A model generated the notes under the pieces. The model had not been told where the DNA came from and made no database searches. It saw only the letters and a list, made by a program, of their open reading frames with translations. From positions 1-41,219 of the forward strand of contig JAFZFQ010000032.1 of NCBI GenBank assembly GCA_017555825.1: a stretch of 41,219 bases of DNA, given 5' to 3'. Shown here in pieces: positions 1 through 41,219 of this stretch (position 1 is its first letter; each line of letters opens with the position of its first letter). The position numbers were made by a program, and so were the translations under genes. The stretch comes from Bacteroidaceae bacterium (lineage in GTDB: Bacteria; Bacteroidota; Bacteroidia; Bacteroidales; Barnesiellaceae_A).

Positions 1-2
1 AA

Positions 3-296
3 ATAACCGACCCCAATGGTTTCCGATTGGACTTCTATGTCCAAATAAACACTAAAGATGGTGCACGAGTATTCCCCAGCGACGGTTCAGATTATGGTTG
101 GGTAACACAACCCATAGCTATACAATGGGTTGGTGGATATAAGTATACCTACAACTGCGACTTCTCATACGGTGCAGGTATCGACCCCGATACTGAAGAG
201 CCCATATATGGTGAGAAGATTAACGTAAGTGTGAACTTTAGCAATTTGAATTGGTCACAACAAAATTGGAACACAATCGACGTAGGCCAAGAATAA
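3..296 (+). CDS. Fimbrillin-like surface protein, C-terminal fragment (5' end outside window)
   Basis: The reading frame is open from the first bases of the window and ends at the TAA at 294-296, so only about the last 97 residues are seen. The internal TTG near position 27 is not needed as a start. The visible part is rich in aromatic and beta-strand residues: a GWVTQPIAIQW stretch, then KYTYNCDFSYGAG, then a short linker with PDTEEPI, then an alternating strand ending in NWSQQNWNTIDV. This order (tryptophan, a K-Y-T-Y strand, GAG, a P-D linker, a final beta strand) is that of the C-terminal end of Bacteroidales fimbrillin-family (FimA/Mfa-like) lipoproteins, which build type V pili on the outer surface. 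The assignment is by pattern only; the lipobox and N-terminal domain lie outside the window. Confidence 0.55.
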   Translation: MTDPNGFRLDFYVQINTKDGARVFPSDGSDYGWVTQPIAIQWVGGYKYTYNCDFSYGAGIDPDTEEPIYGEKINVSVNFSNLNWSQQNWNTIDVGQE

Positions 297-322
297 CCCA
301 TGTAATGATTGAAAACTAATAC

Positions 323-359
323 CGAGGGCCTGTTCGACACATAGTTGAGCAGGCCCTCG
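323..359 (+). terminator. Terminator hairpin after the fimbrillin-like gene
   Basis: A 13-bp inverted repeat, CGAGGGCCTGTTC at 323-335 and GAGCAGGCCCTCG at 347-359, pairs throughout with one G-U pair and an 11-nt loop. It lies 27 nt past the stop codon. Only a weak T-rich stretch follows, so it could act as a terminator or as a 3' end stabiliser. Confidence 0.6.
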
Positions 360-1108
360 ATTTACAAGAATAATAAAGCACCCGACTCACAGCAATAAAC
401 ACCTTAACCCCTCCGGTCTGCGACCACCTCCCCTATATTTCTACGAAACACAGGGGAGGAGTATCGCCCTTGCAGGGTGTATAACCTTCGCTTGTAGGGC
501 GCACAATCCCCCTCGTGCATTTATGCACGCACGTAGGGATGCACCACCGGTGCGTCCGGGTGACATATACAACATAATATACGCGTATTATACGCGAGGA
601 CATCGCGGACGTACCGTTGGTACGTCCCTACCTTCACCCGCAAGGGCGTTTTTGCTCCTCTGTAGTTATTAAGACAAAAGAACAAAAGAAACATAAGATT
701 AAGCAGTAGAAAAAATATGTCCTTATGTTTTTCTGTCTAATTAAAAAACACCAGGCGGGGCTTCTGTAACTTATGTTCTTCTGTCAATAAAAATATCCCC
801 GCCCGCAAGGGCGTTTTCTCCCTCTGCCCGCAGGGATAGGGGGACTGTTGCGAGTAAGCGAGAGCTGAGTATGCTTGCACAAGCTCAGCAGAGCGAGAGC
901 AACTTGATCGTAGATAGTGGCGCAGTGGGAGGGGGTTAAATAACCACAAGATAATTTTCTTAACCCCTCAGTCGCTATGCGACAGCTCCCCTATCCGACT
1001 ACGTCGGCAGAGGAGCAGTACTTAACCCCTCCGTTCTGCGACCACCTCCCCTATATTTCTACGAAACACTGAGGAGGAGTATTGCGGGCGAAAATAGAAT
1101 AATAGGAA
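360..1108. repeat. Gene-free stretch with repeated units and REP-like hairpins
   Basis: I see no gene here; the short ORF on the minus strand at 737-949 is low-complexity read-through of repeats. A unit of about 62 bp that starts CTTAACCCCTCC occurs at 403-464 and again, almost unchanged, at 1021-1082. A diverged relative with the same start and a CAGCTCCCCTAT core lies at 959-1020. Between 514 and 631 there are four short hairpins in a row: 514-529 (7-bp stem), 537-557 (9-bp stem with one wobble pair), 582-596 (6-bp stem) and 607-627 (perfect 9-bp stem, 3-nt loop). A CCCGCAAGGGCGTTTT element occurs near 638 and again near 802. A further dyad at 847-903 has GTTGC/GCAAC ends and an inner GCTGAG/CTCAGC stem. 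The pattern is that of dispersed intergenic repeats (REP-like). Confidence 0.7.
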
Positions 1109-1152
1109 CAAAAAAATCACAGCTCGCTGCGCTATAGCAATGAGCTGTGATT
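1109..1152 (-). terminator. Terminator for the leftward PAS / acyl-CoA synthetase genes
   Basis: Arms AATCACAGCTC (1115-1125) and GAGCTGTGATT (1142-1152) pair perfectly over 11 bp. Read on the minus strand the hairpin is followed at once by a run of T (A-run at 1111-1116 on the plus strand). It lies 22 nt beyond the PAS gene stop, as expected for a factor-independent terminator. Confidence 0.85.
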
Positions 1153-1174
1153 ATATAAAAGTGGATAGATGTGT

Positions 1175-1501
1175 TTATCGCACAAAGTGAGGCATCTCGG
1201 CAGGAACGACCATCGAGAGCTCTACGAGTCCTTTTACCACACCGTTTTCGCGCCATGCAGTTTGGTATATTACCTTGTGCATGCCCTCTTTCTCTATGGT
1301 GTAGGCGTTGGTACCACCTGTAGCCAAGAGTTCGCGTATCTTCTCTTGCGAGGCAGGGCTGTGACATGCAAACATGTTCTTACCAATGAGGTCGCCATGA
1401 CGAGCAAAGGTTTGGCGAGCTTTTTCGTTCATATACAAGATAGTACCTTCGGTATCGCACACCGTAACGGCACAGTTCATTTCATCACTCCAAGGATACA
1501 T
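1175..1501 (-). CDS. Small single PAS-domain protein
   Basis: A 108-residue protein made of one PAS fold and nothing else. The run AVTVCDTEGTILYMNEKARQ is the typical PAS entry (a strand, D-x-x-G-x-I-x-x-x-N, then a helix), followed by GDLIGKNMFACH, which matches the usual L-I-G-K/R-N turn. The C-terminal strands end in a short V-P tail. There is no kinase, cyclase or HTH region and no signal peptide, so it is a cytoplasmic sensor or partner module. It lies 14 nt downstream of the acyl-CoA synthetase gene on the same strand and just before a strong terminator, so the two are most likely co-transcribed. Ligand and partner are unknown. It could bind a fatty acyl product or a flavin or heme, but no diagnostic residue is visible. 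Confidence 0.8.
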   Translation of the reverse strand: MYPWSDEMNCAVTVCDTEGTILYMNEKARQTFARHGDLIGKNMFACHSPASQEKIRELLATGGTNAYTIEKEGMHKVIYQTAWRENGVVKGLVELSMVVPAEMPHFVR

Positions 1502-1515
1502 AATAATATTGTTTA

Positions 1516-3417
1516 TTATTTCAATGCGTCGATGTTTTGTTGGTTCATGAGTTGCTTGCCCTCGGGAGTGTAGAGGTAGTTCAAACGCTCGGCATAGGCC
1601 TTCTCAATCTTACCACGCACCATCTTCATGGTACTGTTTATCATTTGATTTTGCTCAGTGAAAGGCTCGGCAAGCACAGCAATACCGGCGGGCAACCAGC
1701 GGTCGGGGAACATGGCATCGAGGTCGCCACCTTTCTTGAAGCGGGCTACCGAGTCATCTATGAGTTTGAGAGCTGCTTTGCGACCCTCTTCGGTATCAAG
1801 ACCAAGGCCTTGCTCTTTCAACGTAGCGCGCAGACGCTCCTTGTTGGGAACAATAAGGGTTGTTGTGTAGGCCGATTGGTTGTTGTACAACATGGCTTGG
1901 TCGATGTAGGGCGACAACTCAACAAGCGACTCTTCTATACCTTCGGGGCTGTACTTCTCGCCGTCGCTCGAAATGAGGAGGCTCTTGAAGCGACCCTTAA
2001 CGTAGAGGAGGCCTTCGGCAGTCATGTAACCAAGGTCGCCGGTATAGAGGTATCCATCGCGCACGGTCTCGGCAGTTGACTCGGGATTTTTCCAATATCC
2101 GGCCATTACGTTCTCGCCTTTCACCACGATCTCGCCCATCTCGCCAAGGGGCAGTTCTTTACCCTCGCTATCGCATATCTTCAACTCAATGGGTACTACC
2201 AACTTACCACTTGAACCGAAACGATACTTCTCGGGGCCGTTTGACGAAATAACGGGAGTAGCCTCAGACAAGCCATAGCCTTGGTACATGGGCATACCCA
2301 CACCTACATAGAACTTTTGGAGGTCCTTGTCGAGCAATGCACCACCACCGATGAAGAAGCGCAACTCGCCACCGAAGTTCTCACGAACCTTCGAGAAGAT
2401 AAGTTTGTCGAAGAGGGCTACAAGGGGTTTCAAGAAGATGCGCCAGCCCTTGGGGTCAAGGTTGCTATCGCCAAAGTATATTTGCTTAACCTTCATACCG
2501 AAGTTGAACAACTTGACAGTTGTCTCACCCTTGGCACGGATAGCACCTTCGATGTTTTTCTTGAAGGTCTTGGCCAATGCGGGCACACTGAGAATGAAGT
2601 GAGGACGTACCTCCTTGATATTCTTGGGAATGTTTTTGAGCGTATCCATCGGATTGCGACCCACTTGCACAGTAGCAACAGTAGCACCGCGCGACATCAT
2701 GATGTAGAAACCAACGACGTGAGCAAAACAGTGGTCGAGGGGCAAGATGATGAGTGTGCGCCAAGTTTGGTCAATGGCTACCAAAGTGAGAGCTTGCTCT
2801 ACGTTGGCAGTATAGTTGCGGTGTGTGAGCACAACACCTTTGGGGTCGGCTGTAGTACCACTTGTGTAGGTAATAGTGGCATAGTCGTCGTTTTGGATAG
2901 AGCGACCCACGGCCAAGAACTCGTCCATTGTGTGCGAAGCCAAGAACTCGTCGCCCATCTTTTGCAACTCGGCAAGCGACATTTCGCGCTCTTCATACTC
3001 TTTTACCTCATCAAATACGATAATCTTCTTTACTGCAGGAAGTTTATCTTTGATAAGGCGTATTTTCTTGAGTTGCTGACCCGACACCATGATGTATTGC
3101 ACATCACCGTGAATGAGGCGGAACATGAGATCGTTGCTCTCTTCGAGCTTGATAGAGAGGGGCACATTGATAGCACCGGCATAGAACATTGCCAACTCTC
3201 CAATAATCCACATGTTGCGACCCTCGCTGAGCAATGCCATTGAGTCGCCTTTTTTCACGCCAAGGGCTTGCAAACCGGCACCAAGGCGATAGACTTGTTC
3301 CTTTACTTGTGTGTAAGTTGTAGGTTCAAAGACTTTGTCGGTCTTCTCCAACAAGAATGTGTTGTTGGGATATAGTTTTACCGACTCTTCAAAAAGATCT
3401 ACTAACGTTCTTTTCAT
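1516..3417 (-). CDS. Long-chain fatty-acid--CoA ligase (AMP-forming)
   Basis: A 633-residue adenylate-forming enzyme that activates a fatty acid with ATP and CoA. The phosphate-binding motif YTSGTTADPKGVV is at residues 184-196, the A5 motif YGLSEATP at 381-388, the YTGDLGY motif (ribose-binding Asp461) around 458-464, and the hinge motif GRFKS at 475-479. The last part has NSTMKMVRGKI, which carries the usual catalytic lysine. Length and the SSDGEKYSPEGIE region fit the FadD/FAA-type long-chain subfamily. The hinge residue after the lysine is Ser where most relatives have Asp or Glu. There is no membrane segment; it is probably peripheral at the inner membrane. It is followed by the PAS gene, which suggests a sensed or regulated lipid-activation step. 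The gene starts at an ATG with an AT-rich leader. Confidence 0.92.
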   Translation of the reverse strand: MKRTLVDLFEESVKLYPNNTFLLEKTDKVFEPTTYTQVKEQVYRLGAGLQALGVKKGDSMALLSEGRNMWIIGELAMFYAGAINVPLSIKLEESNDLMFRLIHGDVQYIMVSGQQLKKIRLIKDKLPAVKKIIVFDEVKEYEEREMSLAELQKMGDEFLASHTMDEFLAVGRSIQNDDYATITYTSGTTADPKGVVLTHRNYTANVEQALTLVAIDQTWRTLIILPLDHCFAHVVGFYIMMSRGATVATVQVGRNPMDTLKNIPKNIKEVRPHFILSVPALAKTFKKNIEGAIRAKGETTVKLFNFGMKVKQIYFGDSNLDPKGWRIFLKPLVALFDKLIFSKVRENFGGELRFFIGGGALLDKDLQKFYVGVGMPMYQGYGLSEATPVISSNGPEKYRFGSSGKLVVPIELKICDSEGKELPLGEMGEIVVKGENVMAGYWKNPESTAETVRDGYLYTGDLGYMTAEGLLYVKGRFKSLLISSDGEKYSPEGIEESLVELSPYIDQAMLYNNQSAYTTTLIVPNKERLRATLKEQGLGLDTEEGRKAALKLIDDSVARFKKGGDLDAMFPDRWLPAGIAVLAEPFTEQNQMINSTMKMVRGKIEKAYAERLNYLYTPEGKQLMNQQNIDALK

Positions 3418-3462
3418 AATAACATTTATATAATCTTGTTTCTTTTTATTTCAAAGCAAGGA

Positions 3463-3470
3463 CAAAGATA
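3463..3470 (-). promoter_or_regulatory. Candidate -7 box for the acyl-CoA synthetase gene
   Basis: On the minus strand TATCTTTG fits the Bacteroides -7 consensus TAnnTTTG, 46 nt before the ATG. No clear TTTG -33 box is found at the usual 19-nt spacing, so this is a tentative call. Confidence 0.35.
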
Positions 3471-3497
3471 ACTAAAAAAGTATGATGTTGTATCTTT

Positions 3498-4676
3498 TTA
3501 ATTATTTGTATGCTCTTTCTTGCCGGCAATGCGGTCGATGACTACGGCTATAGCACCGTCGCCTGTAACATTGCAAGCCGTTCCAAAGCTATCCATAGCA
3601 ATATAGAGGGCTATCATGAGGGCTTGCTCCATCTCGCCAAATCCCAAGAAACCCTCAAGCACACCCAGGGCTGCCATAATAGCACCTCCGGGTACTCCGG
3701 GAGCGGCTACCATTGTGATACCCAGCATACATATAAAGCCTGCATAGCTACCAAAGTCAACACCCAAGCCATTCATAATGAGCACCGCCATAGAGCATGC
3801 TACAATCTTCATTGTGCTACCCGAGAGGTGAATTGTGGCACACAAGGGAATGACAAACGTTGCGATATTGGGCGAAACGCCATTTTTGATGGCTTGTTGC
3901 AAAGTGACAGGTATAGTAGCAGCCGACGATTGTGTGCCCAACGCCGTGAAGTAGGCAGGCAACATATTGCCCAACAACTTGAAGGGATTTTTACCACCTA
4001 CAATACCGGCAATAACAAATTGCAACACAAGCAACACAACGTGTAGAATGAAGATAACAACGATAATCTTGAGGAACACCGACATAACCGATGCTACCTG
4101 GCCGGTAACGGTCATATTGAGGAAGATACCAAAGATGTGCAACGGCAAGAGAGGCACAATAACCTTAGAGATAAGCATTGTGACAATATCGCGGAAGTCT
4201 TCAGAGGCTCGCTTGAGGGTGTCGCCCTTGACCGCCGACAAGCCAAGACCCACACAGAAGGCCAACAGCAACGCTGTCATAATGTTCATCAACGGGGGCA
4301 TATCTACAACAAAATAGGGTTTGAGCGCCTCGTTCGACTCGGCAATCTCGGCTACGCCCTGTCCGGTAGAAATCATTGAGGGGAAAATAGGATCGCACAC
4401 AAAGAAGGTGAAGAAACCCGAGAACAAGGTGAAGCCATAGGCCATAACAGCAGTGAGCAACAACATGCGACCTGCACCCTTACCCAAGTCGGCAATGGCA
4501 GGAATAATGAGGCCCACAATGATAAGAGGAATGGCAAAAGTGAGAAAATTGCCAAACAAGCCGTTGAATGTAACAAAAAGACGCGCAATCGCATCGGGCA
4601 AAAATTGCCCAAACAAGACACCCAAAGCCACAGCTATAAGCACTTGTACGAGAAGGGTAGGTTTTTTGAATTTCAT
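3498..4676 (-). CDS. Dicarboxylate/amino acid:cation symporter (DAACS family)
   Basis: About 392 residues, almost wholly hydrophobic helices, as in the GltP/DctA/SstT family of sodium- or proton-coupled carriers for glutamate, aspartate, serine or C4-dicarboxylates. Features seen: an N-terminal helix with GVLFGQFLPD; GTQSSAATIPVTLQQA, which is the serine-rich hairpin loop HP1; PLCATIHLSGST, matching the TM7 region; and GVPGGAIMAALGVLEGFLGF, matching HP2. TM8 carries AMDSFGTACNVTGDGAIA, with the N-x-x-G-D substrate and cation residues. An earlier in-frame GTG at 4679 is less likely than the ATG at 4676. It lies 80 nt upstream of the acyl-CoA synthetase gene and may or may not share its transcript. 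The substrate cannot be fixed from sequence. Confidence 0.9.
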   Translation of the reverse strand: MKFKKPTLLVQVLIAVALGVLFGQFLPDAIARLFVTFNGLFGNFLTFAIPLIIVGLIIPAIADLGKGAGRMLLLTAVMAYGFTLFSGFFTFFVCDPIFPSMISTGQGVAEIAESNEALKPYFVVDMPPLMNIMTALLLAFCVGLGLSAVKGDTLKRASEDFRDIVTMLISKVIVPLLPLHIFGIFLNMTVTGQVASVMSVFLKIIVVIFILHVVLLVLQFVIAGIVGGKNPFKLLGNMLPAYFTALGTQSSAATIPVTLQQAIKNGVSPNIATFVIPLCATIHLSGSTMKIVACSMAVLIMNGLGVDFGSYAGFICMLGITMVAAPGVPGGAIMAALGVLEGFLGFGEMEQALMIALYIAMDSFGTACNVTGDGAIAVVIDRIAGKKEHTNN

Positions 4677-4697
4677 CACAAAGAATTATTTATGTGA

Positions 4698-4705
4698 CAA
4701 AAGTA
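4698..4705 (-). promoter_or_regulatory. Candidate -7 box for the symporter gene
   Basis: TACTTTTG on the minus strand fits TAnnTTTG exactly and lies 21 nt upstream of the ATG, giving a very short leader. The -33 element is not clear. Confidence 0.4.
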
Positions 4706-4786
4706 CGCAAAAAATATTATTAATACCTATCTTTACGCCACAAAACAAGTTATCGTGCAATGTAATAATATTATAAGCATATCGCA

Positions 4787-5614
4787 ATGAACAAAAAAAC
4801 CTCTACACAGCTATTCTCTCTATTGGGATTGGCAATACTCTTTTACTTTCTCACCATTGTTTCTACTGTTATTTTGCAAACCAAGGGTGTCGATATGTGG
4901 CGCTTGATGATGGCCTCGACCACACTGCAGAACATTGGCATCTTTATCATACCCGCTATCATCACAGCCCGCATTTTCAATCCTGGCAAGACAATGCAAG
5001 TGATGCAACTAAACCGCTTTCCCGGCTTGGCTCACATCGGATTGATGTTGCTTATATATTTTGCATCTATACCTGCCATGAACGCCATTGTAACCTGGAA
5101 CGAGAGTTGGCAACTGCCCGAAGCACTATCGTGGATGACCGACATGGAAGCAACTGCACAAGATGCCACAGAGCAGATGATGGAGATAACATCGATAGGA
5201 CGACTCATCACCGTGATACTCGTTGTGGGAGTTCTCACAGGTATGGGCGAGGAGTTCTTGTTCCGCGGCTCACTGCAACGCCTTCTGCTTGAACGAAAAA
5301 TCAACGTTCATGTAGCTGTGTGGGTAACAGCCTTTATATTCAGCGCCATCCATTTGCAAGCCTACGGCCTTGTACCTCGCATGCTACTTGGTGCATTCTT
5401 TGGCTACATGGCTGTGTGGAGTGGTAGCTTGTGGCTACCCATATTGGCACACGCACTCAACAACAGCCTCACCACCCTCAGCTATTATTATCCCTCGTTC
5501 GAAACAGCCCCCTGGATAGGCATAGAACCCTCTACCCTATCTATCATCATTAGCTTTGTTGCCACAGCACTATTTGTGTGGGTATACTACAAGTGGGTGC
5601 GTATTAAGGAATAA
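4787..5614 (+). CDS. CPBP-family intramembrane metalloprotease
   Basis: A 275-residue multi-helix membrane protein with the full CPBP (CAAX protease and bacteriocin-processing) signature: motif 1 GMGEEFLFRG with Glu155, Glu156 and Arg160; motif 2 FSAIH with His189; motif 3 HALNNS with His222 and Asn226. These residues form the metal-dependent active site within the membrane. About seven or eight hydrophobic segments are visible. In bacteria this family processes peptides or gives immunity to them, but most members have no known substrate. The gene stands alone between a divergent symporter gene and its own strong terminator, so context does not indicate a partner. It borders the phage-derived toxin fragment immediately downstream. 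Confidence 0.93.
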   Translation: MNKKTSTQLFSLLGLAILFYFLTIVSTVILQTKGVDMWRLMMASTTLQNIGIFIIPAIITARIFNPGKTMQVMQLNRFPGLAHIGLMLLIYFASIPAMNAIVTWNESWQLPEALSWMTDMEATAQDATEQMMEITSIGRLITVILVVGVLTGMGEEFLFRGSLQRLLLERKINVHVAVWVTAFIFSAIHLQAYGLVPRMLLGAFFGYMAVWSGSLWLPILAHALNNSLTTLSYYYPSFETAPWIGIEPSTLSIIISFVATALFVWVYYKWVRIKE

Positions 5615-5644
5615 TCTCGTATAGATAGAAAACAAAAATTTCCA

Positions 5645-5682
5645 CCGCGCTATGCTCTACCGGGCATAGCGCGGTATTTTTT
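5645..5682 (+). terminator. Terminator after the CPBP protease gene
   Basis: A perfect 11-bp stem, CCGCGCTATGC (5645-5655) with GCATAGCGCGG (5664-5674), and an 8-nt loop, followed by TATTTTTT. This is a strong factor-independent terminator 30 nt after the stop codon. Confidence 0.92.
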
Positions 5683-5752
5683 GCTACCTAATTAAAAGAT
5701 ACAATCAACGGCGCTTCATCCGGGTGAGGATCACCGCATATTTTGGTACACC

Positions 5753-6598
5753 GTGCGTCCGGTGGATGACCCCTTCTGGACACACCACCGACCGGGCGAC
5801 CGATGGAACTGCCAGTGTGACCTGCGTCAGACGAACCTCCCGCCGACGGATATTCCTACAGTGCCTATCAACGACACGAAGAACTCGCCTGCGCCGGGAC
5901 TCGACAACAACCCGGGTACTGATGGACAAATCTTCAACGACCGACACCCGTATTTCCCCAAGAACTGCACGGCGTGTACGTTTGCCAATGTGGGTAAAAA
6001 GTTGATGTGTTTGGTAGGCGCCGACAAAACAAGCTGTCTTCACTGTCGTTTACCCCTATCTCAATTCGACAAAAAGTATCAAAAGCAACGTAAGTATTAC
6101 GAACGCATCAAAAATAGCGATGAGTTTAGTAGCGTGGAGTTTGACGAGACTTCAGGAGGTGTATTAGCTATACATAAAAACCACAACTACGATGTTACGA
6201 TTGGCAAATATGGTATTCCTCGCGGGGAGTATGAAATATACACGGCTAAATTCTTACTAAGTCGTGGGTATAGGATAATTATGCAAAACGAGCAGCAAGG
6301 TGATGGTGTTAAAGTTGCAGACCTGCTCATTGACGGCATTCGATGTGATATTAAAGCTGTTGAAGAAAGAGGCAACTATACCGTTGCCAATGCCTTCAAA
6401 AAAGCAGAAAGGCAAAGAAGCAGCACCGTTATTCTATACTTTCACGACACCGACATATTCTCGGAAGATTATATAGATGAGCAGTGGGAGAAGTTTATCA
6501 ATTTAAGAGCGCGATATAGATTGCATGGAGAAACACTAATAAACACCATTGTTTGTATAACCCGAGACCAAGTTTTATACTACAAAAAAAGCGACTGA
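5753..6598 (+). CDS. Truncated phage minor head protein (MuF/gp7 type) with C-terminal nuclease-like toxin domain
   Basis: The frame is open from 5696, after a TAA at 5693, but has no ATG there; the listed start is the GTG at 5753. Residues 1-27 from this GTG (RPVDDPFW, then a C-x-C) are the end of a Mu gpF / SPP1 gp7 head morphogenesis domain, whose usual ending is D-D-P-F-W followed by P-P-x-x-W-x-C-x-C. NPGTDGQIFNDRHPYF at about 53-68 is a linker of the type seen in Bacteroides phage head proteins. A cysteine-rich stretch (72-98) follows. Residues about 140-275 form a separate domain: GEYEIYTAKFLLSRGY, then VADLLIDG (Asp190), then CDIKAV (Asp199, Lys201). This spacing resembles PD-(D/E)XK nucleases such as some CdiA C-terminal tRNases. 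The first several hundred residues of the head protein are missing, so this is an orphan toxin end. Whether it is expressed is unknown. Confidence 0.6.
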   Translation: MRPVDDPFWTHHRPGDRWNCQCDLRQTNLPPTDIPTVPINDTKNSPAPGLDNNPGTDGQIFNDRHPYFPKNCTACTFANVGKKLMCLVGADKTSCLHCRLPLSQFDKKYQKQRKYYERIKNSDEFSSVEFDETSGGVLAIHKNHNYDVTIGKYGIPRGEYEIYTAKFLLSRGYRIIMQNEQQGDGVKVADLLIDGIRCDIKAVEERGNYTVANAFKKAERQRSSTVILYFHDTDIFSEDYIDEQWEKFINLRARYRLHGETLINTIVCITRDQVLYYKKSD

Positions 6599-6611
6599 TA
6601 AAACAGTCGCT
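6590..6611 (-). terminator. Hairpin at the end of the toxin gene, oriented as a leftward terminator
   Basis: AGCGACTG (6590-6597) pairs perfectly with CAGTCGCT (6604-6611). On the minus strand the hairpin is followed by a run of seven T (A-run at 6584-6590), so it would stop leftward transcripts, for instance read-through from sprA. On the plus strand no T-run follows. It overlaps the last codons of the toxin gene. Confidence 0.55.
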
Positions 6612-6738
6612 GAGAGCGTTATTAAAGGCATTCGGCTATGCCTTAATGCCTAACGCACGACAAATATACAACCAACAATTGCCAACTACCAAACATTTAA
6701 GCAATTATTTTTCAACAACCCCCTAAATCTTTTTTATT

Positions 6739-6951
6739 ATGTTTTCTTTCGACAACATCTTTCGTCTATTCAAGAAGTCGCGCTCTCCGCGCAAGATGAG
6801 CCGTTACGCCACCATCCCTCGTGGATACAAGCCGCCTATCGTCGTGAAGCCTTCCAAGCCATTGCGCCGGTTCACCATCAAATACCACACCATCATGGCC
6901 TTCTCACGCAAGGATGCTATCAAACGCCTCAAGCACAAAAAACTTATCTGA
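6739..6951 (+). CDS. Small, very basic protein of unknown function
   Basis: A 70-residue ORF with an ATG in a good AT-rich context. It is strongly basic (runs such as KKSRSPRK, KPSKPLRR and KRLKHKK) with almost no acidic residues, and has no signal peptide. FTIKYHTIMAFSRKDAIKRL looks like a small folded strand-helix unit. I do not recognise the family. It lies 140 nt after the truncated phage head/toxin gene, on the same strand, and only 2 nt before a further tiny ORF, so the pair may be translated together. Its position after a polymorphic toxin would suit an immunity gene, but immunity proteins are usually larger and acidic, so I do not assign that role. Confidence 0.5.
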   Translation: MFSFDNIFRLFKKSRSPRKMSRYATIPRGYKPPIVVKPSKPLRRFTIKYHTIMAFSRKDAIKRLKHKKLI

Positions 6952-6953
6952 CT

Positions 6954-7100
6954 ATGTTCATCATGAAATGCCTACTCTCCATCAACTCCATGGAGAACAA
7001 CGAGCCAATAATTCGCTCCATCAAGCCTTCGGCGGTGTCGCTCAAGCAGCTATATTGCGAGGGATATGCCTACCCTACTTCACTAACGAAAGCTGTATAG
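6954..7100 (+). CDS. Tiny ORF, possible 48-residue protein, overlapping the 3' end of sprA
   Basis: ATG at 6954, two bases after the stop of the preceding small gene, and TAG at 7098-7100. The product would begin MFIMKCLLSINSMENNEP and end YPTSLTKAV. The last 26 nt overlap the end of sprA on the other strand. The 2-nt spacing suggests translational coupling with the 70-residue ORF. The product is unlike any family I know, and the overlap with sprA could mean that the original gene was longer and was cut at this junction. Confidence 0.35.
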   Translation: MFIMKCLLSINSMENNEPIIRSIKPSAVSLKQLYCEGYAYPTSLTKAV

Positions 7101-10100
7101 AGACACCGTAGTTGCTGTTGGTTACGGGATAGGCCGATGACGATACCAAGGGGGTATTGACTTGATAGTCGTAGTAGAGACCCAACGTGATGCGCTTGCT
7201 CAATATATAGTTGGCAGTAGCCTTCAACGAGAGGGTGCGTGTACCGGTAGTGGCTTGTGTATAGTTCTCATCAATACGACGTATGAGCGATATGGTGTGA
7301 CGCCAAGAGAAGTCGCCATTGAGAGTGAGGTCGTTATTTACACCGGTCTGTGTACTACCTATCTTTATTATCTTGTTGAAGTTGGCAATCTTATAGCTTA
7401 CACCCACGGTAATATCGGATGTATTGGCCTCAACCAACTGACCGGCCGACGAGTTGAGTGTGAGCACACGACTATCGTTATACTCGGCACGGATTGTGAT
7501 ATTGTTTTTCATCGTAGCATTGACACCTATAAAGGGTGCAAAACGCTCGGTGAGTGTAACCGACTGTATGTCATAGGGCGAAGAGGGAACGGGATTGCCC
7601 GTGAGCTCGTCGAGTGTAAAGCCCATATCGGTACCACCGGTATTTATCCAATTCATAAACGACGAGTATGAGCCCACGGCATAGGTACACTGATAGGCAT
7701 GATTGACCGTAAAGTTCTTGAAGTGGTCTTTTATAGCAGGTATCTGCATGAGGCCGTCGTATGTAATGCGCCAGTTGGGCAATATGGCCGACATGTCGGG
7801 GAACGCCGTGAGGGCTATGTTACCGGCATTGCTACCGGTGTAGGCAGCCAGGAAGGCGGGTATCATTACATCGGGCGATGACTTGTTGATAGAACCATTG
7901 TTGCCGTCGTAGGGTCGACCTGCCAAGGGGTGTCCCGACATAAAGCCTGTAGCCGGATAGGTCGTGCCGGCATACTTCTGCTCATAGCGCGCTGCTATGA
8001 TATCGCGGTTTTTCAAGAATTGGTCGAATGCGGCCGATTGATAGCCATTGTCGACCGACGAGGCACGCAACGAAGTGAGAATGGCAATATGTGTCTTGGT
8101 GTAGTTACCACCATAAATGGTAGGAGCACCCTCAAACATAAATTGCACTTGCGACGAGTTGGTCTTATTCCAGTTTCCGGTGAGCTTTATCTTCAAGCCT
8201 GCAATAGGCTCAATATCAACATCCACATTGAGTTCTTTGGTCTTGCCCGTAACGGCGGGGTTGATTTGCAACTCGTTGCGTATGAGCCAATTGTTGTCGA
8301 TAGCACGTTGCACAAAACTCTCGTCGGTAAATCCGAATGCAAAGTCGAGACCCGGCGCCATGGGGCCATAGGCCATGGTCTGACCAAATCCGTCGCCTAC
8401 AATGGGACGGAAAAGAGGCAGATTCATAGTACTTACCTCGCGGTAGCGAGCACTGATACTGCGGAACATCATTAAGAAACGTGCCGAATACTGCGCAGCC
8501 TCGCTCCAGAAGGTCTTTTCCTCCTCGGGTATGGTAACACGCTCCTTGATTTGTCGCTTGCCACGTGTCAAGATTTCAACATTGTTGTCGTCGACAATGC
8601 TACTCTCTATCGTGAACGACTCGCCTTTGAGGTTGGTAGCTGTTACGTTCACCTTCTTGTTGCGGAGGTTGTGACGTACTACCACGCTTGTATCTTCCTT
8701 GAGCGTAATGGTGCGCTCAAACTTGTTCTTTTGCTTGTTATCGCGACCCTTGCCACGGCTACCACCCTTGCCCGACGATGCAAAACGCTTGTTGACCTTT
8801 TCGAGATAGGGTATTTTGTTGTAGAATTGCTCAAGATTGATGCGACCATCAAAGTTCCACTGACCTTGATTGCTTATCACATTACCCATGTCTACGTCCT
8901 CGATTTGAGTACCTTTCTGCCAATTGTAGGTAGCATTGTACTTAGCCGAGAAGGTAAGGAAGTCGAGCGCGGGTATCTTATTGAAGGGTGCAGTCCACGA
9001 GGCATTGAATGTCTGGTTATAATCCCAAGGCGAGCCCAATCCCTTCACACTGCTCCACACAGAGTCTTGCCATTGTGCATATTCGTTGGGGAACAAATCG
9101 CGATTGACTGCACCTGCGGGCTCATCAATACGGGCATTGGTCATGGTCTGGAACGAGATATTGAGCGACTTGGTAAGGTTCCATTGCAATGAGAATTGGC
9201 GATCCCACAAGAAGTTTTTGCTCACTGCTACGGGCAGATCTATACCCTTCACACCCGATACGATAGAGTTGAGGTCGCGTGTTTGTTGCTCATAGTAATA
9301 ACGCGATATATTGGTGCTGAGAGTGATATTGGTAGGCACATAGTTAAACTCCCACTCCTGCAGGAACTTGAGATTTTTCGATTCACCCTTGAGGCTGGCA
9401 AATGGCTTGAAGGGCTTCACATAGGGTGTGTAGGAGTATGTGATATTACCACGGTGATCGTAGGTATTCTCATAAGTAGTTGTAGGCTCCTCGTTGCTTT
9501 GTCGGTTGTATGAGTATCCCAACGAGAAGTTGGCCGGGTCGTAGGGCATGGGGTTTTCGCTCTTGATATCGACCTTCACACCGGTGATACTGAGGCTCTC
9601 GACAGTGCGACGCTCAAGTGCAAGGCTCGATATAGAGTCGCGCTCGTGCTTGGTCTCGGTAGCATCGAGGGCATCTTGCAGGCGCACATCCTCGTCTACA
9701 GGATTGTATTGAGGGGTAGTAACCTGCTCGGAGTATGAATAATAGAGAGGAGCCGACACTTGAGCCTTCTCGGGAAGGAAGCGACCCAAATCTACTTGTG
9801 TAGCGACATTGTACTGATAGTAGTCGTCCATGCGACGTTGGGTAAGGCTCTGATCTATCGATCCAAAGCCCGAGGTCTCGATGTGACCGCCTACATTGAC
9901 TGTGGCAATATCCGAGATACCAAGGTTCATATTACCCTTGGCCGCCCAACCACCACTTTGGTCGAAGTCGGTGAGGCGCAACTCGTTGACCCATACTGTA
10001 CCATTCTTGACGTTACCCGAATTGTTGCGTATACCTATGAGGATAGTGCGCACATTGGACAACGAAGGATTACCAACCACTGTCATGCGGTTGCGCACAT

Positions 10101-13100
10101 TATCGGGGTCGTATATTGAGTATGGCTCGGCAAACGACACATTGGTATTGTCGGTTTTCTTGCTACGATTGCGCTGAGTCTTGAGCTCGGGCAGACGCTC
10201 CAAAGCAAAGTCAAACATATTCTCTACCGGCCACACAGCATATTGGTCGCTGGCATTATATGTGCTATAGTAGCCCTCGGGGGTGAGAGTTAGCGGTATT
10301 TCATACTCATAGTAGTTCGAACGGCTATCGCTACCAAGACGCATAAATACGGTCAAGTCGCCATCTTTCAGGTTGGTATAGTCGTCGATCAATTTCTCGG
10401 CGTGTACAAACATCTGTATGCGCTTGTAGTGGCGCAAGTCCATGCTGATGTTTTTGTATACAGCCAATGCCTCACCCGACTGCAAGTCGTTAACCTTCAA
10501 CGCCAAAGCCTGCTCGTTGAGTTGAGTAGCTTGCGACTGGCTGGGGTCGACAATACGAGTGACACCGGGAGGCAACACATAGTTGACAGGGCGTTGTCCG
10601 GCATTCTCCTCAATATTGACCACACTCATATCCAAGCGACCTTGTGTGGGGGCATTGCTACGATTGTTGAGCGAATATTGGTAGGTGCGCCACTCGCCAC
10701 GCACCAACTCGAAGGTGGCAAAGCGCAAGTGGGTGGTTTTCTTAAATCCGGTCATAAACATACGTATGAAACGTATAGTCTTGAAGTCGTTGATAGAACC
10801 CACTTTGTTTTCAAACTCACTCACAGGTACTTTGAATTGATACCACACGGCACGACCTTTCTGTCCGTTGCGCAATGTTACTTCGGTAGAGGTCGAGTCG
10901 GTAATAAAGTTGCGACCCACCACCAAGTCTTCGGGACGGATAGAGATGCGGTATTGGAAGTAGCGCTCATACTCGTTGAGAGTATTATCTTGGTTTATAT
11001 CCTCGACATCGGGCACACTGCGCGATGATTGATAGTAGGGGTCGTCTACATCTTCGTTCGACGCCGAGTTGCCATCGACACCGTTGTAGTGCTTGTAACG
11101 CTCCAACACCGAGCGTTGCTCGTTGTCATAGTCGACACCACGATAGAAGTGATAGTTGTCGCCCGCAGGGTCATTATAGGGCGAGAATTGGTCTTGACGC
11201 AAGCGCGACTTGGCCTCGGCCGAGAGGCGATTGTCGAGATTTTGCAAGAACTTCTGATAGGTAGGGAACGAAAACTCCTCATCGTTGCTAAGGCCATCGA
11301 GACCCACATCTTGTTTCATGCGAGCACCGGCAGTATTGTCAAAGGCGTAGGTAAGCGATTGGTTGCGCGACACCTTACCCCAATTGGTCGACACTATGTG
11401 TGTAGAGTCGCTATCGATGGGCAAGCCATTCTCAAACGACTTCATACCATCTTTGAGAATATCTTCCGATATTTCACCCAAGTTGATATAGAGGTCACCA
11501 CCCTCATAGTTGGGATTTTCGGGATCGAGGAAGGGATCCATCATCCAGAAACGAATGGTCTCTATATTGCCGGTCTCAAAGTCGGTATTATCCATCTTGC
11601 GCATGATACCACCCCAGCGACTCTCGGGGTTGAGCAACTTGCCATCGCTATCTATACGCTCGGCATCGAGGTTATAGGGGCCACGCTCATCGGGATAGAA
11701 TGAGAGGTTGAGTGTCTGAATGGTTGTACTCTCGCCATAGCTCAACTCCTTGTTGGGGAACATCTCATGCACACTCACCTCGCGCACATAGGGATTGGAT
11801 AGCTGGTCGTAGTCGTTCTTGATGTGTGAGGGTGCAAGCGACGTGTTCTTGTCGGTAAACATGCGGTCGATATAGTACCACGACATGAGCGCACGATTCT
11901 TGCCATACTCTATATCGTTGTTGAGCATCGCCTCGGGGAACATGGCAGGTGTAGAAGCTATGTTCCATGCGTAGGGCGAACGCAAGTCGATACCGGTTTG
12001 CGTCGACTCGAAATCGTCGAGATAAGACATACCCTTCTGGCTACCTTGCGGAGCTTGATGGGTAACAAGTTGTGCAAACTCGCCGGTGATAGAGAGGGTC
12101 GACGGCGCTGTAGCATTGACAGTGGGTATGAGATTGAGCCAATTGGTGAGCCAATTGAACTTGGTATTGTACGAGAGATTCAATCCCCACAGCGTGTTGT
12201 TGAGCAACTCACTACCGGTATTCACCTTGTTGGTAATAGGCATCTCGGAGAGGTGCAAGATTGTACCACCCACCTTGAAGTCCTTGCTGAAGGCATAGGT
12301 AAGGTCGAGGCCCAACATGGTCTTGCGTTGCATGTTGAACATCGATTGGTTTTCGAGCGACACATTGATAGGAGTACCGGCATCGATAATACTTTGATTG
12401 AGAATGCGCACCGTACCCATTGTGTAGTCTACGGTATAGTCGCTATTCTCTACAAGAGTCACACCACCGGCAGTAACTACTACCGAGCCTCGCGGCACAT
12501 TCATCGCACCCAGGCTTATCTCCGAGCCCGACGAAGCCATATACTCACCCATGATGACAAACTTGTTGCGATCGGATACTTGTTGTGCCACGGTGAGTGT
12601 CGAGTCATACAACTCTTGGAACACATAGTGCTTGGCTATCTCCTCATTGCCTATGGCTTTTACCAAGTGGCTACCAAAGGGCTCGACAACGGGGAATATG
12701 ATGCGACCATTGCTCGATTGCACAGTGTAGCCCTCTATATAATCATAGAAACCATCGGGATGGCTCTCTTGGTTGGCATCGAGACGGTCGAGGTTCATAG
12801 CTTGCAACAGGGTCTTTTCGGCAATATTACCGGCGGGAATGTAGTTGAGGAGTACGCCTGTTGTATCGCTCAAATACTTAATATCGAGTCGGAAGTGATC
12901 TTTCTTCAACTGATAGGCATTGAGCGAATATACGTTTTTCATCATCAAGTCCCAGATAGGTAAATGAGGAGAAACGGTTACACCTTTGAGCAGTTTCAGA
13001 TACAAGCATTGGTCGGTAGCAGTAATGTCCGACGAGAACTCACCTACTTGATATACCTGTCCACCGTAGGTGTATTCAAAGGCTACTGCCACCATTTCGT

Positions 13101-14469
13101 CGGAGTTGAGCGCGACCTTGAGCGAGATATAACCCAACGAACTATTGAGGGTATACTCGTTACTACTGAGCTTGCGAGCGCTCTCGATTTTTACATAGTC
13201 TTGTCCACCCTCAAAACCATATACCGCCAACCCCTCAAGGGCCTGCGACACATTGTTTATATTACGTGTATTGGGGTATTGCGACTTGATTTCGCTGAGT
13301 AGCGTATTGGCACTGTTCGAGGGGAGCGGACTACCCGACCCTATCCAGTGGCTGTTGTATATGTGCTCGCTCTCGGCCAAGTCCATGAAACCCACAATGT
13401 TGCGAGCTTGGTCATATTTTCCTTGCTTATTGGTCACCCACACCTCTATGCGGTTGATGGTGATACCCGACTGCACATAGGGTAGTTTTGAGGCAAATTG
13501 GTCGTAATTGTCGCGGAAATAGTGAGCCAAGAAGAAGTGACGGTTTTCGTCATATTGGTCGGCATTGAACTCAAACGGTGTAGTCTGCACACCACCGCTG
13601 GTGCTCACTGTCTTGGTCTCAGATTGTTGTTGAGAGACGAGCGCCGTTGCCGTGAGCTTGCCAAACTGCATAGTAGTCTTGAAACCAAAGAGCGACGTAC
13701 TACCACGTATGAGCGACGAACCGGTCGTCATCGACACGTTACCTGCCTCGATATTCTTGATAATATCGTCTTCCTCACCTTGGAATTGCAATTTGAGATT
13801 TTGCGAGTCGAAAGCAAAGGTTGCATCGGTATTGTAGTTGAGGTTGAAAGCCAATTTATTACCCACCTTGGCATTGACCGAGGCTTGTATCTTGGTATCG
13901 AAGTCAAAATAGGTTTTTGAGCGAGCTTCGAGCGAGAGTGCCGGGTTGTCTATCTTGTTGTATTTCACACCCATGTTCACATCTACACTACCTTGTGTTT
14001 TGAGTTGTACGCCACCGGGTCCAAATACTTTTTCGAGAGGTCCCAAGCTGAAGTTCATATTGAAGAAGTCGAACTTATCTTTCTCGGCAGACTCGGGATC
14101 AAAGGCATTTTTCTCACGATAATAGGCCTCCATCGACTTGCGGAAACTATAGTTGCCATACTCCTCGGCCGTGAGAGAAAAAGGTGTGGCTATCTCGGTC
14201 TCACCCACGCGCGTACGAAGAATGTAGCGATTGGTCGTTGGGTCATACTCTATTTCGGTCTTGATATTTGAGGGAGTGCGCAGGTCTACAGCACCTTCCG
14301 AGCCTATATCCTCATAGTTTTCGGGGATGGTCTTGCTCACAGGATAACGCACAGTTGTATCGGCAGCCGCCTTTGTGGTGGTTGCCTGTTGGGCATTGAC
14401 AGGGAGCGACAACGTCACTATGCCAAGAAAAAGTAGAAAAAAGATATGAAATCTCTCTATTATTTTCAT
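7075..14469 (-). CDS. sprA: SprA/Sov, outer-membrane translocon of the type IX secretion system
   Basis: A 2464-residue protein, the size typical of SprA, the giant beta-barrel pore through which T9SS cargo leaves the cell. It starts with a signal peptide (MKIIERFHIFFLLFLG, cleavage near VNAQ). Early on it has NFSLGPLEKVFGPGGVQLKTQGSVDV and then GNKLAFNLNYNT, which match the SprA N-terminal domain; FSKDFKVGGTILHLSEMP and SYLDDFESTQTGIDLRSP, both strongly conserved in SprA, follow in the first half. The rest is dominated by alternating beta-strand patterns and ends with a terminal strand (YGVSIQLSLVK). The next gene upstream on the strand is ruvA, 38 nt away; the ruvA-sprA order is common in Bacteroidota. 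Its presence implies T9SS cargo with C-terminal sorting domains elsewhere, but none of the exported proteins in this window clearly carries one. Confidence 0.95.
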   Translation of the reverse strand: MKIIERFHIFFLLFLGIVTLSLPVNAQQATTTKAAADTTVRYPVSKTIPENYEDIGSEGAVDLRTPSNIKTEIEYDPTTNRYILRTRVGETEIATPFSLTAEEYGNYSFRKSMEAYYREKNAFDPESAEKDKFDFFNMNFSLGPLEKVFGPGGVQLKTQGSVDVNMGVKYNKIDNPALSLEARSKTYFDFDTKIQASVNAKVGNKLAFNLNYNTDATFAFDSQNLKLQFQGEEDDIIKNIEAGNVSMTTGSSLIRGSTSLFGFKTTMQFGKLTATALVSQQQSETKTVSTSGGVQTTPFEFNADQYDENRHFFLAHYFRDNYDQFASKLPYVQSGITINRIEVWVTNKQGKYDQARNIVGFMDLAESEHIYNSHWIGSGSPLPSNSANTLLSEIKSQYPNTRNINNVSQALEGLAVYGFEGGQDYVKIESARKLSSNEYTLNSSLGYISLKVALNSDEMVAVAFEYTYGGQVYQVGEFSSDITATDQCLYLKLLKGVTVSPHLPIWDLMMKNVYSLNAYQLKKDHFRLDIKYLSDTTGVLLNYIPAGNIAEKTLLQAMNLDRLDANQESHPDGFYDYIEGYTVQSSNGRIIFPVVEPFGSHLVKAIGNEEIAKHYVFQELYDSTLTVAQQVSDRNKFVIMGEYMASSGSEISLGAMNVPRGSVVVTAGGVTLVENSDYTVDYTMGTVRILNQSIIDAGTPINVSLENQSMFNMQRKTMLGLDLTYAFSKDFKVGGTILHLSEMPITNKVNTGSELLNNTLWGLNLSYNTKFNWLTNWLNLIPTVNATAPSTLSITGEFAQLVTHQAPQGSQKGMSYLDDFESTQTGIDLRSPYAWNIASTPAMFPEAMLNNDIEYGKNRALMSWYYIDRMFTDKNTSLAPSHIKNDYDQLSNPYVREVSVHEMFPNKELSYGESTTIQTLNLSFYPDERGPYNLDAERIDSDGKLLNPESRWGGIMRKMDNTDFETGNIETIRFWMMDPFLDPENPNYEGGDLYINLGEISEDILKDGMKSFENGLPIDSDSTHIVSTNWGKVSRNQSLTYAFDNTAGARMKQDVGLDGLSNDEEFSFPTYQKFLQNLDNRLSAEAKSRLRQDQFSPYNDPAGDNYHFYRGVDYDNEQRSVLERYKHYNGVDGNSASNEDVDDPYYQSSRSVPDVEDINQDNTLNEYERYFQYRISIRPEDLVVGRNFITDSTSTEVTLRNGQKGRAVWYQFKVPVSEFENKVGSINDFKTIRFIRMFMTGFKKTTHLRFATFELVRGEWRTYQYSLNNRSNAPTQGRLDMSVVNIEENAGQRPVNYVLPPGVTRIVDPSQSQATQLNEQALALKVNDLQSGEALAVYKNISMDLRHYKRIQMFVHAEKLIDDYTNLKDGDLTVFMRLGSDSRSNYYEYEIPLTLTPEGYYSTYNASDQYAVWPVENMFDFALERLPELKTQRNRSKKTDNTNVSFAEPYSIYDPDNVRNRMTVVGNPSLSNVRTILIGIRNNSGNVKNGTVWVNELRLTDFDQSGGWAAKGNMNLGISDIATVNVGGHIETSGFGSIDQSLTQRRMDDYYQYNVATQVDLGRFLPEKAQVSAPLYYSYSEQVTTPQYNPVDEDVRLQDALDATETKHERDSISSLALERRTVESLSITGVKVDIKSENPMPYDPANFSLGYSYNRQSNEEPTTTYENTYDHRGNITYSYTPYVKPFKPFASLKGESKNLKFLQEWEFNYVPTNITLSTNISRYYYEQQTRDLNSIVSGVKGIDLPVAVSKNFLWDRQFSLQWNLTKSLNISFQTMTNARIDEPAGAVNRDLFPNEYAQWQDSVWSSVKGLGSPWDYNQTFNASWTAPFNKIPALDFLTFSAKYNATYNWQKGTQIEDVDMGNVISNQGQWNFDGRINLEQFYNKIPYLEKVNKRFASSGKGGSRGKGRDNKQKNKFERTITLKEDTSVVVRHNLRNKKVNVTATNLKGESFTIESSIVDDNNVEILTRGKRQIKERVTIPEEEKTFWSEAAQYSARFLMMFRSISARYREVSTMNLPLFRPIVGDGFGQTMAYGPMAPGLDFAFGFTDESFVQRAIDNNWLIRNELQINPAVTGKTKELNVDVDIEPIAGLKIKLTGNWNKTNSSQVQFMFEGAPTIYGGNYTKTHIAILTSLRASSVDNGYQSAAFDQFLKNRDIIAARYEQKYAGTTYPATGFMSGHPLAGRPYDGNNGSINKSSPDVMIPAFLAAYTGSNAGNIALTAFPDMSAILPNWRITYDGLMQIPAIKDHFKNFTVNHAYQCTYAVGSYSSFMNWINTGGTDMGFTLDELTGNPVPSSPYDIQSVTLTERFAPFIGVNATMKNNITIRAEYNDSRVLTLNSSAGQLVEANTSDITVGVSYKIANFNKIIKIGSTQTGVNNDLTLNGDFSWRHTISLIRRIDENYTQATTGTRTLSLKATANYILSKRITLGLYYDYQVNTPLVSSSAYPVTNSNYGVSIQLSLVK

Positions 14470-14507
14470 CTATGCGTTTGCCATGTTCAACATACGGCCT
14501 ACGAGCA

Positions 14508-15092
14508 TCAGAGCATTTTCAATGCTTGTTTTATGACCTCTTCGACCCGTATGCCGGGTGTCTCTTGAAGTAGTTTTTGCACTACTTTTTGCGAGGCTTG
14601 TGGGGCAAAACCCAACATCGAGAGAGCTGCAACAGCCTCTTCGTAAGTCTCCGATACGCGCGGCATACTACTTACTAACGGAGAACCTACCGATTTTATT
14701 TTATCTTTGAGGTCAACAATTATTCTTTGTGCAGTTTTGGCACCTATTCCTTTGACCGACTTGAGCAGCCCAACATTCTCTGTTGCAACAACTTGCTCAA
14801 GCTCCTCGGGCGACAATCCCGAGAGTATCATTCTTGCAGTATTGGGGCCTACACCCGATACTGAAATAAGCAATTGAAACAATTCGCGCTCTTTGCGACT
14901 CTTAAATCCATACAGCAGATAGGCATCCTCTCGGATGGCTTCGTGAACAAGCAGGCGCGCACGTTCACCTTGTTTCAAGCTCGAAAAGGTATTGAGCGAA
15001 ATGTGAAGAAAATAGCCCACTCCTCCCGATGTCTCAATCACTGCCGATGTAGGGGTGAGCTCGACCACTTCACCACATATATATTCTATCAT
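14508..15092 (-). CDS. ruvA: Holliday junction branch migration protein RuvA
   Basis: A 194-residue protein, close to the usual RuvA length. It binds four-way DNA junctions as a tetramer and loads the RuvB motor. Domain I is an OB fold at about 1-62 (MIEYICGEV to [15 protein letters not shown], the hallmark of RuvA). Domain II holds two helix-hairpin-helix motifs, [14 protein letters not shown] at about 78-91 and [14 protein letters not shown] at about 113-126. Domain III is the short three-helix RuvB-binding end, with [20 protein letters not shown]. The linker between domains II and III is short. The gene precedes sprA with a 38-nt gap and probably shares its transcript. It starts at an ATG with an AT-rich leader. 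Confidence 0.97.
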
Positions 15093-15119
15093 AATATTCT
15101 TGTTTTACATTTGGTAGAA

Positions 15120-15127
15120 CAAAAATA
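15120..15127 (-). promoter_or_regulatory. Candidate -7 box for ruvA-sprA
   Basis: TATTTTTG on the minus strand fits TAnnTTTG and lies 28 nt before the ruvA ATG. A clear -33 box at the standard distance is not seen. Confidence 0.35.
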
Positions 15128-15210
15128 ATACAAAGATTTGGTAATAGCAAAGCAGCGCCAATGGAGAGCGAATAAATTAACAAATAAATTGGATGTTTCT
15201 TGCCCTTTGC

Positions 15211-15624
15211 TTATTTTTGTAGGCAGCAAGAGGTAAACAGCCGTGCAAAGATTTTATGACCCGCCAAGATACCTACCAACGCTCCCAATGAGTTGGCTAC
15301 AAGGTCTATAACATCGCCTGTGCGTCCTACACCCATGTACGACTGCAACAGTTCCATCATAGCACCCAGGGCTATGGCTGCGACAAGCGCAACAACAAGC
15401 AACCTTGGCTTGAGCAAGTCGGCACAACGACGATAGTAGTCGAAACAGAATGTTGCTGTGAGACCGCCATACATTATAAAATGTACCACCTTGTCCGAGC
15501 CGGGAAAATCGAACAAGCGCTCTTTGTCGGGAAATGGGTCGCTTGCCAACGACAAGTAGCAAATGGCTGCCACGACCAAGAGTGTGGGCAGATAGGGAGG
15601 AATATGGCGTATGAATCGTAACAT
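15211..15624 (-). CDS. VanZ-like family membrane protein
   Basis: A 137-residue protein with four predicted membrane helices. It has the VanZ-like pattern: a first helix, then a loop with FPGSDKVVHFIMYGGLT (the conserved D-K-x-x-H-F/x-x-Y), later MELLQSYMGVGRTGDVIDLVANSLGALVG (the conserved E-x-x-Q, R-x-x-D-x-x-D-x-x-x-N-x-x-G). VanZ proteins confer low-level teicoplanin resistance in enterococci, but most homologues in Bacteroidota have no known role. It is separated from ruvA by about 118 nt and has its own candidate promoter, so it need not be in the same operon. Confidence 0.88.
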   Translation of the reverse strand: MLRFIRHIPPYLPTLLVVAAICYLSLASDPFPDKERLFDFPGSDKVVHFIMYGGLTATFCFDYYRRCADLLKPRLLVVALVAAIALGAMMELLQSYMGVGRTGDVIDLVANSLGALVGILAGHKIFARLFTSCCLQK

Positions 15625-15684
15625 TGTGCAGGTTTTATTCTACTATCAACACCCACGGGCACGTGTTTATTGACTTTTCTTCCA

Positions 15685-15715
15685 CAAAGGTAGAGGTTTG
15701 CCCCTTACAATACAA
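15685..15715 (-). promoter_or_regulatory. Candidate promoter for the VanZ-like gene
   Basis: On the minus strand TACCTTTG (15692 to 15685) fits the Bacteroides -7 consensus. TTGT lies 19 nt upstream (15715 to 15712), close to the TTTG -33 box. The leader would be about 55 nt. Confidence 0.5.
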
Positions 15716-15731
15716 GATAATACAAAAAATA

Positions 15732-16106
15732 ATGGCTATGAAATGGAACAAATGGCTGGATAAATGGACTGCCCTACCCCGCGGACAACGCAGGGCTACC
15801 ATCGTACTACTCGTGGTGGCATGCATGCTGTGTATAGCGCAACTCATAGCATCGCACTACAGCCACTCAAGACCCACACCCGACGGCAACTACACATTGC
15901 TCGAAGAGGAAATCGCACTCTTCCGCTCACAACTCGACACCATTCCCGAGGAGGAACGCCGTCCGGTATACATCCGCCGCACTCATGCTCACAAAGACTC
16001 CACCTACCCCATTTTCAAGCCCAAGCAAAAGAAACGCAAGCCCCAAGTAGAAGTACAACCGACCAAGATAGAACCCGTGCCACGCATCGACGAGGAGACC
16101 AAGTGA
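15732..16106 (+). CDS. Small single-pass membrane protein of unknown function
   Basis: The ATG at 15732 is preferred; a longer frame back to 15624 would overlap the divergent VanZ promoter and adds an unconvincing N-terminus. From 15732 the product has 124 residues: an amphipathic basic start (MKWNKWLDKWTALPRGQRR), one hydrophobic segment (ATIVLLVVACMLCIAQLIA), then a polar periplasmic tail. The tail has acidic, basic and proline-rich parts and ends PRIDEETK. The start resembles that of Bacteroidota helix-hairpin-helix proteins that open with M-K-W-x-x-W plus R-x-x-R-x and a membrane helix, but the helix-hairpin-helix repeats are absent. It lies 119 nt upstream of folP. Function unknown. Confidence 0.65.
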   Translation: MAMKWNKWLDKWTALPRGQRRATIVLLVVACMLCIAQLIASHYSHSRPTPDGNYTLLEEEIALFRSQLDTIPEEERRPVYIRRTHAHKDSTYPIFKPKQKKRKPQVEVQPTKIEPVPRIDEETK

Positions 16107-16225
16107 CCTATACCACATCACCCCAAAAATCGAAAAAATAGAGACCTCGGCTTTTTTATACCATTTTATCACACCTATATTCGCAGAAAAGTTGTAATTT
16201 CGCTTGTCGTAATGATATAATCAGT

Positions 16226-17086
16226 ATGCTCACAGACAATCGCAACAGAAAACTCACCATAAATGCCGGTGGCAAGCTCATAGACTTGTCGCGCCCTCAA
16301 GTAATGGGCATTCTCAACGTTACCCCCGACTCGTTCTACGACAACAGCCGTTGCCCCGACGCATCGACTGTGGCTCAGCGTGTAGAACAACTCGTGACAG
16401 AAGGCGCCGATATGATAGATATAGGTGGCTACTCATCGCGCCCCGGATGTGACGATGTGAGCCCCGACGAGGAGAAGCGTCGACTTGCCATTGGATTTGA
16501 AGCCATACATCGCATCTGCCCCGATATGATTGTATCGGTAGACACATTCCGTGCCGAGGTGGCTCGATGGAGTGTAGAAGAGTGTGGCGCACACATTATC
16601 AACGACATATCGGGCGGCGAAATGGACGACAACATGTATGACACAGTAGCGCGCCTACAAGTGCCATACGTAATGATGCACATGCGAGGCACACCCAACA
16701 CCATGATGCAGGAGCAATACTTGCAATATGAAGACGTTACTGCCGACGTACTGCAATACTTTGCCGCCAAAATCGACCGCCTCACACTCATGGGCATCAA
16801 CGACATCATCTTAGACCCCGGATTTGGATTTAGCAAGACTATAGACGACAACTATCGCCTCATGCGACACGTCGACGAGTTTACCCGCCTCGGCCTCCCG
16901 CTACTCGTGGGCATATCGCGCAAGTCTATGATATACAAGCTACTCGGCACCACACCCACCGAAAGCCTCAACGGCACTACAGCCCTCAACGTATTGGCAC
17001 TGATGGGAGGAGCCAACATCTTGCGCGTACACGATGTGCGACAAGCCGTAGAAGCCGTGAAGATAGTAACCGCAACCATACCTTGA
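16226..17086 (+). CDS. folP: Dihydropteroate synthase
   Basis: A 286-residue TIM-barrel enzyme that joins p-aminobenzoate to dihydropterin pyrophosphate in folate synthesis, and is the target of sulfonamides. Key motifs in order: VMGILNVTPDSFYD at 27-40 (pterin/phosphate loop), DIGGYSSRPG (usually D-I-G-G-E-S-T-R-P-G; here Tyr and Ser replace Glu and Thr), VSVDTFRAEVA, IINDISGG, HMRGTP, ILDPGFGFSKT, LVGISRKSM and a final ILRVHDV. All catalytic Asp, Asn, Lys, Arg and His positions that I can identify are present. The next gene, cdaA, begins 25 nt later; the folP-cdaA order is common in Bacteroidota and suggests one transcript. Confidence 0.96.
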   Translation: MLTDNRNRKLTINAGGKLIDLSRPQVMGILNVTPDSFYDNSRCPDASTVAQRVEQLVTEGADMIDIGGYSSRPGCDDVSPDEEKRRLAIGFEAIHRICPDMIVSVDTFRAEVARWSVEECGAHIINDISGGEMDDNMYDTVARLQVPYVMMHMRGTPNTMMQEQYLQYEDVTADVLQYFAAKIDRLTLMGINDIILDPGFGFSKTIDDNYRLMRHVDEFTRLGLPLLVGISRKSMIYKLLGTTPTESLNGTTALNVLALMGGANILRVHDVRQAVEAVKIVTATIP

Positions 17087-17111
17087 CACTCGATAAAGAA
17101 AACATACGACA

Positions 17112-17867
17112 ATGATAGAATTCGGAATAAAAGACGCCATAGATATACTCATAGTAGCCACATTGCTCTACTCACTCTTCAAGATGATGAAGGAGTCGGG
17201 AGCGATAAAGATATTCAGCGGTCTCATCACATTTGTGCTTGTATGGATTGTGTTCCGCCTCATCCTCGACATGCGTCTGCTGGGTGCTATCATGGACAAG
17301 TTTATGAGCCTGGGTCTATTGGTACTTGTAGTACTATTCCAAGAAGAGATACGTCGATTTCTCATCGAACTTGGCTCACGCAACCGTTGGAAATTCCTTC
17401 TCGGCTTATTCCAAAAAGGCGAAAAAGAGCAAGCCAAGCCCTATGTAATGCCCATCGTTCATGCCTGCATGAATATGGCCAAGACCAAGACAGGAGCGCT
17501 CATCATCGTCGAACGCAACACCCCGCTCGACAAGTATGAGCTCACCGGCGAGCGCATCAACGCCGAGGTAAGCACCCGTCTTATCGAAAACATATTCTTC
17601 AAGAACAGCCCCCTACACGACGGAGCGATGATTATATCCAACAATCGCATCAACGCAGCATCGTGCATCCTGCCCGTATCGCACAATACCGACATACCCA
17701 AGTCGCTCGGTCTGCGACACCGCTCGGCACTCGGACTCAGCCAAGAGACCGACGCTATAGCCATCATCGTGAGCGAAGAGACCGGCAACATATCGGTAGC
17801 ACAAAATGGCAAGTTCCAACTTGCGCTCTCGGGCAAAGACCTCGAAGACATTCTATCGCAAAACTAA
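17112..17867 (+). CDS. cdaA: Diadenylate cyclase CdaA (c-di-AMP synthase)
   Basis: A 251-residue membrane-bound enzyme that makes cyclic di-AMP from two ATP. Three N-terminal hydrophobic helices lie at about 8-22, 33-52 and 63-77, as in CdaA. The cytoplasmic DAC domain follows, with ALIIVER, the DGA motif at 170-172 in SPLHDGAMII, RINAASCILP and the RHRSALG motif with Arg202-His203-Arg204. These two motifs form the active site. C-di-AMP controls potassium, osmotic and cell-wall balance in bacteria that have it. No regulator such as CdaR is adjacent; the neighbour is folP, as usual in Bacteroidota. Confidence 0.96.
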   Translation: MIEFGIKDAIDILIVATLLYSLFKMMKESGAIKIFSGLITFVLVWIVFRLILDMRLLGAIMDKFMSLGLLVLVVLFQEEIRRFLIELGSRNRWKFLLGLFQKGEKEQAKPYVMPIVHACMNMAKTKTGALIIVERNTPLDKYELTGERINAEVSTRLIENIFFKNSPLHDGAMIISNNRINAASCILPVSHNTDIPKSLGLRHRSALGLSQETDAIAIIVSEETGNISVAQNGKFQLALSGKDLEDILSQN

Positions 17868-17948
17868 TCGTTCTCAAACACTGTCGGACGAGAAAAATTC
17901 ACTCTTCCGATTTATTTGACATTTTTTCAGACATTCTGTACAAATATT

Positions 17949-17970
17949 CAAATTTCAATTTGTATATTTG
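17949..17970 (+). promoter_or_regulatory. Palindrome and -7-like box upstream of the Sel1-repeat gene
   Basis: CAAATT-TC-AATTTG (17949-17962) is a perfect 6-bp dyad with a 2-nt centre, directly followed by TATATTTG (17963-17970), which fits TAnnTTTG. The leader would be about 35-40 nt. The dyad sits where a repressor would block the promoter, but in AT-rich DNA it may be chance; no good -33 TTTG is present. Confidence 0.35.
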
Positions 17971-18011
17971 TGAGAGAATATACTTCATTCACAACCTTAA
18001 TTTGACATATT

Positions 18012-18338
18012 ATGAGAATACATGGATTTTCACCCGAAGAGCTCGACAAACTTGAAGAGCGTGCAGCCACCGGCGACCGTACAGCACAACTCGACCTCGC
18101 CGATTGCCTCTTGGTAGGTCACCACTATGCCAAAAACACCGAAAGAGCATTTGAAATATACAACAACCTATATTACAATGGAGTATCAGTCTCATTCACA
18201 TGCGACCACTACGACCGCGTGATGGATGGCCTTATCTATTGCTACTACAATGGTGTAGGCGTAGACCGCGACACCGACAAAGCTACCCGCCTCAGTGTCG
18301 AGAAAAACACATCGTGGAACGACCTATTTGAGAATTGA
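18012..18338 (+). CDS. Short Sel1-repeat (TPR-like) protein
   Basis: A 108-residue protein without signal peptide. Two Sel1-like repeats are visible. The first runs from about AQLDLADCLLVGHHYAKN to AFEIYNNLYYNG. The second is VMDGLIYCYYNGVGVDRDTDKA, with the typical Y-x-x-G-x-G-V-x-x-D-x-x-x-A ending. Sel1 repeats form alpha-alpha superhelices that hold protein partners, and two repeats make a very small scaffold. The gene sits alone between cdaA and a bidirectional terminator, and converges on the CHAT/CHASE2 operon. Partner unknown. Confidence 0.75.
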   Translation: MRIHGFSPEELDKLEERAATGDRTAQLDLADCLLVGHHYAKNTERAFEIYNNLYYNGVSVSFTCDHYDRVMDGLIYCYYNGVGVDRDTDKATRLSVEKNTSWNDLFEN

Positions 18339-18355
18339 TAACCAAACATATACCA

Positions 18356-18396
18356 TAAAAAGCAACGAGACAGCATAAACTGTCGCGTTGCTTTTT
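18356..18396. terminator. Bidirectional terminator between the Sel1 gene and the CHAT/CHASE2 operon
   Basis: Arms AGCAACGAGACAG (18361-18373) and CTGTCGCGTTGCT (18380-18392) pair with one mismatch, with an A-run before and a T-run after. It can end rightward transcription from the Sel1 gene and leftward transcription from the operon at 18418-23960. Confidence 0.9.
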
Positions 18397-18417
18397 ATAT
18401 TATTACCAATCACCACT

Positions 18418-19272
18418 TCATTTATTGTTTCGTTGCAGAAGTTTGCGAGCATCAGCCGAAAGGGTACATTTTACCATACCATCATCTATGTTATTTTGAG
18501 GTTTTTCGCCATTTTTTAATTTGAGACTAATAAGCGACGAATCATAGTCAACAGTAGAGGCAACAAATAAGTAGACAACATCTTCCGAATCATAAAACTC
18601 TCCAGGTAGCATAAACTCCGAGGTTGACATATTAGCTATTGAAATATTACGTGGGTAGCAAACCTCTACCGATTCACTATACAAGTTGACGCAGAACATA
18701 TTTACATAGCAAGTACCAACATCTATATTTGCCACCTTAAATGAATAGGTATCATCGGCATATATTCGAGTTATAGCAGGAGACTTATCGTCTTCTTTTA
18801 TTTCGCTGCGTGCATAAATGTTGTTGATTGCCTTATATATACACGCATATACGGCATCTATTTTACCCGTATCACCCTGTCCTCTTACCGATGCTCCATA
18901 ACTTGTAAAGTCTCGCCGAGTTTTTTCTCCACCGGACGAAGCATTTTCCTTTAGTACATTACTTATTACAGCCATATCCCTCCCCTCGGCTTTCTTTATA
19001 ATATCACGCACCGTCATCTGACCAGCGTTATCGACTGTATACACCGCACGCGTTGAAGTCTTCATAATACTCACCGAGCTATTAGGCGAAAGATTTATCT
19101 TATCAATAAGTTTCACAGTATCGCGCTTTTGCAAAGTTTTCCAGTGCTTATCACCTCGATGCATAATCTGCACATCACCTTTGAGACGAACTATGACATT
19201 GTGATTTTGCGCCAGCGAAAGCAATGGGCTGACAAAAAACAATAACACCAAGAAAAGTTTATACTTAGTCAT
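18418..19272 (-). CDS. Exported FecR-like protein, last gene of the CHAT/CHASE2 operon
   Basis: A 284-residue protein with a clear signal peptide (MTKYKLFLVLLFFVSPLLSLAQ). The first part of the mature protein, with VIVRLKGDVQIMHRGDKHWK, then VKLIDKINLSPNSSVSI, then AVYTVDNAGQMTVRDII, resembles the FecR beta fold: a short V-x-G-x-V strand, a ...L...D.I..... phrase, then a strand ending in a G-x-x-x-V turn. The C-terminal half (YSFKVANIDVGTCYVNMFCVN and after) looks like a second beta domain. It is not next to a sigma factor or TonB receptor, so it is not a standard iron-sensing FecR. It follows the CHASE2 gene by 42 nt. Proposed role: envelope partner or substrate of the CHAT protease (inference). 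Confidence 0.6.
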   Translation of the reverse strand: MTKYKLFLVLLFFVSPLLSLAQNHNVIVRLKGDVQIMHRGDKHWKTLQKRDTVKLIDKINLSPNSSVSIMKTSTRAVYTVDNAGQMTVRDIIKKAEGRDMAVISNVLKENASSGGEKTRRDFTSYGASVRGQGDTGKIDAVYACIYKAINNIYARSEIKEDDKSPAITRIYADDTYSFKVANIDVGTCYVNMFCVNLYSESVEVCYPRNISIANMSTSEFMLPGEFYDSEDVVYLFVASTVDYDSSLISLKLKNGEKPQNNIDDGMVKCTLSADARKLLQRNNK

Positions 19273-19314
19273 ATATCTAAAACTCTAATAAATTACTTAT
19301 TTAAATATTTCTTT

Positions 19315-20478
19315 TCAGTTTACCGCTTTATACGTCTTGTATTTTTTCATTAAGTATTTGCCAAAATGCTCAATACCAGTACATATATCAAGTACAAAAG
19401 CAGTAGAACCTATCATAAGCAAAACAAGCGACACGTCTAGATAATAGTTATTGACATAAAGAGTGCATCCAATCTTGTAAAGCACACACATCATGAGAAC
19501 TTGCACTACTCTTATCACAAAATCAACACCATTATCTATATACTTCTCAACAACAACATGAAGCAACATAAACAGATAGCAAAGTACCACCGATAAAAGG
19601 AAATTCAACCACTCAGGGAAAGAATCGATATAATTTCCTTCGAGAATAGTATCTACACAATATGCATGTATGATAGCACCCGGTATCTTATCCTCATGAG
19701 GTACCGGAAATAAATCTTTACTATTATTAATATCACCTACTATCACAACTCGACCTTCAACCTTATCTGCAATATTGGGGTTAATAGTACCTTCTTGTTT
19801 CAAAATATCACCATAGGTTATAACCTCTATAATACGTGAAGTGAAGTTGATATATTCACTCTCATTACCTCGGTCTACAAAAACATCTGTAGTCTCCTTG
19901 TCTACCAAAGATGCCAAACGCACCGAAAAACTCGGTATTCGTTCATCTTCGATGGTATAGAATGGTCGGAATGAACGTACCGCTCCCCATGTGGTATATC
20001 GTTCCATGTTGACTACAGAAAATTTTTCTTCTTCTAACCACTCTGTAAGAAATGAATTAGTCCATTCATCCTTTACAAACTCATCATTTCCCTCATCATA
20101 AGACACAATCAATGGTAGCACCAAATTGTGGCACTCATCGAAGACCGAAAGCATATAAGAATCGTCATGTGTAGGATACTGAAAGTTGATATCTACGCCT
20201 ATTGCTCCTGGGTGCATCGCATTTAACACATCAATCATCCTTACAAGCTCTTCTCTACTGCAATTATCAGATGCCACAACCAACACCTTGTCACTACAAT
20301 AAGAGACACCTCGATTATTGGCAACCTTAGTGTATATGTCCGACAACTGAAAATCACTCTTACCATCCACTGGAGAAAACAGCGACATGATAGAAAAGCC
20401 ATTGATGGATATTGTCATGATTATCAATGACAATAAAGCCACCATCATAGGCATTATATATTTTTTCTTAATCTTCAT
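19315..20478 (-). CDS. Stand-alone CHASE2-domain membrane protein
   Basis: The ATG at 20478 is preferred; a start at 20532 would overlap the CHAT gene and adds 18 polar residues before the first membrane helix. The product (387 residues) has an N-terminal helix (IMPMMVALLSLIIMTISI). A long extracytoplasmic CHASE2 domain follows: KVLVVASDN, then HPGAIGVDINF, VVNMERYTTWGAVRSFRPFY, IPSFSVRLAS, RVVIVGDINNSKDLFPVP and PGAIIHAYCVDTILEGNYI. Three closing membrane helices (LLSVVLCYLFMLLHVV, FVIRVVQVLMMCVLY and VSLVLLMIGSTAFVL) come next, then a tail of about 25 residues. This is the CHASE2 layout, but there is no kinase, cyclase or other output domain. CHASE2 senses unknown external signals and is often found with CHAT. 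It lies 26 nt after the CHAT gene stop. Confidence 0.85.
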   Translation of the reverse strand: MKIKKKYIMPMMVALLSLIIMTISINGFSIMSLFSPVDGKSDFQLSDIYTKVANNRGVSYCSDKVLVVASDNCSREELVRMIDVLNAMHPGAIGVDINFQYPTHDDSYMLSVFDECHNLVLPLIVSYDEGNDEFVKDEWTNSFLTEWLEEEKFSVVNMERYTTWGAVRSFRPFYTIEDERIPSFSVRLASLVDKETTDVFVDRGNESEYINFTSRIIEVITYGDILKQEGTINPNIADKVEGRVVIVGDINNSKDLFPVPHEDKIPGAIIHAYCVDTILEGNYIDSFPEWLNFLLSVVLCYLFMLLHVVVEKYIDNGVDFVIRVVQVLMMCVLYKIGCTLYVNNYYLDVSLVLLMIGSTAFVLDICTGIEHFGKYLMKKYKTYKAVN

Positions 20479-20504
20479 TATAGAATCAATCTTTATCCAT
20501 TCCT

Positions 20505-23336
20505 TCAATCGAGTAAAACAAACGGAGCCCAATAGCGAGGATTATTGCCATATTTTTGTATAACATATTGTTGGGCTTGGGTCAATGCTTGATGTTTAGT
20601 GAGGCCTTGGGTAAGTCCATTATAAAACTCCGTCATAAAACATTGAGTAACAAGGTCATCAACATTCCACATACTCATCAAAATACTATTTACACCAGCC
20701 TTCTTAAAAGCTCTTTGGAGGCCAAGAACTCCATCGTCATTTATATCGCCAAGACCGGTTTGACAAGCCGACATTACGACAAGAGAAGTATTGCCGAGCT
20801 CGAGTTTTGATATTTCCGAGGCACTTAAAATACCATCATCCACATCGTCGGGTATGTTGTGATTTCCCAAAACACTTTGGTTTGCACCGGCAAATGCTAG
20901 TCCGCATTTCTTTAATGATATTCCTTCACTTATTGCCTCTTTTTCGTTTTCAGCACTTTCATCATGCTTATAAAAACCATGAGTTGCAATATGTATTATT
21001 TCTGGCGAGTTTTTGGAGTAAATCTTAAACTGCTCTTCAATACACGATGCACCACTATGAAGTTCGGTTGTATATGAATTTCTACTCAATATGTTTTCAA
21101 TTTGCTCTATCTCCTCTTGTGTACCGGGCAAATAAGACCAAAACACATCGGCACTACGTTCTTGTGTGAGACTGTAAGAGTAATACTCCATATCCTCCAC
21201 AGTTAAGTTGTAATCAATTCCACCAAAAAGTACTGCACTCTTGCTTGATGACTTTTGTGTGCTACCTTTAACAATATCTCTTGTGGATGATAATCGGCGC
21301 ATGTTATATTTTTCACTCATACGGCTTCCGTGCGAAATCATATACTCGATAGACATTGAATGTAGTACTCCATCTGGCACAAAATATATGGTTTTAATAT
21401 CGGGCGATGTCTTCTTTGCCGCATCAATAACCTTACTCCATATCAAATCACCTATACGAGCCGAATTGTAGAGTGTATTTATTTCATTATCTCTATAAAG
21501 TTTTTCTATGGAATTATCAATGTTAATTATAACACATTCAGGTGTTTTTGATTGAGAAGTCAATATCAGAGCAAGATATGCCTTCTCATTAGTATCTGTG
21601 CGAGTTATGTGAGCAAACTCTACAGCAATCTCACCCTTCTTCAATTTCTTTTGAACATCATTCCATCTAATATTGAATATATCAAAATCGCCACCCAGAT
21701 TTTTTGCCTTTGACAACAGTTCCAACTCTACATCAATATAATTGCTCTGTTCTTCTGTGCTGTTTATCCATTTATTATACAATTCTTTCAATTCCGCATC
21801 ACCGCTATCATAAATAATTTTTCTAATTCGTAATGATGTTGCCAATTGAATGGACTTCGTCATAAGAAGAGAATTGTATGCATATTTCAATATTTCGGCA
21901 TTATCTGTTTGCCACAAGAGCGTAACAGGTGCTTTTATAAATACTTTATATTTGTCCCAAATGTATCCATAATCATCTTCTCTGTTTTGCAAAAGCATTT
22001 TTTTCATTTCAGCAACAGCAAGTTCCCAACTTTTTATCAATACTGACGAGGCTTTATCATAATCTTTAAGATTAGAATAAAGCACAGACTGATTGTGTAG
22101 ATATTCTGGATCGTTACTAAGCGACACTGCCGATTGTGAAAACTCTATGGCTTTGTCAAAATCACCTTGTTCGGCATAAATATAGGATATACTATTGCAG
22201 ATATTGGCCTTAATTCGATTATCTGCATTATTATTTAACGCTGAATTTAGCAAAACAAAAGCTTCTTTTTCTTTGCCAAAAGATAACAATATATTAGCAT
22301 AATTTGTCAACGCCAATATTTCTTCATCCTCACCCAAATCATATCTATCTACCATTTCATATGCTTCTCGGGCATATTTAATAGAAGCATTTTCATAATG
22401 AATTTCCGAATAGCAATTTGATAACGGAATTAATACAAAAAATACATTTTGAGAAAGGGAATGATTTAGTGCCTTAAATTTATTGTACGACTGCAAGAAA
22501 TATTCAGTAGCCTTTTCATAACTTCCCATCTTAAAGTACGAACTACCTATACCTCGCAACACCTCGGCAATATTGTACTGCCGAGAGACAGATTCTCCTG
22601 GAACAGTTATAGCAAGACCTCGTTTGGCCCAAATGCTTTCGTTATTATCTCCCGAGAGCGAATGACCCGCCTCATAATCCGACAAAATTTCATGATAAAG
22701 TTTTAATGAGGCAAGATGATCGCCCGATTGCTCGTATATTGTTGCCAAATCACTACTAAATGCCAGCCACCTCGGCTTATCTACGCTTATTAAATCACAA
22801 AATTCGGCACATACTCTCGCAGCCTCCGACAGATTACCTACATCGTAGTAAAGCTTATATAATTCTTTATAGATTCGGTAATAATTATTATTCCACCGAC
22901 CGCCATTTTTTTTATACTGAGCGATCCCAGTGGTATATACATCTATACTCGCATCAACATTGCCCATTTGCTTATATATACGACCCAACTGCAAACACAC
23001 ATAGTCCGTCTGCCATATATCATTACTCTTGAGCAACTTACGATAGTTACTTATTGCCAATCGGGTATTACCTATCTTATCATAGCAATCGGCTGCTCCC
23101 TTTATTGCTTCGAGATATTTGCGATTATCATTTCCATATTCTTTACGGTAAAGAACTGCCGCCTGCTCATAAAGAGAGCAAGCAGACTCATAGTTCTTGT
23201 GAACTAGGAGCTGCATACCCGCTTGTTGCATTAGATTGTTTGCTTGTTTTACTTTTTCCGAACTTTGTGCATAGGATGAAAACAATGGAACAAACCCCAA
23301 TGCCAATATAATAATTGCTTTGACAAAAAACCTCAT
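20505..23336 (-). CDS. Exported TPR-CHAT protein (caspase-like cysteine protease)
   Basis: A 943-residue protein with a signal peptide (MRFFVKAIIILALGFVPLFS, cut near SYAQ). Residues about 25-470 are a long row of TPR repeats, for example YLEAIKGAADCYDKIGNTRLA and ANICNSISYIYAEQGDFDKA. Residues about 560-943 are a CHAT domain with VPDGVLHSMSIEYM, IIHIATHGFY (His786) and LVVMSACQTGLGDIN (Cys858), then GVNSILMSMWNVDD and a closing YWAPFVLL. The His-Cys pair of clan CD proteases is intact, so it should be active. TPR-CHAT proteins cut partner proteins, as in separase and the type III-E CRISPR (Craspase) peptidase; most are cytoplasmic, whereas this one should be periplasmic or surface-exposed. 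It is the second gene of a four-gene operon. Confidence 0.9.
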   Translation of the reverse strand: MRFFVKAIIILALGFVPLFSSYAQSSEKVKQANNLMQQAGMQLLVHKNYESACSLYEQAAVLYRKEYGNDNRKYLEAIKGAADCYDKIGNTRLAISNYRKLLKSNDIWQTDYVCLQLGRIYKQMGNVDASIDVYTTGIAQYKKNGGRWNNNYYRIYKELYKLYYDVGNLSEAARVCAEFCDLISVDKPRWLAFSSDLATIYEQSGDHLASLKLYHEILSDYEAGHSLSGDNNESIWAKRGLAITVPGESVSRQYNIAEVLRGIGSSYFKMGSYEKATEYFLQSYNKFKALNHSLSQNVFFVLIPLSNCYSEIHYENASIKYAREAYEMVDRYDLGEDEEILALTNYANILLSFGKEKEAFVLLNSALNNNADNRIKANICNSISYIYAEQGDFDKAIEFSQSAVSLSNDPEYLHNQSVLYSNLKDYDKASSVLIKSWELAVAEMKKMLLQNREDDYGYIWDKYKVFIKAPVTLLWQTDNAEILKYAYNSLLMTKSIQLATSLRIRKIIYDSGDAELKELYNKWINSTEEQSNYIDVELELLSKAKNLGGDFDIFNIRWNDVQKKLKKGEIAVEFAHITRTDTNEKAYLALILTSQSKTPECVIINIDNSIEKLYRDNEINTLYNSARIGDLIWSKVIDAAKKTSPDIKTIYFVPDGVLHSMSIEYMISHGSRMSEKYNMRRLSSTRDIVKGSTQKSSSKSAVLFGGIDYNLTVEDMEYYSYSLTQERSADVFWSYLPGTQEEIEQIENILSRNSYTTELHSGASCIEEQFKIYSKNSPEIIHIATHGFYKHDESAENEKEAISEGISLKKCGLAFAGANQSVLGNHNIPDDVDDGILSASEISKLELGNTSLVVMSACQTGLGDINDDGVLGLQRAFKKAGVNSILMSMWNVDDLVTQCFMTEFYNGLTQGLTKHQALTQAQQYVIQKYGNNPRYWAPFVLLD

Positions 23337-23369
23337 GTATTAAGTGTAAATAGGCAACACACAATCTTT

Positions 23370-23960
23370 TTAATAGTATTCATAAGTAACTAGTCGCTCA
23401 TGTTCTACTCCATCTTGTGTAATTGTAACGATTCTTGTATAGTTACCATACTCATCTGGGTCAAATGTTTTAACGGTTGTTTTACTATACACCTTACCAC
23501 CAACATACACTACTGAGTTATATCCTTCCGATGTTTTGTTTTCTGTAGTCATATACCATACTATCGATTCACCATCGGGAGTTAAATTGAATAATATTGA
23601 ATCTTCAAAATCCCAATAGTAACACACCTCTGATGTCAAACACATAAAAGATACTTCGTCACAAGCATAACCCATCAAAGATTCGCTTATAAATTCATCA
23701 CTTGAGTTCTTATAAAATTTCTGAGTAATTAACTCATCACTCCAGCTAAAGATAGTATATTCATCCTTTACACTGTTTAAACTCTTTTCTAGTTTTCCAT
23801 TGGGTGTAAAATAATCAACGGTTACCCCCATATCACTTGTAGATAGAACACTTTTAATAGGGCCATTGAAATTACCGACTCTGGTAGTATAGGTAAAAAC
23901 TTGAGCTGAAACTGAAATGGTGGCAAAAAACGCAACCATAAGAAGCATAAACTTTTTCAT
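23370..23960 (-). CDS. Small exported protein with a YD-like C-terminus, first gene of the CHAT/CHASE2 operon
   Basis: A 196-residue protein with a signal peptide (MKKFMLLMVAFFATISVSAQ). The mature part is rich in Tyr, Thr and short beta strands. VTVDYFTPNGKLEK and FDPDEYGNYTRIVTITQDG near the end look like units from YD/MORN-like secreted proteins of Bacteroidota (Y-D-E-Y-G-N-W/Y-T-x). There is no membrane segment after the signal peptide and no lipobox. It lies 33 nt upstream of the TPR-CHAT gene and next to the likely promoter, so it is the first product of the operon. A role as substrate, sensor or effector of the CHAT protease is a guess from position. Confidence 0.6.
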   Translation of the reverse strand: MKKFMLLMVAFFATISVSAQVFTYTTRVGNFNGPIKSVLSTSDMGVTVDYFTPNGKLEKSLNSVKDEYTIFSWSDELITQKFYKNSSDEFISESLMGYACDEVSFMCLTSEVCYYWDFEDSILFNLTPDGESIVWYMTTENKTSEGYNSVVYVGGKVYSKTTVKTFDPDEYGNYTRIVTITQDGVEHERLVTYEYY

Positions 23961-24055
23961 AACTTAATTAACGTTTGATAGATTTATTTTGATAATCGGT
24001 ATTAGTGAAGGTTTCATTAAATACATTATTTGTTCAATGACATGTTTCTATTTCA

Positions 24056-24086
24056 CAAATATAGAAAATTTTTCTCAAAACTAAAA
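24056..24086 (-). promoter_or_regulatory. Likely promoter of the CHAT/CHASE2 operon
   Basis: On the minus strand TATATTTG (24063 to 24056) fits the Bacteroides -7 box, and TTTT (24086 to 24083) lies 19 nt upstream in place of TTTG. The leader to the first ATG at 23960 would be about 90 nt. The stretch from 23961 to 24227 holds nothing else that I recognise. Confidence 0.5.
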
Positions 24087-24227
24087 TTAAATACAAATAA
24101 TATGGAGCGAACTTCCAATGGTTTTACTCATTGAATTAAATCTAAACCACAGCACAACTCGTATAGCAACTCTGCTCGTTCTACACTCAAAGGTCGTTTA
24201 TTTAAACATTTCCATAAAAAGACTAAT

Positions 24228-25211
24228 TCAATTCTTATAATACACCGTTCCTTTCAGTACACCGTCGGCAGTAATGAAGCCCAATGTGCGCAGGTGCCGA
24301 AGATCTTTCTTAATGGTATTGACCGACTCTTTGTGCAGGTGTGTAACAATGGCCGATAGCCCTACGGGCTGATGAGCTCCTATATAGTCGAGAATGGCGC
24401 GTTGGCGAGGGTTCAGCACAGTTTTGTGTGAGGCCGATACGGGGGGCATCAACGGAGCAAATCGCTCACTTACAAGGCGTGAAGCATTGTATAACGAAGC
24501 AACAAAATATACTATCCAATGCGCCTCGTCGGCATGCAATGCTCGGCGATAGGCCACACAATCGTGCGCCATGACTTGTGCGGGTGTCATGTGTTTAACC
24601 CATCCACACCCGGCATCGTACAACAGTGGCAACATGAGCAAGTGCATCAACTCCTCGGCTCCCTGAGAGAAAACTCGCGCATTGACAAGTCTATGTAGAA
24701 ATGCAGCAACATCCACAATGGATAGAGCACAATCCTGTGGGCGATGCAGCATCAGCCACTCAACCATCTCGCTCAGCGCGACACTCACCACTGCCGGCTT
24801 GTCGGCAAGCACTCTACTACGCACAGGAGCGACACTGAGCACCCGGCGCGACGGTTTGACAGCCTCGACAGGAGTATTTTCATACAAGGCACTATAAAGC
24901 TCTACGATATACGCCTCGTCAATCGCCACATCTACCCCATGCAAAAGGTATCGTTCCAAAAAATTGTAATAACAACGAACAAAGCGTGCTTGCGATGAGT
25001 TATCATCATCATGCGACAGCATGGCATGCAGTTGCTCTTGCGTATAGCCGGCACCCGATAGCAACATTATCGCATCGAAAAGTGCAAGCACATTGTCGCC
25101 ACACGAAGTCGGTGAAAACTCGCGTCGCGATATAAAGTCAATATATTGCAGTTGTCGCTCTATATCAGCCCATTGCTCCTTTGATAGCGATAATATACGT
25201 TGGCGTTTCAT
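24228..25211 (-). CDS. Fic-like protein with degenerate active site and C-terminal winged helix
   Basis: The ATG at 25211 is preferred over 25292, since the extra 27 residues are cysteine-rich and unlike a protein start. The product has 327 residues. SIVDVAAFLHRLVNARVFSQGAEELMHLL, then AYRRALHADEAHWIVYFVAS, follows the Fic core layout (helix, active-site loop, helix, then Y-x-x-A-L-x-x-x). The catalytic H-P-F-x-D-G-N-G-R loop is replaced by N-A-R-V-F-S-Q-G-A, so AMP transfer is not expected. The last 60 residues (NPRQRAILDYIGAHQPVGLS to VLKGTVYYKN) form a winged HTH of the kind that ends many Fic proteins. A DNA-binding regulator derived from Fic is the likeliest role. It sits alone, upstream of the CHAT operon on the same strand and divergent from gpmI. 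Confidence 0.5.
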   Translation of the reverse strand: MKRQRILSLSKEQWADIERQLQYIDFISRREFSPTSCGDNVLALFDAIMLLSGAGYTQEQLHAMLSHDDDNSSQARFVRCYYNFLERYLLHGVDVAIDEAYIVELYSALYENTPVEAVKPSRRVLSVAPVRSRVLADKPAVVSVALSEMVEWLMLHRPQDCALSIVDVAAFLHRLVNARVFSQGAEELMHLLMLPLLYDAGCGWVKHMTPAQVMAHDCVAYRRALHADEAHWIVYFVASLYNASRLVSERFAPLMPPVSASHKTVLNPRQRAILDYIGAHQPVGLSAIVTHLHKESVNTIKKDLRHLRTLGFITADGVLKGTVYYKN

Positions 25212-25319
25212 ACACATATCTATGCACCGACAAAGTAAAGAAATAAGCATGAGATGTGCAAATCTATTATTATTAAATAAAAAAGCGCACAATAGCCCGA
25301 TAGATTAATGAAAATTTTG

Positions 25320-25327
25320 TATCTTCG
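25320..25327 (+). promoter_or_regulatory. Candidate -7 box for the gpmI operon
   Basis: TATCTTCG resembles TAnnTTTG with one change, 47 nt before the gpmI ATG. No TTTG lies 19 nt upstream, so the call is weak. Confidence 0.3.
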
Positions 25328-25374
25328 CGAGATAATTAGTTTTAAGGTAAAACCTGTAAAAAGATAAAAAATCT

Positions 25375-26892
25375 ATGAGTAAAAAAGCATTGTTAATGAT
25401 CCTCGACGGCTGGGGCATTGGAGACAACTCTCACGCCGATGTTATTGCATCTACACCCACTCCCTATTGGGACTATCTTATCGAAACATATCCCCATTCT
25501 CAATTGCAAGCAAGTGGCGAGAATGTAGGTTTGCCCGACGGACAAATGGGTAACTCGGAGGTAGGTCACCTCAACATCGGTGCCGGTCGTGTTGTATACC
25601 AAGACTTGGTAAAAATCAACAAAGCCTGCCGTGAGAACTCTATCATGGAAAATCCCGAAATCGTATCGGCCTATACATACGCTCGCGACAACAAGAAGAA
25701 CATTCACTTCATGGGCTTGACATCGGACGGTGGTGTACACAGCTCACTCGACCACCTCTTCAAGTTGTGCGACATCTCGCGCGAGTATGGTATCGACAAC
25801 ACTTTCATCCACTGCTTTATGGATGGTCGCGACACCGACCCCAAGAGCGGTAAAGGCTTCATCGCCGCCTTGCAAGCACACTGCGACAAGAGCGCCGGCA
25901 AGATAGCTTCTATCATTGGTCGCTACTATGCTATGGACCGTGACAAACGTTGGGAACGCGTAAAAGAGGCATACGACTTGCTCGTAAACGGTATGGGCAA
26001 GAAGGCTACCGACATGGTTGCCGCTATGCAAGAGTCGTATGACGAGGGTGTAACCGACGAGTTTATCAAGCCCATCGTAAATGCTCAATTCGATGGCACT
26101 ATCAAAGAGGGCGATGTAGTGATTTTCTTCAACTACCGCAACGACCGCGCCAAAGAGCTCACTGTTGTGCTCACACAACAAGATATGCCCGAGGCCGGTA
26201 TGCACACCATCCCCAACTTGCAATACTACTGCATGACTCCCTACGACGCATCGTTCAAGGGTGTACACATCCTCTTCGACAAGGAGAACGTATCAAATAC
26301 CCTCGGCGAGTACCTCGCAGCTCAAGGCAAGCAACAACTCCACATTGCCGAGACCGAGAAGTATGCACACGTTACATTCTTCTTCAACGGTGGTCGCGAA
26401 ACTCCCTATGACAACGAAGAGCGCATTCTCGTTGCTTCGCCCAAAGTTGCCACCTACGACCTCAAGCCCGAGATGAGCGCATTTGAGGTAAAAGACCAAC
26501 TCGTTGAGGCCATCAAGAGCGAGAAGTATGACTTTATCGTTGTAAACTATGCCAACGGCGACATGGTAGGTCACACAGGCATCTACCCGGCTATCGAGCA
26601 AGCTGTTAAGGCCGTAGACCAATGCGTAAACGAGACCGTAGAGGCTGCCAAAGCAGCAGGTTACGAAACCATCATCATCGCCGACCACGGTAATGCCGAC
26701 AATGCCGAGAACAACGACGGCACACCCAACACCGCTCACTCACTCAACCCCGTTCCCTTTGTATACGTTACAGAGAACAAGAACGCTACCGTAAGTGATG
26801 GTATCCTTGCCGACGTTGCACCCTCAATATTGCACATCATGGGCTTGCCCATACCTGCCGAAATGACCGGTACAAACCTTATCAAAGATTAA
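25375..26892 (+). CDS. gpmI: 2,3-bisphosphoglycerate-independent phosphoglycerate mutase
   Basis: A 505-residue metalloenzyme of the alkaline phosphatase superfamily that converts 3- and 2-phosphoglycerate in glycolysis. Seen: MILDGWG with the metal-binding Asp11, GNSEVGH with the phospho-acceptor Ser61, [60 protein letters not shown] and [10 protein letters not shown]. The metal ligands and both substrate arginines are present and the length is standard. It leads a rightward run in which the sugar transporter starts 25 nt later, so glycolysis and sugar import may be co-expressed. Confidence 0.98.
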
Positions 26893-26917
26893 TAACAAAA
26901 TGTAAAACAATATCACC

Positions 26918-28186
26918 ATGGAACAAAAGAAAAACTATGCTCTTCCTATTGCCGTAATGTTTGCACTCTTTTTCATGATTGCATTCGTAACCAACTTTGC
27001 CGGCTCAATGGGAGTAATCGTAAAGAATCAGTTTCAAGCCTCTAACGCCTTATCGCAATTGGGCTCACTTGCCAACTTCATTGCTTATGCCTGCATGGGT
27101 ATTCCTGCCGGTGTAATCTTGAAGCGCAAAGGTTACAAATTCACCTCATTGGCAGCCGTAACAGTAGGCTTCCTCGGTGTAGGTATCCAATTCCTCTCGG
27201 GTTATGTAGAGTCTTTCATGGTGTACGTATTGGGTGCTTTCGTAGCAGGCTTCTCAATGTGTATGCTCAATATCGTGGTTAACCCCATGCTCAACACCCT
27301 TGGTGGTGGTGGCGCTCGTGGTAACCAACTCTTGCAATTGGGTGGCTCTTGCAACTCAATTGGTGGTACTATCGCTCCCATTTTGTTGGGTTATCTCATT
27401 GGTGGTTCTATCGACAAGGCTACAGTAAGCAACGTTGCTCCCGCCATGATCATTGCTATGGCCATCTTTGCATTGGCATTTGTCATCATTGCCATGACAA
27501 AGATTCCCGAGCCCCACATGGAGACAGCCGAAGAGAAAGCTGCACGCTTGAGTGGCGCATTGAAAAAGGACCAACACAGCCCCCTCTCATTCCGTCACTT
27601 TGTATTGGGTGCTATCGCCATCTTCTTCTATGTAGGTATCGAGGTAGGTATCCCCAACATTGCCAACCTCTACATGTCTGACCTCTCGGGCGTAGGCCCC
27701 GCTATCGCAGGTACTGTAGTAGGTGCTTACTGGTTCTTGATGATGTGCGGTCGTCTCATCGGTGGTGCTATTGGTGCCAAAGTTACCAGCAAGGCCATGC
27801 TCACTACTGTATCGGCTCTTGGTTTGATTCTTATCTTTGCCTTGATGTACACCCCCGAGAGTATTAAGGTTACAGTTCCCTTCATCAACGCCGAGGTTCC
27901 CATGAGCATGTTGTTCATGCTTTTGTGTGGTCTTTGCACATCGGTTATGTGGGGTTCTATCTTTAACCTCGCTGCCGAGGGTCTTGGCAAATACACTCCC
28001 GCCGCATCGGGTATCTTCATGGCACTTGTATGTGGTGGTGGTATTCTCCCCTTCGTACAAGGCTTGGTAGCCGATAAGGTAGGCTTCATCGGTAGCTACT
28101 GGGTTATCATCATTGCTCTTGTTTACCTCTTGTTCTATGCCATCGCAGGCTCTAAGAATGTAAACAAAGACATTCCTACCGAATAA
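26918..28186 (+). CDS. Sugar MFS transporter (FucP/GluP family, probably glucose/galactose)
   Basis: A 422-residue major facilitator protein with about twelve hydrophobic helices and little outside the membrane. The start YALPIAVMFALFFMIAFVTN and the GIPAGVILKRKGYKFTSLAAV loop fit the FHS (fucose-galactose-H+ symporter) family, as does VVNPMLNTLGG, the conserved N-P motif of the fourth helix region. IGGTIAPILLGYLIGG and FYVGIEVGIPNIANLYM also match. The gene is followed by galM and galK, with one DUF3109 gene between, so galactose (and perhaps glucose) is the likely substrate, brought in with protons or sodium. A strong hairpin follows it at 28203. Confidence 0.9.
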   Translation: MEQKKNYALPIAVMFALFFMIAFVTNFAGSMGVIVKNQFQASNALSQLGSLANFIAYACMGIPAGVILKRKGYKFTSLAAVTVGFLGVGIQFLSGYVESFMVYVLGAFVAGFSMCMLNIVVNPMLNTLGGGGARGNQLLQLGGSCNSIGGTIAPILLGYLIGGSIDKATVSNVAPAMIIAMAIFALAFVIIAMTKIPEPHMETAEEKAARLSGALKKDQHSPLSFRHFVLGAIAIFFYVGIEVGIPNIANLYMSDLSGVGPAIAGTVVGAYWFLMMCGRLIGGAIGAKVTSKAMLTTVSALGLILIFALMYTPESIKVTVPFINAEVPMSMLFMLLCGLCTSVMWGSIFNLAAEGLGKYTPAASGIFMALVCGGGILPFVQGLVADKVGFIGSYWVIIIALVYLLFYAIAGSKNVNKDIPTE

Positions 28187-28202
28187 TTTTTAGAAATAAC
28201 AG

Positions 28203-28238
28203 CCTCTGTGAGCGACACACCGCTCACAGAGGTCTATT
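28203..28238 (+). terminator. Hairpin after the sugar transporter gene
   Basis: A perfect 12-bp stem, CCTCTGTGAGCG (28203-28214) and CGCTCACAGAGG (28221-28232), with a 6-nt loop, followed by TCTATTT. It should end most transcripts from gpmI and the transporter, so galM and galK may need read-through or their own start. Confidence 0.8.
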
Positions 28239-28277
28239 TGCCCACACTCTATACAAGGCAATAAATATCATCGCAAC

Positions 28278-28862
28278 ATGATACAGATAGACAACACCAT
28301 CATCACACTCGACATTCTCGAAAAATATTTCTTGTGCAATCTCGACGCCTGCAAGGGCGAGTGTTGCATTGATGGCGATGCCGGAGCACCCATCACCCCC
28401 GAAGAGCAAAAGGCCATAGAAGAGGCCCTCGACGCCGTGTGGGACGATCTTAGTCCGGCAGCACAAGCCGTTATCAAAGAACAAGGCGTATCGTATGTCG
28501 ACGAAGAGGCCGACCTCGTCACCTCTATTGTGGATGGCCGCGACTGCGTATTTACCTGCTACGGCGAGAATGGCATGTGCTATTGCGCCCTGGAAAAGGC
28601 ATACCGCGAGGGTCGCTCGAAATTCTACAAGCCTCTATCTTGTCACCTCTATCCGGTAAGATTGCAAGAATGGTCTAACGGATATACCGCACTCAACTAC
28701 CACCGCTGGAAGATATGCAAGGCGGCTGAGGTATTGGGTCGCAAAGAGGGCGTGCGCGTGTATCAATTCCTGCGTGAGCCCCTCATCCGACGCTTTGGAG
28801 AGGATTGGTATCGCACACTGTGCGAGGTTGCCGATGAGTTCTTGGCCTCACAAGAGAAATAG
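28278..28862 (+). CDS. DUF3109 family cysteine-rich protein
   Basis: A 194-residue cytoplasmic protein matching the DUF3109 pattern. The start MIQIDNTIITLDILEKYF is followed by CNLDACKGECCIDGDAGAP, then later CVFTCYGENGMCYCALEKAY and FYKPLSCHLYPVRL. The eight or more cysteines, spaced like those of YkgJ-type metal-binding proteins, suggest a bound zinc or Fe-S cluster. The function is not known. It sits between the sugar transporter and galM, 23 nt before the galM ATG. There is no obvious link to galactose, so it may simply be carried in the operon. Confidence 0.85.
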   Translation: MIQIDNTIITLDILEKYFLCNLDACKGECCIDGDAGAPITPEEQKAIEEALDAVWDDLSPAAQAVIKEQGVSYVDEEADLVTSIVDGRDCVFTCYGENGMCYCALEKAYREGRSKFYKPLSCHLYPVRLQEWSNGYTALNYHRWKICKAAEVLGRKEGVRVYQFLREPLIRRFGEDWYRTLCEVADEFLASQEK

Positions 28863-28884
28863 AGTACTAACACGCACTACTACA

Positions 28885-29961
28885 ATGAATAATAAAACAA
28901 CACTATCGGGATTATCATTTGATAAATTCATCACAACGATAGACAGTAAGACAACCGCTCTCTATGCTCTTACCAATGAGAACGGATGCGAATTGACAAT
29001 CTGCAACTACGGTGCGCGCATTATATCATTGCTCGTCCCCGACCGCAATGGCAATATGGTAGATGTAGTTACCGGTCATGACTCGATGGAGACTATACTC
29101 ACTACCGGCGACACCTACTTTGGTGTTATCTGCGGCAGATATGCCAATCGCATTGCTCGTGGTCGCTTTGAGTTGGACGGCATGGTATATGACCAACTTG
29201 CCATCAACAATGGCCCCAACAACTTGCACGGTGGCATAAAAGGTTTCAACGAAAGAGTATGGGATGCCGAGCAAATCGACAACCAAACCATCGTACTGCG
29301 CTACACTTCGGTCGATGGCGAAGAGGGTTTCCCCGGCAATCTCTCTGTCGTAGTGACATACCGACTCACCAACGATAACAGCGTAGAGATTACATACGAG
29401 GCTACTACCGACAAGGCTACGGTTGTAAACCTTACCAACCACGCCTTCTTTAACCTCTCGGGTGTAGGCGAAACTACAGTAGACGATCATATCCTCACTA
29501 TCAACGCTTCGCACTACCTCCCCACCGACGAGACTGCCATTCCCTATGGCGATCCCGCACCCGTTGCCGGTACACCTATGGCATTCGATACACCACACGC
29601 TATTGGCGAGCGCATCAACGAGCCTTTCGAGCAACTCATCTTTGGTCACGGATACGACCATTGCTATGTGCTCGACAAAGGCGACAAAGTGTATGCTCTC
29701 TCGGCCGAGTGTGTATCGCCTCGCACAGGTATAGCTCTTGAGGTATACACCACCGAGCCCGGTATACAGCTCTATACTGCCAACTGGCTCGACGGCAAGA
29801 ACATAGGCAAGCATGGCAAGTATTACAATGCACGCACATCGTTCTGCCTTGAGACACAACACTTCCCCGACTCGCCCAATAAGCCGCAATATCCCACAAC
29901 GACATTGCGTCCCGGTGAGAAGTTTGAGTCACGCACAACATTCAAATTTGCTATCAAATAA
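28885..29961 (+). CDS. galM: Aldose 1-epimerase (galactose mutarotase)
   Basis: The ATG at 28885 starts the protein; an earlier GTG at 28774 lies within the DUF3109 gene and adds an out-of-family N-terminus. The product has 358 residues and interconverts alpha and beta anomers of galactose or glucose. Visible motifs: NYGARIISLLVPDRNG, GRYANRIARGRFELDG, NGPNNLHGG with the first active-site His, NLTNHAFFNLSG with the second His, VAGTPMAFDTP, GYDHCYVLD and TTEPGIQLYTANWLDG with the catalytic Glu. No signal peptide is seen, so it acts in the cytoplasm. galK follows 34 nt later. Confidence 0.95.
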   Translation: MNNKTTLSGLSFDKFITTIDSKTTALYALTNENGCELTICNYGARIISLLVPDRNGNMVDVVTGHDSMETILTTGDTYFGVICGRYANRIARGRFELDGMVYDQLAINNGPNNLHGGIKGFNERVWDAEQIDNQTIVLRYTSVDGEEGFPGNLSVVVTYRLTNDNSVEITYEATTDKATVVNLTNHAFFNLSGVGETTVDDHILTINASHYLPTDETAIPYGDPAPVAGTPMAFDTPHAIGERINEPFEQLIFGHGYDHCYVLDKGDKVYALSAECVSPRTGIALEVYTTEPGIQLYTANWLDGKNIGKHGKYYNARTSFCLETQHFPDSPNKPQYPTTTLRPGEKFESRTTFKFAIK

Positions 29962-29995
29962 TTATTTTATCACATCTTTATAATACCTTATTATT

Positions 29996-31150
<1,155 letters not shown>

Positions 31151-31170
31151 TACAAAAAATACAGACTATA

Positions 31171-32076
31171 ATGAAACCTACACTCTATGTACTTGCTGCC
31201 GGTATGGGCAGCCGTTATGGCGGTCTCAAGCAATTGGATGGTCTTGGACCCAATGGCGAGACTATCATGGACTACTCTATCTTTGACGCTATCCGTGGTG
31301 GTTTTGGCAAGGTAGTTTTTGTTATCCGCAAGGATTTTGAAGCCGATTTCCGCGAGAAAGTGCTCAACAAATATGCCAACCACATTCCCGTTGAAGTTGT
31401 ATTCCAATCGCTCGACAAGTTGCCCGAAGGCTTTACTTGCCCCGCCGACCGCGTGAAACCTTGGGGTACTAACCACGCAGTTCTCATGGCTAAGGACGTT
31501 ATCAAAGAGCCTTTTGCAGTAATCAATGCCGACGACTTCTATGGTCGCGACAGCTTTGCCGTAATAGGCAAATGGCTCAGCGAGATGGCTGACAAGACCA
31601 ACCAATACTGCATGGTGGGCTATCGCGTAGGCAACACCCTCTCTGAGAGTGGTAGCGTATCGCGTGGTGTGTGCGCTATGGACGCCAACCGCATGCTTAC
31701 CGACGTTGTTGAGCGCACCAAGATCGAGCGCATCGATGGTGTAGTACAATACAAAGACGAGAACGACCAATGGGTGAGCATCGAGGACAACACTCCCGTA
31801 TCAATGAATATGTGGGGCTTCACTCCCGACTATTTTGCACACTCTGAGGCCTACTTTGCCGAGTTCCTCAATGAGAACATGGGCAACCTCAAGTCTGAGT
31901 TCTACATTCCCCTCATGGTCAACAAACTCATTCAAGAAGGCACAAGCAGTGTTGAGGTACTTGATACCACATCACGCTGGTTTGGCGTTACCTATGCCGA
32001 AGACCGTCCCTCGGTTGTTGCCAAGATACAAGAGCTCGTTGATGCAGGCGAATATCCCGCTCAACTCTTTGGTTAA
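31171..32076 (+). CDS. Sugar-phosphate nucleotidyltransferase
   Basis: The ATG at 31171 gives a proper family start; the ORF back to 31144 overlaps galK. The product has 301 residues and a Rossmann-like nucleotidyl transferase fold. LAAGMGSRYGGLKQLDGLGP carries the G-x-G-x-R-x-x-x-x-K signature in slightly altered form (G-S-R-Y-G-G-L-K). WGTNHAVLMAK and FAVINADDFYGRDSF hold the metal-binding D-D pair. It transfers a nucleotide from an NTP to a sugar 1-phosphate. The sugar is not readable from sequence. Because it follows galK by 20 nt and galT is absent, UDP-galactose formation from galactose 1-phosphate is an attractive but unproven role. A terminator follows. Confidence 0.85.
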   Translation: MKPTLYVLAAGMGSRYGGLKQLDGLGPNGETIMDYSIFDAIRGGFGKVVFVIRKDFEADFREKVLNKYANHIPVEVVFQSLDKLPEGFTCPADRVKPWGTNHAVLMAKDVIKEPFAVINADDFYGRDSFAVIGKWLSEMADKTNQYCMVGYRVGNTLSESGSVSRGVCAMDANRMLTDVVERTKIERIDGVVQYKDENDQWVSIEDNTPVSMNMWGFTPDYFAHSEAYFAEFLNENMGNLKSEFYIPLMVNKLIQEGTSSVEVLDTTSRWFGVTYAEDRPSVVAKIQELVDAGEYPAQLFG

Positions 32077-32099
32077 TCTATAGAGATAGCTTACAATAG

Positions 32100-32133
32100 G
32101 CCGTGTCAAAGAAATTTTGGCACGGCTTTTTTT
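32100..32133 (+). terminator. Terminator closing the galactose gene cluster
   Basis: GCCGTGTC (32100-32107) pairs with GGCACGGC (32119-32126) with one G-U pair and an 11-nt loop, followed by seven T. It lies 23 nt after the nucleotidyltransferase stop. Confidence 0.9.
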
Positions 32134-32181
32134 GTGCGATACCAATATTTTTTTGCTATTTTGCAACAGAATTACAGCACT

Positions 32182-33369
32182 ATGACACCGCCCAAGCATC
32201 TATATCTCTTTGCACCCGAAAACGACATGGCGCTGGCCTTTGGTGGCCGCTACTACACCCCTACTCCTGTAGCACAAGCCATTGCACGCGATCTGTCGCT
32301 ACTCCCCTTGTGGTATGCACAAGAACCACACGCACAAGTGTGGGCCTCACAAGCCGTAGAACCGGCAATGCAAGATATTCTCACGTCGTTGGGGGTCACA
32401 GCACAAGCCACATCCAAGCCTCAGCCCCACACTACCGAGTGTCACCCTTGGGGTTGGAGCGCCTATATTGTAGACAAATTGACACGCAACGGTATAGATA
32501 GTAGCACCCTCCCCTGCGAGACAGCTATCGACACGATACGCACACTATCGGGGCGTGCCACCTCACGTACCATTATACAAGAGCTCGCCAAGGAACTCTC
32601 TCTATACCCGCTCCCACCTATGCCCGAGGTACTCAGGAGCGACAACGAGGTAGAACAGTATGTCACCTCACAGGCACACACCATACTCAAAGCTCCGTGG
32701 TCGAGTAGCGGTCGCGGTGTGTGGCGCGTAAACGGCACATACGACCCCATGACAGCACGCGGTGCAAGTGGCATCATACGCAAGCAGGGCTACATCATGG
32801 GCGAGGTGTGGCAAGAAAAAATGTGCGACCTTGCCATGGAATTCTACAGTAATGGGAACGCTGTAGAGTTTGCCGGCTACTCACTCTTTACGACCGACGA
32901 GCGTGGCGCCTACCAAAGCAACCTACTTGCATCTAACAGCTCGATAGAAAATATCCTATCGCAACACATTGCACCTACTACACTACACGAGGTGTGCCGT
33001 GCATTGGAGAAGATATGTACACAACACATCGCCCCACACTACAAGGGCTACATGGGCATAGACATGATTGTATATCGCAACGCCCGGGGCGAGGCTCTAC
33101 TACATCCCTGCATCGAGCTCAACCTGCGCATGAGCATGGGCATGGTAGCGCGCATCATAGCCGACCGCTACGTCACCCCCACTGCACAAGGCACCTACCA
33201 CGTGCACTATGCTCCCGACCACACACAACTGCAAGCACTCAACCAGGAACTTAGCGAACTAAACCCGCTACACATAGAGCACAACAAAATAACAAGCGGA
33301 TACCTCGCACTCACTCCTATCCTACCCGGCACACACTACCTGGCGTATATAAATGTAAAAGAGAAATAA
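32182..33369 (+). CDS. ATP-grasp-like protein of unknown substrate
   Basis: The ATG at 32182 (MTPPKHLYLFAPENDMALAF) is chosen; the frame continues back to 32134 but that part lies in the terminator region. The product has 395 residues. FAPENDMALAFGGRYYTPTP marks a family I have seen only in Bacteroidota as an uncharacterised protein. The middle has TILKAPWSSSGRGVWRV, like the glycine-rich ATP loop of ATP-grasp enzymes, and the end has MGIDMIV and CIELNLRMSMGMVAR, like the E-x-N-x-R metal site. These enzymes form amide or similar bonds using ATP. No substrate is suggested by the neighbours (galactose cluster before, a nucleotide kinase-like gene after). Confidence 0.65.
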   Translation: MTPPKHLYLFAPENDMALAFGGRYYTPTPVAQAIARDLSLLPLWYAQEPHAQVWASQAVEPAMQDILTSLGVTAQATSKPQPHTTECHPWGWSAYIVDKLTRNGIDSSTLPCETAIDTIRTLSGRATSRTIIQELAKELSLYPLPPMPEVLRSDNEVEQYVTSQAHTILKAPWSSSGRGVWRVNGTYDPMTARGASGIIRKQGYIMGEVWQEKMCDLAMEFYSNGNAVEFAGYSLFTTDERGAYQSNLLASNSSIENILSQHIAPTTLHEVCRALEKICTQHIAPHYKGYMGIDMIVYRNARGEALLHPCIELNLRMSMGMVARIIADRYVTPTAQGTYHVHYAPDHTQLQALNQELSELNPLHIEHNKITSGYLALTPILPGTHYLAYINVKEK

Positions 33370-33408
33370 AAACACGATAACGCATCGTAAAATAAAAGAT
33401 TAATTTGC

Positions 33409-33416
33409 TACATTTG
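33409..33416 (+). promoter_or_regulatory. Candidate -7 box for the cytidylate-kinase-like gene
   Basis: TACATTTG fits TAnnTTTG exactly, 38 nt before the ATG at 33455. The -33 position does not read TTTG. Confidence 0.4.
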
Positions 33417-33454
33417 TAAAACACAACTTTTCAATATACCTAATACCATCGAGT

Positions 33455-34078
33455 ATGAACAACAATCTCATTATTACTATAGGCCGTCAGTTTGGAAGTG
33501 GTGGTCGCGAAGTGGGCAAGATAGTAGCCGAGTTGCTTGGTATCAACTACTACGACAAGGAGTTGATTTTGGAGGCTTCAAAGGCGAGTGGCTTGTGTAC
33601 CGAGTGCTTTGAAAAAGCCGACGAGAAGGCTCCCAATCGCTTTCTGAACGCCTTTTCGATGGGATGGATAAATGGTGCAAGCGGTATGCCGAGCGGTGGA
33701 TGGCAAGACGATATGATATTTCAGGTACAATCGGACGTAATACGCGACATTGCCGACAAGCACTCGGCGGTAATCGTTGGACGCTGTGCCGACTATATAC
33801 TGCGCGATCATCCTGGATGCGTGAGTGTATTTATTCATGCCAACGAGGCCGACTGCGCTCGTCGCATCATGGATCGCAACGATGGTATAGGACAAATAGA
33901 GGCCCGCACATTGGCTCAAAAGCGCAACAAGATACGTGCATCGTACTACAACTTCTATACCGACAAGGTGTGGGGCGATGGTGCTACATACGACCTATGT
34001 ATCAACTCGTCGGCCATGAGCGCACAAGCTGTTGCCGAACTCATAGTAGATTTTGCCAAGAGAAAAACGGGTAAATAG
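33455..34078 (+). CDS. Cytidylate kinase-like protein
   Basis: A 207-residue P-loop protein of the cytidylate-kinase-like family. LIITIGRQFGSGGREVGKIVAE carries the variant P-loop G-R-Q-F-G-S-G-G-R-E, followed by LGINYYDKELI. Later segments VIVGRCADYIL and VSVFIHANEADCARRIMDR match the rest of the kinase core. Family members are common in gut Bacteroidota and Firmicutes and have no settled substrate; canonical CMP kinase is a different protein. The gene starts with its own promoter-like site and ends facing the acyltransferase gene, 21 nt apart. Confidence 0.88.
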   Translation: MNNNLIITIGRQFGSGGREVGKIVAELLGINYYDKELILEASKASGLCTECFEKADEKAPNRFLNAFSMGWINGASGMPSGGWQDDMIFQVQSDVIRDIADKHSAVIVGRCADYILRDHPGCVSVFIHANEADCARRIMDRNDGIGQIEARTLAQKRNKIRASYYNFYTDKVWGDGATYDLCINSSAMSAQAVAELIVDFAKRKTGK

Positions 34079-34099
34079 AGTGTAAATAGGAGACACTCG

Positions 34100-35137
34100 T
34101 CACGCCCTACGGCGCATAACAGGACGCTCTATCAAGTACCACGAAAGGAGCGACAGCGACAGTGTCATGCCCACAACTACTGCCAAAGCCAAGTAGATAT
34201 TACGCTCGGGCAGACCCCAATATACTACCAACTGTATGATGGGATAGTGAAATAGGTAGATGTCGTAGGCAATGTTGTCATACTTGCGCATCCATACAAA
34301 CCAACGGCAATTATAGGCAAATCCGATAATAACAATGGCTATACACAACGGCTCGATGGCGTCGAAGCAATTGACATACTTCGAGGCAATACCCACAGCC
34401 AGGGCTATAGGGAAGAGCACGCGAATATAACGTTGGAAATAGTCGAAATAAAGCAAGATGGCAACGCCCGAATAGAAAAAGAGCAACTGTCCACCCACTT
34501 GCCGTTGCATGATGCGGTATATCAACTCGCCCGTATCGGCATACATGAACCCCATCCACACCTTATATATATATGATAGCGCGTAGATAGCTACCAAGGC
34601 CCACGCCCTGCTACTACGCATCATGAGCCATGCAACCAAGGGAATAGAGAGATAGAGCAACACCTCGACCTTCATAGTCCACAGCGAGCCATTGACCGAC
34701 TCGTATACTTGCCCCTCAAAGACACCGGGTAGAGAGGGTTGCAGGAAGTTGGCAAAGGTAAGATTGGCCCCCAGATATTGCCAGAATTGCGATGAAGAGA
34801 AATAATTGCCCACCGAGAGGTTGGTTATAAAGGCACCACACACAGCACACAACAATACTATTGCTATATAGGGTGGCAGTATGCGTTGCGCTCGACGACG
34901 CAAATACTGAGCTATAGAGCGACTACGCAAGTAGCTATAAAAGACTAAAAATCCGCTGAGCATAAAGAAGCCTCCCACGGCCGTGTAACTCGATGTCGGA
35001 AAGTAATTGGTGCTACCTGTGAGCTCGGCAAAATGAGCAAACAACACAGCAAACGACAAGTAGTACCGCACAATATCGAGATTATTCTCATTGTGCAGCA
35101 AGGGCGATACTTGGGGTCGTAGCAGTTGATTGTTCAT
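34100..35137 (-). CDS. Acyltransferase family 3 (OafA-like) membrane protein
   Basis: The ATG at 35137 is preferred to a TTG at 35161. The 345-residue product has about ten membrane helices. NLDIVRYYLSFAVLFAHFAELTG carries the family pattern R-x-x-x-x-x-x-V-x-x-x-H, with the likely catalytic His. SGFLVFYSYLRSRSIAQYLRRRAQRILPPY carries the R-R-x-x-R-I-x-P-x-Y motif after the third helix. NGSLWTMKVEVLLYLSIPLV is the W-T/S-L-x-x-E pattern. Such enzymes O-acetylate or acylate surface sugars, for instance O-antigen or peptidoglycan. It does not sit inside a polysaccharide locus, though one begins 3.8 kb to the right. Confidence 0.92.
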   Translation of the reverse strand: MNNQLLRPQVSPLLHNENNLDIVRYYLSFAVLFAHFAELTGSTNYFPTSSYTAVGGFFMLSGFLVFYSYLRSRSIAQYLRRRAQRILPPYIAIVLLCAVCGAFITNLSVGNYFSSSQFWQYLGANLTFANFLQPSLPGVFEGQVYESVNGSLWTMKVEVLLYLSIPLVAWLMMRSSRAWALVAIYALSYIYKVWMGFMYADTGELIYRIMQRQVGGQLLFFYSGVAILLYFDYFQRYIRVLFPIALAVGIASKYVNCFDAIEPLCIAIVIIGFAYNCRWFVWMRKYDNIAYDIYLFHYPIIQLVVYWGLPERNIYLALAVVVGMTLSLSLLSWYLIERPVMRRRA

Positions 35138-35209
35138 CGCGCATCTTATATATGGCAACAAAAGTACTCTTTTTTTTCGGAATTGGCCCTACTTATCGAC
35201 AAGCATATT

Positions 35210-35251
35210 AAGAAACAAGCGACAACAACCATCTATAGGCTGCTGTCGCTT
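35210..35251 (-). terminator. Terminator after the DUF5723 / lipoprotein operon
   Basis: Arms at 35217-35230 and 35238-35251 pair over 14 bp (AAGCGACA core) with two G-U pairs and a 7-nt loop. On the minus strand GTTTCTT follows. It lies 24 nt after the DUF5723 stop. Confidence 0.75.
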
Positions 35252-35274
35252 GGTAGTTCTTTTATGGGTATATA

Positions 35275-36654
35275 TTACTTTTTCTTACCAAATGTGATGA
35301 TGATACCTGTGCGCAAGTTTACTCTTGTACCATACAAAGGTATGGCCTCGGCCGAGAACTTCATGTTGGGCGTTACATAGTCGCAACCAAAGAAGATATT
35401 GGCACCATTGGGGCAGAATGTGAGCAATGCACCTATAGCCGAACCTTGTGTAGATACCGAGCCATTGATAGCTGCTTGGAACCAAGAGGCGGGACGGAAG
35501 CTGACAACAGCCATACCCTCGGCATAGGTATAAGGTGCACCAAATCGAGTAGATGACAAGATACCAAACGAAATCTTACGGTCGAGGATAGCATACTCGG
35601 CACCTACGTTAAGGGTTGTTTGCAACATGCGCATTTGATCTTGGGGTGCTTGAGGCTCCATTTGAATGAGCTCGCTCACCTCGGTCAACAACTCTTCGAG
35701 TTGCTCGTTCAAACCCTCGCCTTCGGTACCAATAGTACCAAATCCTGTGTACTCGAAGCTACCATCGGCTGTAGTGCTATTGACTTGACTCCAAGAGATA
35801 AAACCGATATCGTTTACAGCCAGCGAAACAGTGAGGTTGGGCAACGCCGCAGGTGTATACACAGCACCCAAATCTACACCCATACCATAGCCACCCAATC
35901 GCAATGCGCTTGTATTGACGCCTGTGATATTGCCATCGGCATCATAAGTCAAATTCAAGCCGCTCGACAGCGCAGCACTACCTTGCGACTCTACCATCCA
36001 ACGATTTTGCGACATTTCGATACCGATGTGTTGCATCTCGATACTGCTCATGAAAGCACCTACAAGGAACTTGAGCTTGGCACCGTAAGAGAAACCTTCG
36101 AGAGCGGGCAACTTGCGAGAGTGACCCAAAGCAAGTTCAAGATAGTTGTCGGTGTAGAGACCGAGGTTGTCTATATCGTAACGAATAATACCGGTAGCGG
36201 GATCGGCTCCTTGCTTGAGGAATGCAAATATCGACGAAGGTACATTCACACCCAAGTAGGTACGCTCTTTGATGCTAAAAGTATTGAAACCGCCAAAGGC
36301 TCTAAATCCAAACGAAAGAATTGGGAGATCGAGTTCCAATTGGAGTTGGTTGTTTTGAGGGAGAGCACCCAAAAACTCGGTTGCCGATACTTGGCTCGAC
36401 AAGCCCAGTACCAACTCACCATTCTTTTGGAAAACAAAATTTGACAAACCGAAGTTGGTAGAAACACCAAGGTTGAAGCCCGACAAACCAGGCAGAGCTA
36501 TAAAGTTGGCCTCACCGCCAAAAGCGGGGTTGAGTTCGTGACGTTCTACCATTCCATCCAAGAAATAGCTCGAATGCAATGCTTGAGCCGAAGCCCCCAT
36601 GGTGCAGCTTGCTATCAATGCTACGACCAATGATTTAATATATGATGTTTTCAT
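35275..36654 (-). CDS. DUF5723 family outer-membrane-type protein
   Basis: A 459-residue protein with a signal peptide (MKTSYIKSLVVALIASCTMG, cut near ASAQ). The mature start ALHSSYFLDGMVERHELNPAFGG matches DUF5723, a Bacteroidota family resembling outer-membrane barrels. LNPAFGGEANFIALPGLSGF recalls the N-P-A start of PorP/SprF-type proteins. The rest alternates short strands and ends with a terminal strand (TRVNLRTGIIITFGKKK). It follows the large lipoprotein gene by 18 nt on the same strand, so the two are most likely made together. Function unknown. Confidence 0.85.
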   Translation of the reverse strand: MKTSYIKSLVVALIASCTMGASAQALHSSYFLDGMVERHELNPAFGGEANFIALPGLSGFNLGVSTNFGLSNFVFQKNGELVLGLSSQVSATEFLGALPQNNQLQLELDLPILSFGFRAFGGFNTFSIKERTYLGVNVPSSIFAFLKQGADPATGIIRYDIDNLGLYTDNYLELALGHSRKLPALEGFSYGAKLKFLVGAFMSSIEMQHIGIEMSQNRWMVESQGSAALSSGLNLTYDADGNITGVNTSALRLGGYGMGVDLGAVYTPAALPNLTVSLAVNDIGFISWSQVNSTTADGSFEYTGFGTIGTEGEGLNEQLEELLTEVSELIQMEPQAPQDQMRMLQTTLNVGAEYAILDRKISFGILSSTRFGAPYTYAEGMAVVSFRPASWFQAAINGSVSTQGSAIGALLTFCPNGANIFFGCDYVTPNMKFSAEAIPLYGTRVNLRTGIIITFGKKK

Positions 36655-36672
36655 ATCGTATGTGTTTTTTTA

Positions 36673-38487
36673 TTAGAGATTGATTGATAGACCATCGGGC
36701 AACGACAATGATATGTCGGTAAATTGCAAGTATTGATCGGGACGCAACTCATTGTTCTCGCCATCGGCTGTACCTTCAAGTTCAAACTGCAAGGTATAGA
36801 GCTTGTCCAACTCATTATTATTGGCAGCCTCTACTACAATACTGAATGGAGTAGTAGCATTACCATCGATAACGAGAGGTACACCGGTGATAGTGATACC
36901 TTTGAGAGCATTGCCAGAGGCATCGACAGGAACTACGTTCATCTTGATGTCAAGAGGCAATGTGTTGACAATTTTTGCCGAGAGAGCTACCGAAGCTGCA
37001 TTTCCGGCTAGTGAAGCGATATCGGCGCCCAAATCGCCAAAGTCGCCCGAGAGTGACAATCGAAGATCTTCGCCAAAGACGATGGGAACACGGAGCGCAT
37101 AGTCTATACCCACATTAAACTCACTATTGAGATAAAGATCAATATCGGTTTGGGGGATAGAGGGAGTAGCCTTCAGGCGCAACAAACGAGGTATCTTATA
37201 CATAATTTCATTGAGATTGGGTATATATCCGGGTTTTCCGGCATACTTCTCCTCGTTAGAAATGATGATTTGCTGTGCACAATTGGCCTCAACAATAAGG
37301 GGCTCTTGTGTGCCCACCTCGCCACTACCTGTACCATCTTGGAAGATAGACTCCACAACAAAATCGGTAGAAAGAGTAGCAGGAGTAGTGTTGTCGATAT
37401 TCAACTCTATAGTAAGATAGCTCAAGTCGAAGCAGTTTTGAGGACTTGTGAGCAAGTCGGGCAATCCGTTAATCTCTTGCGAGAAAGATATGGGATCGAT
37501 GCTTGCTTGCACTGTTGCCGATGCCATATCGATACTGAACTGAGGAATTTTGAAACCTACATTCAAGTCTATCACAGGAGTCCAACCGGTAAGGTCGAAC
37601 GACTCGTCGATGTCAATGCGACCTTCATAGTCCAAGTCGGCATAGATAGCCAACTTACCATCATCCTCGCGCATAAGAGGCTCCTTAAATTCGATACGGT
37701 CGAGGTTAAAGAGTATTTTATCATCCAATTTACCATCCACACAAGGTAATCTGTGCGATACGTGGAAATAGTTCTCGCTTACGACCTCTACACTCTCATC
37801 GACGGGCGATATGTGAAATTGCACAGGAGGATGTATATAGAAATCGATTGAAATCTCATTGATTGTCTGAGGCAAACCTTCGGCATGAAGTGAAAGCTCG
37901 ACAATTGCATCTTCTCCCAATACAATTTTTGAAATACTTACCAACTCGGCGGGTACATCATAAATATCCATCTCGAAAACCTCAAGGCTACGAGGAATCT
38001 CGGCATGTATTTCACTAACATTCAATGCGACTTTCTTACCGGTAATCGGATTGATCACCTCGGGAATAGCCGTATAGTGATCAAAACTTCCACCTGTAGC
38101 AGTCTCTATGAGTGTTATAATCTGCGACATCTCGGGATTGTTCTTGATAGACTCAAAGAAGTCGAGGTGAGCCGATGCAAACTCAGGTTGCAGGGCAGGT
38201 ACTTCAATACCGGGGAAGCTCAACGAAGTAGAAGCATTGCCACTATACGATATCATATAACGACCATCTTCATCTACTTTTATAAGATCATTCTCTCCTA
38301 TAAAATCATTCAAGTAAAATTTATCAGTCTCTCCAACAGGAGCCGATACGCCATTCTCAAACAGTGTAATGTCGCCACCCAGCTCGCTCAGGTTATACGA
38401 CTCGTCACATCCATTCAATAGAGAGGCGGTTGCTACAACACATAGGCCAAGAGCTATTTTCTTGGCATAATCCTTTTTCTTAAACAT
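36673..38487 (-). CDS. Large lipoprotein, partner of the DUF5723 protein
   Basis: A 604-residue protein with a lipoprotein signal peptide: basic start, hydrophobic core, and LLNGC with the lipid-bearing Cys27. Asp follows the cysteine, and the next residues are E-S-Y-N-L. The rest is a chain of beta-rich segments without cysteine pairs or repeats that I can align. Mentions of VPALQPEF, IDFYIHPPV and NVGFKIPQFSIDM show alternating strand patterns like immunoglobulin-like or beta-sandwich domains. The DUF5723 gene follows by 18 nt. A lipoprotein plus outer-membrane barrel suggests an envelope complex, with the lipoprotein anchored at the outer membrane. I do not recognise a named family. Confidence 0.75.
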   Translation of the reverse strand: MFKKKDYAKKIALGLCVVATASLLNGCDESYNLSELGGDITLFENGVSAPVGETDKFYLNDFIGENDLIKVDEDGRYMISYSGNASTSLSFPGIEVPALQPEFASAHLDFFESIKNNPEMSQIITLIETATGGSFDHYTAIPEVINPITGKKVALNVSEIHAEIPRSLEVFEMDIYDVPAELVSISKIVLGEDAIVELSLHAEGLPQTINEISIDFYIHPPVQFHISPVDESVEVVSENYFHVSHRLPCVDGKLDDKILFNLDRIEFKEPLMREDDGKLAIYADLDYEGRIDIDESFDLTGWTPVIDLNVGFKIPQFSIDMASATVQASIDPISFSQEINGLPDLLTSPQNCFDLSYLTIELNIDNTTPATLSTDFVVESIFQDGTGSGEVGTQEPLIVEANCAQQIIISNEEKYAGKPGYIPNLNEIMYKIPRLLRLKATPSIPQTDIDLYLNSEFNVGIDYALRVPIVFGEDLRLSLSGDFGDLGADIASLAGNAASVALSAKIVNTLPLDIKMNVVPVDASGNALKGITITGVPLVIDGNATTPFSIVVEAANNNELDKLYTLQFELEGTADGENNELRPDQYLQFTDISLSLPDGLSINL

Positions 38488-38833
38488 AATGCGAAATATT
38501 AGATTTGTAAATTTTTTCTTTTTTCAAAGTCCGTGTTACGTATCAGTCTCGTACAATTGCTCTCTTGTTATTTCTTATGGTAGGTTTATAAAGCTGAGAT
38601 TGAAATACACATTATAATAAATATTCAATACTGCAAAGATAACATTTTTTTCATCCTTTTTATAAATATTCCTATAAAAAATGTATTTGATTAATGTTGC
38701 GCAATTTATTGCAATAACTACCGTCTATGGCAAAGAAGAGTATAAAAACTTGTATATACTTTTAAAAAAAAGCCCGCCCACAATACTAATTGACAGATAA
38801 TTACCGCCGTTTTATAAATTATCACTTTTGCAC
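38488..38833. promoter_or_regulatory. AT-rich divergent intergenic region with a -7-like box for the lipoprotein gene
   Basis: The gap from 38488 to 38958 holds no gene. On the minus strand TATCTTTG (38641 to 38634) fits TAnnTTTG and would give the lipoprotein gene a leader of about 140 nt; no TTTG is present at -33. Long A/T runs lie at 38641-38700 and 38760-38771. I see no RNA gene or riboswitch. Confidence 0.4.
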
Positions 38834-38864
38834 TTTGTTAATAAAGATTTATTTTATATATTTG
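38834..38864 (+). promoter_or_regulatory. Consensus Bacteroides-type promoter for the polysaccharide genes
   Basis: TTTG (38834-38837), a spacer of exactly 19 nt, and TATATTTG (38857-38864) match the Bacteroides sigma factor consensus TTTG-N19-TAnnTTTG fully. The start point would be near 38871, leaving about 88 nt of leader before the ATG at 38959. Confidence 0.75.
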
Positions 38865-38958
38865 CAAACATGCAGTATCGGTATAATTCAATAAGAGAAT
38901 AACGAAACTTACTGACAACTGCACCGACCCTATGAACAGTGATAAATAAATTTATATC

Positions 38959-40152
38959 ATGAACGCTATTTTATCGATATTCATTCCTGCACTTGTGGCA
39001 CTATTCTGTACCACTTGGATTTATCCGCACTTCCTCAAGTTGGCATTAACCAAGAATATTGTAGATAATCCAGATGCTCGCAAATTGCAGCGTGTGCCTG
39101 TGCCTGTAATGGGCGGACTCACCGTTGTATTTGGTATCATGGCGGGTATTATGAGTTTCAAGTATATAGGTTCGTTCTACGATATGTTTCCCATATTTAC
39201 TTCTATCATTATCATTATGATAGTAGGATTTATCGACGACACTATCTCGCTATCGCCCAAGGTGCGATTTATTATAGAGATTATACTGATACTCTACATC
39301 ATAGGTATATCGGGTAGAGAAATAGATAACTTCCAAGGATTGTGGGGCTTGACAACCATACCCCGATACATATCTATACCTCTCACCATCTTTGCAAGTG
39401 TGGGTATTATCAATGCAATAAATCTCATTGATGGTGTCGATGGCTACTCATCGGGCTACACAATCATATCGTGCATATTGTTGGGCTTACTATTCTATGC
39501 GATGGATAATATACGCATGGCGACACTTGCTGCTATTGTTGCATCGTCACTTATCCCCTTCTTCCTACACAACGTATTTGGCAAGTACTCAAAGATGTTT
39601 ATCGGTGATGCCGGAACACTATCGCTGGGCATTATCTTCTCTATTTTTGTAATGAACATCTTGACTACAAATTCTCAAAATGCAGCCATAGACCCCAACT
39701 TGGGTCTTGTACCATTTACATTGGCTGTAATGTGTGTACCCATATTCGACACCGTAAGAGTGATGACAATGCGCATTATTCGCAAAAAATCGCCTTTCAG
39801 TGCCGACAAAACACACCTACACCACTTGTTTATTGAATTGGGCTTTTCGCACTTTGGCACAACAGTATCTATCATTAGCATGAATATTATGGTAGTATTG
39901 TGCTGGTTCATCGCCTATAAGATAGGTTTGTCTATAGACGTACAATTATACATTGTTATTGCATTGGGCATACTCATTACATTTGTATTCTACCCTGTAA
40001 CACAAAGGCACATAAGAAAACAGACAAAAGTATATGAGTTCTTGCACAAGATAGGTCTCAAAACACAAGTTACCGACCGTAAAACATGGAAAAAGATACA
40101 AAAATTTGTAGACGTAACAACAAGTAAAGAGATTAAAGAAATGTATAAATAG
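38959..40152 (+). CDS. WecA/TagO-family undecaprenyl-phosphate sugar-1-phosphate transferase
   Basis: A 397-residue polytopic membrane protein of the polyprenyl-phosphate glycosyl-1-phosphate transferase family (WecA, TagO, MraY). It starts surface glycan synthesis by moving a sugar phosphate, usually GlcNAc, from a UDP-sugar to undecaprenyl phosphate. Seen in order: KLQRVPVPVMGGL (loop 1), GFIDDTISLSPKVRF with the D-D pair, INAINLIDGVDGYSSG (the N-x-x-D-G-x-D-G motif), MFIGDAGTLSLG (G-D-A/S-G) and DKTHLHHLFIELGFSH (the H-x-H-H motif). All match the WecA branch. About eleven membrane helices are visible. rfbA follows 117 nt later. Confidence 0.92.
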   Translation: MNAILSIFIPALVALFCTTWIYPHFLKLALTKNIVDNPDARKLQRVPVPVMGGLTVVFGIMAGIMSFKYIGSFYDMFPIFTSIIIIMIVGFIDDTISLSPKVRFIIEIILILYIIGISGREIDNFQGLWGLTTIPRYISIPLTIFASVGIINAINLIDGVDGYSSGYTIISCILLGLLFYAMDNIRMATLAAIVASSLIPFFLHNVFGKYSKMFIGDAGTLSLGIIFSIFVMNILTTNSQNAAIDPNLGLVPFTLAVMCVPIFDTVRVMTMRIIRKKSPFSADKTHLHHLFIELGFSHFGTTVSIISMNIMVVLCWFIAYKIGLSIDVQLYIVIALGILITFVFYPVTQRHIRKQTKVYEFLHKIGLKTQVTDRKTWKKIQKFVDVTTSKEIKEMYK

Positions 40153-40180
40153 CTCAACGCAAAAAAAAATTGACTTTTTA

Positions 40181-40224
40181 ATGTGCAGAATAAGCATTAA
40201 TTGCTTATTTTGCACATCTTTTAT
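40181..40224 (+). terminator. Hairpin between the WecA-like gene and rfbA
   Basis: ATGTGCAGAATAAGCA (40181-40196) pairs with the segment 40202-40217 over 16 bp with one G-U pair and a 5-nt loop, followed by CTTTTATT. It could end or attenuate transcription before rfbA. Confidence 0.65.
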
Positions 40225-40269
40225 TAAATAACGACTAATGAAAAACATAATTATAACAAATATGCACCC

Positions 40270-41175
40270 ATGAAAGGAATAGTTCTCGCCGGTGGCAGTG
40301 GTACGCGCTTGTATCCTATCACCAAGGGTATCTCTAAGCAATTGATGCCTATATACGACAAACCTATGGTATACTACCCTATTTCGGTGCTGATGTTGGC
40401 CGGTATCAGAGATATTTTGATTATTTCTACTCCGCACGATTTGCCAGGTTTTAAACGTCTGCTGGGCGATGGTTCGGACTATGGCGTACACTTTGAGTAT
40501 GCCGAGCAGCCTTCGCCCGATGGACTTGCTCAGGCCTTTACCATAGGCGCCGACTTTATCGGTGACGATTGCGCCTGCCTTGTTCTTGGCGATAACATTT
40601 TCCATGGTGCAGGCTTCACTGCTATGCTCAAGGAGGCTGTGCGTGCTGCCGAGGAGGATAAGAAAGCTACTGTTTTTGGCTATTGGGTAAACGACCCCGA
40701 GCGTTACGGTGTAGCTGAGTTCGACAAAGAGGGCAACTGTCTTTCTATCGAGGAGAAGCCGGCCAATCCGAAGTCGAATTACGCTGTTGTGGGTCTTTAC
40801 TTCTATCCCAACAAAGTGGTTGAGGTGGCTCGCAACATCAAGCCTTCGGCGCGTGGTGAATATGAGATCACAACTGTTAATCAAGAATTCCTTGCCGATG
40901 GCGAGTTGAAGGTGCAGACTCTCGGACGCGGTTTTGCATGGCTCGATACCGGTACACACGACTCTCTCTCGGAGGCTTCGACCTACATCGAGGTGCTTGA
41001 GAAACGCCAAGGCCTGAAAGTGGCTTGCTTGGAGGGTATTGCTTATCGACAAGGTTGGATTACCGAGGAGCGTATGCGTGAGTTGGCTCAACCTATGATT
41101 AAGAACCAATATGGTCAATATCTCATCAAGGTAATCGATGAGTTGAAAGAGACCGGAAGACCCAATTTAGATTGA
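40270..41175 (+). CDS. rfbA: Glucose-1-phosphate thymidylyltransferase
   Basis: A 301-residue enzyme making dTDP-glucose, the first step toward dTDP-rhamnose and related deoxysugars. The start [18 protein letters not shown] is the standard G-G-x-G-T-R-L-x-P signature; it continues with [20 protein letters not shown]. Other hallmark parts: [23 protein letters not shown] with the metal-binding Asp, [33 protein letters not shown] and [13 protein letters not shown]. Its codon use is richer in GC than that of the upstream membrane gene. The next ORF, rfbC, starts 3 nt after its stop, as usual in rfb operons. Confidence 0.97.
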
Positions 41176-41178
41176 TTT

Positions 41179-41219
41179 ATGGAAGTAATTAAGACGGCTA
41201 TAGAAGGGCTTGTAATCAT
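41179..41219 (+). CDS. rfbC: dTDP-4-dehydrorhamnose 3,5-epimerase, N-terminal start (cut by the window edge)
   Basis: Only the first 13 full codons are present (MEVIKTAIEGLVI). The sequence fits the start of RfbC proteins, which normally read M-x-x-x-x-T-x-I-x-G-x-x-I-I-E-P. It follows the rfbA stop by 3 nt, which is the usual rfbA-rfbC order. The identification rests on these few residues plus position. Confidence 0.7.
   Translation, partial: MEVIKTAIEGLVI

Follow-up and report, generated by a model that had tools for sequence, protein, structure and literature searches.

CHASE2 receptors are usually described by their cytoplasmic outputs, and we know of no accepted general ligand for them. 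That no general CHASE2 ligand had been accepted was also the position in 2016, according to the part of a report on Burkholderia cited here (PMC5192318). In the portions of the reports cited here and in the final section, a CHASE2 adenylate cyclase of Campylobacterota is clustered with a FecR-domain envelope protein, a TPR protein and a cAMP phosphodiesterase (PMC9239204), the Burkholderia BiofilmReg operon combines a CHASE2 histidine kinase and a response regulator with a FecR-domain neighbor (PMC5192318), and in magnetotactic bacteria a CHASE2 cyclase gene has mtxA as its neighbor (PMC4439547). The CHASE2 cyclases of Sinorhizobium respond to a plant protein via an outer-membrane barrel, NsrA (PMC13001267), and the cyanobacterium Trichodesmium has a metacaspase-CHASE2 fusion whose protease is predicted to be cytoplasmic (PMC3501461, PMC2853523). 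The pairing of CHASE2 with FecR in combination with cyclases or kinases is thus already published. For the output-less, protease-linked form, a group consisting of an output-less CHASE2 protein, a FecR-like protein and an exported protease, we found no description in the parts of the open-licence literature that our searches covered.

The window (the whole stretch of 41,219 nucleotides from a Bacteroidaceae bacterium that was analyzed) contains a CHASE2 gene of this output-less form, which lies between the genes for a FecR-like protein and a TPR-CHAT protein in a four-gene cassette (Table 1).

A short CHASE2 protein in a four-gene cassette

The CHASE2 open reading frame runs on the minus strand from an ATG at 20478 to a stop at 19315, the coordinates given in the preliminary description. 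Its product matches the Pfam CHASE2 family (PF05226) with 76.3 bits, relative to a curated cut-off of 26.3, and by hydropathy and AlphaFold2 (AF2) modeling consists of an N-terminal helix, the CHASE2 domain, three C-terminal helices and a short basic tail. In the AF2 model (mean pLDDT 86) the helices span residues 2-27, 289-313, 318-342, and 350-380, and the basic ends of the chain suggest that the CHASE2 domain is on the extracytoplasmic side of the membrane. No second Pfam family was found at E<=1, and hence no C-terminal output domain of the kinase or cyclase type, which bears out the earlier proposal that the protein is a CHASE2 receptor without an output domain. The tail beyond the third C-terminal helix is indeed short, although not of the approximately 25 residues first estimated: 18 residues follow the last hydropathy segment and seven the last AF2 helix. 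Searches for solved relatives by sequence returned two weak matches only (best E 0.1) and a Foldseek search with the model returned nothing at E<=0.001; the absence of solved relatives does not imply a new fold. Carriage of the protein by phages or plasmids was set aside, with no match in phages and a single match in plasmids at 20.8% identity.

Table 1. Features of the four-gene cassette, with positions in the window.
Feature	Start	End	Strand	Basis
AT-rich four-gene insertion, ~5.8 kb	18403	24198		Empty site in two congeners and base composition
Exported-looking FecR-like protein, 284 aa	18418	19272	minus	Hydrophobic N-terminus
Beta domain of the FecR-like protein, residues about 22-93	18994	19209		AF2 block, pLDDT 94-98 over most
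CHASE2 protein without an output domain, 387 aa	19315	20478	minus	Pfam, hydropathy, AF2 model
CHASE2 domain, residues 73-302, predicted periplasmic	19573	20262		Pfam PF05226
TPR-CHAT protein, 943 aa	20505	23336	minus	CHAT PF12770 and TPR matches, hydrophobic N-terminus
Codon of putative dyad residue Cys858	20763	20765		Motif
Codon of putative dyad residue His786	20979	20981		Motif
196-aa protein, signal-peptide-like start (by eye)	23370	23960	minus	No Pfam match

The adjoining TPR-CHAT protein matches CHAT (PF12770) with 177.9 bits, relative to a cut-off of 24, in addition to several TPR matches, and has a candidate His/Cys dyad. It is a predicted caspase-fold protease, and its hydrophobic, export-like N-terminus agrees with the earlier suggestion that the protease next door lies on the outer side of the same membrane. 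On the other side of the CHASE2 gene, the FecR-like protein has a signal-peptide-like start and a small beta domain, followed by a remainder modeled by AF2 with low confidence. Among solved structures the beta domain has one strong match, 5ix9 (entry title "cell surface anchoring domain"), at Z 9.2 with an rmsd of 2.4 over 71 aligned residues; the runner-up has a Z of 4.7. Assignment of this protein to the Pfam FecR family (PF04773) was not supported: the window protein has no Pfam match at E<=1, PF04773 does not appear for 26 members of its family (25 of the 27 families matched at E<=0.5 being shown) or for 16 members (all 23 families at E<=1, some members being shared with the 26), and the PF04773 profile has no match in the window genome. 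"FecR-like" is accordingly used here as a label for resemblance and not for family membership. Other members have an additional second beta-like region and a TPR-like C-terminal end, and the best solved matches of the family by sequence are TPR repeats. Kinship with MtxA is a lead only, as the weak matches to Pfam MtxA_C were limited to 2 of 16 relatives (best E 0.0049) and the one match with a shown score falls below the Pfam cut-off.

The four genes are transcribed in the order 196-aa protein, TPR-CHAT, CHASE2, and FecR-like, with gaps of 33, 26, and 42 bp, and their span (18418-23960) has a GC content of 0.364 compared to 0.472 in the remaining window. The cassette is flanked by a Sel1 gene and an HTH gene. 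In two congeners (loci L220 and L221, genomes G007 and G003) the matches to these flanking genes are only ~150 and 106 bp apart, and the alignment to G007 resumes at window positions 18402 and 24199. The ~5.8 kb have consequently been gained in the window genome or lost in the congeners, and we favor gain because of the odd base composition. None of the four genes had a match in the fetched stretches of eight relatives, four of which have the flanking genes arranged differently and two of which (G008 and G004) do not cover both flanks. A scan for promoters and terminators yielded 30 and 5 matches, respectively, relative to 29.1 and 4.2 in shuffled sequences, and a hairpin at 18369-18384 is within the stretch shared with L220. 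The 196-aa protein has no relative in a pool of 141 CHASE2 loci and was set aside as a general component; from its position, it may be part of the system in the window genome.

Neighbors of CHASE2 genes in Bacteroidia

To place the cassette in context we searched genomes sampled at the level of order (393 genomes, 18 CHASE2-positive), class (395, 41 positive), and phylum (395, 137 positive). Fifty-seven genomes of the order and class samples were positive, which together with the window gave 61 loci in 29 families; two class-level genomes whose CHASE2 match positions were not listed (G628 and G593) and one weak extra match in G642 were left out, and at 6 of the 61 loci the contig ends within 1.5 kb of the CHASE2 gene on one side. 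A second set comprised the best 80 of 294 named loci from the CHASE2 alignment (seven of which repeat loci of the first set), with titles that include Bacteroidales, Chitinophagales, Saprospiraceae, Cytophagales, Flavobacteriales, Ignavibacteria, and Kapaibacterium. Most CHASE2 proteins of the survey have 364-461 residues, the exceptions being three of 534-537 residues in one family, a fusion of 1307 residues and three that are shorter owing to start choice. Short CHASE2 proteins are usual in Bacteroidia, as evidenced by a form of up to 461 residues in 28 of the 29 families. In the phylum-wide sample the CHASE2 frames among the matches listed, which are known by length alone, all have 530-896 residues. 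The three proteins of 534-537 residues (L132, L133, and L134, family f207) have no adjacent FecR-like gene, and their genomes have 11-19 CHAT matches each.

The near-constant partner of the short CHASE2 protein is the FecR-like protein and not CHAT. The FecR-like family was found by sequence iteration, with a profile built solely from genes near CHASE2, and a member is encoded within 4 kb of CHASE2 at 49 of the 61 loci by profile, or at 51 when two members aligned by eye from their position (L137 and L139) are included; ten loci have none. Among the best 80 of 294 named relatives a FecR-like gene lies within 1.4 kb of CHASE2 in 75. When whole genomes were searched, FecR-like matches were strong in 54 of the 57 that bear CHASE2 and in none of 23 CHASE2-free ones, one of which (G015) had a weak partial match. 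The comparison scored no more than 29 first-look candidates in any genome, and both genome size and kinship confound the co-occurrence. The profile drew on 25 of the 57 genomes; of the remaining 32, 29 had a strong match, several of these being congeners of genomes used for the profile. One genome (G916) has no FecR-like match genome-wide, yet has a FecR-like protein of 148 residues beside CHASE2 according to the neighborhood profile. In seven genomes (G233, G807, G818, G826, G852, G881, and G983) FecR-like and CHASE2 genes are on different contigs, some of which are short. Two FecR-like genes stand in tandem behind one CHASE2 gene at L125 (10118-11976) and at L127.

The preliminary description had proposed that output must go through a partner, had pointed to the neighboring CHAT protease, and had named short CHASE2 proteins commonly standing without a CHAT neighbor as the observation that would count against it. 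This is what the survey found, as no CHAT gene lies within 4 kb at 55 of the 61 loci (contig ends being near at 6 of the 61), and CHAT as the general partner is rejected. That there is a partner is very likely, and the broader idea of one outside the membrane survives in changed form, because the FecR-like protein is nearly constant and a second caspase-fold family, Peptidase_C14, is encoded within 4 kb at 18 of the 61 loci. An in-house C14 profile may have drifted, as it marked Sel1- and WD40-bearing proteins; Pfam scans confirm C14 at L022, L034, L038, L039, L123, and L219, with PF00656 matches at other loci.

Together, CHAT (6 loci) and C14 genes occur within 4 kb of CHASE2 at 23 of the 61 loci, in 16 of the 29 families, which is ~17 times the chance expectation of ~1.3 loci (calculated from 148 C14 and 171 CHAT matches in 183 Mb). 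Within the same distance in the best 80 of 294 named loci, C14 was found in 22, CHAT in 10, and either in 29. For the 60 C14 or CHAT matches within 4 kb (duplicates removed), both dyad motifs were found in 55 and a crude test for export was passed by 48; of the 12 that failed, three run off a contig and most of the rest start with a hydrophobic stretch by eye. On a genome-wide scale C14 was found in 45 of 57 CHASE2-bearing and 32 of 80 CHASE2-free genomes, CHAT in 48 (45 above the Pfam cut-off) and 33 (32 above), and either in 56 and 46, respectively (Fisher P 6e-9, uncorrected for kinship or genome size). Some Bacteroidia have expansions of CHAT to 8 to 25 matches per genome (G818, G852, G881, G821, G958, G573, G785, and G033). 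Conversely, 38 of the 61 loci have neither a CHAT nor a C14 gene within 4 kb. The CHASE2/FecR-like pair can stand without a linked protease, because protease-less families (f210, f128, and some of f177 and f218) show housekeeping-like neighbors by eye.

The window genome (92% complete) has two CHASE2 genes, together with one CHAT and one C14 match, each beside one of them. At the second locus, L022, a likewise output-less CHASE2 protein of 402 residues precedes a protein of 804 residues that combines Sel1 repeats with Peptidase_C14 (dyad motifs GHG at 642 and DAC at 691), and a FecR-like protein comes next.

All three pairwise links between CHASE2, the FecR-like protein and the protease also occur as single reading frames. 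L038 encodes a protein of 1307 residues in which CHASE2 is joined to a Sel1-like region and C14, in L174 CHASE2 is followed by the FecR-like protein, and in L219 (Ignavibacteria) a frame located directly after the CHASE2 gene has a hydrophobic start, a FecR-like region and C14 with both dyad motifs, in addition to C-terminal matches to outer-membrane barrels that are below the Pfam cut-off. A simple missed stop is unlikely in L038 and L174 because there is no Met at the joint; both are metagenome assemblies, in which alternative start codons are possible. An additional hydrophobic stretch at the joint is suggestive of an arrangement that would keep the added part outside. The hydropathy of these fusions is mixed, however: in L174 the extra helix is strong (2.52) and the canonical fourth helix weak (1.07, where 101 of 141 short CHASE2 frames have a fourth-helix hydropathy of at least 1.6), and in L038 the extra helix itself scores low (1.09 over 19 residues, 2.09 over 12). 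Two CHASE2 units appear to be joined in one chain at L149 (124-2607; by eye and hydropathy), and a single FecR-like gene is preceded by a tandem pair of CHASE2 genes at five loci of Ignavibacteria/Kapaibacterium type (L177, L196, L206, L214, and L216) and at L205. The tandem genes and the double chain suggest that CHASE2 may work as a dimer.

The distribution of linked proteases was examined on CHASE2 trees of 140 rows, 117 of which were labeled (seven repeat loci and one row of <250 aa were omitted, and 23 contig-end rows carried no label). Between having and lacking a protease within 4 kb there are 19 changes with FastTree and 17 with a quick IQ-TREE run, compared with a mean of 37 and a minimum of 30 in 200 label shuffles on the FastTree tree. 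Protease linkage is thus inherited within clades, yet it was gained or lost on many occasions. The window row belongs to a clade of ten same-order loci (SH-aLRT 93), five of them from its own genus, in which nine loci have a protease, CHAT and C14 being mixed; long branches meet in this clade and the exact place of the window row is unsure.

Possible routes of output

We propose that the CHASE2 and FecR-like proteins form one envelope sensor unit that is coupled, at this and many other loci, to an exported caspase-fold protease, a reading to which we assign a probability of about one half. The observed gene anatomy, near-constant pairing, recurrent protease linkage, pairwise fusions and presence in one cassette would then reflect a physical complex in which CHASE2, in the inner membrane and facing the periplasm, and the periplasmic FecR-like protein together sense a signal from the envelope or the outside. 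The sensor unit would hold, recruit or release the protease, CHAT in the window locus and Peptidase_C14 elsewhere, on the same side of the membrane, and the output would be proteolysis of a substrate in the periplasm or at the outer membrane, for which a cytoplasmic domain would not be needed. Control of a protease in the envelope is the simplest output because the linked protease appears to be on that same side. More tentatively, and with somewhat less confidence than in the coupling itself, we suggest that the system is one-sided, with exported CHAT or C14 proteases, acquired on repeated occasions, in place of the cytoplasmic output; the signal, the switch and the effector would then all be periplasmic, and the FecR-like protein would couple them.

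The 38 loci without a linked protease, and the ten without a FecR-like gene within 4 kb, count against this model. The loci without a linked protease also speak for its main rival, which is that the CHASE2/FecR-like pair is self-sufficient and signals in trans to an unlinked cytoplasmic cyclase or kinase, the neighboring proteases being passengers or occasional clients; the CHASE2 tail could, for instance, contact a cytoplasmic enzyme encoded elsewhere. That CHASE2 fusions to adenylate cyclase or histidine kinase in other phyla adjoin FecR-type genes, in the cited parts of the reports (PMC9239204, PMC5192318), is consistent with signaling in trans, as are the longer CHASE2 frames among the matches listed for the phylum. 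A protease linkage so far above chance, recurring at many points of the tree, counts against this rival, and we consider signaling in trans unlikely, if less so than the remaining alternatives. Adjacency and fusion would also fit an enzyme and its substrate, and it is conceivable that CHASE2 or the FecR-like protein is cleaved by the protease instead of regulating it, with cleavage of a membrane protein serving as the signal, as in regulated proteolysis; a parallel is Csx30, which, in the part of the report cited, is cleaved by the TPR-CHAT protein of Craspase and then activates downstream antiviral pathways (PMC11106740). However, CHASE2 has no cytoplasmic cargo here that cleavage could release, and the many loci that hold the pair without a linked protease also make a substrate role improbable.

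A role in defense or programmed death, in which the caspase-fold effector would damage the envelope upon infection, appears more doubtful still. Caspase-like peptidases are effectors or activators in bacterial conflict systems, according to the cited part of a report (PMC8195603), and both the patchy distribution of the module and the insertion of the cassette would be in keeping with such a device. Against it, the protease looks exported, the CHASE2 protein lacks matches in phages and has the one in plasmids, and the PADLOC models had no match to the CHASE2 or FecR-like proteins and only weak ones to the CHAT-TPR protein (TPR 21.5, BovA 19.4 bits). Least credible of all is that the CHASE2 protein has decayed here after losing its output domain: the CHASE2 frames listed from elsewhere in the phylum are longer, but the short form recurs in 28 of the 29 sampled families, its modeled fold is intact and its partner is nearly constant.

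If the coupling of the sensor unit to a protease is correct, a large output-less, protease-tied group would show that CHASE2 can act without signaling across the membrane, and bacterial caspase-fold proteases would gain a regulated role in the envelope. It would also provide a concrete complex of two or three proteins for reconstitution, and natural fusions for structural study.

Comparison with described systems

The Campylobacterota cluster is the same as the window locus in that a CHASE2 gene occurs with genes for a FecR-domain envelope protein and a TPR protein, and it is thought to be mobile between species; it differs in that CHASE2 is fused to an adenylate cyclase, and a caspase-fold protease is not mentioned in the part of the report cited (PMC9239204). 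BiofilmReg likewise has a CHASE2 membrane sensor with one N-terminal and three further membrane helices and adjoins the gene of a FecR-domain protein with a predicted signal peptide, whereas its CHASE2 domain belongs to a histidine kinase that is paired with a response regulator, and the partner combines LysM and FecR domains (PMC5192318, in the part cited). For mtxA, the cited text describes a signal-peptide protein beside a CHASE2 protein, as here, and discusses TPR and Ig-like domains, with CHASE2 linked to a cyclase in contrast to the window protein (PMC4439547).

The two described systems with a caspase-fold protease resemble the window locus in other respects. The Trichodesmium fusion ties Peptidase_C14 to CHASE2, and does so, according to the parts of the reports cited, in one polypeptide with an N-terminal metacaspase predicted to be cytoplasmic (PMC3501461, PMC2853523), whereas the proteases beside the short CHASE2 genes have export-like N-termini and mostly have a gene of their own. 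The TPR-CHAT protein of Craspase (Csx29) shares TPR repeats and a CHAT protease with the window protein and, in the account available, has the RNA-guided Cas7-11 (gRAMP) as its partner. The window TPR-CHAT protein differs in its signal-peptide-like start and its membrane or envelope neighbors, none of the cassette genes resembling Cas7-11/gRAMP.
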